DNA from: Planctomycetia bacterium
Lineage (GTDB): Bacteria; Planctomycetota; Phycisphaerae; UBA1845; UTPLA1
Assembly (NCBI GenBank): GCA_015075745.1
Contig: JABTTW010000001.1
Coordinates: 2,542,001-2,606,000 of the forward strand
Length of the DNA stretch: 64,000 nt
Direction: 5' to 3'
Program-made: the position numbers and the translations under genes
Shown here: positions 1 through 64,000 of the stretch, one piece after another
Position numbering within the stretch: position 1 is the stretch's first letter
How the letters are laid out: every line of letters begins with the position of its first letter
Notes under the pieces: generated by a model
Databases searched by the model: none
Seen by the model: the letters and a program-made list of their open reading frames with translations, nothing else
What the model was told of the DNA's origin: nothing

Positions 1-2
1 TG

Positions 3-3000
3 GTGGGTCGACTCCAGCAGCAGTATGACAAGCCGATAAAGCTCATTCCGCTCGGCGATGCCACCGGCCGGGTGAAGGTGATTGATATTCACGAGGGCGA
101 AGAGGACGATAGCGGCGTAAGCCCGTGCGTCCTCCCGATGAGCATGATCAACTCGCTTCAGTCGCTTTCGCTTGGGCAGTCAGATGCGAAGTCAGGTGAC
201 TCAGATCTGCTCGATCCGGCAGTGTGCCCGATCTGCCATCAGAGCCCCTGCACCCTTCCCGCTCAGTTGCTTCGCTCGCTTGATTCGGTATCGATGGCCG
301 GGTTCGACTCGCAGCCAGAAGAAGAAAAGCAGAGCGGCAAGCGCGAGTTCTCCACCGGCGAGCGGCAGCACAATCACCCGGTTGAGCCGAATGCCGAGGC
401 TTCAACCGATGAGGTCAACCAAGTCGAGATTCTCTACGATGCCGAAACCGGCAAGATCATTCTCAAGGGTCCCGAGGAGGAGCTTGAGAAGATCGAGCTG
501 ATGCTTGAGGATATCGAAGACGAAGAGCAGCCCACGGTCTTTCGCGTATTCCCGCTCAAGTACGCCGATGTCGTTACGGCGGCGCAGCTTCTCGAACAAG
601 TGTTCAACCAGGGCCAAGCCGTCGCCGCAGGTAGTCGCAGAGGTCGCGGCGCGCAGCAGCCGGCGCCGATGCCGGTCCCGCAGCCTCCGCCGCAGCCCGG
701 CCAGGGGGGCAAAGGCGGTCAGCCCAATCCGCAGCAGCAGCTTCAACAGTTGATGGCCCAGCAACAGGCCGCCCAACAGCAGGGGCCGTCGCGCGTCAAG
801 GTAGTGGCCGATCCGCGCACGAAGAGCCTGTTCGTCGCGGCGCTGCTTTCCGATGTGCCGCTCATCGTCGACGTGCTTCGCAAGATTGATGCCCCGACCG
901 ACGTCTTCGAGAAGACAATCAAAATCTTCCGACTGGAGAATCTCGATGCCACGCAGGTGGTCGAAAGCCTCAAGGAAGTCCTCGGGGTACAGAGTGCTGC
1001 AATTGCGCGCGGCGCTCCGCAGCGTGGCGGTCGGCCCGGTCAACCGCAACCCGGTCAGGACCAGCAGCAGATGCTTCAGCTTCAGAATGCCCAGGGTCAG
1101 TCGGTCGCCGTCTCGGCCGATGCCATTGAGCTTTCCGCCGAGGCCCAGACCAACAGCATCATCGCCAAGGCCCCGCCGGACACGCTCACGTTGATCGGCG
1201 ACCTCATCAAAGACCTCGAATCGCAGGACAACACAACCGTGACCGAGATGCGCCGAGTGCCGCTCAAGTTTGCCCGTGCAACCGATGTGGCCACGATCGT
1301 GAAGGAAGTCGCCACTCAGGTAACCCCGCGACGTGGCGGCAGCGGAAGATTTGGCGGTCGCAACGGCGGCGGCACGACTTCCAGCGGCGTCTCCGTCAAC
1401 GCGGATGCCCGAACGAATAGCGTCATCATCGCCGGGCAGTCCAAGGATGTTGACCGCGCTGCCAAGATCGTGGAGGACATGGATATCCCCGCCGACGGCG
1501 GCGCTATTCAACAGTTCGCCGTCAAGGGCAGTCCCAGCCAGATGGCCAACACGCTCAAGTCGCTCTTCTCGTCCGGCAGCCAGAACGACATCGTCATCAC
1601 CGGCGACGATTCCACCGGCACGCTGCTGGTGAAAGCCCCGCCGGCGCAGATGCAGGAGATCGCCGACCAGATCGCCAAGATGGACGAGAAGGTCGCCGAC
1701 ACCAAGGACATCAAGACCATCAAGCTGCTCGTCGCCGATGCCGAACAGGTCGCGCCCAAGTTGCAGGAAATCTTCCAGGCCCCGCGCACCGGCGGCGCCA
1801 AGCAGACGGTGAGCATCAAGGGCAACAAGAACAACAGCATGCTCTACGTCACCGGCGCAGACGAAGAGACCATGAAGCAGATCAAGGAAGTCGCCACGGG
1901 AATGGACCTTGCTCCCAGCGGCATCCAGGTTCGTCGCTTCCCGATGCAGAACGCATCCGCCGTCGAGATGAACACCCAGTTAACCGACATGCTCGCCAAG
2001 GCGAAGATGTCAGGTGGGCTTGAAGGCGTCAAACTCGACTTCGTCGGCGCCGTGCCCGACCCGCGCACCAATTCACTCATCGTGACCGGCGGGCCGATCA
2101 CGTTTCTCCTGATCGGCGACATTCTCAAGGAAGTGGACGTGGCATCGCCGCCGGACATCGCCCGCGACACGCGGACCTACGAACTGCCGATCTCGGTGGA
2201 CGTCAATCAGGTCGTGCAGAACATCCAGTCGCTGTTCGCCTCGGCCGCGTCGCAGAAGACCGGCTTGGAACCGCCGACCGTCGCAGCAAACGTCGCCGGC
2301 AATCTGGTCATTGTTACGGCCAATGGCAAACAGCACGAACAGATCAAGACCTCGGTGATCGACCCGATCATCACCGCCGTCGGCTCGTCGTTCGAGGACT
2401 ATCGCATCAACCTGAAGTTCATCCGCGCGGAGGATGCCGAGGCGACGCTTAAGAAGTTCATGGATCAGTGGTGGCAGTCGCGCGGCGGAAAGTTGCAGGA
2501 CCGCTTCGCCATCACCGCCGATCCCGGCAGCAACATTCTGCTCATCAACTGCACCCCGGCTACGAAGCAGATCATCGACAATCAGCTCGTTGAAATGGAC
2601 ATCGCCGGTGGCATCCCGGAGACGCGCACGATTCAGCTTCAGTTCGCCCGTGCCGATCAGGTCGCACCGGCCATGATGCAGACATTCCAGAGCAAGACGA
2701 CGGCCAACACCAAGGGTCAGTGGCCGGTCACCGTCATTGCCGAGGTCAATTCCAATTCGCTCGTTATCACGGCCAAGACCGACCTCTGGCCGGAAGTGGA
2801 GTTGCTTGTTAAGTCGCTCGACGTCCGCGACACGGCGGGCGAGCGCGAGCGCCGACTCTTCAAGTTGACCTACGCCGATCCCGGCTCGGTTTCGAATGCG
2901 ATTCGCCAGGCCTTCCAGCCGGTGGGCCGCACGCCGAGCCCGCGTGACATGGTCGCCACCGCCGACGACTGGACGACCGACAGCGTCGTGGTGACGGCGG

Positions 3001-6000
3001 CCAAAGACCTCATGCCGGAGATTGAATCGCTCGTCCTGAAGATGGACCAGCCCGGCGACGCGCTGCGGACCGAGCACGTCATTGAACTGACGAACACTAA
3101 CCCGCAGGACGTGGCGACGTCGCTCCAGCAGATTCTCGACGCGTCAAAGATGGGCCAAAGACAAAAGCCTCCGGCTCAGATTCGCGCCATCCCCGGTACG
3201 ACCAAGATCATCGCTTACGCCAACGAGGAGGAATTCGAGCAGATTTCTTCGTTGGTGGAGAAGATCGACCGTGCCGAGGGCGGCCGCGAAGTGCACACCG
3301 TGGTTTTGCCGGAACTCGTTCCGGCCAAAAACGTCGCCGAGGCGATCAAGCTGCTCTACGGCGGCGGCCAGGGCGGCCCGGGTGCCAAGGACATCAAGGC
3401 TGAGTATCACGAGCCGACCAACACGATCATGGTCTATGCCACTCAGGCCGAGTTCGACAAGATTAAAGAGCAGATCATCGACAAAATCTCCACTGTGCCG
3501 ACCATCGGTGCAATGAAAATTTACCAGATCGCACTTCACTACGCCGTCGCCGACGAACTCGCCAAGACCCTGCAAACCTTCTTCGATAAAAAGGCCGGCC
3601 TCAAGACCGGCGGACAGAGCAATCTGCCGCCGTGGATGCGCGGCAATGAGCCCCCGTCGAAGGCCGCGGACAATCAGGTCTCGATCATCGCCGAGCCGAC
3701 CAGCAACACGCTGCTTGTCTATTGCACGGACGCAACCAAGGCCCTGATCGACGACATCATCAAGGAGATCGATGTCGACCCGTCCACCGGCAGCATCATG
3801 GAAATGGTGCCGCTGAAGTTTGTCGACGCGACCGAAATGCTCGACATCCTCACCGAATACCTCAAGGTCGCCCAGCGCTCGCCGGACAGCGAGAACAAGC
3901 AATTCGTCCCCTGGTGGGCCGACCGCGAAGAAAAGACCGAGGAGAAGACCGTCCTCGCCGGCGGTATGCGCCTCAAGGCGATCGACTCCATGAATGCGAT
4001 CATCGTCGTCGGCAAGACCGACAGCGTCCGCGACGCCGTGGCGAAGATCAAGGAACTCGACATCGAACGGCCGGAAAGCGGCGATGCCCCGCAGCGCATT
4101 CAGCTTGCTTCCGCGAACGCGACCGAACTGACCGACACGCTCAACAAGGTCTTTAACGATCCCAACCTCGCGAAGTCCAAAGGCAAGAACTACGTCCCGC
4201 CGATCATCGTCGCCGAAGAGGCCACCAAGAGCCTGATCGTCCGCGCCAAGCCCAGCGACTTCAATCTCATCAAGAAGATGGCCGAGGGGCTGGACAAGGA
4301 AATGGAAGGCGACACCGGCGCCGGCGTTCGCGTCCTCTCCGTTCCCACCGGCCGCGACCTGGAAGAGCTTGCCCGTAACATCGAAAAGCGCATCAACGAC
4401 GCCGAAAACAATCGCCGCCAGACGCAGAGGGATTACAAGCCGAGTCTGGTGAGCATCGGCGCCGACCTGCGTTCCAGCGCGCTCGTCGTCGCCGGATCGA
4501 AGGGCAAGTACGAGGAGGTCAAGCAGCTTGTGATCGACCTCGTAAGCATGGCCCCGGCCGGCAACACCCAGCGCCGTGTCATCCCGTTGAAATCTCTCAG
4601 CCCGCAGGAGGCGAAGCAATTGATCGAGCAGTTCCAGCAGAGCGGTAAGGGTAAGTCGTCCGGCCCGCGCTCGGATGCGACATGGACCAATCAGCGGCGC
4701 TACGAGGCCCCACTTCAAAGGAAATCGCCGCGCCGCGCGATGGTCGCAGGTTCGATTCCTGTCTTCATGATGCAAGTCGCCCTTAGTAGCGCGATGGCGC
4801 AAGCTGATTCGCAGAAGCCAACGACCAAGCCGACCGGCCCGATGATCAGCACGATCCGCCCGCGCGTGGCCACGACGCAGCCCACCCTGGAGCCGCAGGC
4901 CACCGCCACCAGCCAGCCGCGCCCAGCCACGCCGGCGAGTCAGAGCGACCCGAAGAAAATCCTGGAGAGCCGCATCGCCGAGCAGGGCAAGCTCGATATC
5001 TCAAGAATGTCCGACTCCGCCAAAGAGGCCCTGGGTCGCAAGCTCTCCGGTGCGCCGATCTCCGTCGCCGAGGCCGGCTCAGAGACGATCGTCGTCGAGG
5101 CCTCCGATGAAGACATGGAAGTGCTTATTTCCATCCTTGAGATGCTCGATACGGCGATTCCTGACAAGCGCATCGAGTACGTCGCGCTTCAGAAAGCCAG
5201 CGCGCAGGACATCGCCAAGACCCTGACCGACGTATTCAGCAAGGTCGAGCAGAAGGGCGAACGCAAGGTCAAGCCCGAAGACAAGGTCGACATCATCGCC
5301 GACCCGCGCACCAACGGCCTCTACATCGCCGCGACCGAAGCGAAGATGCAAAAGGTCATGGACCTGATCGAGCAGAACGAAAAGGCCGCCGGCGCGATGC
5401 TCAAGCAGGTCAAGACCTTCGCCCTCAAAAATCGTCGCGTCTCCGAAGTCGGCGAAGTCCTTAAGAAGATGGTCTCGACCTACCTCTCACAAAAGGGGCT
5501 CGATCCGAAGTTGATCGGCGTTGAAATCGACCCGCAGACCAACAGTGTCTTTGTCACCGCAAACGAGACGGACCTCTCCTTCGTCACCCAGATCATCGAA
5601 GGCCTCGACGCCGCTCTCCCCCCTGCGGAGGAAGGCAAAGAGCAGCCCATCGGCGAAGCAGACGTGATGATTATCCCCCTGCGCATCGCCCAGGCCGACA
5701 CCCTCGGCACCCTGCTTAACGAACTCCTCAAAAAGGCCGGCACCGGCGACACGCCGATGAAGGACTTTATCCGCCGCTTCCGTCTGCTCGACGAGGCGGG
5801 CAATCCGCTCGCCACGGTCAATCTCGATCGGCCCATCGTCGTCTTCGGCGACAAGGACTCGAACTCGCTCATGATCGCCAGCACCCGGCAGAACTGCCTC
5901 ATCATGAAGCAGGTCGTCGCCGCCTTCGACAAGGAGCCTGCCCGCGCAGAAGTCGCCTACAAGGTCTTCACCCTCGCCAATGCCGACGCCACCGAGGTCG

Positions 6001-9000
6001 CCGAGCAGATCAACAAACTCCTGACCGACGGCGAGAAGCTCACCGCCCGGCCGGGCAAGAGCGAGGCCTCCGGCGTGCCCGACGGCGAAGCCGGCTCGCT
6101 CGTCTATCGGGCAGTCATCTCCGCCGATCCGCGGACGAATCAGGTCATGCTCGTCGGCCGGCCCGAGTCGCTTGAAGTCCTGTCCGACCTGGTGACGCGG
6201 CTGGACCAGAAGGGGCTGGACGTGATGCCCTTCGAGTTGGTCCGGCTGGAATATGCCAGCGTCTCGGCACTGGAGAAGGCCCTTTCGGAGATGATGAAAG
6301 AGCGCGCCGAGGCCCTTCCCAAGGGCACCTCGGCCAATGCCGGCAAGAGTGAAACGGTCATCATCAAGGGTCACCCGCAGTCCAAGTCTCTGATCATCGC
6401 CGCCAAGGCCAACCGCCTCGAAGAGCTCAAGGTCCTCATCAAGAAACTCGACATTCCCTCCACGCTTCTGATGGATGACATTCGCACCATCACCGTCAAG
6501 AACACCAACGCGACCGAGCTGGCCGACAAGCTGAAGGACCTCTGGGATCAACGGGCCAAGCAGCAGGATGAGGGCGACGGCTTCAAGCTGGAGACCCCCG
6601 CCATCGTCGCCGACGAGCGAAGCAACTCGCTGATCGTCGCCGCGGCCAAGGCCGACTTCGACGCGATCAAGAACGTGGTCGACAAGATCGAGGCGCTGGA
6701 GCTGAACCCAATGGCGAACATCTACGTCATCCGGCTGAAGTTCAATTCCGCCAAGCAGCTTCAGTCCGCCTTCCAGGCCCTCTTCGACAAGCGCGCCGAG
6801 ATGCGCACGGTCGAAGGCAAGAGCCGCCCCGAGGATAAGGTGGCCATCGAGATCGATGAGACGACCAACGCCATGCTCTTCGCCGGCTCGCGCGAGAACT
6901 ATGACGTGCTCATGCAGAAGGTCACGGAGCTGGATCAGGAACTGGGCGTCCCCGGCGTGGTCGAGTTTTTCGTCTGTGACAACGTCGGCGCCCACCGCGT
7001 CAAGGACACCATCGACGAGTTGTTCAAGGACAACGGCATCTACAAGCCGGGCGCCAGCAGCGACAGCGAGACCGCCAAGAAGCGCGACAAGGTGACGGTC
7101 AGCATCGACGATCGGTCGAACATGCTCCTCGTCTCGGCCTCCCCGGAGAACATGAACCTCATCCGCGAAGTCTACAAGCGGATGAACAGCGTCACGACGC
7201 CGTGGGACGTGGCCATCACCAAGATGGTCATTGTCGAGCACGGCGACTCGGTGAAGATCGCCGCACAGGTCGCGGACTATTTCAAGAAGCTCGACGAAAT
7301 CCGCGACACCGGCGGTTCCAGCGGAAGCAGCGGCGGCAGCAGCAAGTCCGGCTTCGGCATCACCGTCTTCGCCGATGAGCGAAGCAATCGCATCATCGTC
7401 GGCGGCACCAAGGACGGCATCGACGGCGCGGTCGAACTCATCAAGCGTCTCGACGTTCCGCCCGGCACGCCCGGCCAGCTCATGGAGGTCTATACCCTTC
7501 AGGAGGCACCGGCCGCAAAAATCGGCGAGATGATTAAGAAGGTCTTCGAAGAGCGCAACAAGCCGCGCGAAGGCGGCGGCGACACCGGCGTCCAGGTGCC
7601 CAACGTGACCGTCACGGTCGAGCCGGATAACGGCCGCAATGCCCTGCTCATCAATGCTTCAAGAGAAGATCATCTGCTCATCCGAGACCTGGTGACCCGT
7701 CTCGATCGGCCTTCGACCATCCTGCAAATGGCCCGTGTGATTGCCCTTGAAAAGGCGCCGGCCGAGCGCGTGAAAGAGATTCTCGAAGAGCTGTACAAGT
7801 CCGGCGAGTCCGGCGGCGAAGGTGGTTCCTCCGCCAAGTCGATTGGCGTCGTGGAAGACAAGCGGACCAATTCCGTCGTCGTCACCGCCGCGCCGGGCGA
7901 ATTGGAGAACATCGTTTCTCTCGTCAAGCGGCTCGATCAGACCGAGGTCAAGGGTCAGGTCGAAATCGGCATCTATCTCTGCGAAAACGAAGACGCCGAG
8001 AAGATGGCCGACGTTCTCAATCAGATCATGACCGGCGCGGCTGGTGAAGGCGGCAGCGGCGGCTCGTCCGCATCGGGCGATGATGCGAAGCGAACCCTCT
8101 CCTCCATTCTTGTCTCCTATGCAGACAAGGATCCGCAGGGCCGCGAGATTTTCCTGCGCACGATTCGCGAGAACGTGCAGATCACATTCAACGTTCGGAC
8201 CAACGCCATCGTCGCCGTAGCCCCGCCCCCGGCGCTTCGGCTCATCGAACAACTGGTCACCAAGCTGGACCAGATTCAAAAGCGCTCGGTGCTCGTCAAG
8301 GTGTTCATGCTGCGTAACGCCGACGCGACCAAGATGGTCGAACTGCTTACGGACATGTTCGCACAGGACGAAGGGGCCGAGGACCAGGCCGAATTCCAGC
8401 GTGATCGTTCCGTCGAAGTCGAGGGCGGCAGCACCTCCACCGGAGGCGCGCCCACCGCCGCCTCGCAGGAAGGCTCGTCGCGCAAGGGTACCTTCGGTCG
8501 CCCCAAGACCACCTTTGTGCCGGACGAGCGGACCAATTCACTGATCGTCGCCGGCTGGCCCGAGGATATCGACGTCGTCGCCGACGTGATCGACCAGCTC
8601 GACTCGCGGCCGATCCAGGACCGCGACAACTTCGTTTACACCCTGGTCAATCAGACCTCCGACGAGATGCAGGGCGCGCTCCAGGAATACTTCGATGCCG
8701 AGGTGCAGCGCCTCGAAAGCCTCGGCGAGACTGTCTCGCCGCAGCGCCTCATGGAGCAGGAAGTCTCCGTCATCTCCCATCCGGAGTCGAACCAGCTCGT
8801 TGTCTCGGCGAGCCCGCGCTACAAGCAGCAGGTCATCTCGCTGATCGAACAACTCGACATGGCCCCGCCGCAGGTGATGATCCAGGTGATGATCGCCGAA
8901 GTCTCGCTTGATGATCGCTTCGAGATGGGGCTGGAGTTTGCCCTTCAGGAACTCCGCTTCAGCGAGACCGCCGTCGCCGGGCCCAATGGCATTCTCCAGA

Positions 9001-9959
9001 GCAGCCACTTTGACGTCGTCGGCGGTACCGATCTCGGCGCCTCCGGCAGTGGACTGGGCGGATTCTCATTCACCATCACCGGTGAAGACTTCAACTTCCT
9101 CGTCCGCGCCCTCCAGGCCGACAGCCGCCTGGAAGTCATTCAGCGACCGATGATCATGTGCCAGGACAATCAGCAGGCCACGATCCAGATCGGTCAAAGC
9201 GTGCCCACGCCCAGCGGCGCACAGACCTTCGGCGGGCAGACTTCCACGCAGGTGCAATACCAGGAAGTCGGCGTGATCCTCAACGTCGAGCCGCACATCA
9301 ATCCTGATGGCTTTGTGTACATGCTCGTTGAGCCGGAAGTGTCCTCCATCACGGACTCCACGATTCAGATCGCCCCCGGCGCCTTCGCCCCGATCTTCAA
9401 CCGCCGAACCGCTTCAACGAATGTCGCGGTCAAGGATGGCGAAACGGTGGTCATCGGCGGTCTCATCACGACGACCGAGAACGAGTCCGAGAGCAAGGTT
9501 CCTCTCCTGGGCGATATTCCCGGGCTTGGCGTCCTTTTCCGCACGACCTCACGGACGAAGAATCGCACCGAATTGCTCATCGCCATGACACCGACGGTCG
9601 TCCGCACGGTGGAGGATGCCCGACGTATCTCCATCGAGAAGCGCGACGAGTCCGGCATCATCACCGACGAAATGAAACAGAGCGTCCTGATGGGTAAGCT
9701 GCAGGTCAAGGCCGAGTCGGCCGACGAGATCGACTCGCTCGAAGCCCCGCCGGAGCTGAGCCCCGACGCCCCGTTGCCGGAAGGCACTTACATGGAGGAC
9801 AGCGAAGTTCTTCCCGCCGAGCCGGTCAAGACGAAGGATCAGCCCGACAGCGACAAGCCCAAGTACGGCCCCGAGCCGCTCAAGTATGGCCCCATGGCGC
9901 CATCCGGCGAGGACATGGTCGCGCGGCGCACAACGAAAGAGTTGGAGGTCGGCCGATGA
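3..9959 (+). CDS. Giant secretin-family protein with about 31 tandem secretin N-domain (NolW-like) repeats; 5' end outside window
   Basis: The open frame runs from the window edge for 3318 codons, so the true start lies upstream. From about residue 177 to 2950 I count by eye 31 copies of a roughly 90-residue unit: a beta strand such as VFRVFPLKYADV, a helix, a variable Gly/Ser/Pro-rich loop, then a strand pair of the type ADPRTNSLIV and a helix ending in ...LD. This is the secretin N1/N3 (NolW) fold pattern. Residues about 2955-3200 are a secretin pore domain with the signature VPLLGDIPGLGVLF near residue 3166; a Pro/Lys-rich tail follows. GspD and PilQ usually carry one to four N domains, so this is extreme. 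Repeat 17 is split by an insertion of about 110 residues (about 1545-1655). Secretins form outer-membrane multimeric channels for type II secretion, type IV pili or phage export; I infer that class of role, with a very long periplasmic part. Confidence 0.85.
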   Translation: MGRLQQQYDKPIKLIPLGDATGRVKVIDIHEGEEDDSGVSPCVLPMSMINSLQSLSLGQSDAKSGDSDLLDPAVCPICHQSPCTLPAQLLRSLDSVSMAGFDSQPEEEKQSGKREFSTGERQHNHPVEPNAEASTDEVNQVEILYDAETGKIILKGPEEELEKIELMLEDIEDEEQPTVFRVFPLKYADVVTAAQLLEQVFNQGQAVAAGSRRGRGAQQPAPMPVPQPPPQPGQGGKGGQPNPQQQLQQLMAQQQAAQQQGPSRVKVVADPRTKSLFVAALLSDVPLIVDVLRKIDAPTDVFEKTIKIFRLENLDATQVVESLKEVLGVQSAAIARGAPQRGGRPGQPQPGQDQQQMLQLQNAQGQSVAVSADAIELSAEAQTNSIIAKAPPDTLTLIGDLIKDLESQDNTTVTEMRRVPLKFARATDVATIVKEVATQVTPRRGGSGRFGGRNGGGTTSSGVSVNADARTNSVIIAGQSKDVDRAAKIVEDMDIPADGGAIQQFAVKGSPSQMANTLKSLFSSGSQNDIVITGDDSTGTLLVKAPPAQMQEIADQIAKMDEKVADTKDIKTIKLLVADAEQVAPKLQEIFQAPRTGGAKQTVSIKGNKNNSMLYVTGADEETMKQIKEVATGMDLAPSGIQVRRFPMQNASAVEMNTQLTDMLAKAKMSGGLEGVKLDFVGAVPDPRTNSLIVTGGPITFLLIGDILKEVDVASPPDIARDTRTYELPISVDVNQVVQNIQSLFASAASQKTGLEPPTVAANVAGNLVIVTANGKQHEQIKTSVIDPIITAVGSSFEDYRINLKFIRAEDAEATLKKFMDQWWQSRGGKLQDRFAITADPGSNILLINCTPATKQIIDNQLVEMDIAGGIPETRTIQLQFARADQVAPAMMQTFQSKTTANTKGQWPVTVIAEVNSNSLVITAKTDLWPEVELLVKSLDVRDTAGERERRLFKLTYADPGSVSNAIRQAFQPVGRTPSPRDMVATADDWTTDSVVVTAAKDLMPEIESLVLKMDQPGDALRTEHVIELTNTNPQDVATSLQQILDASKMGQRQKPPAQIRAIPGTTKIIAYANEEEFEQISSLVEKIDRAEGGREVHTVVLPELVPAKNVAEAIKLLYGGGQGGPGAKDIKAEYHEPTNTIMVYATQAEFDKIKEQIIDKISTVPTIGAMKIYQIALHYAVADELAKTLQTFFDKKAGLKTGGQSNLPPWMRGNEPPSKAADNQVSIIAEPTSNTLLVYCTDATKALIDDIIKEIDVDPSTGSIMEMVPLKFVDATEMLDILTEYLKVAQRSPDSENKQFVPWWADREEKTEEKTVLAGGMRLKAIDSMNAIIVVGKTDSVRDAVAKIKELDIERPESGDAPQRIQLASANATELTDTLNKVFNDPNLAKSKGKNYVPPIIVAEEATKSLIVRAKPSDFNLIKKMAEGLDKEMEGDTGAGVRVLSVPTGRDLEELARNIEKRINDAENNRRQTQRDYKPSLVSIGADLRSSALVVAGSKGKYEEVKQLVIDLVSMAPAGNTQRRVIPLKSLSPQEAKQLIEQFQQSGKGKSSGPRSDATWTNQRRYEAPLQRKSPRRAMVAGSIPVFMMQVALSSAMAQADSQKPTTKPTGPMISTIRPRVATTQPTLEPQATATSQPRPATPASQSDPKKILESRIAEQGKLDISRMSDSAKEALGRKLSGAPISVAEAGSETIVVEASDEDMEVLISILEMLDTAIPDKRIEYVALQKASAQDIAKTLTDVFSKVEQKGERKVKPEDKVDIIADPRTNGLYIAATEAKMQKVMDLIEQNEKAAGAMLKQVKTFALKNRRVSEVGEVLKKMVSTYLSQKGLDPKLIGVEIDPQTNSVFVTANETDLSFVTQIIEGLDAALPPAEEGKEQPIGEADVMIIPLRIAQADTLGTLLNELLKKAGTGDTPMKDFIRRFRLLDEAGNPLATVNLDRPIVVFGDKDSNSLMIASTRQNCLIMKQVVAAFDKEPARAEVAYKVFTLANADATEVAEQINKLLTDGEKLTARPGKSEASGVPDGEAGSLVYRAVISADPRTNQVMLVGRPESLEVLSDLVTRLDQKGLDVMPFELVRLEYASVSALEKALSEMMKERAEALPKGTSANAGKSETVIIKGHPQSKSLIIAAKANRLEELKVLIKKLDIPSTLLMDDIRTITVKNTNATELADKLKDLWDQRAKQQDEGDGFKLETPAIVADERSNSLIVAAAKADFDAIKNVVDKIEALELNPMANIYVIRLKFNSAKQLQSAFQALFDKRAEMRTVEGKSRPEDKVAIEIDETTNAMLFAGSRENYDVLMQKVTELDQELGVPGVVEFFVCDNVGAHRVKDTIDELFKDNGIYKPGASSDSETAKKRDKVTVSIDDRSNMLLVSASPENMNLIREVYKRMNSVTTPWDVAITKMVIVEHGDSVKIAAQVADYFKKLDEIRDTGGSSGSSGGSSKSGFGITVFADERSNRIIVGGTKDGIDGAVELIKRLDVPPGTPGQLMEVYTLQEAPAAKIGEMIKKVFEERNKPREGGGDTGVQVPNVTVTVEPDNGRNALLINASREDHLLIRDLVTRLDRPSTILQMARVIALEKAPAERVKEILEELYKSGESGGEGGSSAKSIGVVEDKRTNSVVVTAAPGELENIVSLVKRLDQTEVKGQVEIGIYLCENEDAEKMADVLNQIMTGAAGEGGSGGSSASGDDAKRTLSSILVSYADKDPQGREIFLRTIRENVQITFNVRTNAIVAVAPPPALRLIEQLVTKLDQIQKRSVLVKVFMLRNADATKMVELLTDMFAQDEGAEDQAEFQRDRSVEVEGGSTSTGGAPTAASQEGSSRKGTFGRPKTTFVPDERTNSLIVAGWPEDIDVVADVIDQLDSRPIQDRDNFVYTLVNQTSDEMQGALQEYFDAEVQRLESLGETVSPQRLMEQEVSVISHPESNQLVVSASPRYKQQVISLIEQLDMAPPQVMIQVMIAEVSLDDRFEMGLEFALQELRFSETAVAGPNGILQSSHFDVVGGTDLGASGSGLGGFSFTITGEDFNFLVRALQADSRLEVIQRPMIMCQDNQQATIQIGQSVPTPSGAQTFGGQTSTQVQYQEVGVILNVEPHINPDGFVYMLVEPEVSSITDSTIQIAPGAFAPIFNRRTASTNVAVKDGETVVIGGLITTTENESESKVPLLGDIPGLGVLFRTTSRTKNRTELLIAMTPTVVRTVEDARRISIEKRDESGIITDEMKQSVLMGKLQVKAESADEIDSLEAPPELSPDAPLPEGTYMEDSEVLPAEPVKTKDQPDSDKPKYGPEPLKYGPMAPSGEDMVARRTTKELEVGR

Positions 9960-10567
9960 TCAGACGACCACGGCATTTAACGCAAAACGCGACCCGCGCC
10001 GCAATCTGCGCGGCGGGCCTTTTTGTTCTCGCCCTGTCGACAGGTTGCACCGAGCAGGAAATCGCCAAGTGGGAGGCGGCGAATCGTCCGCTCCTCGCGC
10101 GCGACTCGGCTCCGGTCGAGACCAACATTGTCCGCGTCAACAAGTTCTTCAGCCAGACGCCGTGGCTCTCCTTCAAGAACGACGGCAGCAAAAAAGTCGA
10201 TGGCGTCAGCTTCAGCCTTTATCTCGAAGGCCCCTCCGCCCCTAAGGGCGTCTTCGGCACCGGCACCATCGCGATTGCCATGTACCGCCTCGACACCGAT
10301 CCGCTCGGCAAGGAAGTGGCGACTCAGGTCAAGGAATGGGTCATGACCGCCGACGAGGCCTACGCATGGCGATCGAAGAAGCAAACCGCCCTTGGCTGGG
10401 GATACGGCATCCGGCTCAACTGGGGTGATGAAGTCGACGTGGCCGGCAAGCAGATCGCCATCGTCGCCAAGTACCTCCGGGAGGACGGCCGCGTGATCAG
10501 CTCCTCCCGCCAGGTTCTCAAAGTGCCCCCCGACGGCGCCAAGCCCTCGCTCGCCGCGCGTAATTAG
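9956..10567 (+). CDS. Predicted lipoprotein following the giant secretin gene
   Basis: The start codon overlaps the secretin stop by four bases (ATGA), so the two genes are almost surely co-transcribed and translationally coupled. The 203-residue product begins with a basic n-region, a hydrophobic stretch and a lipobox (LSTGC, Cys about residue 31), so it should be exported and lipid-anchored. The mature part has no motif I recognise; it includes the aromatic segment ALGWGYGIRLNWGD. By position it could be an accessory protein of the secretin, such as a pilotin-like lipoprotein, but this rests only on linkage. Confidence 0.8.
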   Translation: MIRRPRHLTQNATRAAICAAGLFVLALSTGCTEQEIAKWEAANRPLLARDSAPVETNIVRVNKFFSQTPWLSFKNDGSKKVDGVSFSLYLEGPSAPKGVFGTGTIAIAMYRLDTDPLGKEVATQVKEWVMTADEAYAWRSKKQTALGWGYGIRLNWGDEVDVAGKQIAIVAKYLREDGRVISSSRQVLKVPPDGAKPSLAARN

Positions 10568-10716
10568 CCCGGGCAATTCATCAGCTTCGTGATTTCGGTA
10601 TCGATTGAGTGGGGCAGGAGTTCCCCGCCACGCGCGACACCCACCTGCGACTCTTTGCCGGAATAGGACGACGATCTCCTGCCCGATTGGGAGGCGAATC
10701 GTCCGCGGTGTTCGCG
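10568..10716. other. Convergent intergenic spacer
   Basis: Spacer between the lipoprotein gene reading right and the lipoprotein gene reading left. I see no coding region and no clear hairpin followed by a T tract. Confidence 0.5.
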
Positions 10717-11169
10717 CTATCGAATTGACTGCATCGACGCCTTTAGTTTGTCCATGTCCCTGGTGATCGAATCGGCCGGGCCCGTGGCTTCGATGGTGTA
10801 GATGCGCATCGGTGTGACATAGAGCGCGACGAGATAGGCCGTCTTGCCCTGCCCCTCGCCGGACTCGAAGTTGAAAAGCACGCCCTTGGTGCCCCCATTC
10901 GAGGTGATCGTCTCGCGCCCGGCCAGTCGCATGCCGTCGATGTCCACTTTCTGATACTCGACGGCGTCGGACCAGTACTTCAAGTCGGCCTTGCTGTTTT
11001 CATTCGCACGGACGTTACAGGCGATCACATTCCCGCGCGCCGAGACCGCCTTGAAGTCGTACGCGTGGCTGGATGAGTCCTTGATGTACCCCTCCGGCGG
11101 TTCGATCGGCATACAGCCGAAGAGCGCGGCGGCCGACATCGTTACGCAAATAGTCGCGATTCGCTTCAT
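10717..11169 (-). CDS. Small predicted lipoprotein
   Basis: 150 residues. I chose the ATG at 11169 because a GGAG sits six bases upstream and the product then starts MKRIATIC with a short signal peptide and lipobox (LFGC). The GTG at 11181 would add four residues before it. The mature protein is not recognised; it contains a beta-rich stretch (TAYLVALYVTPMRIYTIEA) that may fold like small lipoproteins handling envelope stress, but I assign no function. It starts 12 bp after the stop of the DUF4349 gene, so the two are probably one operon. Confidence 0.75.
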   Translation of the reverse strand: MKRIATICVTMSAAALFGCMPIEPPEGYIKDSSSHAYDFKAVSARGNVIACNVRANENSKADLKYWSDAVEYQKVDIDGMRLAGRETITSNGGTKGVLFNFESGEGQGKTAYLVALYVTPMRIYTIEATGPADSITRDMDKLKASMQSIR

Positions 11170-11181
11170 GGTCGGCTCCAC

Positions 11182-11979
11182 TTAGTACTCGCGCGTCAGC
11201 CGCGACGGGTCCAGTTCCTTCAGCCAGTTGAACGGCAGCTTGAACTGCTGCGGCAGCGGGGCGGCGCGATACACTCGTTCAAAGTCCGCGGTGATGGTGC
11301 TGTAGGCCACGCGATTCTTGAGCACTTCCAGCTTGGCCTGCAAACGCTCGATCTCCTCACCAACGCGGTTGAGCTCCTTCTCCACCGCCAGCGCGGCTTC
11401 GACATCTTCCGCCTTGGCCAGAAGCGCCTCCAGCCGAGTGCGCACGGCCATGGAATTCTTGAGGCGCGCCTGCAGGTCGACATACTCCTCGGTCACGTCG
11501 GTCGCCTGGAGATCGCGCCGCGCGACGTTGCCCAGCGACTCGACCTCAGCGACCGCAGCCTGATACTTGGCCACCGGCACGCGAATGACGATCTGATTCC
11601 CGCTGATGGACTGCACGTAGCCGCCCTGTGCCTCGGCCAGCCGCTCCATCGCATCGATCGCCGCCTCAATCTCCTGCACGACAATGCGAAACTGCGCGGT
11701 GTAAATGACGATGCGCTTGTCGCCCTGCGAGGCGGGCTCGCGATCGGACGCGGGGCGAATCCAGCCTACCCCTGAGGCTGGTGCGGGCGGTGGCGTTTTC
11801 GAAGCTGCGGCGCGATCGAGGTCTGACGGCTGGGCCGCCTTTCGCGCCGCGAATTTGGCTCTCAAGTCTTCATTTCGACCCACAGTGGAACAACCTGCGA
11901 TGAGGCAGATCGCCGCCAGGACAAGAGCCATTCGCGGAACAGCAATTTGATTTTTTCCGGAGTGAGCATTGATCATCAT
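11182..11979 (-). CDS. DUF4349-type lipoprotein
   Basis: 265 residues from the ATG at 11979, which has GAGGG about ten bases upstream; a longer frame from 12165 adds 62 residues without a signal. A signal peptide with lipobox (LIAGC) is followed by a Pro/Ala linker. Next comes a DUF4349-like body: the strand KRIVIYTAQFRIVV, a helix, GGYVQSISGNQIVIRVP, then DVTEEYVDLQARLKN and a long coiled coil of E/L/R heptads, ending in AYSTITADFE. Many DUF4349 proteins have a C-terminal membrane helix; this one seems to lack it and rely on the lipid anchor. Function of the family is unknown. Confidence 0.85.
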   Translation of the reverse strand: MMINAHSGKNQIAVPRMALVLAAICLIAGCSTVGRNEDLRAKFAARKAAQPSDLDRAAASKTPPPAPASGVGWIRPASDREPASQGDKRIVIYTAQFRIVVQEIEAAIDAMERLAEAQGGYVQSISGNQIVIRVPVAKYQAAVAEVESLGNVARRDLQATDVTEEYVDLQARLKNSMAVRTRLEALLAKAEDVEAALAVEKELNRVGEEIERLQAKLEVLKNRVAYSTITADFERVYRAAPLPQQFKLPFNWLKELDPSRLTREY

Positions 11980-12089
11980 ATTAATACGGCCCTCGGCTGC
12001 GATGAGATCGCGGATACTACGGAGGGGCATTATCCGTCCGTTGGCGGGCAGCGGCAACCGGAAATCAGGATGGGGTCCGCAGTCCCCTT

Positions 12090-12509
12090 TTATTCCCCGA
12101 TGAACTTCACCAGCACGCGCTTGCGCCGGCGACCGTCGAATTCGCCGTAGAAAATCTGCTCCCACGGGCCAAAGTCGAGCTTACCGTCGGTGATGGCCAC
12201 GACGACCTCGCGGCCCATGATCGTCCGCTTGAGATGGGCGTCGGCGTTGTCCTCGCCGGTGTCGTTATGGCGGTATTGGTTCACCGGCTCGTGCGGGGCG
12301 AGGCCCTCGAGCCACGTCTCGAAGTCGGCGTGCAGCCCGCGTTCGTCGTCGTTGATGAAGACGCTGGCGGAGATGTGCATCGCGTTGACGAGGCAAAGCC
12401 CCTCGCGAACGCCGCTCTCCTCGATCGCCGTCTCCACCTGCGGCGTGATGTTGACATACCCCCGCCGGGTCTTGAGTTCGAACCACAGTTCTTTACGAAA
12501 TGATTTCAT
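12090..12509 (-). CDS. yjbQ: YjbQ family protein (UPF0047)
   Basis: 139 residues, the usual length of the family. Typical segments are visible: the N-terminal strand [35 protein letters not shown], the conserved metal-site region with His residues ([19 protein letters not shown]), and the C-terminal [19 protein letters not shown]. Family members show weak thiamine-phosphate synthase activity in vitro and the physiological role is unsettled. It reads left and is separated by about 110 bp from the DUF4349 gene. Confidence 0.93.
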
Positions 12510-12559
12510 GAGTATGCTTGGACCGTAGCGACCTATCCGTGGATCGGAAAACCTTATTG

Positions 12560-13507
12560 CTACTTCGCAGAGTTACCGTCCAAGGCAGTTGCAGCCCTTT
12601 GCTTTTGGATTGAGTCTTCAGCGGGCAGTTTCTTGAAATAGATGCTTGCCTCGATGCGCACACGTCGCTCGTCCAGCCGCGACACTTCAACTTCCGTATC
12701 CCACATGAATCGAAACTTGAGCGATTTGCGGAAACCCGGAGTGTCGAGTCCACTTAGATCAAATGACGCGAAGCAGCGACCGAGGACGTCTCGAATGAAG
12801 GTACCTCGAACGCCCAGGTCATCGCCCGGTTGCAGGCGGCCTTTTTCTGTTGGAAACCTCGACGGGTGAGGAAAGAGACCCGCAAACCAATACAGGTAAG
12901 ACTCCATATCTTCTGGCGGGAGAGGCTTGATCTCACGAGAGATTCCGCGCCGATCTCCAATCGGAAAATCGTCATAGCTCTGAATGGCTGCATGAATCGC
13001 ATGCGCTTCATTTTTCTTTAGCCGCTCGTTGCCCTCAACGACTCTCCACAAAGGAAGCGAGGTTGGAGTAGAGTCGCCCCACCATTCCCTCGGCTCGCGG
13101 TGGTACTCTTGCAATGCAATATCGCCTTCTCTTAAGTAATCCTCTGTCGGCTTTTCAGGCGGCTCGAGAAATGTCTCTGGAACATCAACATCTATGAGGC
13201 AATGGAGCTTGCGTTCACTGTCCGACCAGTACGCCGCCTGAATACCCCAAACTTCGCCAGCCTCGTTGCTGAAAGCACAAAGCCCCTTTACAGCGGGACA
13301 GTAAAGGCGATCAGCCACATTCGGCCTTTCCCAAAGCAAGAGTGATTCTTTTGGGCCCTCAGAAGAATAATCCGGATTTGCGGCACTCATGAACGAGCCA
13401 AGGCGGCCATTGACGGTCGAAGGATCTGCAACGCAACCCGTAAGCACGATCTCAAAGAATGCCGATGCAAGATAGGCAAGCAAACGATTCTTGGAAGTGT
13501 TTCTCAC
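12560..13507 (-). CDS. Predicted lipoprotein of unknown function
   Basis: I start at the GTG at 13507 because GGAGG lies six bases upstream; the longer frame from 13552 has no such site. The product (315 residues) then begins with a basic n-region, a hydrophobic segment and the lipobox VLTGC, so it should be exported and lipidated. The rest is mixed alpha/beta with many Trp and Glu residues and no motif I recognise. Codon use and base composition are less GC-rich than the neighbours, which hints at a gene of different history. Confidence 0.75.
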
Positions 13508-13621
13508 CGCGGTCCTCCTATTATTGCATGTCGCTTGATTTGCGCACCCCAATTGATGTTGGCGCCCTCAGGGTATCAATCGGCACTACAAACAAGATAG
13601 CATGCCGGGCTCCCTGACCAA

Positions 13622-15208
13622 TCAGCCCTTCGGCCCCGCCGCCTTCACGTCCGCCGTCGCATCCGGGAACTTCTCGAAGTTCTTGATGAATAGCTGCGCG
13701 AGGTCCTTCGCCTTCTCGTCATACGCCGCCTGGTCCGGCCAGCGGTTTCGCGGAACGAGCAGCTCCGGATCAACCCCCGTCACCTTCGCGGGAATGTGCA
13801 GCCCGAACACCGGGTCCGTCGTCGTCGAGACGTTCTCCAGATCGCCGCGCAAGGCCGCCGACACCATGGCCCGCGTCGCCGGCAGGGCGATCCGCTGACC
13901 CACGCCGTATCCCCCGCCCGACCAGCCCGTGTTGATGAGGTAGCAGGTCGAGCCATGCTTCGCGATCTTCTCAGCCAGCATCTTCGCATACACCATCGGG
14001 CTCCGCGTCAGGAACGGCTGGCCGAACCCCGTGCTGAAGGTGGCCTGCGGCTCGCTGCCGACGCCCGCCTCGGTGCCTGCGAGCTTGGCGGTATAGCCGC
14101 TCAGGAAGTGATACATCGCCTGCGTCGTCGTCAGCCGCGAGATCGGCGGCAGCACGCCGAACGCATCGCATGTCAGGAACACAACAGCCTTCGGGTGCGC
14201 GTTCGCCAGCCCCTCAGGGATCGCATTGTCTATGAACTCCACCGGGTACGCCGCGCGGGTGTTCTCCGTGTACTTGTCGTTGTCGAAATCGACGGCCCGC
14301 GTGTTCGGATCGACGACGACATTTTCCAGTACAGCGCCGAAGCGCAGGGCGTGGTAAATCTGCGGCTCGCGCTCCTTGGAAAGCCGGATGCACTTCGCGT
14401 AGCACCCGCCCTCGAAATTGAACACCCCGCGATCCGACCAGCCGTGTTCATCATCGCCGATCAGCCGCCGATCGGGGTCTGCGCTCAGCGTTGTCTTGCC
14501 GGTGCCGGAGAGCCCGAAGAACAGGGCGACATCCCCGCCGGGCCCGACGTTCGCCGAGCAATGCATCGGGAACACGCTCTTATCCGGCAGGATATGGTTA
14601 AGCACGGAAAAGATGGATTTCTTGATTTCACCCGCGTAATGCGTGCCGCCGATGAGCACCATCTTCTTTGTGAAGTTGACGACGATGTAGGCCTCGCTGT
14701 TGGTGCCGTCAGACTTCGGGTCGGCGTGGCTGTCCGGCGCGGCGAGGATGACGAACTCGGGAACGCTCCTGGCGATCTCATCAGCCGACGGGCGGCGGAA
14801 GAGTTGCCGGGCGAACAGCGCGTGCCAGGCCTTCGGCGTCACGACGCGAATCGGCATGCCATACTTGTGATCCGCCCCGGCATATGCATCGACGACGAAC
14901 AAGTCCTGCTGGTTGAGATGCTCGACACACCGCTTGTGCAGCTTGTCAAAGGTCTCGGTGGTCATCGACTGGTTGGTCTTGCCCCAGGCGACGGTCGATT
15001 CGGTTCCCGCATCCTTGACCACGAACTTGTCATTAGGCGAGCGGCCGGTGCGCTTGCCGGTCAGTGCCGCCAGCGCCCCAAAGTTGGTCAATTGCCCTTC
15101 CTTTCGGGCGATGGCCTGCTCGACGAGTTCGGCGGCGGTAAGATTATGGTGCACGCTCTTGCCCGGCTTGATGCCGTGATGCTCGAGGCTGTGGCTGCTC
15201 TGAATCAT
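13622..15208 (-). CDS. pckA: Phosphoenolpyruvate carboxykinase (ATP)
   Basis: 528 residues from the ATG at 15208, preceded by AAGGA; the frame is open 81 codons further upstream but that part is not PEPCK-like. The kinase P-loop GLSGTGKTTLSADP, the following DDEHGWSD and FNFEGGCYAK metal and nucleotide motifs, RTGRSPNDKF near the N-terminus, and the NTGWSGGGYG segment are all present. The enzyme interconverts oxaloacetate plus ATP and PEP, CO2 and ADP, the gateway to gluconeogenesis or an anaplerotic step. It is divergent from the lipoprotein gene at 15450 across a 241-bp shared region. Confidence 0.97.
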   Translation of the reverse strand: MIQSSHSLEHHGIKPGKSVHHNLTAAELVEQAIARKEGQLTNFGALAALTGKRTGRSPNDKFVVKDAGTESTVAWGKTNQSMTTETFDKLHKRCVEHLNQQDLFVVDAYAGADHKYGMPIRVVTPKAWHALFARQLFRRPSADEIARSVPEFVILAAPDSHADPKSDGTNSEAYIVVNFTKKMVLIGGTHYAGEIKKSIFSVLNHILPDKSVFPMHCSANVGPGGDVALFFGLSGTGKTTLSADPDRRLIGDDEHGWSDRGVFNFEGGCYAKCIRLSKEREPQIYHALRFGAVLENVVVDPNTRAVDFDNDKYTENTRAAYPVEFIDNAIPEGLANAHPKAVVFLTCDAFGVLPPISRLTTTQAMYHFLSGYTAKLAGTEAGVGSEPQATFSTGFGQPFLTRSPMVYAKMLAEKIAKHGSTCYLINTGWSGGGYGVGQRIALPATRAMVSAALRGDLENVSTTTDPVFGLHIPAKVTGVDPELLVPRNRWPDQAAYDEKAKDLAQLFIKNFEKFPDATADVKAAGPKG

Positions 15209-15449
15209 GGTGTCGGTCCTTTCGTGCCTTCCGCATTTTGCCCCGCACGGCGGCATGGCCCCGCCCCTTTCGGCAGGCGTGGGAGCGCGGCGATTGTCGC
15301 CTCGGCCCTCAGATCGGGCAAGCAAGCTCCGCGCCCCCGCCCCATACATGTGTCCCCATCGGTCCTGGCGTTTCTTGAATTCCAGGCGTTCCGGCGTTTT
15401 CCGCCAACGCTTTACACGATTTAACGGCCGTCTTACCCTAACCGCCATC
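15209..15449. promoter_or_regulatory. Divergent intergenic region of pckA and a lipoprotein gene
   Basis: This 241-bp stretch must hold the promoters of both divergent genes. I see no good sigma-70 match on either strand and no long palindrome. It reads open in several frames, but these are out-of-frame shadows or unsupported N-terminal extensions. Confidence 0.4.
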
Positions 15450-16235
15450 ATGCAAACAAATCATTCGGCCACGGTCACGCGGTGTGCGGTTTGGGGGATG
15501 GCGACTTTTGCGCTGGCGATTGCCGGCTGCGGCGGCGGCGGGACGACGGCCGAGGTTAAACTACCCGAAGCCGAACGGCCCGATATCGACTCTGCGGCGG
15601 CGGCGACCGGCGGCCTGACCGTGCCGGGCCCGGCGGACTTTAATTACGCCTCCTTCCGCTCCGGACAAATCGGTGCGGGCCGTGGCGAGTCGAAGCGCAG
15701 AGGTCCGGCCGGGGCGATGTGCCGCGCGGAGTGCCAGAAGAATGGCAGCGCCTGGGGCGAATTCCAGTTCGGCTACACCTTCGACAACAAGACCGGCAAA
15801 GCGCTCGACGCCGTCGTCAAAGTACGGTTGAAGGTCAGCGAGTCGAACAACGTCAGCACGCAGCCCGGGGATGAGATCGCCGGCGCGCCGACCGCGACCA
15901 GTGCCCTCACATTTTTCATCAAAGACTCGATCGGGGCGGAATTGAAGAACGCCAACCTGCTCTCGACCGTGATCGGCAGCGGCCCGAAGTCGTCAGGCAA
16001 TCAGCAGGAGTTGGTCTTCGACGCCCGCTTCGAGCCGGATCGCGGTTACTACCTGATCGTCTCCGGCCGCTGCGACACCAACGCCGGCGATGCGGAGTCG
16101 CTCTCGGCCACCGTGGAAATCAGTGACCTCTCTATCGAGATAAGCTGGAAGCCCGCGCCGGCTGCGATGAGCAAGGGCAAGGGCGATGACAACGCATCGC
16201 TCGCCGGGACGGCGGACGAAGCGGCGGGCTCCTGA
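15450..16235 (+). CDS. Predicted lipoprotein of unknown function
   Basis: 261 residues starting MQTNHSAT; the lipobox AIAGC is followed by a run of Gly, as is common in planctomycete lipoproteins. The open frame extends upstream to 15207, but only this start gives an export signal. The mature protein contains FGYTFDNKTGKALDAVVKV and several later beta strands, compatible with a beta-sandwich; two Cys pairs (MCRAEC and CDTN) may form disulphides. I do not recognise the family. Confidence 0.75.
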   Translation: MQTNHSATVTRCAVWGMATFALAIAGCGGGGTTAEVKLPEAERPDIDSAAAATGGLTVPGPADFNYASFRSGQIGAGRGESKRRGPAGAMCRAECQKNGSAWGEFQFGYTFDNKTGKALDAVVKVRLKVSESNNVSTQPGDEIAGAPTATSALTFFIKDSIGAELKNANLLSTVIGSGPKSSGNQQELVFDARFEPDRGYYLIVSGRCDTNAGDAESLSATVEISDLSIEISWKPAPAAMSKGKGDDNASLAGTADEAAGS

Positions 16236-16375
16236 GCCGAACGTGGCGACGCCACTAAATAAAACGCTAATCATGAATGCGGCGTGATCGGTTGCGGGAC
16301 TTGCTGCCCGAATGCACCATGGAGGCCTGAAGCTCGTTTCGGCGATTCGTGAAAAATGTACCCCGCCCTGCACAA

Positions 16376-16404
16376 TTGACGTCCGCTTTCCCTTTCCCTA
16401 GCAT
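16376..16404 (+). promoter_or_regulatory. Predicted sigma-70 promoter upstream of the Trm112-like gene
   Basis: TTGACG (16376-16381), a 17-base spacer and TAGCAT (16399-16404). It lies about 60 bp before the start codon of the Trm112-like gene and could serve the following metallophosphoesterase and yidC too. Confidence 0.5.
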
Positions 16405-16468
16405 CATGGATTCGCGCCCGGGACCGCCCCGGAATCGGCGATGACACGACCGCTGGAGCCTTAAGCAC

Positions 16469-16672
16469 ATGATCGACAAGGACTTGCTCGACATTCTGGT
16501 CTGCCCGAGCTGCAAGAAGCCCGTCGAACAGAAGGCCGCCCAGCCGGGGGAAAACGCGGAGGCGTGGCTGGAATGCACCGGTTCGGGCTGTGGCCTCCGC
16601 TACCCCGTCCGCGAGGGGATACCGATCATGCTCATCGACGAGGCCAGTGCCCCCCAGAAATCAGGCGGCTGA
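16469..16672 (+). CDS. Trm112-like / YcaR family zinc-binding protein
   Basis: 67 residues, typical of the family. It starts MIDKDLLDILVCPSCKKPV, has the first Cys pair (CPSC), then LECTGSGCGLRYPVREGIP and the hydrophobic IMLIDEA end. In other organisms Trm112-like proteins bind and stabilise methyltransferases; bacterial copies are less well understood. It is followed 53 bp later by the metallophosphoesterase gene on the same strand. Confidence 0.9.
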   Translation: MIDKDLLDILVCPSCKKPVEQKAAQPGENAEAWLECTGSGCGLRYPVREGIPIMLIDEASAPQKSGG

Positions 16673-16725
16673 TTCAGGAATAAACACACGCCTCAGGGGC
16701 AATACCGACCGGGCAATCCAACCGA

Positions 16726-17484
16726 ATGTTCGCCATTATTTCCGACATCCATTCGAACCTTGAAGCACTCAAGACCGTGCTGGGCGACATCAACCAGCGC
16801 GGCATCGAGACGGTCTATTGCCTCGGCGACATCATCGGCTATGGGCCGGACCCGGCGGACTGTCTGGACCTGGTGGCCAAGACGTGCAAGTGGAGCCTCT
16901 GCGGCAATCACGACCACGCCGTCTTCTACGAACCGGCGAATTTCAACGTCGCCGCCGAGAAGGCCGCCTTCTGGACCCGAACCGCGCTGGAAGATGAGAA
17001 AGATGCGGACAAGCGAAATGCCCGATGGCGTTTTCTGGGCGGCCTGTCGCCGCGCAATGAGATGGACGGCCTGCTCTTCGTCCACGGCTCACCGCGCAAG
17101 CCGATCAACGAATATCTTTTCCCCGACGACGTGTTCACCGCGCCGCAAAAGCTGCTGGCGAACTTCGAGCGCATGGAGCAGCTCACCTGCTTCTGCGGTC
17201 ATACCCATGTGCCGGGCGTCTTCGTCGATGATCCCTATTTCGAGCCGCCCGACGAGTTGGGCGACGACCGCCGCTACACGATCGGCGATGAGAAAGTCAT
17301 CATCAACGTCGGCTCGGTCGGTCAGCCGCGCGATCGAGATCCGCGCGCGGCCTACGTGATCGTCGATGGCGACGAAGTCGAGTTCATCCGCGTCGAATAC
17401 AACATCCAGGTGACGGCGAAGCGGATCCGAGATAACCCCAACCTCGACGACTTCCTCGGAATGAGGCTTTTTGAAGGAAAATAA
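16726..17484 (+). CDS. Metallophosphoesterase (YfcE/ApaH-like superfamily)
   Basis: 252 residues with the ordered dinuclear metal motifs of calcineurin-like phosphoesterases: SDIHSN near residue 6, GDIIGYGPDP near 35, GNHDHA near 60, and GHTHVPG near 160, followed by NVGSVGQPRDRDPRA. The last is typical of the small bacterial group annotated as phosphodiesterase or diadenosine tetraphosphatase-like. Substrate cannot be told from sequence. It lies between the Trm112-like gene and yidC, all reading right. Confidence 0.92.
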   Translation: MFAIISDIHSNLEALKTVLGDINQRGIETVYCLGDIIGYGPDPADCLDLVAKTCKWSLCGNHDHAVFYEPANFNVAAEKAAFWTRTALEDEKDADKRNARWRFLGGLSPRNEMDGLLFVHGSPRKPINEYLFPDDVFTAPQKLLANFERMEQLTCFCGHTHVPGVFVDDPYFEPPDELGDDRRYTIGDEKVIINVGSVGQPRDRDPRAAYVIVDGDEVEFIRVEYNIQVTAKRIRDNPNLDDFLGMRLFEGK

Positions 17485-17552
17485 GCGACACATCCCTCTC
17501 CGCCGCCGGGCCTTGCGTGCCGCCTCGAATTCCCGCATCCTGAAAGATTCAA

Positions 17553-19751
17553 ATGGATAATCAGGCCAAAAGAACGATGATCGCCTTCAGCCTTTGCCTG
17601 CTCATCATGGTGGGCTGGTTCAAGCTGATGGAGGTGATGTACCCGCCGGTAAAGCCGTCGCAAGGCCAGACGACGACCGTACCGTCTGCGCCCTCATCCG
17701 ATACCGGCATGGCGCAGATTGAAGATTCCGCGTCCCAGCCATCCGAGCAGGTGCCGAGTATCGCGAGTGTCCCGCCCGCTTCAAACGCGCCGGCCGCTCA
17801 GTGGGCTATCTCCTCCGCCGCGGACAGTGCGACCGTCGCGCTCGGCGATGACGATGCGTCAGAGGGCAATCCGTACGAGATGAAAGTGGTCATTACGCCG
17901 CGCGGCGCCGGCGTCGAATCGGTCACTCTTTCCCGGCATCGCAATCACGTCGCCAAGGATCGAAAGAATCCGGACGACGATCCATACGTGCTCCTCTCTC
18001 CCGTCGTTGATCCCAAGACCGATCGCAGCGTCGAGTCGTTTGTCCTTGAGCATGTCAAGATCAGAAAGAACAAGGACACGACGCTCGGCGAACTCGACGT
18101 ATCGGCCGCCATGTGGCAGGTCGAGAAAAGCCCGACCGAGACCGGGCAGCAGGCCGTCCTGAGCACATTTATCACGGACGAGGGTCGTCCGGCGTTTCGT
18201 TTAAGCCGTGTCTATGAACTTGATAAGCATGCTTATCATCTGGCGATCCGGACCCAAATAGAAAACCTCACCGACCAGCCGCGGGATTTGATCCTCACCG
18301 TGCGCGGGCCCGTCGGCATTAAGAATGACGATCCGCAGCGCGAGTTTCGCCGCATCGTCTCGGCCATCGTCGATTCGGACGGGAAGATCACCGATGGCCA
18401 GCACGCCCTGCGATCCGACGTCTTCAAGAGCGATGGCGGCGAGAAGGAACTCCTGCCGGGTGAAGGTGAGCACACCCTCTGGACCGCCCTGGGCAGCAAG
18501 TACTTCGCATGCATCGTCTGTCCGCTGCCGTCTGACAAGGCGAAGCAGGCATGGTCCGACGCACTCGTGAAAGTGACCGGCAAGACCCTGTTCGATGATC
18601 CTTCAGCGGTAGACGATCTGACCTTTGAGCAGGTTCTCTCCACCGGCACCATTGCCCCTGGCGCGAAGATGATGCTTGCCGCCGACGCATTCTGCGGGCC
18701 GAAGAGCAGCAAGCTCTGGGCAACCATGCCCCAGGCCGCCGAGCGTCACTACGACATCGCCCAGCACGTCGATCAGTCGGGCTTCACCTTCCGCATCATC
18801 ACCGTCGGAATGCTCTGGCTGCTGACAAAGCTCTACGGCGTCGTCGGCAACTATGGCATCGCCATCATCATCCTCGTCGTCATCGTGCGCACCATCCTGC
18901 ACCCCATCACCAAGCGGGGTCAGGTCAACATGATGAAGATGCAGAAATCAATGGGGTCCATCAAGCCGAAGATCGAGGCGATCCAGCAGCAATACAAGAA
19001 CGACAAGCAAAAGCTCAACGAAGAGACGATGAAGCTCTATCGCGAAGAGGGCGTGAACCCCGCCGGCAGTATCCTCGGCTGTCTGCCGATGTTCCTTCAG
19101 ATGCCCATCTGGGTCGCCCTGTGGACGACGCTGAATACCAACGTCGACATGCGGCACCAGCCGTTCTTTTTCTGGATCAACGATCTGTCCTCGCCGGACG
19201 CCCTGATTCCTTTTAACTCCAGCTTTCACATTCCCCTGCTCGGCGCGATGACTGGTCCGATCACCGGGTTCAACCTGCTGCCGATCATCATGACCATCAC
19301 CATGTACGCGCAGCAGAAGTTCATGCAGAAACTGACCAAGCCCGCCGTGCCGGCAGCCCCCAAGCTCGATGAGCAGGGAAAACCGATTGCCGACCCCATG
19401 GCCCAGCAGCAGAAGATGATGAACATCATGTCCATCTTCTTCGGCTTCCTCTTCTACAACTTCCCCAGCGGGCTCAACCTGTACATCCTCTCCTCAAACC
19501 TGCTGGGCATGGCCGAGCAGTATCGCATCAAGAAGCATATTCGTGAGAAGGATGAACGCGGCGATTTTGAATTGAAGAAGCGCCCGCCGGACGATGGTCG
19601 AACCGATGACCGCGGTGGTTCGGGCGGCGCCAATGGCAAGCCGCCGGGCCTGCTGGAGCGCCTGGCTAAGAAGGCCGAAGAAGCGCGTCAGCTCCAATCA
19701 TCCCGCCGCGACGCGCAGACGAAGAAGCGCAAGAAGCAGCCCCGCTTCTGA
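17553..19751 (+). CDS. yidC: Membrane protein insertase YidC
   Basis: 732 residues, longer than E. coli YidC (548). An N-terminal membrane helix (IAFSLCLLIMVGWFKLMEV) is followed by a Pro/Ser-rich linker, the large periplasmic domain (about residues 110-410), and the conserved insertase core: TVGMLWLLTKLYGVVGNYG, the cytoplasmic helical hairpin (KMQKSMGSIKPKIEAIQQQ), and later helices with QMPIWVALWTTL and FPSGLNLYILSSN. The C-terminal tail is rich in Lys/Arg and could contact ribosomes. YidC inserts and folds inner-membrane proteins with or without SecYEG; SecE is encoded 11 kb to the right. Confidence 0.97.
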   Translation: MDNQAKRTMIAFSLCLLIMVGWFKLMEVMYPPVKPSQGQTTTVPSAPSSDTGMAQIEDSASQPSEQVPSIASVPPASNAPAAQWAISSAADSATVALGDDDASEGNPYEMKVVITPRGAGVESVTLSRHRNHVAKDRKNPDDDPYVLLSPVVDPKTDRSVESFVLEHVKIRKNKDTTLGELDVSAAMWQVEKSPTETGQQAVLSTFITDEGRPAFRLSRVYELDKHAYHLAIRTQIENLTDQPRDLILTVRGPVGIKNDDPQREFRRIVSAIVDSDGKITDGQHALRSDVFKSDGGEKELLPGEGEHTLWTALGSKYFACIVCPLPSDKAKQAWSDALVKVTGKTLFDDPSAVDDLTFEQVLSTGTIAPGAKMMLAADAFCGPKSSKLWATMPQAAERHYDIAQHVDQSGFTFRIITVGMLWLLTKLYGVVGNYGIAIIILVVIVRTILHPITKRGQVNMMKMQKSMGSIKPKIEAIQQQYKNDKQKLNEETMKLYREEGVNPAGSILGCLPMFLQMPIWVALWTTLNTNVDMRHQPFFFWINDLSSPDALIPFNSSFHIPLLGAMTGPITGFNLLPIIMTITMYAQQKFMQKLTKPAVPAAPKLDEQGKPIADPMAQQQKMMNIMSIFFGFLFYNFPSGLNLYILSSNLLGMAEQYRIKKHIREKDERGDFELKKRPPDDGRTDDRGGSGGANGKPPGLLERLAKKAEEARQLQSSRRDAQTKKRKKQPRF

Positions 19752-19813
19752 AAGCCAATCGCCCAGGCTCAATTTAACTGGATGGCCGCGTCGGCGTTTA
19801 TCGCGTAATCAGC

Positions 19814-21568
19814 TTACTGATCCAGCGCCCGCGCCGCCTCGCGGCCGCTTTCCAAGCCGACAAAGTTGAAGAATCGATCCTGCGGCAATCGAGGAATCGA
19901 GAACATCCTCGCCCGATAGATCGCTTCGTCGTAACGATCGCGCTCGCTCATCGCCCGGCGAAGTCGAGGCGATCGGGTCGGATCAACGACCGGATTGCGG
20001 GCGATGGTGGGAACGGACGGCGCCGCGGCAGCGCTGCCCGCGGCCTGCGGCTCGTCGTCAGAAGGATCCTCATCGCCTGCGGGGATGCCCTCCTCGTCGG
20101 ACTCGGCGTCTTCATCATCAAAATCATCGCTGTTTTCGTCGTCTGATGCGTCATCTTCTTCGGCATCGGCATCATCAGCGTTCGCGTCTTCATCGTCGCT
20201 ATCGTCGGGCGCTACGTCTTCCTCATCGTCCGAGGACTCGTCTTCGTCGTCAGATACGTCGGCGTCCTCGCTGTACTCATCAGCCGACTCATCCGACGCC
20301 GTCGCATCTTCGATCGGCTCTTCGGCGCCTCGGCGACCTTCAAGCGTCAGGTTGGACGGGGCGTTCGGCGGTTCGAGACCGACAACGACATAATCCGTGG
20401 TCGCGTCCACATGATCGACCACTTCGCCGCCGTATCGCTTCACCAGCGCCGCGATGGCTTCGGGCCCGCGAACGTCCGCGGTTCCGTCGAAATCGATGTC
20501 GAACTGACCGACGATGCAGAATCGCTGCTTCTTGGATCGGTCTCGGCTCAGCACGATGTTGCCGATGCTGTCGCCTTCGAGAATGGGATTGTCGGGAGAC
20601 GGCGGCGTCGTGACCCGGCACTCGGCCGTTCGACGATCGACGCTCACGACTTCGATGTGCGCCTTGCCGCGGCCGTCCGCTGGAATCCGCTCTTCCGCCG
20701 AGTAAACGCTGAAGCTCATTCCCAGTCGCACGTTGTCTTCGCGGCCAAGATCGATGTGCACCAGCGAATCGCCCGGCAATGCGCGCATCACTGTTCCTAC
20801 AGGCGTCTGGGCTATGGCCAGTTCCTGTCCGGCGTCGATGCCGGGACCGCGCAGCGAAGCAAGCGCTTCGCGCTGCTGATCCAGCAATGACTCACGCCGA
20901 AGGAGTTCGTCTCGGGCCTTTCGACGCATGTCTACAGATTCGCGCCGGAGGGCGTTCAGGGCGTCCTGCTTCGCGCCGATCTGGCTCGCCAGGGCCTGAG
21001 TCTCGCTGGACTTGATTCGCTCGAATTCGGTCTTGGCGTTCTGCAGCTCGTCAACCTTTGACTTTAATTTTGAAAGATCATCGGCCAGTTTTTTCTGCAA
21101 ATCGGAATGGGCGGCCAGAGCGTCTTTCAGGTCGGCGTTCGCCTTATCGAAGCCGGCCATCAGCTTCGCTTTCGCATCAAGCTCTCCGAGGTAAAGCTGA
21201 TAGAGTTGATCGATCACGCCGACCGAGCCGACCGTCGCCGTCATCTCGTCGGGAGCAGGAACCCGCCCGTCATCGCGAATCTTCGCGAGAGACGCTTCCA
21301 GCTTGTTGCGCGCCGAAACCGGGGCCTCGTTCGCGTCGCCGGTCATGGCGCCGACGACCAAGCCTGCCGATGCCTTCAAGTCTTCCAGTTCCTTGTTGAT
21401 CCGTACCCGCGCCGCCACGGCCTGATCGGCGTTCTGGCTAAGCTGCTCCTGCTGGGTGATGAGCCATATCAGGGCGCCCAGTAGCAGCACGGCGACGATG
21501 ATCGAAACGACCATGCCGATCGTCGTCGCGTTGGATCCTCCGCGTTGCTGGGGAACTGCTCCCGCCAT
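19814..21568 (-). CDS. Membrane-anchored coiled-coil protein with acidic low-complexity region and BRCT-like segment
   Basis: 584 residues; ATG with GAGGAG five bases upstream. A single membrane helix (about residues 17-39) follows a short N-terminus. Residues about 40-250 are a charged coiled coil. After it comes a beta-rich part with GDSLVHIDLGREDNVRLGMS and FSVYSAEERI, like barrel domains that follow coiled coils. Next is a segment resembling BRCT (IAALVKRYGGEVVDHVDAT, then TDYVVVG), and then an Asp/Glu/Ser tract of about 110 residues. The C-terminal 70 residues are basic and aromatic. The topology suggests one membrane pass with the bulk outside or inside the cytoplasm; I cannot decide which. 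Function unknown. Confidence 0.85.
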   Translation of the reverse strand: MAGAVPQQRGGSNATTIGMVVSIIVAVLLLGALIWLITQQEQLSQNADQAVAARVRINKELEDLKASAGLVVGAMTGDANEAPVSARNKLEASLAKIRDDGRVPAPDEMTATVGSVGVIDQLYQLYLGELDAKAKLMAGFDKANADLKDALAAHSDLQKKLADDLSKLKSKVDELQNAKTEFERIKSSETQALASQIGAKQDALNALRRESVDMRRKARDELLRRESLLDQQREALASLRGPGIDAGQELAIAQTPVGTVMRALPGDSLVHIDLGREDNVRLGMSFSVYSAEERIPADGRGKAHIEVVSVDRRTAECRVTTPPSPDNPILEGDSIGNIVLSRDRSKKQRFCIVGQFDIDFDGTADVRGPEAIAALVKRYGGEVVDHVDATTDYVVVGLEPPNAPSNLTLEGRRGAEEPIEDATASDESADEYSEDADVSDDEDESSDDEEDVAPDDSDDEDANADDADAEEDDASDDENSDDFDDEDAESDEEGIPAGDEDPSDDEPQAAGSAAAAPSVPTIARNPVVDPTRSPRLRRAMSERDRYDEAIYRARMFSIPRLPQDRFFNFVGLESGREAARALDQ

Positions 21569-21928
21569 GGCTTCTCCTCGTAATCGACGCTGTGGGCTTA
21601 TCCGCAGTTATCTTCGGATACCGCCCCCCGGCAGTGTGGCTATTCGCTGTAGTCTCGGTCGCTCCGCTGGGGTGGGTACCGTCCGGTAGGCCAACTCAAC
21701 TCTCGGCACAGCAGAGCATACTCAAGTATCTGCGAACCAACCCCGAATGTCAACGTCCGGACCCGTTTCCAGGCCGCTTTAACCGACCGCCCGCCCGGCC
21801 GTCCGCAAATCCGCAAGCTGATAGTTATCCGACTGTCGAACTTATGGGCCCGGCGCGAATCCGACTCACGTCCCGGCTTGACATTCCGTCGCGCCCCGCA
21901 GAAAACCGCCCCGCGAGGCCCACTCGAA
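21569..21928. other. Divergent spacer before polA
   Basis: 360 bp between the leftward coiled-coil gene and polA. It should contain both promoters. I see no RNA gene and no strong promoter match. A TTG at 21878 in the polA frame would add 17 residues, but the conserved DNA polymerase I N-terminus begins at 21929. Confidence 0.5.
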
Positions 21929-24691
<2,763 letters not shown>

Positions 24692-24921
24692 GATGACTTG
24701 TTGATCGGGAGAGTTTATTCTGATGTATCGTGACTAATCTGGCCATTCGATAATCAACAGCAGGCACGAAGTCGACGCGAGGCCAAGTCAGTTACCCGAT
24801 TACGGTCTCTCCTCGAGAACAAGAGACCTACCGTCGTCCAGTCAGAATAAGCCGGGATCGAAGTTGTGGCGCACAATGGCTCAAGGCAGCTTGTCGGATA
24901 ATCCCGTAAAGCGACGATCCA
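24692..24921. other. Spacer with a 7-bp hairpin
   Basis: No coding region seen. GGTCTCT (24804-24810) and AGAGACC (24822-24828) can pair over an 11-base loop. There is no T tract, so it is not an evident terminator of polA; it may be a leader structure for the next gene or chance. Confidence 0.35.
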
Positions 24922-25320
24922 ATGCTGAGATGGCTTATTCCCGAGCTTCGCGGGTTCTATAAATCCCACAACCGAAGTAATGCGTGGAATCGCGCGTGTA
25001 GACCCTTTGCACGCCGGATAATCTTTTTTTATTTGGCGATCCTGGCCGTCGATATCGCTTTCGTTTGTTCGCTATCTTGGCTGGGCGTCCCTGTCCAATA
25101 CAAAGGAATTGCCCGAGCCTTGTCCTTCGTGTTCCTCATAGGTGGACTAATCCTGGGGCCGATCTTGCTGGCTCGAAAGTCAATCAGAAAGAGTCTTCGA
25201 GCTGAACTCCTAGCCCTTCGTCGATGCCCGAGGTGCTTTTATGATGTTCGAGGAATAGAGAACAGTGTCTGTCCAGAGTGCGGGGGCTCGATTTCGTTAG
25301 ATCCCCCAAACTTGGAATGA
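24922..25320 (+). CDS. Small membrane protein with C-terminal zinc ribbon
   Basis: 132 residues. Two hydrophobic helices (about residues 34-55 and 64-84) are followed by a basic linker and a zinc ribbon with two Cys pairs, RRCPRCFYDVRG and CPECGGSIS. This layout, membrane helices plus a CPxC...CPEC knuckle with a YD[VL]RG sequence, recurs in planctomycete genomes without known function. The base composition is more AT-rich than polA. Confidence 0.75.
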   Translation: MLRWLIPELRGFYKSHNRSNAWNRACRPFARRIIFFYLAILAVDIAFVCSLSWLGVPVQYKGIARALSFVFLIGGLILGPILLARKSIRKSLRAELLALRRCPRCFYDVRGIENSVCPECGGSISLDPPNLE

Positions 25321-25410
25321 TTTTTCGACGTTATTAATTCCGTTGGTCCAATCGTCATTTTCCAATAGAATGGTCGCGGTGTGTTACAGAAGAGTCTTGG
25401 GAGGGAAGTG

Positions 25411-25587
25411 ATGAGCCGCTTTCTTCAGCAGCTCGATCTGGGCAAAGGCGATTACTCGAAGGATCGCCACGAATGGGTCGACAAGACATCGCTGGAAGAT
25501 ATCAAGAAGCTCTCCCGTAAGAAGGCCGGCGCGATGAAGAAGACCGCTGGAAAGTCTCGACGTACTCGCAACCGTGATTCTAAGTAA
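25411..25587 (+). CDS. Small basic protein
   Basis: 58 residues from the ATG at 25411, chosen because GGGAGGG lies close upstream; an in-frame start at 25381 has no such site. The N-terminal half (MSRFLQQLDLGKGDYSKD) is mixed and the C-terminal half is very rich in Lys and Arg, suggesting binding to nucleic acid. Not recognised. Confidence 0.6.
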   Translation: MSRFLQQLDLGKGDYSKDRHEWVDKTSLEDIKKLSRKKAGAMKKTAGKSRRTRNRDSK

Positions 25588-25623
25588 TTGCTTCACCGCT
25601 CCCGTCCGTATAGCCTTCTAATC

Positions 25624-25722
25624 ATGCGCCGGGAATCCTTGATATTCGCGCTTGCATTTCTGCTCCCGTATTCTAACGGCTCAATTCTTGCCGACGACAC
25701 TACATCTGATCGGGCCGAATAG
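25624..25722 (+). pseudogene. Orphan signal peptide, remnant of a secreted protein
   Basis: An ATG frame gives MRRESLIFALAFLLPYSNG and a few more residues to ILADD, a good type I signal peptide, then stops with TAG after 32 codons. A GH31 C-terminal fragment begins about 20 bp further on in another frame. I read this as the front end of a secreted enzyme gene whose middle has been deleted. Confidence 0.5.
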
Positions 25723-25741
25723 GTATTGATAATGCTGGGCG

Positions 25742-25926
25742 CAGTTCGCCGGCGGGCAGACGATCGAGGTGAAAGCCCCGCTGGACCGCATGCCGCTCTT
25801 TGTTCGCGCCGGTGCGATCATCCCCATGCTCCCGGACGAGATCGACACGCTCATCCCGCGCCACGCGGCCATGTCGAAAGACGTGATTGCCGTCGATGAC
25901 CGCCGCGTGCTGCAAGTCCGACCCCG
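25742..25926 (+). pseudogene. Glycoside hydrolase family 31 C-terminal fragment
   Basis: The frame reads FAGGQTIEVKAPLDRMPLFV then RAGAIIPMLPDEIDTLIP and a later DDRRVLQV. This is the beta-sandwich segment after the catalytic barrel of GH31 alpha-glucosidases/xylosidases, where an APLDRxPLFVRAGxIIPM stretch is typical. No catalytic barrel is present upstream, so it is a fossil. Together with the signal peptide just before it, it suggests loss of a polysaccharide-degrading enzyme. Confidence 0.65.
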
Positions 25927-25930
25927 TCGA

Positions 25931-26006
25931 TCAAAGCAGACAGTTCACCAAGATGGCAATGTCATCGGTAGTATTCGCACAGTCGCCGTTCATGTCCGAG
26001 CTCGCG
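25931..26006 (-). pseudogene. Dockerin-like C-terminal fragment
   Basis: On the minus strand the frame ends SSDMNGDCANTTDDIAILVN then CLL and a TGA stop. The pattern DxNGDC...DDIAILVNCL is the Ca-binding repeat found at the C-terminus of many planctomycete exoproteins. No long upstream frame remains; the DNA continues straight into the 5' end of the next gene on the other strand. Confidence 0.6.
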
Positions 26007-26091
26007 GAACCCCGGTGATTCGCCGGGGTGGTGCGATACAGAAAGCCCAGACCTCTCTACAATCCACCAAGATGACCCAGGGAGGATCGGC

Positions 26092-27024
26092 ATGAATCGC
26101 ATTTTGGCTGTCACCCGTCTTGCGTTTCTCGCGGTGGGGGCGCTTACCGCCGCGGCCTGCGCCAAGCCCATGCTCAACCTCCAGGACTGCATCGCCGCGC
26201 CCGACGGCAAGACCCTCCTCGTCGCCGACATCAGACGAGAAACTTTCTTCGGTCTCGCCAAGGATGTCGAGGATCGACCCGTTAAGTTTTTCGCCGGGGA
26301 CAAGGAACTCGGCGTTGCAGTCGGCCGTGAAGACGGCATCTCCATCCTCGAGTGCACGCTGCCTGATAAGAAAATCGAGACGATTCAGGCGACAGCCGAT
26401 ATCAACGGAGTCGAGCTTCGCGCCGAGGCCCGCGTGTTCCGCTGGGACCCGCGGCGCGTCGTGGTTGTTCTCGACATCGACGATACGATCTGCAGAACCG
26501 ACATGGACGACGTTCTCTTCGATGAGGAGGATGACTCCAAGGCATTCAAAAACGCCCGCGAGACCCTGACGGCGCTGACCGACGACTACGAGCTGCTCTA
26601 TCTCACTGCCCGTCCATCGTTCCTTCTTGAGAAGACCAAGAAGTGGCTGGCGATGCGCGAGTTTCCCGCTGCGCCGATCATTGTGTCCCAGCGCAAGAGC
26701 GATCTGCTCAGGCAGGGCGTCTTCAAGGAGCGAGTCCTCGATCGATTGAAACGCACCTGGCCGAACATCCTGATCGGTGTCGGCGATCGCGCGTCCGACG
26801 CCCACGCCTACGGTGAGGCCGGGATCCTCTCTATCATCATTAGCAAAAAGGGCGACAACGATTTCGGCCGGCATAGCCTGCTCATGCCCGACTGGGCGAC
26901 GATCAAGGCGTTCTTCGCCAATAATCGCAAGGTGCTGACCGATCCCCGCGCGTGCAGGGACGCCGTTGACGGAAAGCAGCCGCTCTTGCTCGTTGTGAAC
27001 CCATTTAATAAAAAAGAGAACTGA
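26092..27024 (+). CDS. Exported LNS2/HAD-like phosphatase homologue
   Basis: 310 residues; the ATG follows GGGAGG. The N-terminus has a signal peptide, possibly lipoprotein type (LTAAAC). A beta-rich region of about 90 residues precedes a HAD-like domain with motif I VVVVLDIDDTICRTD (about residue 125), motif II YLTARPS, a Lys region (KSDLLRQGVFKE) and the acidic motif GVGDRASDAHAYGEAGI. The layout resembles the LNS2 domain of lipins and PITP-type proteins; bacterial members are annotated as DUF2183/LNS2-like. The substrate may be a phospholipid such as phosphatidate, by homology only. Confidence 0.75.
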   Translation: MNRILAVTRLAFLAVGALTAAACAKPMLNLQDCIAAPDGKTLLVADIRRETFFGLAKDVEDRPVKFFAGDKELGVAVGREDGISILECTLPDKKIETIQATADINGVELRAEARVFRWDPRRVVVVLDIDDTICRTDMDDVLFDEEDDSKAFKNARETLTALTDDYELLYLTARPSFLLEKTKKWLAMREFPAAPIIVSQRKSDLLRQGVFKERVLDRLKRTWPNILIGVGDRASDAHAYGEAGILSIIISKKGDNDFGRHSLLMPDWATIKAFFANNRKVLTDPRACRDAVDGKQPLLLVVNPFNKKEN

Positions 27025-27074
27025 CCTTTGGTGACGATCCGCCCCCGGATCAACCCGCCACGGAGAGACCATCC

Positions 27075-28109
27075 ATGAAGCTTCGACGACTCGGCAACAC
27101 CGGCATTCAAGTCTCGGAACTCTGCCTTGGAACGATGAACTTCGGCATGGCCGACTGGGGCGTGGACGAAAAGACCAGCCTCGATGTCATCGCCGCCTAT
27201 TTCGACGCCGGCGGGAACTTCATCGACACCGCCGACGTCTATTCCAAGGGCGTCAGCGAGGAAATCTGCGCCAAGGGCATCAAAGGCCGGCGCGATCGCG
27301 TCATCGTCGCCACCAAGGGCCACTTTCCCGTCGTGAAGAAGTTCGGCGAGCCACCGGAACACGAAAACGCCACCGGCTCCAGCCGCCGCCACCTGACCAT
27401 CGCCCTGCACGACAGCCTGCGCCGCCTCGGCACCGACTACATCGATCTTTATCAGGTTCACTGCTGGGACTGGCACACGCCCATCGAAGAGACCCTCAGC
27501 ACGCTGAACGACTTCGTTCGCAGCGGCAAGGTGCGCTACGTCGGCCTCTCTAATTTCGATTCGTGGCAGATCGCCGAGAGTCGGCAGCTCGCCATGCGCT
27601 GGAACTGGGAGCCCTTCGTCACTGCCCAGATGCAATACAGCCTCGTCTGCCGCGACATCGAGACCGGCGTCATGCCCGTCTGCGAGCGATATGGCATCGG
27701 CATTCTTCCGTGGAGTCCGCTGGGCGGCGGTGTCCTGTCCGGCAAGTACGAGGGAACCGGCGCCGGCCCCAAGGGCTCGCGTTTCGGCGACACGCCCGAC
27801 GAGCCGAATTCCTGGCGTCGGCAATTCGTGAACGAGCGAAATCTAAAAGTCGTCGAAGCGGTCAAGCAAATCGCGTCGGCCCATCGCACGACGCCGATCG
27901 CGGTCGCCATTAACTGGGTGATGAATCGTCCCGCGGTCAGCAGCGTGATCATCGGCCCGAAGCGGGTTGAGCAATTGACGGACAATCTCGCGGCCTGCGA
28001 GTTGAAGCTAAGCGGCGAGGAGTTGGCGAAGCTCGACGAAGCGAGTCGCCCGGCGCCGACCTACCCGCACCAGTTCATCATGAAAACCGCGAGGAACGCG
28101 GGGATGTAA
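27075..28109 (+). CDS. Aldo/keto reductase
   Basis: 344 residues. The start follows GGAGA and begins MKLRRLGNTGIQVSELCLG, characteristic of the family. The catalytic tetrad is visible: Asp and Tyr in FIDTADVYSKG, Lys in VIVATKGHF, and His in DLYQVHCWD. The NADPH-binding end includes SSVIIGPKRVEQLTDNL. It belongs to the beta-subunit-like (YghZ/IolS) type. Substrate unknown. It starts 50 bp after the LNS2-like gene. Confidence 0.95.
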   Translation: MKLRRLGNTGIQVSELCLGTMNFGMADWGVDEKTSLDVIAAYFDAGGNFIDTADVYSKGVSEEICAKGIKGRRDRVIVATKGHFPVVKKFGEPPEHENATGSSRRHLTIALHDSLRRLGTDYIDLYQVHCWDWHTPIEETLSTLNDFVRSGKVRYVGLSNFDSWQIAESRQLAMRWNWEPFVTAQMQYSLVCRDIETGVMPVCERYGIGILPWSPLGGGVLSGKYEGTGAGPKGSRFGDTPDEPNSWRRQFVNERNLKVVEAVKQIASAHRTTPIAVAINWVMNRPAVSSVIIGPKRVEQLTDNLAACELKLSGEELAKLDEASRPAPTYPHQFIMKTARNAGM

Positions 28110-28217
28110 CGTTCGCCGCACCGTTAAGGCGGGGGGCCGCTGCGGATACCTCAAACCCGGGCTGGAGCCGGTAACGTGTCCGGTAAGCTTTCTGGTCCTT
28201 TTGGCGGCCCTGAAACC

Positions 28218-28250
28218 TCCATAACATGGTGTCGTATATATTGTTATGGA
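28218..28250. repeat. 9-bp inverted repeat upstream of the trnT-tuf promoter
   Basis: TCCATAACA (28218-28226) and TGTTATGGA (28242-28250) are perfect inverted repeats with 15 bases between them. It lies about 60 bp upstream of the predicted -35 box. It could be an activator site or a transcript structure downstream of the reductase gene. Confidence 0.5.
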
Positions 28251-28310
28251 CGGTGCATTTGAACCGATAGATACGGTGTGGTCGCTCCTGAACTTGGGCA
28301 TGGCGCAGCA

Positions 28311-28338
28311 TTGACGCCCTTTAGCAAGGCCTTATACT
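28311..28338 (+). promoter_or_regulatory. Predicted sigma-70 promoter of the trnT-tuf operon
   Basis: TTGACG (28311-28316), a 16-base spacer and TATACT (28333-28338), close to consensus. The expected transcript start near 28345 is about 90 bp before tRNA-Thr. I see no other promoter of this quality before tuf, so trnT and tuf are probably one primary transcript. Confidence 0.7.
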
Positions 28339-28436
28339 GGCGGGTCTTACTTGCAGGCTGGCGCGCGACCTCGAGCGATCTTCCGGCCGCTGTGACATGC
28401 TTCGGCGGCAAATCGGACGAGTGAATTTTTGTCCCT

Positions 28437-28509
<73 letters not shown>

Positions 28510-28800
28510 TTCGCAGACGATTCTTCCGAGTTTCTCGGATGACGCGGCCGCTCGAAGGCGCGGCGGGTGCGTCGGCGGTCGGGCTGCCTTACACTAGTTG
28601 GCCGACTCGCGGAGTGCGAGCCGTTTACCGATGACCGCACCGGTGAACGCGGCATTATTCTGATGGTTGATCGTAGCGAAGCTTGAATCGGTCAGCCGCG
28701 TTCGACGAATCGACGCGTGGCGACCGTTGTATGGTGTTGACGGAAAACTGACTCTCAAAGATTGACTCAGACATAAGTAGGACTCGGAGGAATCGCTGGA
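28510..28800 (+). other. Leader between tRNA-Thr and tuf
   Basis: 291 bp without a gene. The only clear site is GGAGG ten bases before the tuf start codon. TTGACG at about 28739 has no matching -10 box at proper distance. Confidence 0.5.
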
Positions 28801-30009
<1,209 letters not shown>

Positions 30010-30109
30010 CGAGTTGTTTGAATTCCAGTTATTCCGGTCAGGGTGGTGTCCGGAGGTTTTCCTCCTGACGCCCCCAGCCGGGTGCAGACGAGCATGAGCG
30101 GTGTGACCG

Positions 30110-30286
30110 ATGGCCAAAGCAAGCAAAAGAGAATGGGTCTGGTTGGAGTGCACCGAGACCGGCGATCTGAATTACCGAACCCAGGTAAACGTATCGCAGG
30201 GTGTCCCGGAGAAGCTCAAGGCAGGCCTGAACAAATTCTGTCCGAAGCTCCGCCGCCACACGCTCCACAAAATCAAGCGGAAGTGA
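30110..30286 (+). CDS. rpmG: 50S ribosomal protein L33
   Basis: 58 codons starting MAKASKREWVWLECTETGDL and ending in a basic tail HTLHKIKRK. The position between tuf and secE is the usual one for rpmG. Zinc-binding L33 proteins carry two CxxC pairs; here each pair has only one Cys (Cys14 in LECTETG, Cys44 in KFCPKL), so zinc is probably not bound in the usual way. Upstream at 30052-30065 GGAGG-TTTT-CCTCC can form a short hairpin. Confidence 0.9.
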   Translation: MAKASKREWVWLECTETGDLNYRTQVNVSQGVPEKLKAGLNKFCPKLRRHTLHKIKRK

Positions 30287-30388
30287 TGGCGCGCCGCGTG
30301 CTCGCCCGCCCACTGAGTGTCCCGGCCCTCTTCGTGAGGGCTATGATCTCCGATGGCACGTTGCCTGAGGTGAATCGCTTGAGTTTGA

Positions 30389-30461
30389 AGGAGCGTAGCT
30401 CAATTGGTAGAGCACCGGTTTCCAAAACCGGCGGTTGGGGGTTCGAGTCCCTTCGCTCCTG
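30389..30461 (+). tRNA. trnW: tRNA-Trp (anticodon CCA)
   Basis: Acceptor AGGAGCG/CGCTCCT, D-arm GCTCAATTGGTAGAGC, anticodon stem CCGGT/ACCGG with loop TTCCAAA (anticodon CCA), and T-arm with loop TTCGAGT and two G-T pairs; discriminator G. CCA is not encoded. The tRNA-Trp before secE is a conserved arrangement. Confidence 0.97.
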
Positions 30462-30515
30462 TTGTCCGGGCGGCACGTTCGCCGCTTTGCCGCAGGTTGC
30501 GAAACCGAGTGTCCG

Positions 30516-31106
30516 ATGAATAAGAATGATGACAAATCCAGCAGCCGACCACACAGCTCCGGCGCGACCGCTGTTGCTGAAAAGAGGCCCCCGATGAAAG
30601 ACTCGTCCGGCGGCGACCGCAATGGGGGATACGCTGACGCTTCGCAATTTGCCGGCCAATCGCAGGCGCCGCGCCAGGACGGCGGCGGCTTCTTCGATAT
30701 TTACAAGCCGTCGCAGGGCTACAACACCCGGGTCTGGACCGGTGTCGCCTATGGCATGATGGTTTGCTGGCTGGCTTACTGGCTGTACGAAAAGTTTGAG
30801 ATCGTCGGCGAAGGCGCCACCACCAAGTACATTCAGGTCGGCGTCGCCGTGACCACGATCATCGGCTTCGGCCTGCTCGGCTACTGGTGTCTCGCCCTGA
30901 ACCGGAAGATTTGCGACTTTCTCATCGCTACTGAAGGCGAGATGAAGAAGGTCAACTGGACGAGCCGCAAGGAAATATTCGGATCCACCAAGGTCGTGAT
31001 CTTCGTCCTGGTCTTCATGAGCATTTTGCTTTTCGTGGTGGATATTATCTTCATGGTATTCTTCAGAACGATCGGCGTTCTGCAGGCCGGCGGCAGCATT
31101 CTCTAA
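30516..31106 (+). CDS. secE: Preprotein translocase subunit SecE (extended form)
   Basis: 196 residues from the ATG at 30516; the open frame upstream runs through the tRNA and is not coding. An N-terminal hydrophilic, disordered stretch of about 65 residues is followed by three hydrophobic helices: WTGVAYGMMVCWLAYWLYE, a second about residues 108-130, and the conserved C-terminal helix (KVVIFVLVFMSILLFVVDII) preceded by the SecE signature GEMKKVNWTSRKEI. Many bacteria have a one-helix SecE; this one, like the E. coli type, has three. It clamps SecY in the Sec channel. Confidence 0.95.
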   Translation: MNKNDDKSSSRPHSSGATAVAEKRPPMKDSSGGDRNGGYADASQFAGQSQAPRQDGGGFFDIYKPSQGYNTRVWTGVAYGMMVCWLAYWLYEKFEIVGEGATTKYIQVGVAVTTIIGFGLLGYWCLALNRKICDFLIATEGEMKKVNWTSRKEIFGSTKVVIFVLVFMSILLFVVDIIFMVFFRTIGVLQAGGSIL

Positions 31107-31151
31107 GGCGTGTCTCGGATGACAGATGCGGAACTCGAAGGAGTTGAGGTC

Positions 31152-31811
31152 ATGAGCGGCGAGTCCCCTCACGACAACCAACCGAACGCTGCGGACGAGC
31201 CGGTCCCGGCCCCCGCGGCCCCTGCGCCGAAGAGGCCGCCCGCGTCCGCCGGTGCGCTGCCCATGCACTGGTACGTCCTCCGCGTTGCCAGCAACTGCGA
31301 GGACCGCGTCTGTGAAGCCCTGTCCCGCAAAGTGAAGATCGAGCGGCTTGAGGACCGCATCGGCCGCGTCCTCGTCCCCACCCAGCGCGAAAAGCGGATG
31401 CGGGCCGGTGTCGCACGCGTCTTTGATCGCAAGCTCTATCCCGGCTACGTCTTCGTGGAGATGGCCACCGAAGAGGACGGCAGCATTCCCGAAGACGTCT
31501 GGTTTCTGGTTCGTGAGACCATGAGCGTCGGTGATTTCATCGGCTCCGATGGCAAGCCCACCGCGATGAAGCCCCACGACGTCGAAAAAATGCTCGCGGT
31601 CATCGAGAAGTCCGCCGAGCAGCCCACCCTGGCCGGTATGGCCGGCATGAAGAAGGGCGACCCCATCAAGGTCAAGGAAGGCCCATTCGAGAACTTTGAA
31701 GGCGAAATTGACGAAGTCTTCCCCGACAAGGGGCAGGTTCGCGTCATCGTCACCATCTTCGGTCGGGCGACACCCATCGAATTGGAATACTGGCAGATTG
31801 AACAGGCCTAA
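31152..31811 (+). CDS. nusG: Transcription termination/antitermination protein NusG
   Basis: I start at the ATG at 31152 because AAGGAG lies eight bases upstream; ATG 31119 and GTG 31110 are in frame and would add 11 to 14 residues. The 219-residue product has an Ala/Pro-rich N-terminal extension of about 35 residues, then the NGN domain (WYVLRVASNCEDRVCEAL, RKLYPGYVFVEM) and a C-terminal KOW domain (KKGDPIKVKEGPFENFEGEI). NusG binds RNA polymerase and couples it to Rho or ribosomes. Confidence 0.96.
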   Translation: MSGESPHDNQPNAADEPVPAPAAPAPKRPPASAGALPMHWYVLRVASNCEDRVCEALSRKVKIERLEDRIGRVLVPTQREKRMRAGVARVFDRKLYPGYVFVEMATEEDGSIPEDVWFLVRETMSVGDFIGSDGKPTAMKPHDVEKMLAVIEKSAEQPTLAGMAGMKKGDPIKVKEGPFENFEGEIDEVFPDKGQVRVIVTIFGRATPIELEYWQIEQA

Positions 31812-31860
31812 AAGGGCCGTGTCGCCGACGACTGGCGATTAACACCGAGGCGGTAGCAAC

Positions 31861-32295
31861 GTGGCAAAAAAGAAGAAAACTCCGACAGCGACATTCAAGG
31901 TTCAGGGTGCGGGAGGCCAGGCGACGCCCGCGCCGCCCATCGGCCCGGCATGCGGTCAGTACGGCGTCAACCCCGGCCAGTTCGTCATGCAGTTCAACGA
32001 GCGCACCAAGCACCTCAACGGCATGCCCGTCACCGCGGTGGTCAACGTTTATGCCGATCGGACCTTCGACTTCATCGTCAAGAGCCCGCCCGCTTCGGTC
32101 CTGCTCAAGGATGCCGCCAAGATCGCCAAGGGCAGCGGCGTCCCCCATAAGGAAAAGGTCGGCAAGGTCACCGATGCTCAGGTCGAGTCCATCGCCAAGC
32201 AGAAGATGCCCGACCTGAACTGCCACGACATGGTCGCCGCCAAGCGCATCATCGCCGGCACCGCCCGGAACATGGGCATCGAGATCGTCGGCTGA
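31861..32295 (+). CDS. rplK: 50S ribosomal protein L11
   Basis: 144 residues with a GTG start. Shows QATPAPPIGPACGQYGVNP (the N-terminal hinge of L11), FNERTKHLNGMPVTAVVNVY, PPASVLLKDAAKIAKGSG, and the C-terminal GTARNMGIEIVG. L11 forms the GTPase-associated centre with 23S rRNA. In most genomes rplA follows directly; here the next gene reads the other way and is not ribosomal. Confidence 0.98.
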   Translation: MAKKKKTPTATFKVQGAGGQATPAPPIGPACGQYGVNPGQFVMQFNERTKHLNGMPVTAVVNVYADRTFDFIVKSPPASVLLKDAAKIAKGSGVPHKEKVGKVTDAQVESIAKQKMPDLNCHDMVAAKRIIAGTARNMGIEIVG

Positions 32296-32304
32296 CAGCC
32301 CCCA

Positions 32305-32874
32305 TTACACCTGGTCTTTACACAATTCGTGCCGGCTGATCGACTCGTAAACCGGGCCGTCGCCGGTCTGCGTTGATTGGTAGAACGTTAACGCGGAGAC
32401 GCGCTGGGCCTGCGCTGCAATCGGCGGGGGATGGTGCAGCAGCTTTCGCACTTCGTCAGACAGCCTCGGGTTCTTGTTCCGCGCCAGCGTCAGATGCGCC
32501 GAGAACGGCCGTTCCTCCCGTGCGAAGCCGATCTCTTCCAGTGCTTCCTCGCAGCATCTCCAGCATTCCGCCAGTCCCCCGGTCATGTCTTCCACCCCCA
32601 GCCACAGCACCTTCACCGGCCCGTGCGGCGGGAATACGCCCAATTTCCCGATGTTGATGTCAAATCCCCGGCACTGCTTCGCCGCCTGATCGAGCGCCGC
32701 CTGAATCGGCCCCACCTGCGCCGGCTCAATCTCGCCGAGGAACTTGATCGTCAGGTGCATGTTCCGTGGCCGCACCCACGCGAGCTTCGGGCAGCGAATC
32801 TGCAACTTCCCCGCCAGCGCCCCAACGCGCTCCCGAACTGCCCGATCAAGTTCCACCGCCACAAAAGTCCTCAT
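32305..32874 (-). CDS. thpR: RNA 2',3'-cyclic phosphodiesterase (ThpR/LigT)
   Basis: 189 residues from the ATG at 32874; a TTG at 32883 is an alternative. The 2H phosphoesterase motifs are clear: MHLTIKFLG (about residue 40) and SAHLTLAR (about residue 124). The N-terminus MRTFVAVEL is typical. Members hydrolyse 2',3'-cyclic phosphates in RNA ends. It converges on rplK with a 9-bp gap. Confidence 0.94.
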   Translation of the reverse strand: MRTFVAVELDRAVRERVGALAGKLQIRCPKLAWVRPRNMHLTIKFLGEIEPAQVGPIQAALDQAAKQCRGFDINIGKLGVFPPHGPVKVLWLGVEDMTGGLAECWRCCEEALEEIGFAREERPFSAHLTLARNKNPRLSDEVRKLLHHPPPIAAQAQRVSALTFYQSTQTGDGPVYESISRHELCKDQV

Positions 32875-33001
32875 GGTCTGCAATTCTCGCTCTGGCTGCG
32901 ACTATAAACGATGTGGCCGTATTGACCGGACCGGATGTGTTATCCTCGGAATTCGCGATCGTACGCACGTTCCGGCCGATCGGCCACCGGAGCCATTGGA
33001 T

Positions 33002-33136
33002 ATGTCATCCATGCTGAGCCTGTATCTTCCGGAGTTATTGATTGTGGCCTGGGTGCTGAGTTTGTTTTATCGCACCGACCGACGGCTGCGGCGGATCGAA
33101 CTGGAGTTGGAACAACTCAAAGAAACTCGACCTTGA
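33002..33136 (+). CDS. Small membrane protein, CcmD-like in outline
   Basis: 44 codons: MSSMLSLYLPELLIVAWVLS then a short aromatic end of the helix and a charged heptad tail (RRIELELEQLK). One membrane helix plus a short coiled coil is the outline of CcmD of cytochrome c maturation, but no ccm genes are nearby. I treat the coding call as plausible, not certain. Confidence 0.4.
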   Translation: MSSMLSLYLPELLIVAWVLSLFYRTDRRLRRIELELEQLKETRP

Positions 33137-33167
33137 CAGCCTCTGTTTGCCGAACACGGATCGCTTC

Positions 33168-33584
33168 TTAAACCGCGTATGCTTCGAGCTCGATCTCCGG
33201 GATATCCGCGAAGTGTTTGACGTTTGACGTAACGAGCGTCTCCTGATGGCGAATCGCCACGGAGGCGATGAGCGCGTCCATGTCCCCGGTGGGACGATCG
33301 ATCTTCAACAAGCGCCCCTGAATGAGCCCAAACAGCTCGGCACAGGCCGGGTCGAAAGCGAGAACCCTGAATCCCTCGAGCGCGGTGTTCAACTTCTCCC
33401 GCTCCAGTTCGGCGTCGTTTGCGCGATGCACGCCCACCATCAATTCAGCAACGTTGAAGCATGTCGTGGTCAGAGACTTGCCTTCAGCACAGAGTCGGCG
33501 AATCGCGGATGATGCCCGGCGCATCCCGACTCGCCCGCCACGTCCCATGAGGTCGAGCAGCACGCTTGTGTCGAAGCAGGCCAT
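33168..33584 (-). CDS. vapC: PIN-domain toxin, VapC type
   Basis: 138 residues. The first acidic residue is in MACFDTSVLLDLMG, the second in CFNVAELMVGVH (Glu), and the third and fourth in TGDMDALIASVAIRHQETLV, followed by TSNVKHFADI. These are the four acidic positions of the PIN RNase site. VapC toxins cleave tRNA or rRNA. The start codon directly follows the stop of the antitoxin gene (TAGATG), as expected for a translationally coupled pair. Confidence 0.93.
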   Translation of the reverse strand: MACFDTSVLLDLMGRGGRVGMRRASSAIRRLCAEGKSLTTTCFNVAELMVGVHRANDAELEREKLNTALEGFRVLAFDPACAELFGLIQGRLLKIDRPTGDMDALIASVAIRHQETLVTSNVKHFADIPEIELEAYAV

Positions 33585-33812
33585 CTATCGCTCCCGCTTC
33601 GACGGGCGCCGGCGATGTCCGATCTGTTCTTCGACGGCCTTGATCGCCTGCCGGCTCATCGGGCTCTTCGCGACGCGGTGGAGCCAGGCCTCGACGTCGA
33701 TCGGTGGGCGGACGACGCGTTTGATCACCTCGCTGAATGACTCACCTTCGCGCTTGCACTTCTTGAGTCGGTCGTAGGCATCCGTATCAATGGTGATGGA
33801 TTTGACGGCCAT
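33585..33812 (-). CDS. vapB: VapB-type antitoxin
   Basis: 75 residues. The N-terminal KSITIDTDAYDRLKKCKREG, followed by ESFSEVIKRVV, is the ribbon-helix-helix pattern of antitoxins in the VapB (DUF217) family. The basic C-terminus (GHRRRPSKRER) probably contacts the toxin. It precedes vapC with no gap. The promoter region carries a palindrome suited to autorepression. Confidence 0.88.
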   Translation of the reverse strand: MAVKSITIDTDAYDRLKKCKREGESFSEVIKRVVRPPIDVEAWLHRVAKSPMSRQAIKAVEEQIGHRRRPSKRER

Positions 33813-33822
33813 GGCAATCTCC

Positions 33823-33872
33823 GTGTACGTGTATGTACACTTATTCTAGCATTCATCATAAATCGTCGTCAA
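33823..33872 (-). promoter_or_regulatory. vapBC promoter and operator
   Basis: On the minus strand: TTGACG (33872-33867), an 18-base spacer and TAGAAT (33848-33843). Just downstream is the inverted repeat GTGTAC-6-GTACAC (33823-33840), which would overlap the transcript start. This is the layout of TA autorepression by the VapB-VapC complex. Confidence 0.7.
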
Positions 33873-33920
33873 TGCTTTTCCACTCATCGGCCCTCATTGC
33901 TCGCCTAGTTTTGAAGCCCT

Positions 33921-35027
33921 CTACACCTGCCTCAGAACGATCTCCGCGATCCGCCGGCCGGCCCTGCCGTCGGTCAACTCACTCCGCCGAATCGGCCGCG
34001 CCGGGCTCGTGCGAAAGTCCTCAAAGGTCGCCCGGATATGTGATGCCGTCGGCTTCACCAATCGGTTGGTCCCCTGCGTCAGCGTATAAGGCCGCTCCGT
34101 TGTCTCGCGCAGCGTCATGCAGGGCACGCCGAGAATCGTCGTCTCCTCCTGAATGCCGCCTGAATCCGTCAACACCAGCGCTGCGTCGGTCATCAACTTG
34201 AGAAAGTCGAGATATCCGACCGGCTCGATCAGTTGCAGCCCGGCCATGTCTTGCACCCGTGCCATCAACCCGAACTCTTCGAGCCGCCGCGTCGTTCGCG
34301 GATGTGCCGGAAAAATCACCGGCATGTGTCCGGCAATCGTCGCGATGCCCTCGACGATCTCAAACAGCGCCGCGGGGTCATCAACGTTTCCCGGTCGGTG
34401 GAGCGTCATCACCGCGTAGCGCTTTCCGGCGACGCCGATGTTCCTCAAGATGGCCGACTCCCGCGCTCGAGGCAGATGGCGCAGCAGTGTGTCCGCCATC
34501 GTGTCACCGACCAAGTGACATCGCTCCCGTTCAAAGCCCTCTCGCGCCAGGTTCTCCATCCCGGCCGGCTCGGTCACGAAGAACAGATCGCTTACCCGAT
34601 CGGTGAGTACGCGGTTGATCTCTTCCGGCATCGACCGGTCAAAGCTGCGCAGGCCCGCCTCGACATGGGCGATCTTCACGCCCAGCTTCGCCGCCACGAT
34701 CGCACAGGCCACGGTCGAGTTCACGTCGCCGACCACGAAAAGCCATTCCGGCTGTTGCTCGATCAGCACCGGCTCGAAGCGCTGCATGATGTCGGCCGTC
34801 TGTCGGCCGTGCCCGCTCTCGCCGCAACCGAGGTTGATATCCGGCGTCGGCAGGCCGAGATCGCTGAAGAAGAGTTGAGACATCCGCTCGTCGTAGTGCT
34901 GTCCGGTGTGAACGATGTAACACTGCACACGGCCAGTGGTGCGAAACGCCTCAACCAGCGAGGCGATCTTCATAAAGTTCGGCCGCGCCCCGCAGACGAT
35001 CATGCAGCGTATGGTGCTTTCCGCCAT
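33921..35027 (-). CDS. wecB: UDP-N-acetylglucosamine 2-epimerase, non-hydrolysing
   Basis: 368 residues. Motifs: GARPNFMKIASLVEAF, HTGQHYDERMSQLFF, HVEAGLRSFDRSMPEEINR, TLHRPGNVDD, and LTDSGGIQEETTILGVP with TERPYTLTQGTNRLV near the C-terminus. The enzyme makes UDP-ManNAc from UDP-GlcNAc for surface polysaccharides. It stands alone here; the glycosyltransferases of the window are more than 20 kb away. Confidence 0.95.
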   Translation of the reverse strand: MAESTIRCMIVCGARPNFMKIASLVEAFRTTGRVQCYIVHTGQHYDERMSQLFFSDLGLPTPDINLGCGESGHGRQTADIMQRFEPVLIEQQPEWLFVVGDVNSTVACAIVAAKLGVKIAHVEAGLRSFDRSMPEEINRVLTDRVSDLFFVTEPAGMENLAREGFERERCHLVGDTMADTLLRHLPRARESAILRNIGVAGKRYAVMTLHRPGNVDDPAALFEIVEGIATIAGHMPVIFPAHPRTTRRLEEFGLMARVQDMAGLQLIEPVGYLDFLKLMTDAALVLTDSGGIQEETTILGVPCMTLRETTERPYTLTQGTNRLVKPTASHIRATFEDFRTSPARPIRRSELTDGRAGRRIAEIVLRQV

Positions 35028-35141
35028 TTCGGGTATTCAAACACCGTAATCCCCAAAACGCCAATTCCCGGAGTTCTCGATGCGGCCGGTGACAAGTGGC
35101 ACCGCGTCGCAAGAAAACAAAGGCTAAGGTTACTAAGCTTC

Positions 35142-35171
35142 TTGCATCTGGGTGAATCGTTGAGGTAGAAT
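35142..35171 (+). promoter_or_regulatory. Predicted promoter of the IS-interrupted exoprotein gene
   Basis: TTGCAT (35142-35147), an 18-base spacer, TAGAAT (35166-35171). The start codon at 35201 is about 22 bp after the expected transcript start and has GAGG upstream. After the IS insertion this promoter reads into the IS end. Confidence 0.5.
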
Positions 35172-35315
35172 AACGCTACCCAAAGCTATAGAGGCTAGTA
35201 ATGGGAATCAAGGGCCGCATTTCGTTACTTCACTGGTTGACCATCGTCTTGGGTATCGTGGCAATTGTCGATATCGCCGAAAGCTCGCCGTTAACATCTG
35301 CGGCCTTTTTCTCCA

Positions 35316-35319
35316 CTAG
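35316..35319. repeat. Target-site duplication CTAG, left copy
   Basis: The same four bases occur at 36911-36914 next to the other IS end. CTAG is its own reverse complement, so orientation gives no extra proof, but the position flush with both inverted repeats does. Confidence 0.8.
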
Positions 35320-35336
35320 CCCGAATATTTCATCAG
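35320..35336 (+). repeat. IS left inverted repeat
   Basis: 17 bases, differing from the reverse complement of the right end at one position (A in place of C). Confidence 0.88.
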
Positions 35337-35428
35337 GTCGGCGTTGAATAGGAATAGAAAAAGCCTCGAAGCCCTGTAGACTGGGGTTTCGTAAGAACAT
35401 TCCGGTCCATAGGCAGGGAGGCTTTTTC

Positions 35429-36772
35429 GTGACAGACTGTAACAGCAAACCGATGTTCTTTTCCAGTCTCGGCCGCAAGAAAATCGTGGCCGATTTCACA
35501 GGCGGAACGCTCACCTCAGACGCCGGGGGTCTGCTGCTTCGGGAGGTCGAGCGGCGTCTGGGCCTGGTCGATCAACTGGCCGGGGTCATCAACGACCCGC
35601 GTGATCCGGCCCGAATTCAACATGACCAGCGGGTCATGCTGGCCCAGCGCATCTTTGCCATTGCGATGGGCTACGAAGATCTCAACGACCATCAAGCCCT
35701 GCGGAGCGATCCCGTGCTGGCGGTCCTGACCGGGCGGCCGCCGAGCGCGGATGAGCCGCTGGCCAGCAGTCCGACCTTGTGCCGGCTGGAGAACCGCGTC
35801 ACGCGCGGCGACCTGGCACGAATGTCGCGTGTGCTGGTGGAGCAGTTCATCGCGTCCTATGAATCGCCGCCGGAGGAATTGATCCTCGACTTCGACGCGA
35901 CCGACGATCCGATCCACGGCAACCAGGAAGGCCGCTTCTTCCACGGCTATTACGACCACCACTGCTTCCTACCGCTGTATGTGTTCTGCGGCTCGCGGCT
36001 GCTGGTCTCCTACCTGCGGCCCAGCAACATCGACGGGGCCCATCACGCCTGGCCCATCCTGAAGCTGCTGGTGCAGCGCTTGCGACAGGCGTGGCCCGGG
36101 GTGCGGATCATCGTCCGCGGGGATTCCGGCTTCTGCCGCCGGCGAATGATGAAATGGTGCGACCGGCACGGCGTCAAGTACGTGCTGGGCCTGGCCCGCA
36201 ACACCGTCCTGGAGAAAGCGGCCGAGTCCTTCATGCAGGCGGCCGAGGCCCAGTTCGCCACCACGCAGCAGAAGGTGCGGAACTTCCACGAGATCGAGTA
36301 CGCGGCGCAGACCTGGGATCGCCCGCGCCGCGTGATCGTCAAGGCCGAGCGGCTGGTTCAGGGGCCCAACGTTCGATTCGTGGTGACCAACCTGACCGAC
36401 CGCACGCCGAACGATATCTACGACGGTCTGTACACGGCCCGCGGCGACATGGAGAACCGCATCAAGGAGCAGCAGCTCGGGCTCTTCGCCGATCGCACCA
36501 GTTGCCACGCCTTCCTGGCCAATCAGTTCCGGCTGCTGTTGTCCTCGGCGGCCTACGTCCTGGTGGAAACGCTGCGCCGCACGGCCCTGGCCGGCACCGA
36601 ACTGGCCGAGGCCCAGGTGAACACCATTCGCCTGAAACTCTTCAAGGTCGCCGCGCGGGTGGTCGTCTCCGTGCGCCGCGTCGTACTGCGACTGTCGAGC
36701 AGCTGCCCCCTGCAGGACCTGTGGCGATCCCTGGTTCCACGACTCCGCCTGATCCCGCCCGCCCCATCATGA
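35429..36772 (+). CDS. IS1380 family transposase
   Basis: 447 residues, GTG start after AGGGAGG. The N-terminal part FTGGTLTSDAGGLLLREVE and DPRDPARIQHDQRVMLAQRI, the catalytic DDE candidates in LILDFDATDDPIHGNQEG (first Asp), IIVRGDSGFC (second Asp), and ARGDMENRIKEQQLGLFADR (Glu, the Y-D/E-N-R-I-K region) are all in place. The gene looks complete, so the element may still be active. Confidence 0.95.
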   Translation: MTDCNSKPMFFSSLGRKKIVADFTGGTLTSDAGGLLLREVERRLGLVDQLAGVINDPRDPARIQHDQRVMLAQRIFAIAMGYEDLNDHQALRSDPVLAVLTGRPPSADEPLASSPTLCRLENRVTRGDLARMSRVLVEQFIASYESPPEELILDFDATDDPIHGNQEGRFFHGYYDHHCFLPLYVFCGSRLLVSYLRPSNIDGAHHAWPILKLLVQRLRQAWPGVRIIVRGDSGFCRRRMMKWCDRHGVKYVLGLARNTVLEKAAESFMQAAEAQFATTQQKVRNFHEIEYAAQTWDRPRRVIVKAERLVQGPNVRFVVTNLTDRTPNDIYDGLYTARGDMENRIKEQQLGLFADRTSCHAFLANQFRLLLSSAAYVLVETLRRTALAGTELAEAQVNTIRLKLFKVAARVVVSVRRVVLRLSSSCPLQDLWRSLVPRLRLIPPAPS

Positions 36773-36893
36773 CCCGAAAAACAACCTGATCACCGCTTGG
36801 GGGTAAGGGGGCCCTGCGCGCTCCAACCTCCACCTTCATCCCTCCGCTCACGCACAAAGCCGAAAAACTCCGTCCATCACCATTCGAAGATCA

Positions 36894-36910
36894 CTGATGA
36901 AATATGCGGG
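36894..36910 (-). repeat. IS right inverted repeat
   Basis: 17 bases CTGATGAAATATGCGGG; its reverse complement matches the left end at 16 of 17 bases. CTAG follows at 36911-36914. The ATG within this repeat is the first start codon available to the truncated downstream frame. Confidence 0.88.
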
Positions 36911-39900
36911 CTAGGCAATACGGCCAACCTGCTTCCGCTGAAATGGCCTCGTCGGGCAGCGGCGCGTTGCTGGGAATCGATCCCTGCGATCCCTGCGATA
37001 TGAATTGCGACACCTTTCACGATGACTTCGATATTCCAATATTTGTGGATGCACTGGTTCGGGGGACGTCGTTATGTTCAACCTGTACCGGAGACTTGGA
37101 CGACAACGGGCTCTTCGACGGCCGCGACATTCAGATATTTGTGGAATGCATGTTAGGCAGAATGGGTCCCAGCGTCGTCATTCTGCAAAACGGGACCGTT
37201 GTCCCGAATCCCGCGTATCCCTATCGAATGGAAGCGTATGGCGAAGGCGATCTGCCCGATTTGCGCGCTTTCGCCGACGCCGCCGGCATCTTCGCAGGCA
37301 TTGATATGAACGCCGACTGGAAAGATCGCGAATGGGAGATGATCCAGGCGATTCGGGTTTGGATCGTAAGAAATGTGAGAATGTCGGCGGTAGGCCAGAA
37401 TAGCAAACACGACTTGACTGGTCGTGCAATCTCATTTTTCAGCTCTCTCGCCGAGCGTGGGCAACTCGTTGCTTGGGGCGATGACGATCGATATGGAAAC
37501 GTGAGCGGGGTGTCCGACTTGAGTCCGAATAGCGGTTTCGTGGCCGTTGACGCCGGCATACACCATAGTCTTGCGCTGCGACGCACCGGCGAAGTCGAGG
37601 CCTGGGGTCGAAATCAATTCGGTCAAGGAACGGAACCGATCCTAAACACGGGCTATATTGCTATTTCCGCAGGAGCAAACCATAACCTCGCGCTCAACAG
37701 AGACGGCACGATCTTCGCATGGGGTCAAAAAGAATCCGGCCAATGCGACATTCCGGAACCAAACGCCGACTTCGTCGGAATTGCCGCGGGGATCAAGTTC
37801 AGCATGGGCCTCAAGAGCGACGGCACCGTCGTCGTGTGGGGTATTCTCCCGACCGACGTCTTGCTCAACGAAGAATGGCAGGGACACTTCATCAAGGTTG
37901 CGGCAGGCGGCTATCATTGCGTCGGACTGCTCGACGACGGAACGGTCGTTGCTTGGGGGGACAACAGCACCGGACAGTGTGTGGTGCCAACCCACTTGGG
38001 CAGCTTTCCGCTGCAAGATCGCATTCTCGACATCGGTGCCGGCAAACGGCGCAGTTACGCGACGGTTGATCTTGGATCCGGGATCGTGTCCTGGGGGGCG
38101 CCGCTCGACCAGGGATTTCTCCCCGGCGGTCGCTTTCGATTTGTTTGGCCGAGCCCGACTCATAAGTATCTGCTTACTAGCAGAGCTACCGTTCCGAACG
38201 ATCAGGTGGTGATTGATCGGCAGATCACAGTACCGACTCCGAGTTCCAATCTTGCACTCGCATACGACTCCGATCTCGAAGTGGTCGTGAAATTTGGAGG
38301 GAGTTTTGGCTTGCCTGGCCCGGGCCTCGACGAAACATTTGAATGGGACGGGCGAGAGTGGGACAACATAGCTCCGACGATCAGGCCATCCATCCGTTCC
38401 GGTCACTGCATGGCCTATGACGCCCTGCGGAAGCGTGTCATCATGTGGGGCAGGGACGGTAGCGCTGGCGGCCAGGCCCGCGATGCCTGGGAGTGGGATG
38501 GAAACAACTGGGCAGGGCCGTTTGCCGCGAGCGGTGCCTCGCGCCCATCTGCCTATCGGGACTGCCGAGCGATATGGGATCCGAGCCGCGGTACCGCACC
38601 GGCCGGTCGAGTTACCATTTTTTTTGGTCGAGGTTCCTCGACCGTCTATGAAACGGCCTTCGATTACGATCCTGTTACCCACACATTCGAATCGCGGGAC
38701 ATCGGGGGATCGCCGGGCGCCAGGTATTCGTTCGGCCTCGCCTATGATTCCGTTCGCGATAAGATCGTGAGATTTGGCGGCGCGAATAGCCTGCACATCG
38801 CCACCAACGATACACGCGAGGCCCCGGCCGGCGGGACGGGAACAACGACGTTTTCTCTCGTAGTCCCGGCCACTACCACACCGTCGCCCCGTTACGAGCA
38901 CGCCATGGTGTATGACGCCGCCCGCGCCAAGATCGTGATGTACGGCGGGCAAAACGGCAGCACATTTTACGACGATACGTGGGAGTGGGATGGCGCCGAT
39001 TGGACACTCAAATCGCCGGAAAACTCCCCTGGACAGTTGGCCGGGCATGAGATGGTCTACGACGAAGAGCGCCAAGTCGTCGTTTTGTTCGGAGGCATTC
39101 GAAATGGCGGGGTCAGTGTCGAGGCCTCGAACGAAACGTGGGAATGGGATGGCACGGACTGGAAGCAAAGAAACCTGACGACGATTCCGGAGGGCGCCAT
39201 CCCGGACGTGTCCTCCACCGATTTCGTCTATGTGGGCTACGCGACCGGATCGCAATTCGGCATCGGCCTGCTTGACCAAGTCTGGAGTTGCGGGGCAATT
39301 CAGCAGATGTTTTCCGGCCTTTGTGTCGCTCATGGAATCCCGGCCCGCCGTGTCGAAGGATGGTCGCTGGGCTGTGCGGCAGATACGATTGTGGAAGCCT
39401 TCTCAACGCGGTGGAACAAGTGGATTCTGTTTTGGCATTACACGGGGAATTGGGTCGAAAACGCCGCTGGTATCCCGCTAAGTCAGGCTGAGATGCGTGC
39501 GCACTATGCCGCTGCCGATTACAGCATTAGTCCCGGTTATGAACTGGAAATCGGAAGACGCGGCTGGAGAGCGACGGCCCAAAACGACTCCGGACTGGTT
39601 TTTCAGCCGAACGCCGTCTGTACGGCGCCGCTGCATCCGAGGATCGAGGCCAGGTGGTGGTCCGACACACTGAAGGTCAATCCGGTTTCTCCCGCCGATG
39701 ATCACGATCATTTTGAGCGCAACTTCACGACAAGTCTAACCAGAGCTCACCAGCCAAATCCAACTGCGAATATCGTTCTATTAAACGACTACACCGATAT
39801 TGACGCGATTTGTGGAACCAATCTAAGTAGCAATCTGATGTCGTTTGACGGTGATCCGAACCTGACCTATCCAATAAATAACGTCCAAGCCGAGGCCGAA

Positions 39901-40155
39901 TTGGTGCAAGAAACGCCTCCCAAAGTGCGAATCACCTTACAGCACAACATGGTCGTAGGAACCGGGGAATTTTCGCACTACGAGAAGAGCCTGGATAACG
40001 GCCAGACATGGACGGAGTTGCAAGCATTGCTCGGAGTCTATGACTGGTACCCAACCGGCTCCGCCATATTGATGATCCGCGGCGTAAACGACGCCGGCGT
40101 GCATAGCCCGGACGTCGTTATCCAGTTTTCAGCCGCGGGGGCGACCGGGACCTAA
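36904..40155 (+). pseudogene. 3' part of an IS-interrupted secreted RCC1/kelch/transglutaminase-like protein
   Basis: 1083 codons remain, opening from an ATG inside the IS repeat; the signal peptide is on the other side of the IS. Residues about 25-80 carry two dockerin-like Ca-binding units (CDPCDMNCDTFHDDFDIPIF and GDLDDNGLFDGRDIQIFVEC). Residues about 180-400 are RCC1-like repeats with the recurring core VxAWG (LVAWGDDDR, VEAWGRNQFGQG, IFAWGQKESGQC, VVAWGDNSTGQC). Residues about 430-770 are kelch-like, each with YD...VVxFGG and ETWEWDGxxW. Residues about 790-890 resemble transglutaminases (CGAIQQMFSGLCVAHGIPAR, then EAFSTRWNKWILF). The C-terminal 150 residues hold beta strands. Without export it is probably non-functional. 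Confidence 0.8.
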
Positions 40156-40183
40156 CTCTTCCAGGTGGCTCAAGCCCACGATC

Positions 40184-40405
40184 CTAATCGTAGTCGCTAC
40201 ACGCCGGGTCCATTGGATCCTGAGTCGCCACTCCAGCTATCGGGCCAGTTCCTGCATGAATGGCACCCACAGGAAGCAAGATCGTACAGCCGCTGTTCGT
40301 CGCGATGCCGTGGCCGGTCAAATAGTACGACCCCGGCTGCGAGATCTTAAACAGGCTGTCGGCGTCGCCCGACGATCGGTCGCCGAATCCCCTGGTCGTG
40401 TTCAG
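40184..40405 (-). pseudogene. Fossil of a planctomycete beta-helix exoprotein
   Basis: The frame reads GDADSLFKISQPGSYYLTG in the middle, then an unrelated tail to TAG at 40184. The GDADSLFKIxQPGSYYLTGN motif marks the start of the parallel beta-helix region in a family of large planctomycete secreted proteins. A stop at 40406-40408 closes the frame upstream and the rest of the beta-helix is missing, so only a remnant is left. Confidence 0.6.
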
Positions 40406-40716
40406 CTATCTTACTGTTTTTCACATGCTGATTCAGCGTATCGGCGGCCTCTTCTGCGAAACTTCTCGTTAGAAATAGTTGAGAATTCACATAGCATCGC
40501 CGCAGTCGCGTGCGGGCTTCACCCTCAAACACGATGCGGCCTGGCGTGACCGCGCGGCGGGCAAGTCGGCGATGGCGAGTTCACTTCGCAAGCAGAGTGA
40601 TTCTTATACACATCGCCGGGCGAGCCGCTATAATCCCAGTCATCGGCGTCGGCTGGAACGGATGCGCTGCAAGTCGGTCGACGCCGCCCCCAACGAATCT
40701 CAATAATGGCAGGGGA
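40406..40716. other. Leader of carB
   Basis: 311 bp without a gene of its own. A perfect -10 hexamer TATAAT lies at 40629-40634, about 83 bp before the carB start, with no good -35 box at 17 bases. I see no convincing PyrR-type attenuator. Confidence 0.4.
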
Positions 40717-43700
40717 ATGCCCAAGCGAGAGGACATCCACAACATCCTCGTCATCGGTTCGGGTCCGATCGTCATCGGCCAGGGCTGCGAATTCGACTAT
40801 TCGGGCACGCAGGCCTGCAAGGCACTCAGGGCTGAGGGCTACCGAGTCGTCCTGCTAAACTCCAATCCGGCCACCATCATGACCGACCCGGAGACGGCCG
40901 ACCGGACCTACGTCGAACCCATCACGCCGCACTTCGTCCAGCGAATCCTCCAATTGGAAAAAGATCGCGGCCAGCCGATCGACGCCCTGCTGCCCACACT
41001 CGGCGGGCAGACCGGTCTCAACTGCGCCATGGAGACGCACGAACTCGGCATCCTCGCTGAGTTCGGCGTGGAGATGATCGGAGCGAGTCCGGAGTCGATC
41101 GCCAAGGCGGAAGACCGCACGCTGTTCAAGCAGGCGATGCAGCGCATCGGTCTCGATCTGCCCAAAAGCGGCACGGCCCATAACATGGACGAGGCCCGGG
41201 CCATTCTCGCGGACATCGGCCTGCCCTGCTGCATTCGCCCGGCATATACACTGGGCGGAGAGGGCGGCGGATTTGTCTCGACGATGGATGCGTTTGTCGA
41301 CATCGCCGCGAGGGGGCTGGCCCGGTCGCGCATCGGTGAGATCCTCATCGAAGAGAGCTTATACGGCTGGAAGGAATTCGAGCTGGAGGTGATCCGCGAC
41401 TGCAATGACAACGTCGTGATCATCTGCTCCATCGAAAACATGGACCCGATGGGCGTCCATACCGGCGACAGCATCACCGTGGCCCCGGCGCAGACGCTGA
41501 CCGATCGGGAGTATCAGCGGATGCGCGATGCGGCCAAGGCGGTCATGCGTGAGATCGGCGTGACCTGCGGCGGCAGCAACGTGCAGTTCGCCGTCGATCC
41601 CCTCACGGGCCGGCAGTGCATCATCGAGATGAACCCCCGCGTGTCCCGCTCCAGCGCGCTGGCGAGCAAGGCGACTGGTTACCCGATCGCCAAGGTCGCG
41701 GCGAAGCTGGCCGTGGGCTACTCGCTGGATGAGATACCAAACGACATCACGCGAACGACGCCGGCCAGCTTCGAGCCGTCGATCGACTACTGCGTGGTCA
41801 AGATACCGCGCTGGACTTTTGAGAAGTTCCCCGACGCCGACGAAACCCTGACGACACAGATGAAGAGCGTCGGCGAGGCCATGGCCATCGGCCGGACCTT
41901 CAAAGAGGCGTTTCAAAAATGCATCCGCAGCATGGAGATTCAGCGGGCCGGTTTCGGGCTGGATCGCAATGACCGGTGGCTGACCTCGGCGCATGAGCGC
42001 TTCGCCGGAGGCCAGGCCGACGCCTATCGCACCTTGCAGAATCGGGAAGAGGTCGCAGATGAGGCCATCATGCTCGGTAGCCGACAAGGTGAAGCCCCGG
42101 CGGACGTGGATGAATCGACGGCCACACACTGGCCGATCGATCGCGCCGCCCTTCGCCAAAAGCTCTCGACGCCCTGCCAGGGAAGACCCTACTACATCCG
42201 ATACGCCTTCAAGATGGGCTGGACCATCGAGCAGGTGCACGAGCTGACACGGATCGACCCGTGGTTTCTCGACCAGATGCAACAGCTCGTCGAGTTCGAA
42301 GCCGAGCTGCTCGAACATGCGCCGCAGGTCGTCGCAGCGGCGGCCCACGGCGGCGTCGGCGTCGGGACCGACCTGCTGCGAAAGTCGGAAATGCTCGGCT
42401 ACAGCGCCGCCCAGATTGCCCTGGCCCTGCGCACCCCGCTCGGTCGGGCAGATCAGATGGAGCCGCGCGAGGAGGACGGGACCTTTCGCATGGTCGACAC
42501 CTGCGCCGCGGAGTTTGAGGCGGTCACCCCCTATTACTACTCAACCCATGAGGCGCCGACCATGCGCGTCGAGGACGGTCGCGTTGTCATCGGCGTTGAG
42601 CACGAGATTCGACTGAAGGCCGAGCCGCACGTCGTGGTCCTCGGCGGCGGGCCCAATCGCATCGGCCAGGGCATCGAATTCGACTATTGCTGCGTTCACG
42701 CGGCGATGGAGGCCCGGCGGCTCGGCTATCGCACGGTGATGATCAACTCGAATCCCGAGACCGTCAGCACCGACTATGACACATCCGACGTCCTGTTCTT
42801 CGAGCCGCTGACCCATGAAGACGTCCTGCGCGTCCTGCGATCCATCGTAGCCCAGGCGCCGCTCCGCGGAGTCATCGTGCAGTTCGGAGGCCAGACGCCG
42901 CTGAATCTCGCCGAGGCCCTGAAGGCGGCCGGCGCGCCGATCATCGGAACCCCGCCCGAGTCGATCCATCTCTCCGAAGATCGCGATGAGTTCACCAAGC
43001 TCCTCTCTGAGCTCGGCCTCCTCCAGCCCGAGAGCGGCACGGCCCGAAGCGTTGAGCAGGCTCACGACATCGCCGAGCGGCTCGGGTTTCCCGTGCTGAT
43101 TCGTCCAAGCTACGTTCTCGGCGGCCGGGCCATGGAGCTTTGCAATAACCACGAAGACCTGGACCGCTACGTTCGCCGGGCATTCGCCGCCACCGATCGC
43201 GTCTCGTCCGGCGTGAATGCCCCGCCGCCCGTATTGATCGACAAGTTTCTGCTCGATGCGACGGAGATCGACGTCGATGCAGTCGCCGACTTCAGCCGGC
43301 CCGGCGACACCAAAGGTGACTGTGTCGTCTGCGGGATCATGGAGCACATCGAGCACGCCGGCATCCATAGCGGCGACAGCACCTGCGCCATTCCGCCGCA
43401 CTCCCTTTCGGCCGAGATGGTTCGCGAGTTGGAGCGACAGGCCCAGCTCCTCGCCCGGGGAATCGGCGTCCGCGGCCTGATGAATGTCCAGTTCGCCATC
43501 GCCGAGGGGAAGCCATACGTCCTCGAAGTCAATCCGCGAGCGTCGCGCACCGTGCCGTTTGTCAGCAAGGCGACCGGCGTGCCCTGGGCGAAGGTCGCGA
43601 CAAGCGTCATGCTCGGCCGCTCGCTGCGCGACGTGCTCTGGGACTACGGTGTCGGGCGACGACCGCGACCGACCATGACCGCCATCAAGGCGCCGGTCTT

Positions 43701-44259
43701 TCCGTTCAAGAAGTTCCACGGCATTGACGCGGTCCTGGGGCCGGAGATGCGCAGCACCGGCGAAGTCATGGGCATCGACGAGTCGTTTGGTCTCGCGTTC
43801 GCCAAGGCGGCGATGGCCACCGGCCTGTCGCTGCCGATGTCCGGCAACGCCCTCGTCAGCGTGAATGATCCCGACAAGCCGCGTGTCCTGCCGATTGCCC
43901 GTGAGTTGAAAGAGATGGGGTTCAAGCTGTTCGCCACGGTCGGCACCCATCTGGCGCTGAAGAGTGCCGGCATCCCATCGGTCGTCGTCAGCAAGCAGGC
44001 CGGCGCGCCGGAGGGATTCCTGCTCGATCTTATCAATCACGGCGTCCTCGATCTGCTCATTAACACGCCGATTCACTATGGCGCGTCGTGGGAGGAGGGC
44101 CGCTGGCGCGCCGCCGCGACGGCTCGACATCTCCCATTGATTACCACGATCGCCGGCGCTCAGGCCGCCGTCGCCGCGATTCGAGAAATGAAGGCCCGCG
44201 GCGCGGACCGCGCCCTGGGCGTCCGCGCACTGCAGGACTACGGAGCGGGGCTTCGATGA
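40717..44259 (+). CDS. carB: Carbamoyl-phosphate synthase large subunit
   Basis: 1180 residues from the ATG at 40717 ([20 protein letters not shown]); E. coli CarB has 1073, so this copy is about 100 residues longer. The first ATP-grasp half includes [17 protein letters not shown] and [20 protein letters not shown]-type sequence ([18 protein letters not shown]). The second half begins with [20 protein letters not shown] and includes [20 protein letters not shown]. The C-terminal MGS-like allosteric domain ends the protein ([18 protein letters not shown]). Most of the extra length lies between the halves, where [19 protein letters not shown] interrupts the oligomerisation domain. The stop overlaps carA by four bases. 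Confidence 0.97.
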
Positions 44260-45347
44260 GAACCATGCGCTGCTATCTTGCGCTCGAAGACGGGACGGTG
44301 TTCGCCGGCGAGTCGTTCGGCGCCGAGGGGACGTCTACCGGCGAGGTGGTCTTCAACACCTCCATGAGCGGTTATCAGGAGATCCTCACCGATCCCTCGT
44401 ACTGCGGGCAGATCGTCACCATGACCTCGCCGCTCATCGGCAACTACGGCGTGAATGTCGAGGACATCGAGGCGGCGAAGCTGCACTTGTCCGGCTTCGT
44501 AGTCAAAGAGCTGGCCCGGCGCTATTCCAATTATCGCGCGAGCGGAAGCCTGCATGATTATCTGCACGCGGCCGGTGTCGTCGGCATTTCAGGCGTCGAT
44601 ACGCGGTCACTCACCCGACGATTGCGAGATCGCGGGAGCCTGCGAGGCGTCATCTCCACCGAGCTGTCCGACCCGGCGATTCTCGTTGGCAAGGCGCGCG
44701 CTTCGACGCAGATGGAGGGCCGCAATCTCGTCGAGACAGTGATGCCTCGCGGTGAAACGCGAATTGAGCCCGCCCGCGGCCCGGCGAAGTATCGCGTCGT
44801 GGCGGTGGACTGCGGCATCAAGCAGAACATCCTCCGCGAATTGGCCCAGTTGGGCTGCGAGGTTCGCGTCGTCCCGCCGACCACCACCGCCGAATGCATT
44901 CTCGAATCTCGTCCGCACGGTCTGCTGCTCGGCAATGGTCCCGGCGACCCGGCGACCGTCGGTGAGGCCATCGCGACCATGCAGGCCCTGATCGGCAGGC
45001 TGCCCATCTTCGGCATCTGTCTCGGCCATCAGCTACTTGCCCTTGCCCTCGGAGCCAGGACCTACAAGCTCAAGTTCGGCCATCACGGGGCGAACCACCC
45101 GGTGCAGAATGTGGACACCGGTCGGGTAGAGATTACCAGCCAAAATCACGGCTTCGCCGTCGATGTCCCCAGCCTGGAAAGCGTCGGCGGCCGGGTGACG
45201 CATATCAATCTTTACGACCAGAGTCTCGAGGGCTTCGCCCACGCCGACCATCGCGTTTTCGCGGTCCAATACCACCCCGAGGCCGCCCCCGGCCCGCATG
45301 ACTCGCAGTACCTGTTCGAGCAATTCGTGCGAATGCTGGGCGATTGA
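44256..45347 (+). CDS. carA: Carbamoyl-phosphate synthase small (glutaminase) subunit
   Basis: 363 residues, normal length. The start ([20 protein letters not shown]) overlaps the carB stop as ATGA. The class I glutamine amidotransferase site is intact: [10 protein letters not shown], the nucleophile Cys in [16 protein letters not shown], and the His/Glu in [14 protein letters not shown]. It releases ammonia from glutamine and feeds CarB for arginine and pyrimidine synthesis. The carB-carA order is the reverse of the usual carAB operon. Confidence 0.98.
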
Positions 45348-45364
45348 CCCCTAGAGGTTTCGCC

Positions 45365-45643
45365 TCAGGCCATCATGCCAGACAGGGTCTTCTCGACTTC
45401 GGCGCTGTCGATCGTCTCACCGGCGTTCAGCCGCCTGATGATTTCGGCGATGCGCTGCTTGCCCTCGTCCTTCTTCAGGTCGGTCAGGAAACCGTCAAAG
45501 AAGTGCTCACCGGATAAGGCCCGGTTGATCTCCGCTTCCTTATTGTGCTCGTCGAGCTCGGTGAAATAAACAACGCGATACTGCCGCCCATAGTCGGCCT
45601 CGCGGTAAATCTCAAACATCGTCTTGTCGGAAGGCGTCGCCAT
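45365..45643 (-). CDS. Conserved-looking small protein, unknown
   Basis: 92 residues, converging on carA with a 17-bp gap. It begins MATPSDKTMFEIYREADYGR and has an even, charged helical composition with no signal or membrane segment. The codon use matches its neighbours, which supports coding. Family not recognised. Confidence 0.65.
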   Translation of the reverse strand: MATPSDKTMFEIYREADYGRQYRVVYFTELDEHNKEAEINRALSGEHFFDGFLTDLKKDEGKQRIAEIIRRLNAGETIDSAEVEKTLSGMMA

Positions 45644-45764
45644 GGCAGAAGGTTATTGGCGTCCGGCGCGGCGGGCAAGCCCATCGAAGTCAATGGGCGT
45701 ACGATAAGCCGACTCACCCGGGACTCATGCCCAAACAGGGCTATCCGCGATAGACCGTGCCGAT

Positions 45765-47282
45765 ATGATCCGCGAGTTTATGGACCATCCCGGTGCGAAA
45801 GATCCAATTTCCGCGAAAACACCGCCGCCATCCACACTCGGTCGCTATGACCTCATCTTCGTTGGCGTCATCTTGCTCCTAAGCGTCGGGCTTTACCACT
45901 CGGTCCTTACCCAGGGCCTGATGCGCGACGACTTCTGCTGGCTGAGCCTGGCCCGCGAGGGGTTGTCGGACCCGTCGATCGTTTTTTCCCGCTTCGTCTC
46001 CGGCTTTTTCCGCCCCGTCGTGCATCTGTCGTTCATCCCCACCTATGCCGTCTTCGCGGAACAGGCGTGGCCGTACTACGCGACGAACCTGCTGCTCGAT
46101 GCGGCGTGTGCATTGCTTGTCGCGTGGCTCGCGCTGCTTCTCACGCGATCTCGGGTGGCCGCCTGCGTCGCCGCCGTCATGTTCATCACCCACCCTCACC
46201 ATGCCGAAGTCGTGGCCTGGGTGTCAGCCCGAACATCATCGTTGATGGCAATGTTCAGCCTGCTCGCGCTGATCGGATGGATCCGGTTTCGTACGCATGG
46301 AACAAGGCGCTGGGCCGTCGTCACGACGCTCGCCTTCGCCGCCGCGCTCGGCTCCAAGGAAGAAGCCGCGATTCTCCTGCTCCTCATCGTGCTGCTCGAA
46401 TGGATCGCCGTTCGCAGCATGACAAATGCTCCGCTGATGGCCGGCCACCGACTCCGTCGCCCCGCCGTCGTCGTCTTCGCCATGTGCTGCGTGATCTTCG
46501 CGGCATACCTCGCAGCGCAATACGCCTTTCAATCGGCCAACCCCATCGTGACCGGCGGCGGTTTCTCATTGCATCGCGAAGGATTCACCCGGGCCCTGTC
46601 GCGCGTGCCGCGCCTGTTCATACACAAGCACATCGCGCCCTCCGCCTGGGCCGTTGCATCATTCCTGCTTTTGTGCGTGTTCGGGGCAGTCATCCTCAGG
46701 AATGCCACGCGTAAATTGCGCCGCGCGGCAATCTTCGGCCTTTCGCTGGCCTTCGTCGCCGTATTGCCGACAAGCTTCTTCACGGATGACGCCTATCCGA
46801 TGCGATACGACTATCTCGCCACCGGCGGGTCGGCCATCGCCTGGGGGGCCGTCGTCGCTGCTTGCATTGGGTGCCTCCGCGAACTGCGACGCTTATGGTC
46901 CATTCGCATGGTCGCCTATGCGCTGCTCTTCACCTTCGGCATGGCGATCCCGACACAGGCCTATCGGCTCAGACAAACTCTCCGGCCGTTCGAATCGGAT
47001 GCCCAACTCGGCGGAAGAGTTCACGCGGCGATGCAGGCGATCGCCCCTGAGCTGGAAAATGCACGGAATCAGAAAGTGGGCGTAATTCTCGAAGACCCGC
47101 CGCTGCCGCCGCTGGACATGCAATGCCTCTGCCACCTCGTCGGCGGCATCCCGCGCGAGGTCGTCAAACCGGTGTACAACGAAGATGCGGAAAAGTCGCC
47201 GACAACGAATGAACCACGCATCGGCTGGCGCGATTCGTCCGGTCAATTCTTCGCGGAAGTACTCGGCAAGCCCGCCGGCTAA
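45765..47282 (+). CDS. Polytopic membrane protein, GT-C-type glycosyltransferase candidate
   Basis: 505 residues with about ten hydrophobic helices. The first external loop has the acidic pair MRDDFCWL and then FFRPVVHLSF, and another loop has ITHPHHAEVVAWVSARTS. DD after the first helix plus RP and HP..EVV.WVS.R loops is the pattern of PMT-like/TMTC-like glycosyltransferases that use polyprenyl-phosphate sugars. The last 100 residues are soluble. An ATG at 45780 is a possible later start. Confidence 0.7.
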   Translation: MIREFMDHPGAKDPISAKTPPPSTLGRYDLIFVGVILLLSVGLYHSVLTQGLMRDDFCWLSLAREGLSDPSIVFSRFVSGFFRPVVHLSFIPTYAVFAEQAWPYYATNLLLDAACALLVAWLALLLTRSRVAACVAAVMFITHPHHAEVVAWVSARTSSLMAMFSLLALIGWIRFRTHGTRRWAVVTTLAFAAALGSKEEAAILLLLIVLLEWIAVRSMTNAPLMAGHRLRRPAVVVFAMCCVIFAAYLAAQYAFQSANPIVTGGGFSLHREGFTRALSRVPRLFIHKHIAPSAWAVASFLLLCVFGAVILRNATRKLRRAAIFGLSLAFVAVLPTSFFTDDAYPMRYDYLATGGSAIAWGAVVAACIGCLRELRRLWSIRMVAYALLFTFGMAIPTQAYRLRQTLRPFESDAQLGGRVHAAMQAIAPELENARNQKVGVILEDPPLPPLDMQCLCHLVGGIPREVVKPVYNEDAEKSPTTNEPRIGWRDSSGQFFAEVLGKPAG

Positions 47283-47288
47283 ATGGCT

Positions 47289-50200
47289 CTAGACGCCGAC
47301 CACAGCCGTCGTCTCCACCTGCCGGGCTGCGCCGTACTTCGCACGCAGCTCGCGCTCCAGCTCGGCGATCTGCGCATCGATCTCGACCATCTTCTGCCCA
47401 TCGCGGACCAGCTTGTCGCGGTGCCGCCGCAGGAAGTAGGCGATCGTCTCAATGCGAATTCTGATGGAGCCGGTCGGCTTGTTCTCGTCGATGTCCTTGA
47501 AGCAGAAGTACGGCGTGCCGCTGTTCTCGATGATCTCCTCGATCACGCTGTAAATCGGGGCATCGTGGCCGCACTTGAAGCTGGAGAGCTCCAGGGCGAT
47601 CAGGTTCGGATGCCGCGCCGCGTACTTGGCCGCCCACACCTTGCGATTCGTGTTCTCGCTGTAGGCGTTCTTCCACGCGTCCTCGATCGACAACACGCTG
47701 GCGAATTCACCGCGGCGCACTTCCTCGCCGAAGAGCCGATCGAGAATCTCCGGATCGCGCGGCAGCACGTCCATCGTAAAGACCGGGTAGCCAAGCTTCT
47801 GCAGTTCGTCAGGAATCTCGTGGCACACGCCGGGATCGTGGTGATACGGCCGCGTCAGCAGAACCACGCCGATCTCGTTATTCCTCTCCAGCCGCTCCAG
47901 GACGTCGCGGGCCTGATTGCGCAGGTCCTCGTTAAAGCTGTCGTAATACTCCCACGCGACCTTGCATGCCCGGGCATTCTCTTCCATCGAGACGCCGAGC
48001 TTGTCGGCGAATTCCTGGTACATCTGCCGCACGAGCAGCGGCGGCTCGCTGAAGTTCACGAAGGTGTCCAGATACTTGGTGCCATGATCGGCAAACAGAT
48101 CGGACTCCTTGGTGAACGCAGCCTTTACGGCCTCCGGCGTCGCGGAGACAGTGGGGCAGGCGCGGCTGTCTTCAATGCCTTCGAGGAAAGTCGGCAGGCA
48201 GTCGATCATCGGGAAGAAGATGTAATCAAGCGGCTTGTCCTTGTGCTTGTGATAGAGCAGGTTGTGGACGTGCGGAATGCCGATCTTGCTGGGGAAGCAC
48301 GGGTCAATCGCCCCGCGCTTGGCGCCTTCCTTATACATCTCCTCGCTGGTGTAGTCAGACCAGATCAGGTTCGCAGCCCGCACGCCGAGCGACTGGAAGT
48401 ACGCCATGAACCACGGGCCCATGGAGTACATATTCAGGACCTTGGGCATGCCGATGCGGATCGACTCGCGCTTCTTCATCAACTCGGCGCGGCGCTCGAT
48501 CTCCTTCCGCTTGAACATGTTGGCCAGCGTGACCTTCGGCATCGGATCGCTGATGTTCGGCACCGTGACCGGGGCGAAGGCCTCTCGGGCCGAAATCTCC
48601 GCGAAGTTCGGGTTCGCCTTCTTGGCCGCGTCGAGTCCGGCCTTGATCTCGCGCATGTCGTTGATGTCTTCGACGGTGCCCTTCTCGCAGGTGGCGATGA
48701 TGAGCCGCTGCTCGCCCGCCTCGAGGGCGACTTTGGACTTGGTCTTGGCCGGCGCCTTGGGCTTCGCCGGGTCGGTCGTCGGTGCCTCGGCGGCCGCACC
48801 GTGCTTGATGCGCGTCGGATGGCCGGCCTCGGGGCCCATTTTCACGATTTGCGTCGTGAGACTGACGAGGACGCCGTTACCGCTCGGCGTACCGTTGCCT
48901 TCGTGTTCGTGCGCTTCCGCATCGCCCGTCTTCACGTCGATGAAGGTTCGCAGGCACTTGTTCTTGCAGAAGTAGCAGCGCGTGTCCTCGTTGCGCGTCG
49001 TGCGATACGTCAACTGCTGAACGCGCGACAGCCCGATGAACTGAGTTCGAACGCCGTTCTCAACGTACAGCCGATGGGCCTCGACCGCGCAGCCGATGGC
49101 GCCGGCCTCGCCGCAGAACTTGTGAACGATGATCTCCGGCTGGACATCCATTCCCTTGAAGCGGCTGGCGATGAAATCGACCTGCGATTTGACCGCCGCG
49201 AGGTTGTGCTGCGTGCCGCCCTGAAGAACAAACGTATTGCCCAGCTTGGCCAGATTGGGAATCTGAGAGACGTAGAGCCAGATGTTCTTCGGCAATACGT
49301 CGCAAAGCCCGGCCATGATCTCGTTCGGGGCCCAGCCCTGCCGTTGGAAATCGACGATGTCCGACTGCATGAACACCGCGCAGCCGTAGCCGAACGAAGG
49401 CATCGCCTCGGCACTGAATGCGATATCCGCAAACTCCTCCACCTTGAAACCGAAGCCCTGGGCCGTGCTCTGAAGGAAGTAGCCATTGCCCGCCGAGCAT
49501 TGCGTGTTGAGCTTGAAGTCCTTGACCTGCCCGTTCTTCAGAACGATCAGCTTGATGTCCTGCCCGCCAACGTCCACGATGACGTCGGTATTCGGGTAAA
49601 AGTGAAGGCCGGCCTGGGTATGGGCGACCGTCTCCACCAGCGCGACATCAGCCTTAAGCACGTCCCTGAGGATGTCCTTCGCGTAACCCGTCGTACCGAC
49701 GCCGAGTACCTCGAGCTTGCAGCCCTGATCGACGATCTGCTTCTCCAGCGCGGCAAAGATGTCCATCGTGTCTTCGATGGGGTTGCCCTTGGAAAGCTGA
49801 TACGCCCGGGCAATCACGTTCTTGTCCATGTCGACCAGCACGCCCTTGGTGCTGGTGCTGCCGCCGTCCAGACCCGCGAAGGCCTTGATGGTGGTTCCCG
49901 CCTCAAAGGTCGGCGCCGTCCAGGATTCCTTGCGATACTGCTCTTTGAAGTCCGACAGATCGGTGGAGCTCTTCCAAAGGCCCTTGCTGCCCGCCGACTT
50001 TTTCTCCTCGATGCGGCCGACCGAGATGTACCACTCCAGTTCCTCTAACCCGCGAAACACGCCGAAGTCCGGGCAGTCTGCCAGCTCGATCTTGGCGTAT
50101 TCGACGGCCCCAAGGGCGGCAAAATACTGGGCGTTTTCCGGGACGACGATGAGTTCCTCAATCGGCTTGGACTCGTCGAAGGCCACCTTGCGCTCGCGCC

Positions 50201-51164
50201 AGATGGCGGGAATGTTGTGTCGCCAGCAGTCCATCATCCCCTTGATGTAACAATTCGGTCCGCCGAGCAGCAGCACCTGCGGCCGCAGGGTGTGACCGCG
50301 CGTCAGCACGGCGAGGTTCTGCTGGATGATGCTCTCAAAGAGCGAGGCCATCAGTTCCTCGCGCGGGACGCCCTGCTTCTGAAGGCCGTTGATGTCGGTC
50401 TCGGCGAAGACGCCGCACTTGCCGGCGACGGGGTGGAGCTTCAGACCCTCGTATCCCATCTGGCAAAGCTGATCCGCCGGAATCTTGAGCTTGGCGTTGA
50501 TCTTGTCGATCACCGCGCCGGTGCCCCCGGCGCATTTGTCGTTCATCGAGGGAATTTTCTTTTTCTTACCCGTCGATTCGTCGGTCTTGAAAACGATGAT
50601 CTTCGCGTCCTGCCCGCCGAGCTCGACGACGCTCTGCACGTCGGGGTAAAGCTTCTCGACGGCGAGGCTGACAGCATTGACTTCCTGAACGAATTTCGCG
50701 CCGATCCTCTTGCCGATCGAGGAGCCGCCGCTGCCCGTCATGAAGATGCGAAAAGCGTTTCGGGGAACGTCGGCGAACTGCTGCTTGATCGCCGCGAACA
50801 TCTCGATGCACTTCTCGGGCTGCTTGGTGTCGTGTCGCTGATAGTCTTTGGCCAGAATCTCATCAGTGATGGGATCGACAACGACGAATTTGACGGTGGT
50901 CGAGCCGACGTCGAGGCCGATGATGAGCCCCTGCGGATACTTCTCGGTCCCCGCAAACGGCAGGTTCTCGATGACCGGCTTGGTCTTTTCAGCCTTGACC
51001 ATGCCGACGTTGAGTTGGACGAAGCCCGTGGGCGTGTCCTTCGGCTCGCTCTTCGTCGAGCAGCAGCCTCCCGATGAACAGCCGCCGCCGGAAGTCTTCG
51101 CGCTGGGCGTCGTGCCGCAAGAACCTCCGCCGTGACCGTGATCCGCTTCGTGATGAATGCTCAT
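47289..51164 (-). CDS. Acyl-CoA dehydratase activase-related protein (two BadF-type ATPase domains plus DUF2229)
   Basis: 1291 residues. A His/Gly/Cys-rich head (GGGCSSGGCC) precedes the first ASKHA ATPase domain (GLIIGLDVGSTTVKFVVVD, VVELGGQDAKIIVF, NDKCAGGTGAVIDKI). The second ATPase domain follows (FAGLDGGSTSTKGVLVDMD, VIVDVGGQDIKLIVL, LNTQCSAGNGYFLQS). The single Cys after each GGQD motif is where activases bind their shared [4Fe-4S]. Next come a CYFCKNKCLRTF Cys cluster and a DUF2229-like C-terminal part with conserved Cys (AIDPCFPSKIGIPH, PMIDCLPTF). The family is widespread in anaerobes and facultative bacteria; the reaction is not known. It overlaps the DUF3750 gene by four bases. Confidence 0.88.
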   Translation of the reverse strand: MSIHHEADHGHGGGSCGTTPSAKTSGGGCSSGGCCSTKSEPKDTPTGFVQLNVGMVKAEKTKPVIENLPFAGTEKYPQGLIIGLDVGSTTVKFVVVDPITDEILAKDYQRHDTKQPEKCIEMFAAIKQQFADVPRNAFRIFMTGSGGSSIGKRIGAKFVQEVNAVSLAVEKLYPDVQSVVELGGQDAKIIVFKTDESTGKKKKIPSMNDKCAGGTGAVIDKINAKLKIPADQLCQMGYEGLKLHPVAGKCGVFAETDINGLQKQGVPREELMASLFESIIQQNLAVLTRGHTLRPQVLLLGGPNCYIKGMMDCWRHNIPAIWRERKVAFDESKPIEELIVVPENAQYFAALGAVEYAKIELADCPDFGVFRGLEELEWYISVGRIEEKKSAGSKGLWKSSTDLSDFKEQYRKESWTAPTFEAGTTIKAFAGLDGGSTSTKGVLVDMDKNVIARAYQLSKGNPIEDTMDIFAALEKQIVDQGCKLEVLGVGTTGYAKDILRDVLKADVALVETVAHTQAGLHFYPNTDVIVDVGGQDIKLIVLKNGQVKDFKLNTQCSAGNGYFLQSTAQGFGFKVEEFADIAFSAEAMPSFGYGCAVFMQSDIVDFQRQGWAPNEIMAGLCDVLPKNIWLYVSQIPNLAKLGNTFVLQGGTQHNLAAVKSQVDFIASRFKGMDVQPEIIVHKFCGEAGAIGCAVEAHRLYVENGVRTQFIGLSRVQQLTYRTTRNEDTRCYFCKNKCLRTFIDVKTGDAEAHEHEGNGTPSGNGVLVSLTTQIVKMGPEAGHPTRIKHGAAAEAPTTDPAKPKAPAKTKSKVALEAGEQRLIIATCEKGTVEDINDMREIKAGLDAAKKANPNFAEISAREAFAPVTVPNISDPMPKVTLANMFKRKEIERRAELMKKRESIRIGMPKVLNMYSMGPWFMAYFQSLGVRAANLIWSDYTSEEMYKEGAKRGAIDPCFPSKIGIPHVHNLLYHKHKDKPLDYIFFPMIDCLPTFLEGIEDSRACPTVSATPEAVKAAFTKESDLFADHGTKYLDTFVNFSEPPLLVRQMYQEFADKLGVSMEENARACKVAWEYYDSFNEDLRNQARDVLERLERNNEIGVVLLTRPYHHDPGVCHEIPDELQKLGYPVFTMDVLPRDPEILDRLFGEEVRRGEFASVLSIEDAWKNAYSENTNRKVWAAKYAARHPNLIALELSSFKCGHDAPIYSVIEEIIENSGTPYFCFKDIDENKPTGSIRIRIETIAYFLRRHRDKLVRDGQKMVEIDAQIAELERELRAKYGAARQVETTAVVGV

Positions 51165-51745
51165 GATTGCCTCATGTTGCTTTTTGATTTAGCCGGCCCT
51201 GCACACGAGAGGTCCTTGCCGATTGCCGTCGGCGGTAACGTCGCGCTCCAACCTGTGCCTTCCAAAACCCACTGAGCGTAGCTGCTGCTGTTGGGCCCGG
51301 GGAAGAGAACGTAGGTATCCCGGCAGGGATAGCTCGGCGATTGTGAGTAAATGAAGTCCACCACAGGCTCGGCCGCCGCGCCCTGTAGCTCGGCGATGAT
51401 GTAGGCGCCGTCTGAAATCACATCACCTTCAGCCGGGAATAGATTCTGCCGCACGTAGCCGTAGGGCTCGCCCGCCTCCGGCCAGACCTCCCATCGGTCA
51501 AAGCCGCGGCTTTCCGCCCGCTTCACGACAAACCACGGATGACTGGCGAAAAGCCCTATGCCCGGCACCGGAGCGGCGTAGAGCCGGGCGATCGCCAGAT
51601 CGCTCTCCGTCAGGGCGGCAAGTGCCGCAAACGCGCCCTGGTCTGGCGCCGCGCCGCATCCCAGTATGGGTGCCGCCGCGCCAAACAAGAGCAACCGTTT
51701 TGCCGCCAGCCGACCGCGAAACCACAGTGAAAGAGCCGATTTCAT
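51161..51745 (-). CDS. DUF3750 family lipoprotein
   Basis: 194 residues with a signal peptide and lipobox (PILGC). The body has the SHPWFVVKRAESRGFDRWEV segment, GEPYGYVRQNLFPAEG and a late YPCRDTYVLFPGPNSSSYA, where Cys and His suggest a papain/NlpC-like fold. The stop overlaps the start of the activase-related gene, so they should be co-translated, an odd pairing of an envelope lipoprotein and a cytosolic Fe-S ATPase. Confidence 0.75.
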   Translation of the reverse strand: MKSALSLWFRGRLAAKRLLLFGAAAPILGCGAAPDQGAFAALAALTESDLAIARLYAAPVPGIGLFASHPWFVVKRAESRGFDRWEVWPEAGEPYGYVRQNLFPAEGDVISDGAYIIAELQGAAAEPVVDFIYSQSPSYPCRDTYVLFPGPNSSSYAQWVLEGTGWSATLPPTAIGKDLSCAGPAKSKSNMRQS

Positions 51746-51824
51746 TCGTCGACTCCCGTGGTTTGTATGCCCCGTGCGACCTTATTATGATCGCTCGAAA
51801 CGAGACAATCTCGGACGGTGAGAA

Positions 51825-52133
51825 ATGTCGTGCTACTTTCGTGTCGCTTCCCACGCCGAGTTTGAAGACCTGCAGGCATTCGGGAGATTCCGGGCAGGCC
51901 CGACATCAGCCGAGGGCAAGTACCTTTGGAGCCAGATGGAGCACGCGCGGGCCTTTCGGAATCTGCTCTTGGCGAATGGTTGGGAACGGGAGTGTATAAT
52001 ACTGAAGGTCGAAGTGGCTGATGAACGCGCTGGCCGATTCGCTCGATTTGCGATGATGGATGGAATCGGCCCGGCGAGCTTTGCAGAACTCGACGACTTG
52101 GAATCTGCTGTCGTGACACGGGTGATTGAATGA
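51825..52133 (+). CDS. Small protein of unknown function, coupled to the next gene
   Basis: 102 residues starting MSCYFRVASHAEFEDLQAFG. No signal, no membrane helix. A four-base overlap with the next gene (ATGA) suggests coupling, and both may act together. Family not recognised. Confidence 0.6.
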   Translation: MSCYFRVASHAEFEDLQAFGRFRAGPTSAEGKYLWSQMEHARAFRNLLLANGWERECIILKVEVADERAGRFARFAMMDGIGPASFAELDDLESAVVTRVIE

Positions 52134-52480
52134 GCGAACGAGCCATGATCCGCTGGCTGCCGAAGGAACGAGGGGGTCGCTCTGCCCCTCCTGCCGCGAG
52201 GTATCGTTCCGCTGCTCGGTTCGAGGACTCTCGGGACCGTTGGCCCGAGGCTGTCTGGAGCATCGTCGTCGATCCAATCAAGCCATTCGGCACGGATTCC
52301 ATGGCGACGCTTTCGGAAGTGCAGTTCCTTTCCCCCGACGCCCCGAACGAACTGCTCGTAGCCGGCGCGCGGTTTGAACTCTGCGAAGGGTCTCGCGTCA
52401 TCGCAAAAGGAGTTGTGCTGCCCTCAAGAGTCACAGTTCCACCTCAACTGGACGACTTCGCCATCTCACTTCTTGGTTGA
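52130..52480 (+). CDS. Small EF-Tu domain 3-like beta-barrel protein
   Basis: 116 residues. The segment VQFLSPDAPNELLVAGARFE followed by LCEGSRVIAKGVVL resembles the third beta-barrel domain of EF-Tu, where [18 protein letters not shown] and [18 protein letters not shown] occupy the same order; GGRSAPPAARYRS near the N-terminus mirrors [13 protein letters not shown]. There is no GTPase domain. It may mimic the tRNA-binding part of EF-Tu or simply share the fold. Confidence 0.6.
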   Translation: MSERAMIRWLPKERGGRSAPPAARYRSAARFEDSRDRWPEAVWSIVVDPIKPFGTDSMATLSEVQFLSPDAPNELLVAGARFELCEGSRVIAKGVVLPSRVTVPPQLDDFAISLLG

Positions 52481-52533
52481 GCCGAACGAGCCATACACTC
52501 CAATGCCCTGCATGCGAATGCAATAATCGTTGT

Positions 52534-53385
52534 CTACGCCGCATCCTTCACCAGTAGCGCCAGGCTCGTCACATTCGACCCCAGCTTTGTCGGCCAGGGC
52601 AATTTGCCCAGCGGGATCACGCGAACCGGCACGCCTTCATGTCGGATCCGCTTCACACCGAGAAACGGTCCCGCCAGATACTTGTTGTTCGACCATAGCG
52701 GCTTCAGGTCAGGGAAATAATCGTGAAGGAGAATGACGCCGCCCGGATTCAGCAAATTCAGGGCCGCCGCCACTTCGCGGTACACCGTCTTCGCCGCGTG
52801 GTCCCCATCGAGAAAGATGAAGTCGAACTGCTGTTCGCACCTTTCCATGAAATCAAGCGATGGGCTCTTCACGAATCGCACCAACTTGCTAAGGCCGAGT
52901 TCCTTGATCAGTTCCGCCGGAGAATACCGCGTTCCATACTGCAGCCACGGCTTCGACACCGGATCGTTGACGTCGCCGATGTCGACCGTGATCAGTTTTT
53001 CTTCGTCGCCGCCTTCCGACTTTCCGAAAGTCGAAATCGCCGAGGCCGCGTGCATCGTCGAAGCGCCGATGTGCGTCCCCACCTCCAGCATCCGGCCAGG
53101 CCGGAAATGCGAAACAAGGTAGTAGAGCGCCCGTCGATCACCCGGGTTCACGCCGCCTGTCCCATCCGGCACCCCGAACTTGCGAAACTGCGACTCAGCC
53201 TTTTCCCAAGCCGTCTGCGTCTCGCGATGATTCAGAATCTCTCCCGGCCGTACGTCCGAACCGGCTATCAGATTGTCGACCGTGAACTTCACGGTTGACG
53301 CCTGCCTCAGGCCGTCCTCATCCTTTCGTCGCAGCACCCAGTTCTGCAGGGACTGCGGTACAAACTTCCCAATAAGTCGCTTCAT
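52534..53385 (-). CDS. Class I SAM-dependent methyltransferase
   Basis: 283 residues from the ATG at 53385 (an ATG at 53424 would add 13). Rossmann motifs: MLEVGTHIGASTMHAAS (SAM loop), LITVDIGDVNDP (motif II), FIFLDGDHAAKTVYREV (motif post-II with Asp/His), PGGVILLHDYFPD. The pattern fits the cephalosporin hydroxylase/O-methyltransferase-like group often found in surface-glycan clusters (Methyltransf_24 type). Substrate unknown. Confidence 0.85.
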   Translation of the reverse strand: MKRLIGKFVPQSLQNWVLRRKDEDGLRQASTVKFTVDNLIAGSDVRPGEILNHRETQTAWEKAESQFRKFGVPDGTGGVNPGDRRALYYLVSHFRPGRMLEVGTHIGASTMHAASAISTFGKSEGGDEEKLITVDIGDVNDPVSKPWLQYGTRYSPAELIKELGLSKLVRFVKSPSLDFMERCEQQFDFIFLDGDHAAKTVYREVAAALNLLNPGGVILLHDYFPDLKPLWSNNKYLAGPFLGVKRIRHEGVPVRVIPLGKLPWPTKLGSNVTSLALLVKDAA

Positions 53386-53554
53386 CGAACCGCCACATCC
53401 TTTCAATGGCCGTCGCTGCAGCACCGCGATGACTCGCTGGAATTCGGCTGCAGGCCTTAAGTGGATGTTACGGTCGTTTCACCGCTTCCGACAATCCAAA
53501 CACCTCCGAAACCGGTCCCGAACAGGCGTCCCGGATCCCCTGCGGATATCCCGC

Positions 53555-55375
53555 TCAAACGCCGACCAGCTCCGCCGCGCGAGACTCGGCCTCCACGCCC
53601 GCCGCCTTCATTCGTGCGCCGACGTCCAGGACAAAGTTCGCGGCCTTGCTGACGAATCCCTTGTGGTGCCCCACGTGCTGGAGCGGTCTTCGCAGTTCGC
53701 GATTCTCCGGCAGGTCAACAAACTCCCGAATCTGCTCCAGCGAGTAACCCGACGCCGCAACCGCCCGCTTGAACTCGTCCTTGCACTTCAGCTTGGCTTC
53801 GCCCAGCGCCATCTGAACCCGGCTGTGGGCATTGATGTCGCCCTCGCCCGACGTCTCGATGGGGATGTAGATCATCTCCTTGAAGTGACTCGTCACCGCC
53901 GCCTGGGCCCCATCACTCTGCGTGCTCGGCATGCAGCCGAAGGGCTTGAGCGAGAGCACCATGTGGGCAAGGTCTTTGTTTGAGTAATAGATGTTCTTGG
54001 CGACTTCCAGGTGACCCTCGCCGCCGCCGGCGCGACTGTTGTAATAAGGGTGCCCGGCGCGCGTGAGCTCAAGCTGTGGGGCCAGCTCGTGCACCGTGCC
54101 GCCGATCCCCTTGCGGAGCTTGTTGTACTCGTTAATAAGAATCTTCTCGGCCAGGGTCAGCGTGAAGACCTGCTTGCGCGCCTCGATCTCGCTCGCCAGA
54201 TAAGCCTTGACGTTCCACTTCGGAATGTTGGTGCCGTCCTCGCGCAGGCCTTTGCGGTCATTCGCCTTCAGGCCCGCCTGATGCAGCATGTAGCAGATCC
54301 ACGTCGCCACCGGCTCGACCAGCACTTCGGCGCCCTCGCCCTCGAGGAACGGGAACATGCGGAAGTTGCCGTCGCCCTCGGTCGTCTGGGCCCAGAACTC
54401 GCCCGTCACCTTCACGATCGGCTTGGGCCGCAGGAAATCAACCTCGATCTCCTCCTCGATCAGCTTGCGGCACTGCTCGAAAACGTCTGCGTAATAGGTC
54501 CCCTTGAGCTGGTCCAGGAACTTGGCCGCGTCGGCAGGGGTCTTTACCGGGGCGATCTTCGAAAGAAGCTTCGAAAGGACGCCGCTGTTCACGTCGTCAT
54601 AATTCTTCGAGCGAACGGCGTTCTGGCACAAGTCCATGCACTTCTGCATGATCTCGTTCGTCTTGCCCGGCTCCAATTCATAAGGCCGAATCTGGTAGGC
54701 GACCTCATTGAGGATGTCCCCCATGAACATCGCATTGAGCAGGGTCAGGAAGAAGTTCAGGTTGAACTCCAGCCCCGCCTCCACCGCCGCCTGATCGAGC
54801 CCGCCCTGCTGCTGAAAGAGCATGACCCGGAAGCCGTCAAACCCGCTGTTGCGCAGGGCCAGCCGATACTCCGCCTCATACATGCCGAAGCGGCACGGTC
54901 CGCAAGCCCCGGCGGTCACAAACAGGTGATCGCTGAGAATCTTCTCAAGCGGGATGCCCTCTTCGTCGCGCATCCGCTTGAGATGATTGACCAGCGAACC
55001 GACCGTGAAATAGGTCGGATTGCATTGACCGTTGTTGCCGAATTCCTTACCCGCCTGGAAGTCAGCCTTCACCGGCGTCGGAATGAGTCCGACCTTATAC
55101 CCCAGACCCTCAAGCCCGGAGACGATGAGTTGCTCATGGCGCAGCGTCAGGCCGCCAAGCCAGATCGTCACCTTGCCGCGCTCGGTCTTGGTGAATTCCC
55201 GCTCCCTGGGTCGCTTGAAGTGACTGATGGGCCCGACTTTCAGGCCGGCCTCTTTCATCATGCGCTCGCGCTCGGCGTGAAGCGTGGCTTCGACCGAGTC
55301 GCCTAACAATGGGAGCGAGATGCCGCCGGCGCTCGCGGCCTCAGTTTTTTCCGAGTGGCCTGTGCGTGCAACCAT
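53555..55375 (-). CDS. 2-hydroxyacyl-CoA dehydratase D-component-like protein
   Basis: 606 residues. Conserved Cys motifs NNGQCNPTYFTVG and TAGACGPCRFGMYEAEYR, and SLKPFGCMPSTQSDGAQ near the C-terminus, match the HgdB/FldB-like superfamily proteins that accompany the large activase-related protein. The strand EFTKTERGKVTIWLGGLTLR opens the first domain. With the 1291-residue gene 2.4 kb downstream on the same strand, it forms a likely ATPase plus reductase pair. The reaction catalysed is unknown. Confidence 0.8.
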   Translation of the reverse strand: MVARTGHSEKTEAASAGGISLPLLGDSVEATLHAERERMMKEAGLKVGPISHFKRPREREFTKTERGKVTIWLGGLTLRHEQLIVSGLEGLGYKVGLIPTPVKADFQAGKEFGNNGQCNPTYFTVGSLVNHLKRMRDEEGIPLEKILSDHLFVTAGACGPCRFGMYEAEYRLALRNSGFDGFRVMLFQQQGGLDQAAVEAGLEFNLNFFLTLLNAMFMGDILNEVAYQIRPYELEPGKTNEIMQKCMDLCQNAVRSKNYDDVNSGVLSKLLSKIAPVKTPADAAKFLDQLKGTYYADVFEQCRKLIEEEIEVDFLRPKPIVKVTGEFWAQTTEGDGNFRMFPFLEGEGAEVLVEPVATWICYMLHQAGLKANDRKGLREDGTNIPKWNVKAYLASEIEARKQVFTLTLAEKILINEYNKLRKGIGGTVHELAPQLELTRAGHPYYNSRAGGGEGHLEVAKNIYYSNKDLAHMVLSLKPFGCMPSTQSDGAQAAVTSHFKEMIYIPIETSGEGDINAHSRVQMALGEAKLKCKDEFKRAVAASGYSLEQIREFVDLPENRELRRPLQHVGHHKGFVSKAANFVLDVGARMKAAGVEAESRAAELVGV

Positions 55376-55904
55376 GATCCTGTCTCCTTGTTTCCTCGTA
55401 TCCGTGTCGGACTCGTTGCCGTTTCGTTATCGTGGCGGTTTCGGCGATCGTGAATCGTCAATGTCCCAGATTGCCCTATTCTGGAACGCCCGGCCGTACG
55501 TTAGTTGGCACTAGCTTGTGCCTTGCCCAACCGGGATATCGGACTGGACTAGGTATGGCATTTCAACATTCTGTCGATCATAAGTCCAGCGTTTTTTTAA
55601 GTTAATCGCACGGGCAACATCCGGCCTCTCACGTTCAGTAAGACTAACGCAAAAGTTAGTGATGACTAACTTGCCATTTCGGGGAAGCCTATTCGCAAAC
55701 TTGCTGAGGCGTTTCTCCCCACAAGCTTCGATGGCCAGAGAGCTTAGATACAGGACCGAATCAGTCCGCTTTCAATCCGCGACATAAAAAACCAGAGCCG
55801 ATCGCCCCGGCGGATTCAATGCCCGCGCGCCAACTAAGAGGGATGTCTCCCAGTCATTCCGTCAGGGTGCCTTGGACAAGGTTGAAAACGACGGAATTCC
55901 AGAT
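55376..55904. other. 529-bp intergenic region, AT-richer than flanks
   Basis: No supported gene. It contains the ACTAAC/GTTAGT repeats listed separately and several A/T runs. It probably holds the promoter of the dehydratase-like gene (leftward). Confidence 0.5.
55643..55670. promoter_or_regulatory. Operator-like repeats ACTAAC/GTTAGT
   Basis: ACTAAC (55643-55648), GCAAAA, GTTAGT (55655-55660) form an 18-base inverted repeat, and a third ACTAAC follows at 55665-55670. It lies about 270 bp upstream of the dehydratase-like start. Palindrome plus half site suggests a repressor or activator site; the regulator is unknown. Confidence 0.45.
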
Positions 55905-57176
55905 TCACGAATTCGAAAGCACGCCCCGAATGTGTCGGGCGAGACGCTCCGCTTGGCGTCGGCGATGGAACGCATCCAATCCAGATGGTGCGCCTCCCCC
56001 CGATCCCTCAGCGACAAGCCGCTCCGCATGCTCAAGCGCCCTTAAGAACCCGTCGTCATCCCCCAACCTGGCAAAACAGCATCGATCCGCCGCAAACTCC
56101 TCCAGCAGCCGACGGTCATTCGAGCCAGGCTCCTCCTCAAGGCAGATGATCGGCCTCCCCGTCTGCAGATACTCAAACAACTTCGCGCTGTATCCCCACT
56201 GCCCGACGTAAGCGCCGGAGATTAACAACAGCGCATCGGCCGACTGCATCCACTGCCCGGCGACCTCGCGCGAGGCCAGACCGGTCGTCTCCAAGATGTC
56301 CGACACGCCGAGTCGCTGGACATATGCGCGTGAAAGATTTCCGACGAAGACAAAGCGAATTCCACCCCGCCTCCCGCGAAGCCTCCGCACCGACTCAAAA
56401 AACAAATCCGGTCGATTCCGCTCAATGACCGTCCCGACGTGCGCGATGACCAGTCGCTTGTCCTCCCTGTCCCTTCTCGCCGCAATGACCCGCGACGGGT
56501 CCGACGACCCAGGGCCCGCCTCGCCGTCCGCGCACGGATCAAAACCGTTCATCACCACACCGACGCGTCCCCGCGGCACGCCATGCTCCGCCGCAATGGC
56601 ATCCGCCATCGCCTCCGAGACGGCCACCACGCCCGCCGCCGCGCGAATCGCTTCTCGTTCCAAAGACTGATGCCGCTCCGCCGCCTGTGCCGACGTCGGT
56701 TCATAACCGCCCGGCCCCAGCCATCGATCCCGAAAATCCAGCACCAGCGGAACCCCCGTCTTGCGATGGATAGCAAGTGCCGCTACTACGACACTGGCCG
56801 GTGGAAAAGTGGCCAATATCGCGTCGAATTGCTCCTCGCGGACCAGCCGCTCCCCGCGCCGGGCCGCGCCGGCCGCCCAGTGCCCGAACCGATCGGGAAA
56901 CACCAGATCACGCACCCATCGCGAAATCCGCCCCGTCTCCCGTGGGCCGTCATACTCTCCAAACGTCGCCGCGCTCGCCCCCAGCGGATCGGCCACGCCG
57001 ATCACGCGCGCTCTTCCGTCAACGATGTCGTCCTCCTCGCGCTCCGCCGTCAGCACGCACACATCCACGCCGAAATCAGGCAGGTATTTCGCGAACGAGG
57101 CGATCCGCTCGGCCGCTGCCCCAACAGCCGGGGGGTACCAGTATGAGACCAGCAGCACTTTCATTCGGCGTTGCAT
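55905..57176 (-). CDS. Glycosyltransferase, GT4-type (GT-B fold)
   Basis: 423 residues from the ATG at 57176 (GGGAG five bases upstream); the open frame extends to 58220 but that part lies antisense to the neighbouring gene. MKVLLVSYWYPPAVGAAAER is the GT4 N-terminal donor/acceptor loop, VPLVLDFRDRW and VVAVSEAMADAIAAEHG are typical of the first domain, and the second has VIAHVGTVIERNRPDLFFES, LFEYLQTGRPIICLEEEPGS. Likely adds a sugar in surface-glycan assembly. It is divergent from another GT4 gene. Confidence 0.9.
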   Translation of the reverse strand: MQRRMKVLLVSYWYPPAVGAAAERIASFAKYLPDFGVDVCVLTAEREEDDIVDGRARVIGVADPLGASAATFGEYDGPRETGRISRWVRDLVFPDRFGHWAAGAARRGERLVREEQFDAILATFPPASVVVAALAIHRKTGVPLVLDFRDRWLGPGGYEPTSAQAAERHQSLEREAIRAAAGVVAVSEAMADAIAAEHGVPRGRVGVVMNGFDPCADGEAGPGSSDPSRVIAARRDREDKRLVIAHVGTVIERNRPDLFFESVRRLRGRRGGIRFVFVGNLSRAYVQRLGVSDILETTGLASREVAGQWMQSADALLLISGAYVGQWGYSAKLFEYLQTGRPIICLEEEPGSNDRRLLEEFAADRCCFARLGDDDGFLRALEHAERLVAEGSGGGAPSGLDAFHRRRQAERLARHIRGVLSNS

Positions 57177-57284
57177 CTGCGCTCCCGCTGCCCCATTGAA
57201 ACATCCGCCCCGCCTCGTGTCGAAGCCCAGTCGGTCGGTTGCCGCGTCTCTCGCCTGCCGCTCACCAGCCGTTAACATGCCGCC

Positions 57285-58508
57285 ATGTCGATCGACGCCC
57301 CGAGTCCAGGTCCGCTCGCCGGTCGTCATGTCGTCATCGTCCCCGCGTGGTGGCCGTCGCCCGAAGATCGGCTGGCCGGCGTCTTCTTCCAGGATTACGT
57401 GCATATGTTCGCCGCGGCGGGGGCCCGCGTCGGCGTCGTCTATGCCGATCTCGTCAGCCCGCGAAAAGTGACTCGCGACGCCCCCGTGTCGCTGATCCCG
57501 CGCACCACCATCGAGCAAGTGGGCGATTCCCCCGTCCTGCGCATGCGCGGCCTGCACACCGCCTTCGGTCGGCCGTGGATTCAGATGCAGCGTTTTCGCC
57601 GTTGGCTGCGAAAGGGATTGGTCGCCTATTCTGCCCGTTTCGGTCGGCCCGACGTGCTGCACGCCATGTGCGCCATCCCCAGCGGCTGGGCCTGCACGCA
57701 CCTGTCCGACCCCCTCGCCCGCCGCGTCATCATCACCGAGCACACCGGCCCGTTCTCCCTCGCACTCACGCCGGCCACCGCCGAGCCTTTCGTCTTCGAG
57801 GCGATTCGCCGCGCCGTTCACGTCGTTGCTGTCAGCGAGCTGCTCAAGTCGCAGATGATCGCCGCCGGCGCGACGCGGGAGATTCACGTCATCGGCAATC
57901 CCGTCGCGGATGAGTTCACGACTTCGCCGATTCCGTCCGCGGAGCCGATGAGCCCCGCGAAGGGTCCGCTCCATGCCCTCTTCGTTGGCCGGCTCACCCC
58001 CGAGAAGGGAGTTTACGACTTGATCGATGCCGCCCAGAGACTCGCCCCGCGCTGCGATGTCATCTGGCGCCTCATCGGCGATGGGCCGCTGGCGCCGGAG
58101 TTGGAACAGACTGTCCAGCGGCCTGACCTGGCAAATCGCGTCAAGCTGCACGGCCCCCTCGATCGGCCGCAGATCCGCGATCACCTGCTTAGCGCCGACT
58201 TCTTCGTCCACCCCAGCCACGGCGAAACCTTCGGCCTCGCATTCGCCGAAGCCCTCTGCATGGGCCTGCCCTACGTCGCAACCGATGCCGCCGCGCAGGC
58301 ACTCTCCCCACGCCCCGAAGACGGTGTCCTGTATCGGGCAGGCAGCCCTGCCGACCTCGCCGCCGCCGTTGAGACACTCATTTCAACCAAACCTTCGTCT
58401 GGCCGAACCAATCGCGCCGCCCACTATCGAGCGAGGTTTTCCGCACAGGCCGTTGCATTGCAATACGCAGAGTTGATCGCCTCGCCGTCGATCCAAAACC
58501 GACGCTGA
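57285..58508 (+). CDS. Glycosyltransferase family 4 protein
   Basis: 407 residues. The N-terminal loop VVIVPAWWPSPEDRLAGVFF, the central VISEHTGPF-like IITEHTGPFSLAL, VVAVSELLKSQM, then the second domain ALFVGRLTPEKGVYDLIDA, WRLIGDGPLAPELE, and the nucleotide-sugar site PSHGETFGLAFAEALCMGLP (E-x7-E). Retaining GT4 enzymes of lipopolysaccharide or exopolysaccharide assembly look like this. Divergent from the GT gene on the left with a 108-bp gap. Confidence 0.93.
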   Translation: MSIDAPSPGPLAGRHVVIVPAWWPSPEDRLAGVFFQDYVHMFAAAGARVGVVYADLVSPRKVTRDAPVSLIPRTTIEQVGDSPVLRMRGLHTAFGRPWIQMQRFRRWLRKGLVAYSARFGRPDVLHAMCAIPSGWACTHLSDPLARRVIITEHTGPFSLALTPATAEPFVFEAIRRAVHVVAVSELLKSQMIAAGATREIHVIGNPVADEFTTSPIPSAEPMSPAKGPLHALFVGRLTPEKGVYDLIDAAQRLAPRCDVIWRLIGDGPLAPELEQTVQRPDLANRVKLHGPLDRPQIRDHLLSADFFVHPSHGETFGLAFAEALCMGLPYVATDAAAQALSPRPEDGVLYRAGSPADLAAAVETLISTKPSSGRTNRAAHYRARFSAQAVALQYAELIASPSIQNRR

Positions 58509-58983
58509 ATTTCAGCGACCGATCACGTCGAGGCACATTCATGCGAGGTCGGGGCTCACTGACGTGCGTCGCGACCGGCCGAGCATAGCTGGAAGCCATC
58601 GCTCCATGGACCGATCTTTAGCCGGTCGGCTTTTGCTACCAGCTTTAGCGGGTGGACCCTGTCTCATTCTGCTTCTTCACGAGCCGGCTTCAGCCGGCTT
58701 GCTCACGAACTAGGCAACTCGTCCATCAATCAATCCAGGTAAGGCGCGGACAGTGAGCAAGAATCGACTCGTAGAAGGCAAATCCTCTATGTCCACCTGG
58801 AAATCACCAGCGCTGCGAGTTTCTTACCAGAGGTCTCGGCCCCTAAGCCCCAGGACGGTCCATCCGCGCTTTTTCACCCAAAACGCGAACCGCCCCAACA
58901 CGTGCCCGCCACGCGACTTGCAAACGTCCGCGCTCGCTTGTGTCACCTTATGTCACCTTCGTTTGGGCGATCAAAACCACGCG
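58509..58983. other. 475-bp intergenic region with REP-like palindromes
   Basis: No supported gene. It contains the palindromic units described separately and otherwise unremarkable sequence. The frame that is open from 58753 to 60414 on the plus strand runs antisense to preA and has no coding character. Confidence 0.5.
58620..58699. repeat. REP-like palindromic units
   Basis: AGCCG-GT-CGGCT (58620-58631) and AGCCGGCT-TC-AGCCGGCT (58682-58699). The second has an 8-base palindrome repeated after two bases. GCCGGCTTCAGCCGGC-type units are common intergenic repeats in GC-rich genomes; no second copy is seen elsewhere in this window. Confidence 0.45.
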
Positions 58984-60420
58984 TCAGACGTGTTCCGGCG
59001 GTTGAATCTTGGCCATCTCTCCTGCGGCCAGCTTCTTCTGATACTCCCGCCAGGTAATGTCCGGGATCGTCCCCGCAACCTGTTTCATCGAAATGCACCC
59101 TTCCACCGGGCACACCAGCGAGCACATGTTGCAGCCCACACAGGTGTCCTGCTTGATGGTGAAAACCCCGACATATCCATCCCCCGAGCCGGGCAGAACG
59201 TTGACGTCGCCGCTCTTGGTGAAGTTCATGTTGGGATTGACGAAGGCCTGGCCGTTACCGTTGCCGCCGGTCGCGTGTGCGACCTTGCCGTACTTCTTGA
59301 CGAATTCCGGCTCCTCGACGCGTTCCCACTTGATCGACTGGTGGCAGCCGTCTTCGCAGGCGATATAGCAGAGGCCGCAATGAACGCACTTGGCCTGATC
59401 GATTTCGGCGACGACCTTGTGCCCGAGGTTAAGATTACCCCAGTCGGTGATGTTCGGCAGCGCCTTGCCCTGGAAGTCGGAGATTCTCTTGAAGCCCTTT
59501 TCGCGCATCCAGTTCTTCAGGCCGCTCTCCATGTGCTCGACGATGCGGAAGCCGTAATGCATGACGGCCGTACAGACCTGCACGCACCCGGCCCCGACCA
59601 GCAGAAACTCAACCGCATCCTGCCATGCCTGAATCCCGCCGATGCCGCTGACCGGGATGCCCACCTGCGGATCAGCCGCCACGCTGCTGACCATGTTCAG
59701 CGCGATCGGCTTGACCGCCGGACCGCAGTAGCCGCCGTGCGATCCCTTGCCATCGACGGCGGGACGCGGCGCGAAGCTGTTCAGGTCGATGCCCATGATG
59801 CTGTTGATCGTATTGATGAGCGAAACCGCATCGGCGCCCGCCTTGGCCGCCGCCCGGGCCACCATGCGCGGATCGGTGACGTTCGGCGTCAGCTTGACCA
59901 TCACCGGAATCTTCGCCACCTCTTTGCACCAACGGGTGATCATCTCCGTGTATTCGGGAACCTGTCCGACGGCGGCGCCCATGCCGCGCTCGCTCATCCC
60001 GTGCGGACAACCGAAGTTCAGCTCGACCCCGTCGCACCCGGTGTCCTGCACCTGCTTGATGATGTCGTGCCAGATTTCCTGCTTCGACTCCACCATCAGC
60101 GAGACGAAAAGGGCGTGATTCGGGAACTCCTTTTTGATCTGCCGGATTTCCGCGAGGTTCACTTCGAGCGTGCGATCGGTGATGAGCTCGATGTTATTGA
60201 GTCCGACAACCTTGCGTCCGTCGTAGTCGATCGCGCCATAGCGGCTGGAGACGTTGACGATCGGCTCATGGGTCAGCGTCTTCCATACTGCGCCCCCCCA
60301 GCCGGCCTCGAAGGCCCGGCGAATCTGGTAGGCGCTGTTGGTCGGCGGAGCCGATGCCAGCCAGAAAGGATTGGGAGCTTTCACGCCACAGAAAGTGATG
60401 GACAGATCGGGTGAAGACAT
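58984..60420 (-). CDS. preA: NAD-dependent dihydropyrimidine dehydrogenase subunit PreA
   Basis: 478 residues from the ATG at 60420 (an ATG at 60429 adds three). The TIM-barrel FMN domain shows LSITFCGVKAPNPFWLASAP, ELNFGCPHGMSERGMG (with the catalytic-loop Cys), MVKLTPNVTD, SGIGGIQAWQDAVEFLLVGA. The C-terminal half holds two [4Fe-4S] clusters (CVHCGLCYIACEDGCHQ and CVGCNMCSLVCPVEGC). In E. coli PreA works with PreT to reduce uracil and thymine. No preT gene is in view. Confidence 0.93.
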   Translation of the reverse strand: MSSPDLSITFCGVKAPNPFWLASAPPTNSAYQIRRAFEAGWGGAVWKTLTHEPIVNVSSRYGAIDYDGRKVVGLNNIELITDRTLEVNLAEIRQIKKEFPNHALFVSLMVESKQEIWHDIIKQVQDTGCDGVELNFGCPHGMSERGMGAAVGQVPEYTEMITRWCKEVAKIPVMVKLTPNVTDPRMVARAAAKAGADAVSLINTINSIMGIDLNSFAPRPAVDGKGSHGGYCGPAVKPIALNMVSSVAADPQVGIPVSGIGGIQAWQDAVEFLLVGAGCVQVCTAVMHYGFRIVEHMESGLKNWMREKGFKRISDFQGKALPNITDWGNLNLGHKVVAEIDQAKCVHCGLCYIACEDGCHQSIKWERVEEPEFVKKYGKVAHATGGNGNGQAFVNPNMNFTKSGDVNVLPGSGDGYVGVFTIKQDTCVGCNMCSLVCPVEGCISMKQVAGTIPDITWREYQKKLAAGEMAKIQPPEHV

Positions 60421-60715
60421 CGGTCGCACTCCTGAATCATTCCGAACGAGTGATCGGGGTTCTCATTGTAACACTAAACCGGTGCCTGCCAGTGCGGGAT
60501 TTCCAACTGGGTCCGCCCCCCGTGGGAACTGTTCCCATATTCGACTTCCCCGCCCGGCATTTGGAATCGGGACAGTCCTCCGCTGCCGAATTCGCCGCCG
60601 CATTCTGTCCTCCGGCTCGGATCGTTGCGGCCGCACGCGTGCGCCTCTGGACAGAACAAAGGCCGCGGTTTATAGCCCTTGCTTCAATGATGGCGGCAAC
60701 GCGTCGAGGGACCTG
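60421..60715. other. Divergent spacer between preA and a GT2 gene
   Basis: 295 bp without a supported gene. It must hold promoters for both divergent genes; I find no strong match. Confidence 0.4.
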
Positions 60716-61672
60716 ATGAAGCTGATCGTGCAAATCCCCTGTCTGAACGAGGAAGCCACGCTCCCCGCGACCCTGCGCGACATCCCGCGGCAGATTCCCG
60801 GCATCGACAAGGTCGAAATTCTCATCATCGACGACGGCTGCACCGACCGCACCCTGGAGGTCGCCAAAGAGATGGGCGTCGAGCACGTCCTCAAGTTTCC
60901 CGGCAATCGCGGGCTGGGGCATGCCTTCTCCGGCGGCATGGACTACTGCCTGCGCCACGGCGCCGACATCATCGTCAACACCGACGGTGACAATCAGTAC
61001 TTCGGCGGCGACATCCCGCGTCTGGTCCAGCCGATCCTCGAGGGTCGGGCCCACATGACCATCGGCGACCGCGAGCCGGAAAAGGTCGCCCACTTTTCAT
61101 TCATCAAAAAGAAGATGCAGACGCTCGGCAGCAAGGTGGTGAGCTTCCTCGCCGGCATGCCGGTGCCCGACGTGGCCAGCGGCTTCCGCGCCTACAGCCG
61201 CGAGGCGGCCATGCGGCTCGTCTGTTCAACCGACTTTGATCACACGGTGGATCACGCCATTCAGGCGGGGCGAAAGCGGCTGATCACCATCAGCATGCCG
61301 ATCAGGACCAACGAGAAACTCCGCGAGAGCCGGCTGTTCTCCAACATCGGCGTCTTCATCACCCGGTCGGTCGGCATCATGGTGCGCGTCTATTCGTCGT
61401 ACCAGGCGATGAAAATCTTCACCATCGCGGGCCTCACGACCTTCGGCCTCGGCTTCGTCATCGGCCTGCGGTTTCTCTATTACTTCTTCTTCACCGAAGA
61501 ACACGACCTGCACGTCCAGTCGCTCATCCTCTCCGCCGTCCTGCTATTAGCGGGTTTCCAGATGATCCTCACCGGCATCGTCGCCGACCTCATTAACTCA
61601 ACCCGCGCGATTGTCGAAGATGTGTCCTACCGCCTTCGCCGCGTGGAAGATCAGAAGTCGCGGTCTGATTGA
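60716..61672 (+). CDS. Glycosyltransferase family 2 with C-terminal membrane helices
   Basis: 318 residues from the ATG at 60716 (GAGGG upstream); the open frame to the left is non-coding. MKLIVQIPCLNEEATLPATL, ILIIDDGCTDRTLEVAKEMG, NTDGDNQYFGGDIPRLV (DxD-like), and DVASGFRAYSREAA are GT2 motifs of the dolichyl-phosphate/polyprenyl-phosphate sugar synthase type. Two hydrophobic helices near residues 235-285 anchor it. It probably makes polyprenyl-phosphate sugar for a GT-C enzyme such as the candidate at 45765. Confidence 0.93.
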   Translation: MKLIVQIPCLNEEATLPATLRDIPRQIPGIDKVEILIIDDGCTDRTLEVAKEMGVEHVLKFPGNRGLGHAFSGGMDYCLRHGADIIVNTDGDNQYFGGDIPRLVQPILEGRAHMTIGDREPEKVAHFSFIKKKMQTLGSKVVSFLAGMPVPDVASGFRAYSREAAMRLVCSTDFDHTVDHAIQAGRKRLITISMPIRTNEKLRESRLFSNIGVFITRSVGIMVRVYSSYQAMKIFTIAGLTTFGLGFVIGLRFLYYFFFTEEHDLHVQSLILSAVLLLAGFQMILTGIVADLINSTRAIVEDVSYRLRRVEDQKSRSD

Positions 61673-61686
61673 TGCCACCGGACAAC

Positions 61687-63633
61687 TCACGACCCGGCAT
61701 CGACCGCCGCTTCCCATTCGGTGTTCAGTTCGTCGAGCGACGCCTTCAGCGCGTGATACTCTTCGTGAAGTTGCTTCGACCGTGCCGCGTCCTTCATCAG
61801 AACCGGATTGGCGAACGACGCCTCCAAATCCTTGAGTCGCGTCTCCTGCTCGATGATCTGCGACTCCAAATCCTCTATCCGCTTGGCCGCGTACTTCGAC
61901 CGCGACTTAGGCCGTGACCCCGATGAGGAACCGCCCTGTGACGCGCGGCGCTGCGCCGCCTCACGGGCCGCTGCCCGCTCACGCTCCTTCTCCGCACGGG
62001 CAACCTCTTCGCGCTGCGCCAGCAGGCTCGCGTAGGTTGACCAATTCCCGGCGACAAGTTCGTGCTTTCCTCGCTCGGGCAGCACCAGGAGCCGCTCCGC
62101 GACGCGATCGAGAAAGTAGCGATCGTGACTGACCATCAGGATGCTGCCGGGAAACAATGTCAGCGATTCTTCCAGTGCCTCACGCGCCGGAATGTCCAGA
62201 TGGTTGGTCGGCTCGTCCAGAATGAGCACTTGCGGACTCTGCCAGACCAGTCGCGCCAGCAGGACGCGTGACTGCTCACCGCCGGAAAGCGAACCCACCC
62301 GCTTGAATACCGAATCCCCTCGAAACAGAAACAACGCGAGATACGACCGGGCCTCAGCCTCCCTGATCTCGGGTCGAACCTGCCGAACCGCCTCAATCAC
62401 CGTCAGCGACGCATCAAGGTCGCGATGCTCCTGGTCGTAGTAGCCGACGGTGAGATTCTGGAACAGCCGGACGGTTCCGCTCGTCGTGGGCGTCTGCCCC
62501 AGGAGCATCCGCAGCAGTGTCGTCTTGCCGACACCGTTGGGCCCGATGATGCCGATTTTCTCACCCCGGGTCATCTCAAAGTCCAGATCGCGGATGAGCA
62601 CCAGATCGCCGAACGCCTTGCCGGCCTTTTCGCAGCGGATGACCATGTCGCCACCGCCGACCTGTTTGCCGAACTGAAGTTTCAGCTTCGCCGCGTCACT
62701 CTTGGGCTTCCCCAGTATCCTGCCGTCGGCCTCCATGCGATCCAGATATTTCTGCCGACCGCGGGCCTGCTTGGCGGAGTCCTTGGCGAATTTCACCTTG
62801 GCGATGTAATCGCGCTGGTGTGCCAGCCATGCGGACTGCTTCTCGTAGTCGCGCACCGCCTGAAGCTGACGAATGCGCTTGGCCTGGGCGTAGTTCGTGT
62901 AATTGGTCGGATAGACCTCGGTCTTGTGGTCCTCGACCTCAATGATCTTGGTGACGACACGGTCGAGCAGGTAGCGGTCATGGGAGATGATGACCGCTCC
63001 GCCGTGATAGCCGGCGAGGTACTTTTCCAGCCAGCGCGTGGCGTCGATGTCGAGATGGTTCGTCGGCTCGTCAAGCAGCAGGAAGTCGGAATTCGAGAGC
63101 AGCAGCCGCGCCAGCGCCGCGCGGCACTTCTGTCCGCCGGAAAGCTGCTCGACGAGTTGGGCATACTCATCCGGCGAGAACGAAAGGCCCCCGAGCACCT
63201 CGCGCATGCGGATCTCATAGTCATAACCGCCGGCCGCCTCGAAACGGGCGCGAAGCCGGTCGTACTTTTCCATGAGCGCCGGTTCGTCGGCGGTGCCGTG
63301 GGCGTCGCTGATGGCGTGGGACAACTCGGCGATCTGCGACTCCAGCGCGCGGTGGTCATCAAAGACGCTCGACACGACGTCGATTAGCCGCGCGCCGGGC
63401 GTGAGATTCGGTTCCTGCGGCAGGTAGCCGATGGTCGTTCCGCTGGAGATGGTCACCGTCCCCATGTCGGGCGGCTCGTTGCCGGTGATCAGGCGAAAGA
63501 GCGTGGTCTTGCCGCTGCCGTTGGCCCCGATGAGGCCGACCTTCTCGCCCTTGTGCAAATCGAGCGTTACGCCGGAAAGGACTTCATTTCCGCCGAATGA
63601 CTTGAAGATGTTCTGAAGCGCGACCGCAGCCAT
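61687..63633 (-). CDS. ABC-F family ATP-binding protein
   Basis: 648 residues from the ATG at 63633; the frame is open further upstream but that part is not ABC-like. Two ABC domains in tandem: Walker A GLIGANGSGKTTLFRLITG and GIIGPNGVGKTTLLRMLLG; signatures LSGGQKCRAALARLLL and LSGGEQSRVLLARLVW; Walker B FLLLDEPTNHLDIDATRW and VLILDEPTNHLDIPAREA. Between them a charged linker (P-site tRNA interaction motif region), and a C-terminal coiled coil rich in Arg/Glu. No membrane domain. ABC-F proteins act on ribosomes; this one resembles Uup/YheS. Confidence 0.95.
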   Translation of the reverse strand: MAAVALQNIFKSFGGNEVLSGVTLDLHKGEKVGLIGANGSGKTTLFRLITGNEPPDMGTVTISSGTTIGYLPQEPNLTPGARLIDVVSSVFDDHRALESQIAELSHAISDAHGTADEPALMEKYDRLRARFEAAGGYDYEIRMREVLGGLSFSPDEYAQLVEQLSGGQKCRAALARLLLSNSDFLLLDEPTNHLDIDATRWLEKYLAGYHGGAVIISHDRYLLDRVVTKIIEVEDHKTEVYPTNYTNYAQAKRIRQLQAVRDYEKQSAWLAHQRDYIAKVKFAKDSAKQARGRQKYLDRMEADGRILGKPKSDAAKLKLQFGKQVGGGDMVIRCEKAGKAFGDLVLIRDLDFEMTRGEKIGIIGPNGVGKTTLLRMLLGQTPTTSGTVRLFQNLTVGYYDQEHRDLDASLTVIEAVRQVRPEIREAEARSYLALFLFRGDSVFKRVGSLSGGEQSRVLLARLVWQSPQVLILDEPTNHLDIPAREALEESLTLFPGSILMVSHDRYFLDRVAERLLVLPERGKHELVAGNWSTYASLLAQREEVARAEKERERAAAREAAQRRASQGGSSSGSRPKSRSKYAAKRIEDLESQIIEQETRLKDLEASFANPVLMKDAARSKQLHEEYHALKASLDELNTEWEAAVDAGS

Positions 63634-63841
63634 GCCATAGGGTAGCAGAGAATCCGCTTCGGACGAAAGTGCGTGACATGCCGGACTTGGATCGGCGCTG
63701 GTTTTGAAGCACGCAACTCGATATGGGTTCGCCCAGCTATGCAATCGATTGGCATGGACTATACTTCCTTCCCAGGTCGGGACGGCCCAAACTGCATAAT
63801 TGGCAACCCATGCGGGAGTGGCTGCGAGCGAGGAAAGAAAC
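63634..63841. other. Divergent spacer before an efflux adaptor gene
   Basis: 208 bp. A TATACT lies near 63758, but no convincing -35 box accompanies it. No gene seen. Confidence 0.4.
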
Positions 63842-64000
63842 ATGGCACGCATCATCCCGCTTTTCCTTTTCGCGGCCGCCCTGACGGGGTCCTGCGACAG
63901 TTCGCACAAGGCTCCTCCCCCTTCGCGAGAGCCTCCGGTCGTCAGCATCGCAAAGCCGCTTCAGATCGACTATCAGCCGTATGCCGATTTCACGGGCCGA
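63842..64000 (+). CDS. RND-efflux periplasmic adaptor (MFP) lipoprotein, 3' end outside window
   Basis: 53 codons are visible. The first 20 are MARIIPLFLFAAALTGSCDS, a signal peptide with a lipobox (TGSC). After a Pro-rich linker come VVSIAKPLQIDYQPYADFTG, the usual beginning of HlyD/AcrA-type adaptor proteins (PxV.VAxPxxxxVxxYxEFTG). An RND pump gene would be expected further right. Confidence 0.75.
   Translation, partial: MARIIPLFLFAAALTGSCDSSHKAPPPSREPPVVSIAKPLQIDYQPYADFTGR

Follow-up and report, generated by a model that had tools for sequence, protein, structure and literature searches.

The window analysed here is a 64,000-nucleotide stretch of DNA (G000:C1:2542001-2606000), and its positions 1 to 9959 are taken up by the 3′ three quarters of a very large forward-strand gene with matches to Pfam Secretin_N (38 stretches), Pfam Secretin and TIGR02517. 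The full gene, delimited by its open frame, its start and its Pfam matches, is a gspD-like type II secretion system (T2SS) secretin gene at G000:C1:2538601-2551959 (window -3399 to 9959, + strand). Its frame opens 3.4 kb upstream of the window, lies between an in-frame upstream stop at window -3528 and its own stop at window 9959, and measures 4494 aa from stop to stop. Three consecutive ATG codons at genome position 2538601 (window -3399) mark the start; the signal peptide HIRFAPIAFVVCFGLTGLTPALRAQNA follows, and the protein has 4452 aa. A sequence-only reading of the window had described a single frame of at least 3318 codons at positions 3 to 9959. That frame is open and real, but position 3 is not its start, and the gene is one quarter longer than that reading saw.

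The secretin pore domain (PF00263) spans residues 4170-4335 (window 9108..9605, + strand). It scores 172.5 bits in the whole-protein search, against a cut-off of 27.5, and 179.5 bits in the genome search, and the normal pore with an intact signature noted earlier is indeed there, as VPLLGDIPGLGVLF. The nearest solved relatives of the pore by sequence are T2SS GspD structures. With TIGR02517 (type_II_gspD) the whole protein scores 1042 bits (cut-off 351), a value that 19 repeated stretches inflate; on their own, the last 652 aa reach 326.7, slightly short of the cut-off and more than with the PilQ, MshL and SctC models. Six further secretin matches of this genome lie in frames of 398-1056 aa. 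The giant secretin is of the GspD type in its sequence, its fold and its neighbouring genes, but it has ten times the usual number of domains, which for GspD is three to four in the periplasm. No earlier description of such secretins was found in the open-access literature searched, whose coverage leaves aside subscription journals and preprints. No relatives turned up in viral contigs, and a viral origin or spread was rejected.

Searched in full, the protein matches Secretin_N in 38 separate stretches, which together score 1012.9 bits (cut-off 28.2), beside its one Secretin domain. With a repeat model, iterated from one repeat over this locus and its relatives, the number of stretches is 42, each at i-E < 0.01. 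Since two of these are the halves of one domain, the protein holds 41 N1-type domains, nine upstream of the window and 32 within it (window 291..8864, + strand; repeat model, Pfam and fold), the first listed of the latter being the second half of the split domain 10. The roughly 31 NolW-like repeats counted previously therefore agree well with the 32 domains of the window, but not with the whole-protein total. The array is preceded by an N0 domain, which has no Pfam match; a profile of the N-termini of giants aligns with the N0 of ordinary secretins of the class (hhalign 98.5%, E 1.9e-15). Most repeats are separated by linkers of just about 5-10 residues. AlphaFold2 modelling of residues 3450-4400 as a monomer, from 10 aligned sequences, predicts repeated beta-alpha-beta-beta-alpha units and then the pore, at a modest level of confidence: pLDDT averages 62, the domain cores lie mostly at 70-85, and pTM is 0.31. 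The two monomer models made have mean pLDDT values of 62 and 66 and pTM of 0.31-0.34. In Foldseek, the giant-secretin model retrieves T2SS GspD structures first (E down to 1.3e-26), and the KH-like N-domain fold that had been supposed for the repeats is what these models predict.

The array is neither a product of misassembled repeats nor a chance frame. Repeats can collapse or expand in MAG-type assemblies; the 41 repeats, however, share a mean identity of 24% and a maximum of 42%, and they are therefore too divergent from each other for misassembly, while comparable frames occur in dozens of genomes, some of them single-contig. In two sister genera of the family, 36-38 repeats pair with those of the giant as reciprocal best matches, in collinear order and at 47-50% identity, and a third genus gives 32 collinear pairs at 43%. 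The whole secretin frame is under purifying selection (dN/dS 0.21-0.27), with values of 0.14-0.32 for the repeat blocks and 0.04-0.06 for the pore, which are rough because dS is near saturation. The low identity among the repeats, the position-matched pairs and dN/dS likewise rule out a recent repeat expansion.

The giant gspD ends a type II secretion operon, all of it on the same strand. Upstream of it lie gspF (C1 2528379-2529575; T2SSF 191 bits, and GspF 381 bits against a cut-off of 424, the best among the models), gspG (C1 2529735-2530190; a GFTLLE-bearing pilin whose tail is GspG-like), three further genes for pilin-like proteins resembling GspH, GspI and GspJ, namely gspH (C1 2530224-2531324), gspI (C1 2531634-2532551) and gspJ (C1 2532548-2533393), gspK (C1 2533288-2535108; GspK match), gspL (C1 2535108-2536964; PilM/GspL-like) and, just before the secretin, a gene for a 511-aa membrane protein (C1 2536961-2538496) whose N-terminal part is GspM/PilO-like by eye. 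Several of these proteins score under the curated cut-offs. The 511-aa protein has a conserved C-terminal domain; searches with this protein gave no solved relative by sequence and no Pfam family, and a GspC domain was not confirmed. GspE is absent from the operon, and 14 strong T2SSE-family matches lie elsewhere in the genome. Because unlinked gspE occurs in other lineages, this lowers the linkage and not the family identity. At 366, 305 and 281 aa, the pilin-like proteins exceed the usual size of minor pseudopilins, and GspK has 606 aa (L008:224-5108, genome C1 2530224-2535108); perhaps they are adapted to a wide channel.

Downstream, a gene for a 203-aa lipoprotein (window 9956..10567, C1 2551956-2552567, + strand) overlaps the secretin stop (ATGA) and encodes a lipobox-like ALSTGC. 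The protein belongs to no Pfam or NCBIfam family, and its lipobox cysteine is invariant among 13 aligned members. By profile search, such a lipoprotein adjoins the giant or split secretin in all 60 loci (40 of this order plus 20 loci of the class with giants) and none of nine ordinary related secretins, although a profile derived from giant loci, as this one is, could overlook very distant versions next to ordinary secretins. The linked lipoprotein had been suggested as an accessory of the secretin, and as a tight partner gene of the giant and split forms it fits that suggestion. Other features of the window are a DUF4349 protein encoded beyond the lipoprotein gene on the other strand (11182-12165), an intact-looking DDE transposase (35429-36772; Pfam DDE_Tnp_1_4) and a 1083-aa protein with RCC1 and Kelch-type repeats (36904-40155).

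Giant secretins, with about 22-61 N domains in one frame, occur across families (numbered f1 to f27 below) of the class Phycisphaerae, as the class is given by the named best matches, and in no other sampled group. Among 61 near relatives, the best-scoring secretin lies in a frame of 4050-5207 aa in most members of f1 and of f4; the f3 frame ends at a contig end, and f2, f5 and f8 have secretin frames of 1.25-1.9 thousand codons. Elsewhere in the class, one-frame giants with 31-61 N domains are found in f10, f16, f17, f18, f22, f24, f26 and f27, the largest in the class sample exceeding 6150 aa with 61 N domains, and f14 has 22 N domains in one frame. Ordinary secretins of 685-851 aa, with three or four N domains, are present in f11, f19, f20, f21 and some members of f17 and f22. 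In a phylum sample of 392 genomes, 354 of them outside the class, matches of at least 2400 aa are confined to Phycisphaerae, and secretin matches outside it reach at most 1495 aa among the matches listed; likewise, none of the best 80 named loci, drawn from many phyla, has more than 10 N domains outside Phycisphaerae. Secretins of Gemmataceae and Pirellulales (L091, L127, L089-L098) are of intermediate length, with 5-10 N domains in frames of 1.1-2.3 thousand aa. An apparent 1901-aa secretin frame in G022 (L060, family f7) was left out as an artefact in which RNA polymerase sequence runs through an N gap into a secretin.

The array is not always carried by one gene. Families f5, f6 and f8 encode it in two adjacent genes, one for an N-domain-only protein of about 22-56 domains with its own signal peptide and one for a secretin with 12-16, and f2 distributes it over three genes, with about 9, 14 and 14 domains. 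The largest array observed, of about 70 N domains in total, is that of f6 in G021 (G021:C190:139069-154131), where a 5021-aa N-domain-only protein with about 56 domains precedes a 14-domain secretin. In each of 15 split pairs examined, an N domain is divided between the two proteins: its beta-alpha half and an arginine-rich tail close the first, and the complementary beta-beta-alpha half comes at the start of the second, after a signal peptide and a linker. The giant of the window shows two such junctions within its single frame. At junction 2 (window 4575..5156, + strand; repeat model and AlphaFold2 secondary structure), N domain 27 is split into a beta-alpha half, an insert of about 124 aa and a beta-beta-alpha half, the two halves being those that reside in separate proteins in f2, f5, f6 and f8. 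AlphaFold2 predicts the halves as beta-alpha and beta-beta-alpha on either side of a disordered insert. By comparison with relatives, the insert contains a signal-peptide-like segment, RRAMVAGSIPVFMMQVALSSAMAQ, in frame (window 4731..4802, + strand). At junction 1, the same comparison places a signal-peptide-like insert, SPCVLPMSMINSLQSLSLGQS, inside the split N domain 10 (window 114..182, + strand), a site that is a real gene boundary with a signal peptide in relatives of f2. The Ala-Gln sites of junctions 2 and 1 are at about residues 2734 and 1193. Further along the junction-1 insert (window 183-290), there is a DPAVCPICHQSPCTLP motif (CxxC..C), which places cysteines in a periplasmic protein; G001 shares it, and G003, G009 and G010 have variants of it.

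In fused members generally, the domain matching number 27 of the 41 is interrupted by an insert of some 85-500 aa that includes a hydrophobic stretch. Of 23 in-frame inserts, 20 have this stretch ending in small-x-small-Gln, an ending shown by 84 of the 510 hydrophobic peaks in other parts of these proteins. For one of the 20 positives (L055), the scored peak lies beyond the insert. The insert limits were set by hand, and as the sequences are related and the trials not independent, the counts overstate the statistics. At junction 1 the ending is found in 12 of 21, and a PCVLPASLL stretch is recurrent in f1 and f8. The junction-2 insert and its motif are also present in frame in f14, which branches outside this order in the pore tree. 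In that tree the fused f1 is nested near the split f8 and f2, and the fused f3 and f4 form another clade; joins or splits have therefore occurred more than once, and more than one change of state is required whichever state is the older.

What, then, are the inserts? One explanation is that they are uncut remnants: an ancestral array would have been split into genes and later rejoined, leaving the old signal peptides as harmless loops. This may well be so, if at somewhat less than an even chance. The repeated joins and splits in the tree accord with it, as do the inserts of f4, which appear decayed. Yet the Ala-x-Ala-Gln ends are kept in nearly all f1 members despite considerable divergence, more than a dead remnant predicts, and fused forms with inserts exist outside the order, in f14. 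Another explanation, possible but doubtful, is that the column consists of two or three chains even where it comes from one gene, the giant chain, of 480 kDa at full length, being cut at the signal-peptide-like inserts as a polyprotein, or its downstream part arising from an internal start; the split N domain would then re-form from two chains and join the stacked segments. It is tempting to read in this way the finding that all 15 two- or three-gene relatives break within the same N domain, into complementary halves and with a signal peptide on the second protein, and the enrichment of the small-x-small-Gln ending in fused giants at junction 2, its occurrence at junction 1, where f2 has a true gene boundary, and its presence in frame in f14 point the same way. 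Against the multi-chain explanation, it is not obvious that an internal hydrophobic segment behind a translocating chain would be treated like a signal peptide, f4 has largely lost the cleavage-like pattern, the insert (dN/dS 0.22-0.54) is under weaker constraint than the domains, and the relatedness of the sequences tempers the motif counts. An internal translation start, in particular, was rejected as a general rule for the downstream part: several fused relatives, f1 members among them, have no ATG before the segment, and most have no good Shine-Dalgarno sequence. The multi-chain explanation concerns how a tube is made and is compatible with a long conduit.

N1-type domains build stacked rings in solved secretins. 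We propose that the giant secretin is probably an ultra-long trans-periplasmic T2SS conduit, an outer-membrane GspD channel with 41 N1-type domains and N0. The domain number, the N0 homology, the GspD-first relatives, the operon, the collinear repeats under selection, the class-wide conservation and the lipoprotein all argue for it, and the six-ring PilQ of Thermus provides a precedent. By analogy with other secretins, 12-15 copies would line up side by side and form one ring per domain position. Such a column would start with the N0 ring on the inner-membrane platform, continue as a stack of 41 rings across a periplasm of unusual width, and end in the outer membrane, where the C-terminal barrel opens. 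If each domain is one ring layer, the predicted tube is about 105-170 nm long (105-168 nm for 42 rings, plus the barrel), taking 2.5-4 nm per ring as our working estimate, and fifteen copies would amount to about 7 MDa. Because N0 is retained, the far end should meet the inner-membrane platform, and the length of the tube should thus match the local periplasm; the periplasm width of giant-bearing Phycisphaerae was not found in the literature searched. Secreted proteins would travel within the closed tube, driven by the GspG pseudopilus, rather than diffuse across a wide periplasm. The pseudopilus piston would have to be correspondingly long; alternatively, substrates might diffuse inside the tube. 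The lipoprotein most likely anchors or pilots the secretin at the outer membrane; a T2SS pilotin is a lipoprotein that attaches to the C-terminus of the secretin and directs it to that membrane. As counterpoints, a 7-MDa channel must also traverse the peptidoglycan, GspE lies outside the operon, a GspC domain was not confirmed, and the confidence of the monomer models is modest.

The N domains might instead form no closed tube, and serve as flexible strands or partial rings that link the pore with the inner membrane or with the wall. The structure models made here are of monomers, and in several GspD complexes the N0-N2 region is flexible or not resolved (PMC6882859). We nevertheless consider such strands unlikely: N1-type domains make rings in all full secretin complexes cited, most inter-repeat linkers have only some 5-10 residues, and conservation is position-specific across many domains, which suggests ordered neighbours. 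A tie to the surface pits of planctomycetes, raised by the sequence-only reading, did not hold up: such crateriform structures were described in Planctopirus and Gemmata, which lie outside Phycisphaerae, and the two membranes are closely apposed there at the crater (PMC5394234), while related secretins outside the class are no longer than the 1495 aa given above among the matches listed. Returning to the long conduit, it is a speculative step, and in our estimate distinctly doubtful, to combine it with the junctions and to suppose that Phycisphaerae build a closed T2SS conduit of more than 100 nm, with some 40 or more stacked rings, made in many species of two or three segments interlocked through split N domains, whether from separate genes or by signal-peptidase-like cutting of a giant precursor.

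Should the domains stack like those of other secretins, no other secretion channel inferred would come near this one in length, and it would reveal how proteins get from the inner to the outer membrane of a bacterium with a very wide periplasm without being lost en route. A question of planctomycete cell biology, namely how inner- and outer-membrane machines stay joined across distant membranes, is thereby made testable. That a single array is encoded now by one gene, now by two or three, with the recurrent breaks exactly inside a domain, is a natural experiment in the modular assembly of ring machines.

A usual secretin has three to six ring-forming domains, whereas the giant has about 41. 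The range of one to four N domains assumed earlier for known secretins is slightly low, as Thermus PilQ has six rings, which are said to span a wide periplasm, and is 35 nm (350 Å) long in all (PMC5745081). In Klebsiella PulD, N0-N3 protrude about 20 nm into the periplasm (PMC6882859). The giant is closest by sequence, fold and operon to GspD (PulD, XcpQ, EpsD, ExeD), with which it has in common the secretin barrel, N0 and N1-type domains; GspD, however, has three N1-type domains in about 650 aa, against 41 in 4452 aa, and the giant differs also in its own lipoprotein family and in relatives that use one, two or three genes. The ordinary GspD-like secretins of Phycisphaerae (f11, f19, f20, f21 and some of f17 and f22) share a related core, N0 and three N1-type domains with the giant, but they have 685-851 aa and lack this lipoprotein family behind them, and those of Gemmataceae and Pirellulales are moderately extended, to 5-10 N domains, without arrays dozens long. 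The PilQ of Thermus thermophilus resembles the giant in its extended ring stack and wide periplasm, as far as the stack of the giant can be predicted from its gene, but it is a type IV pilus secretin of one chain, with N0-N5 only and about one seventh as many rings.
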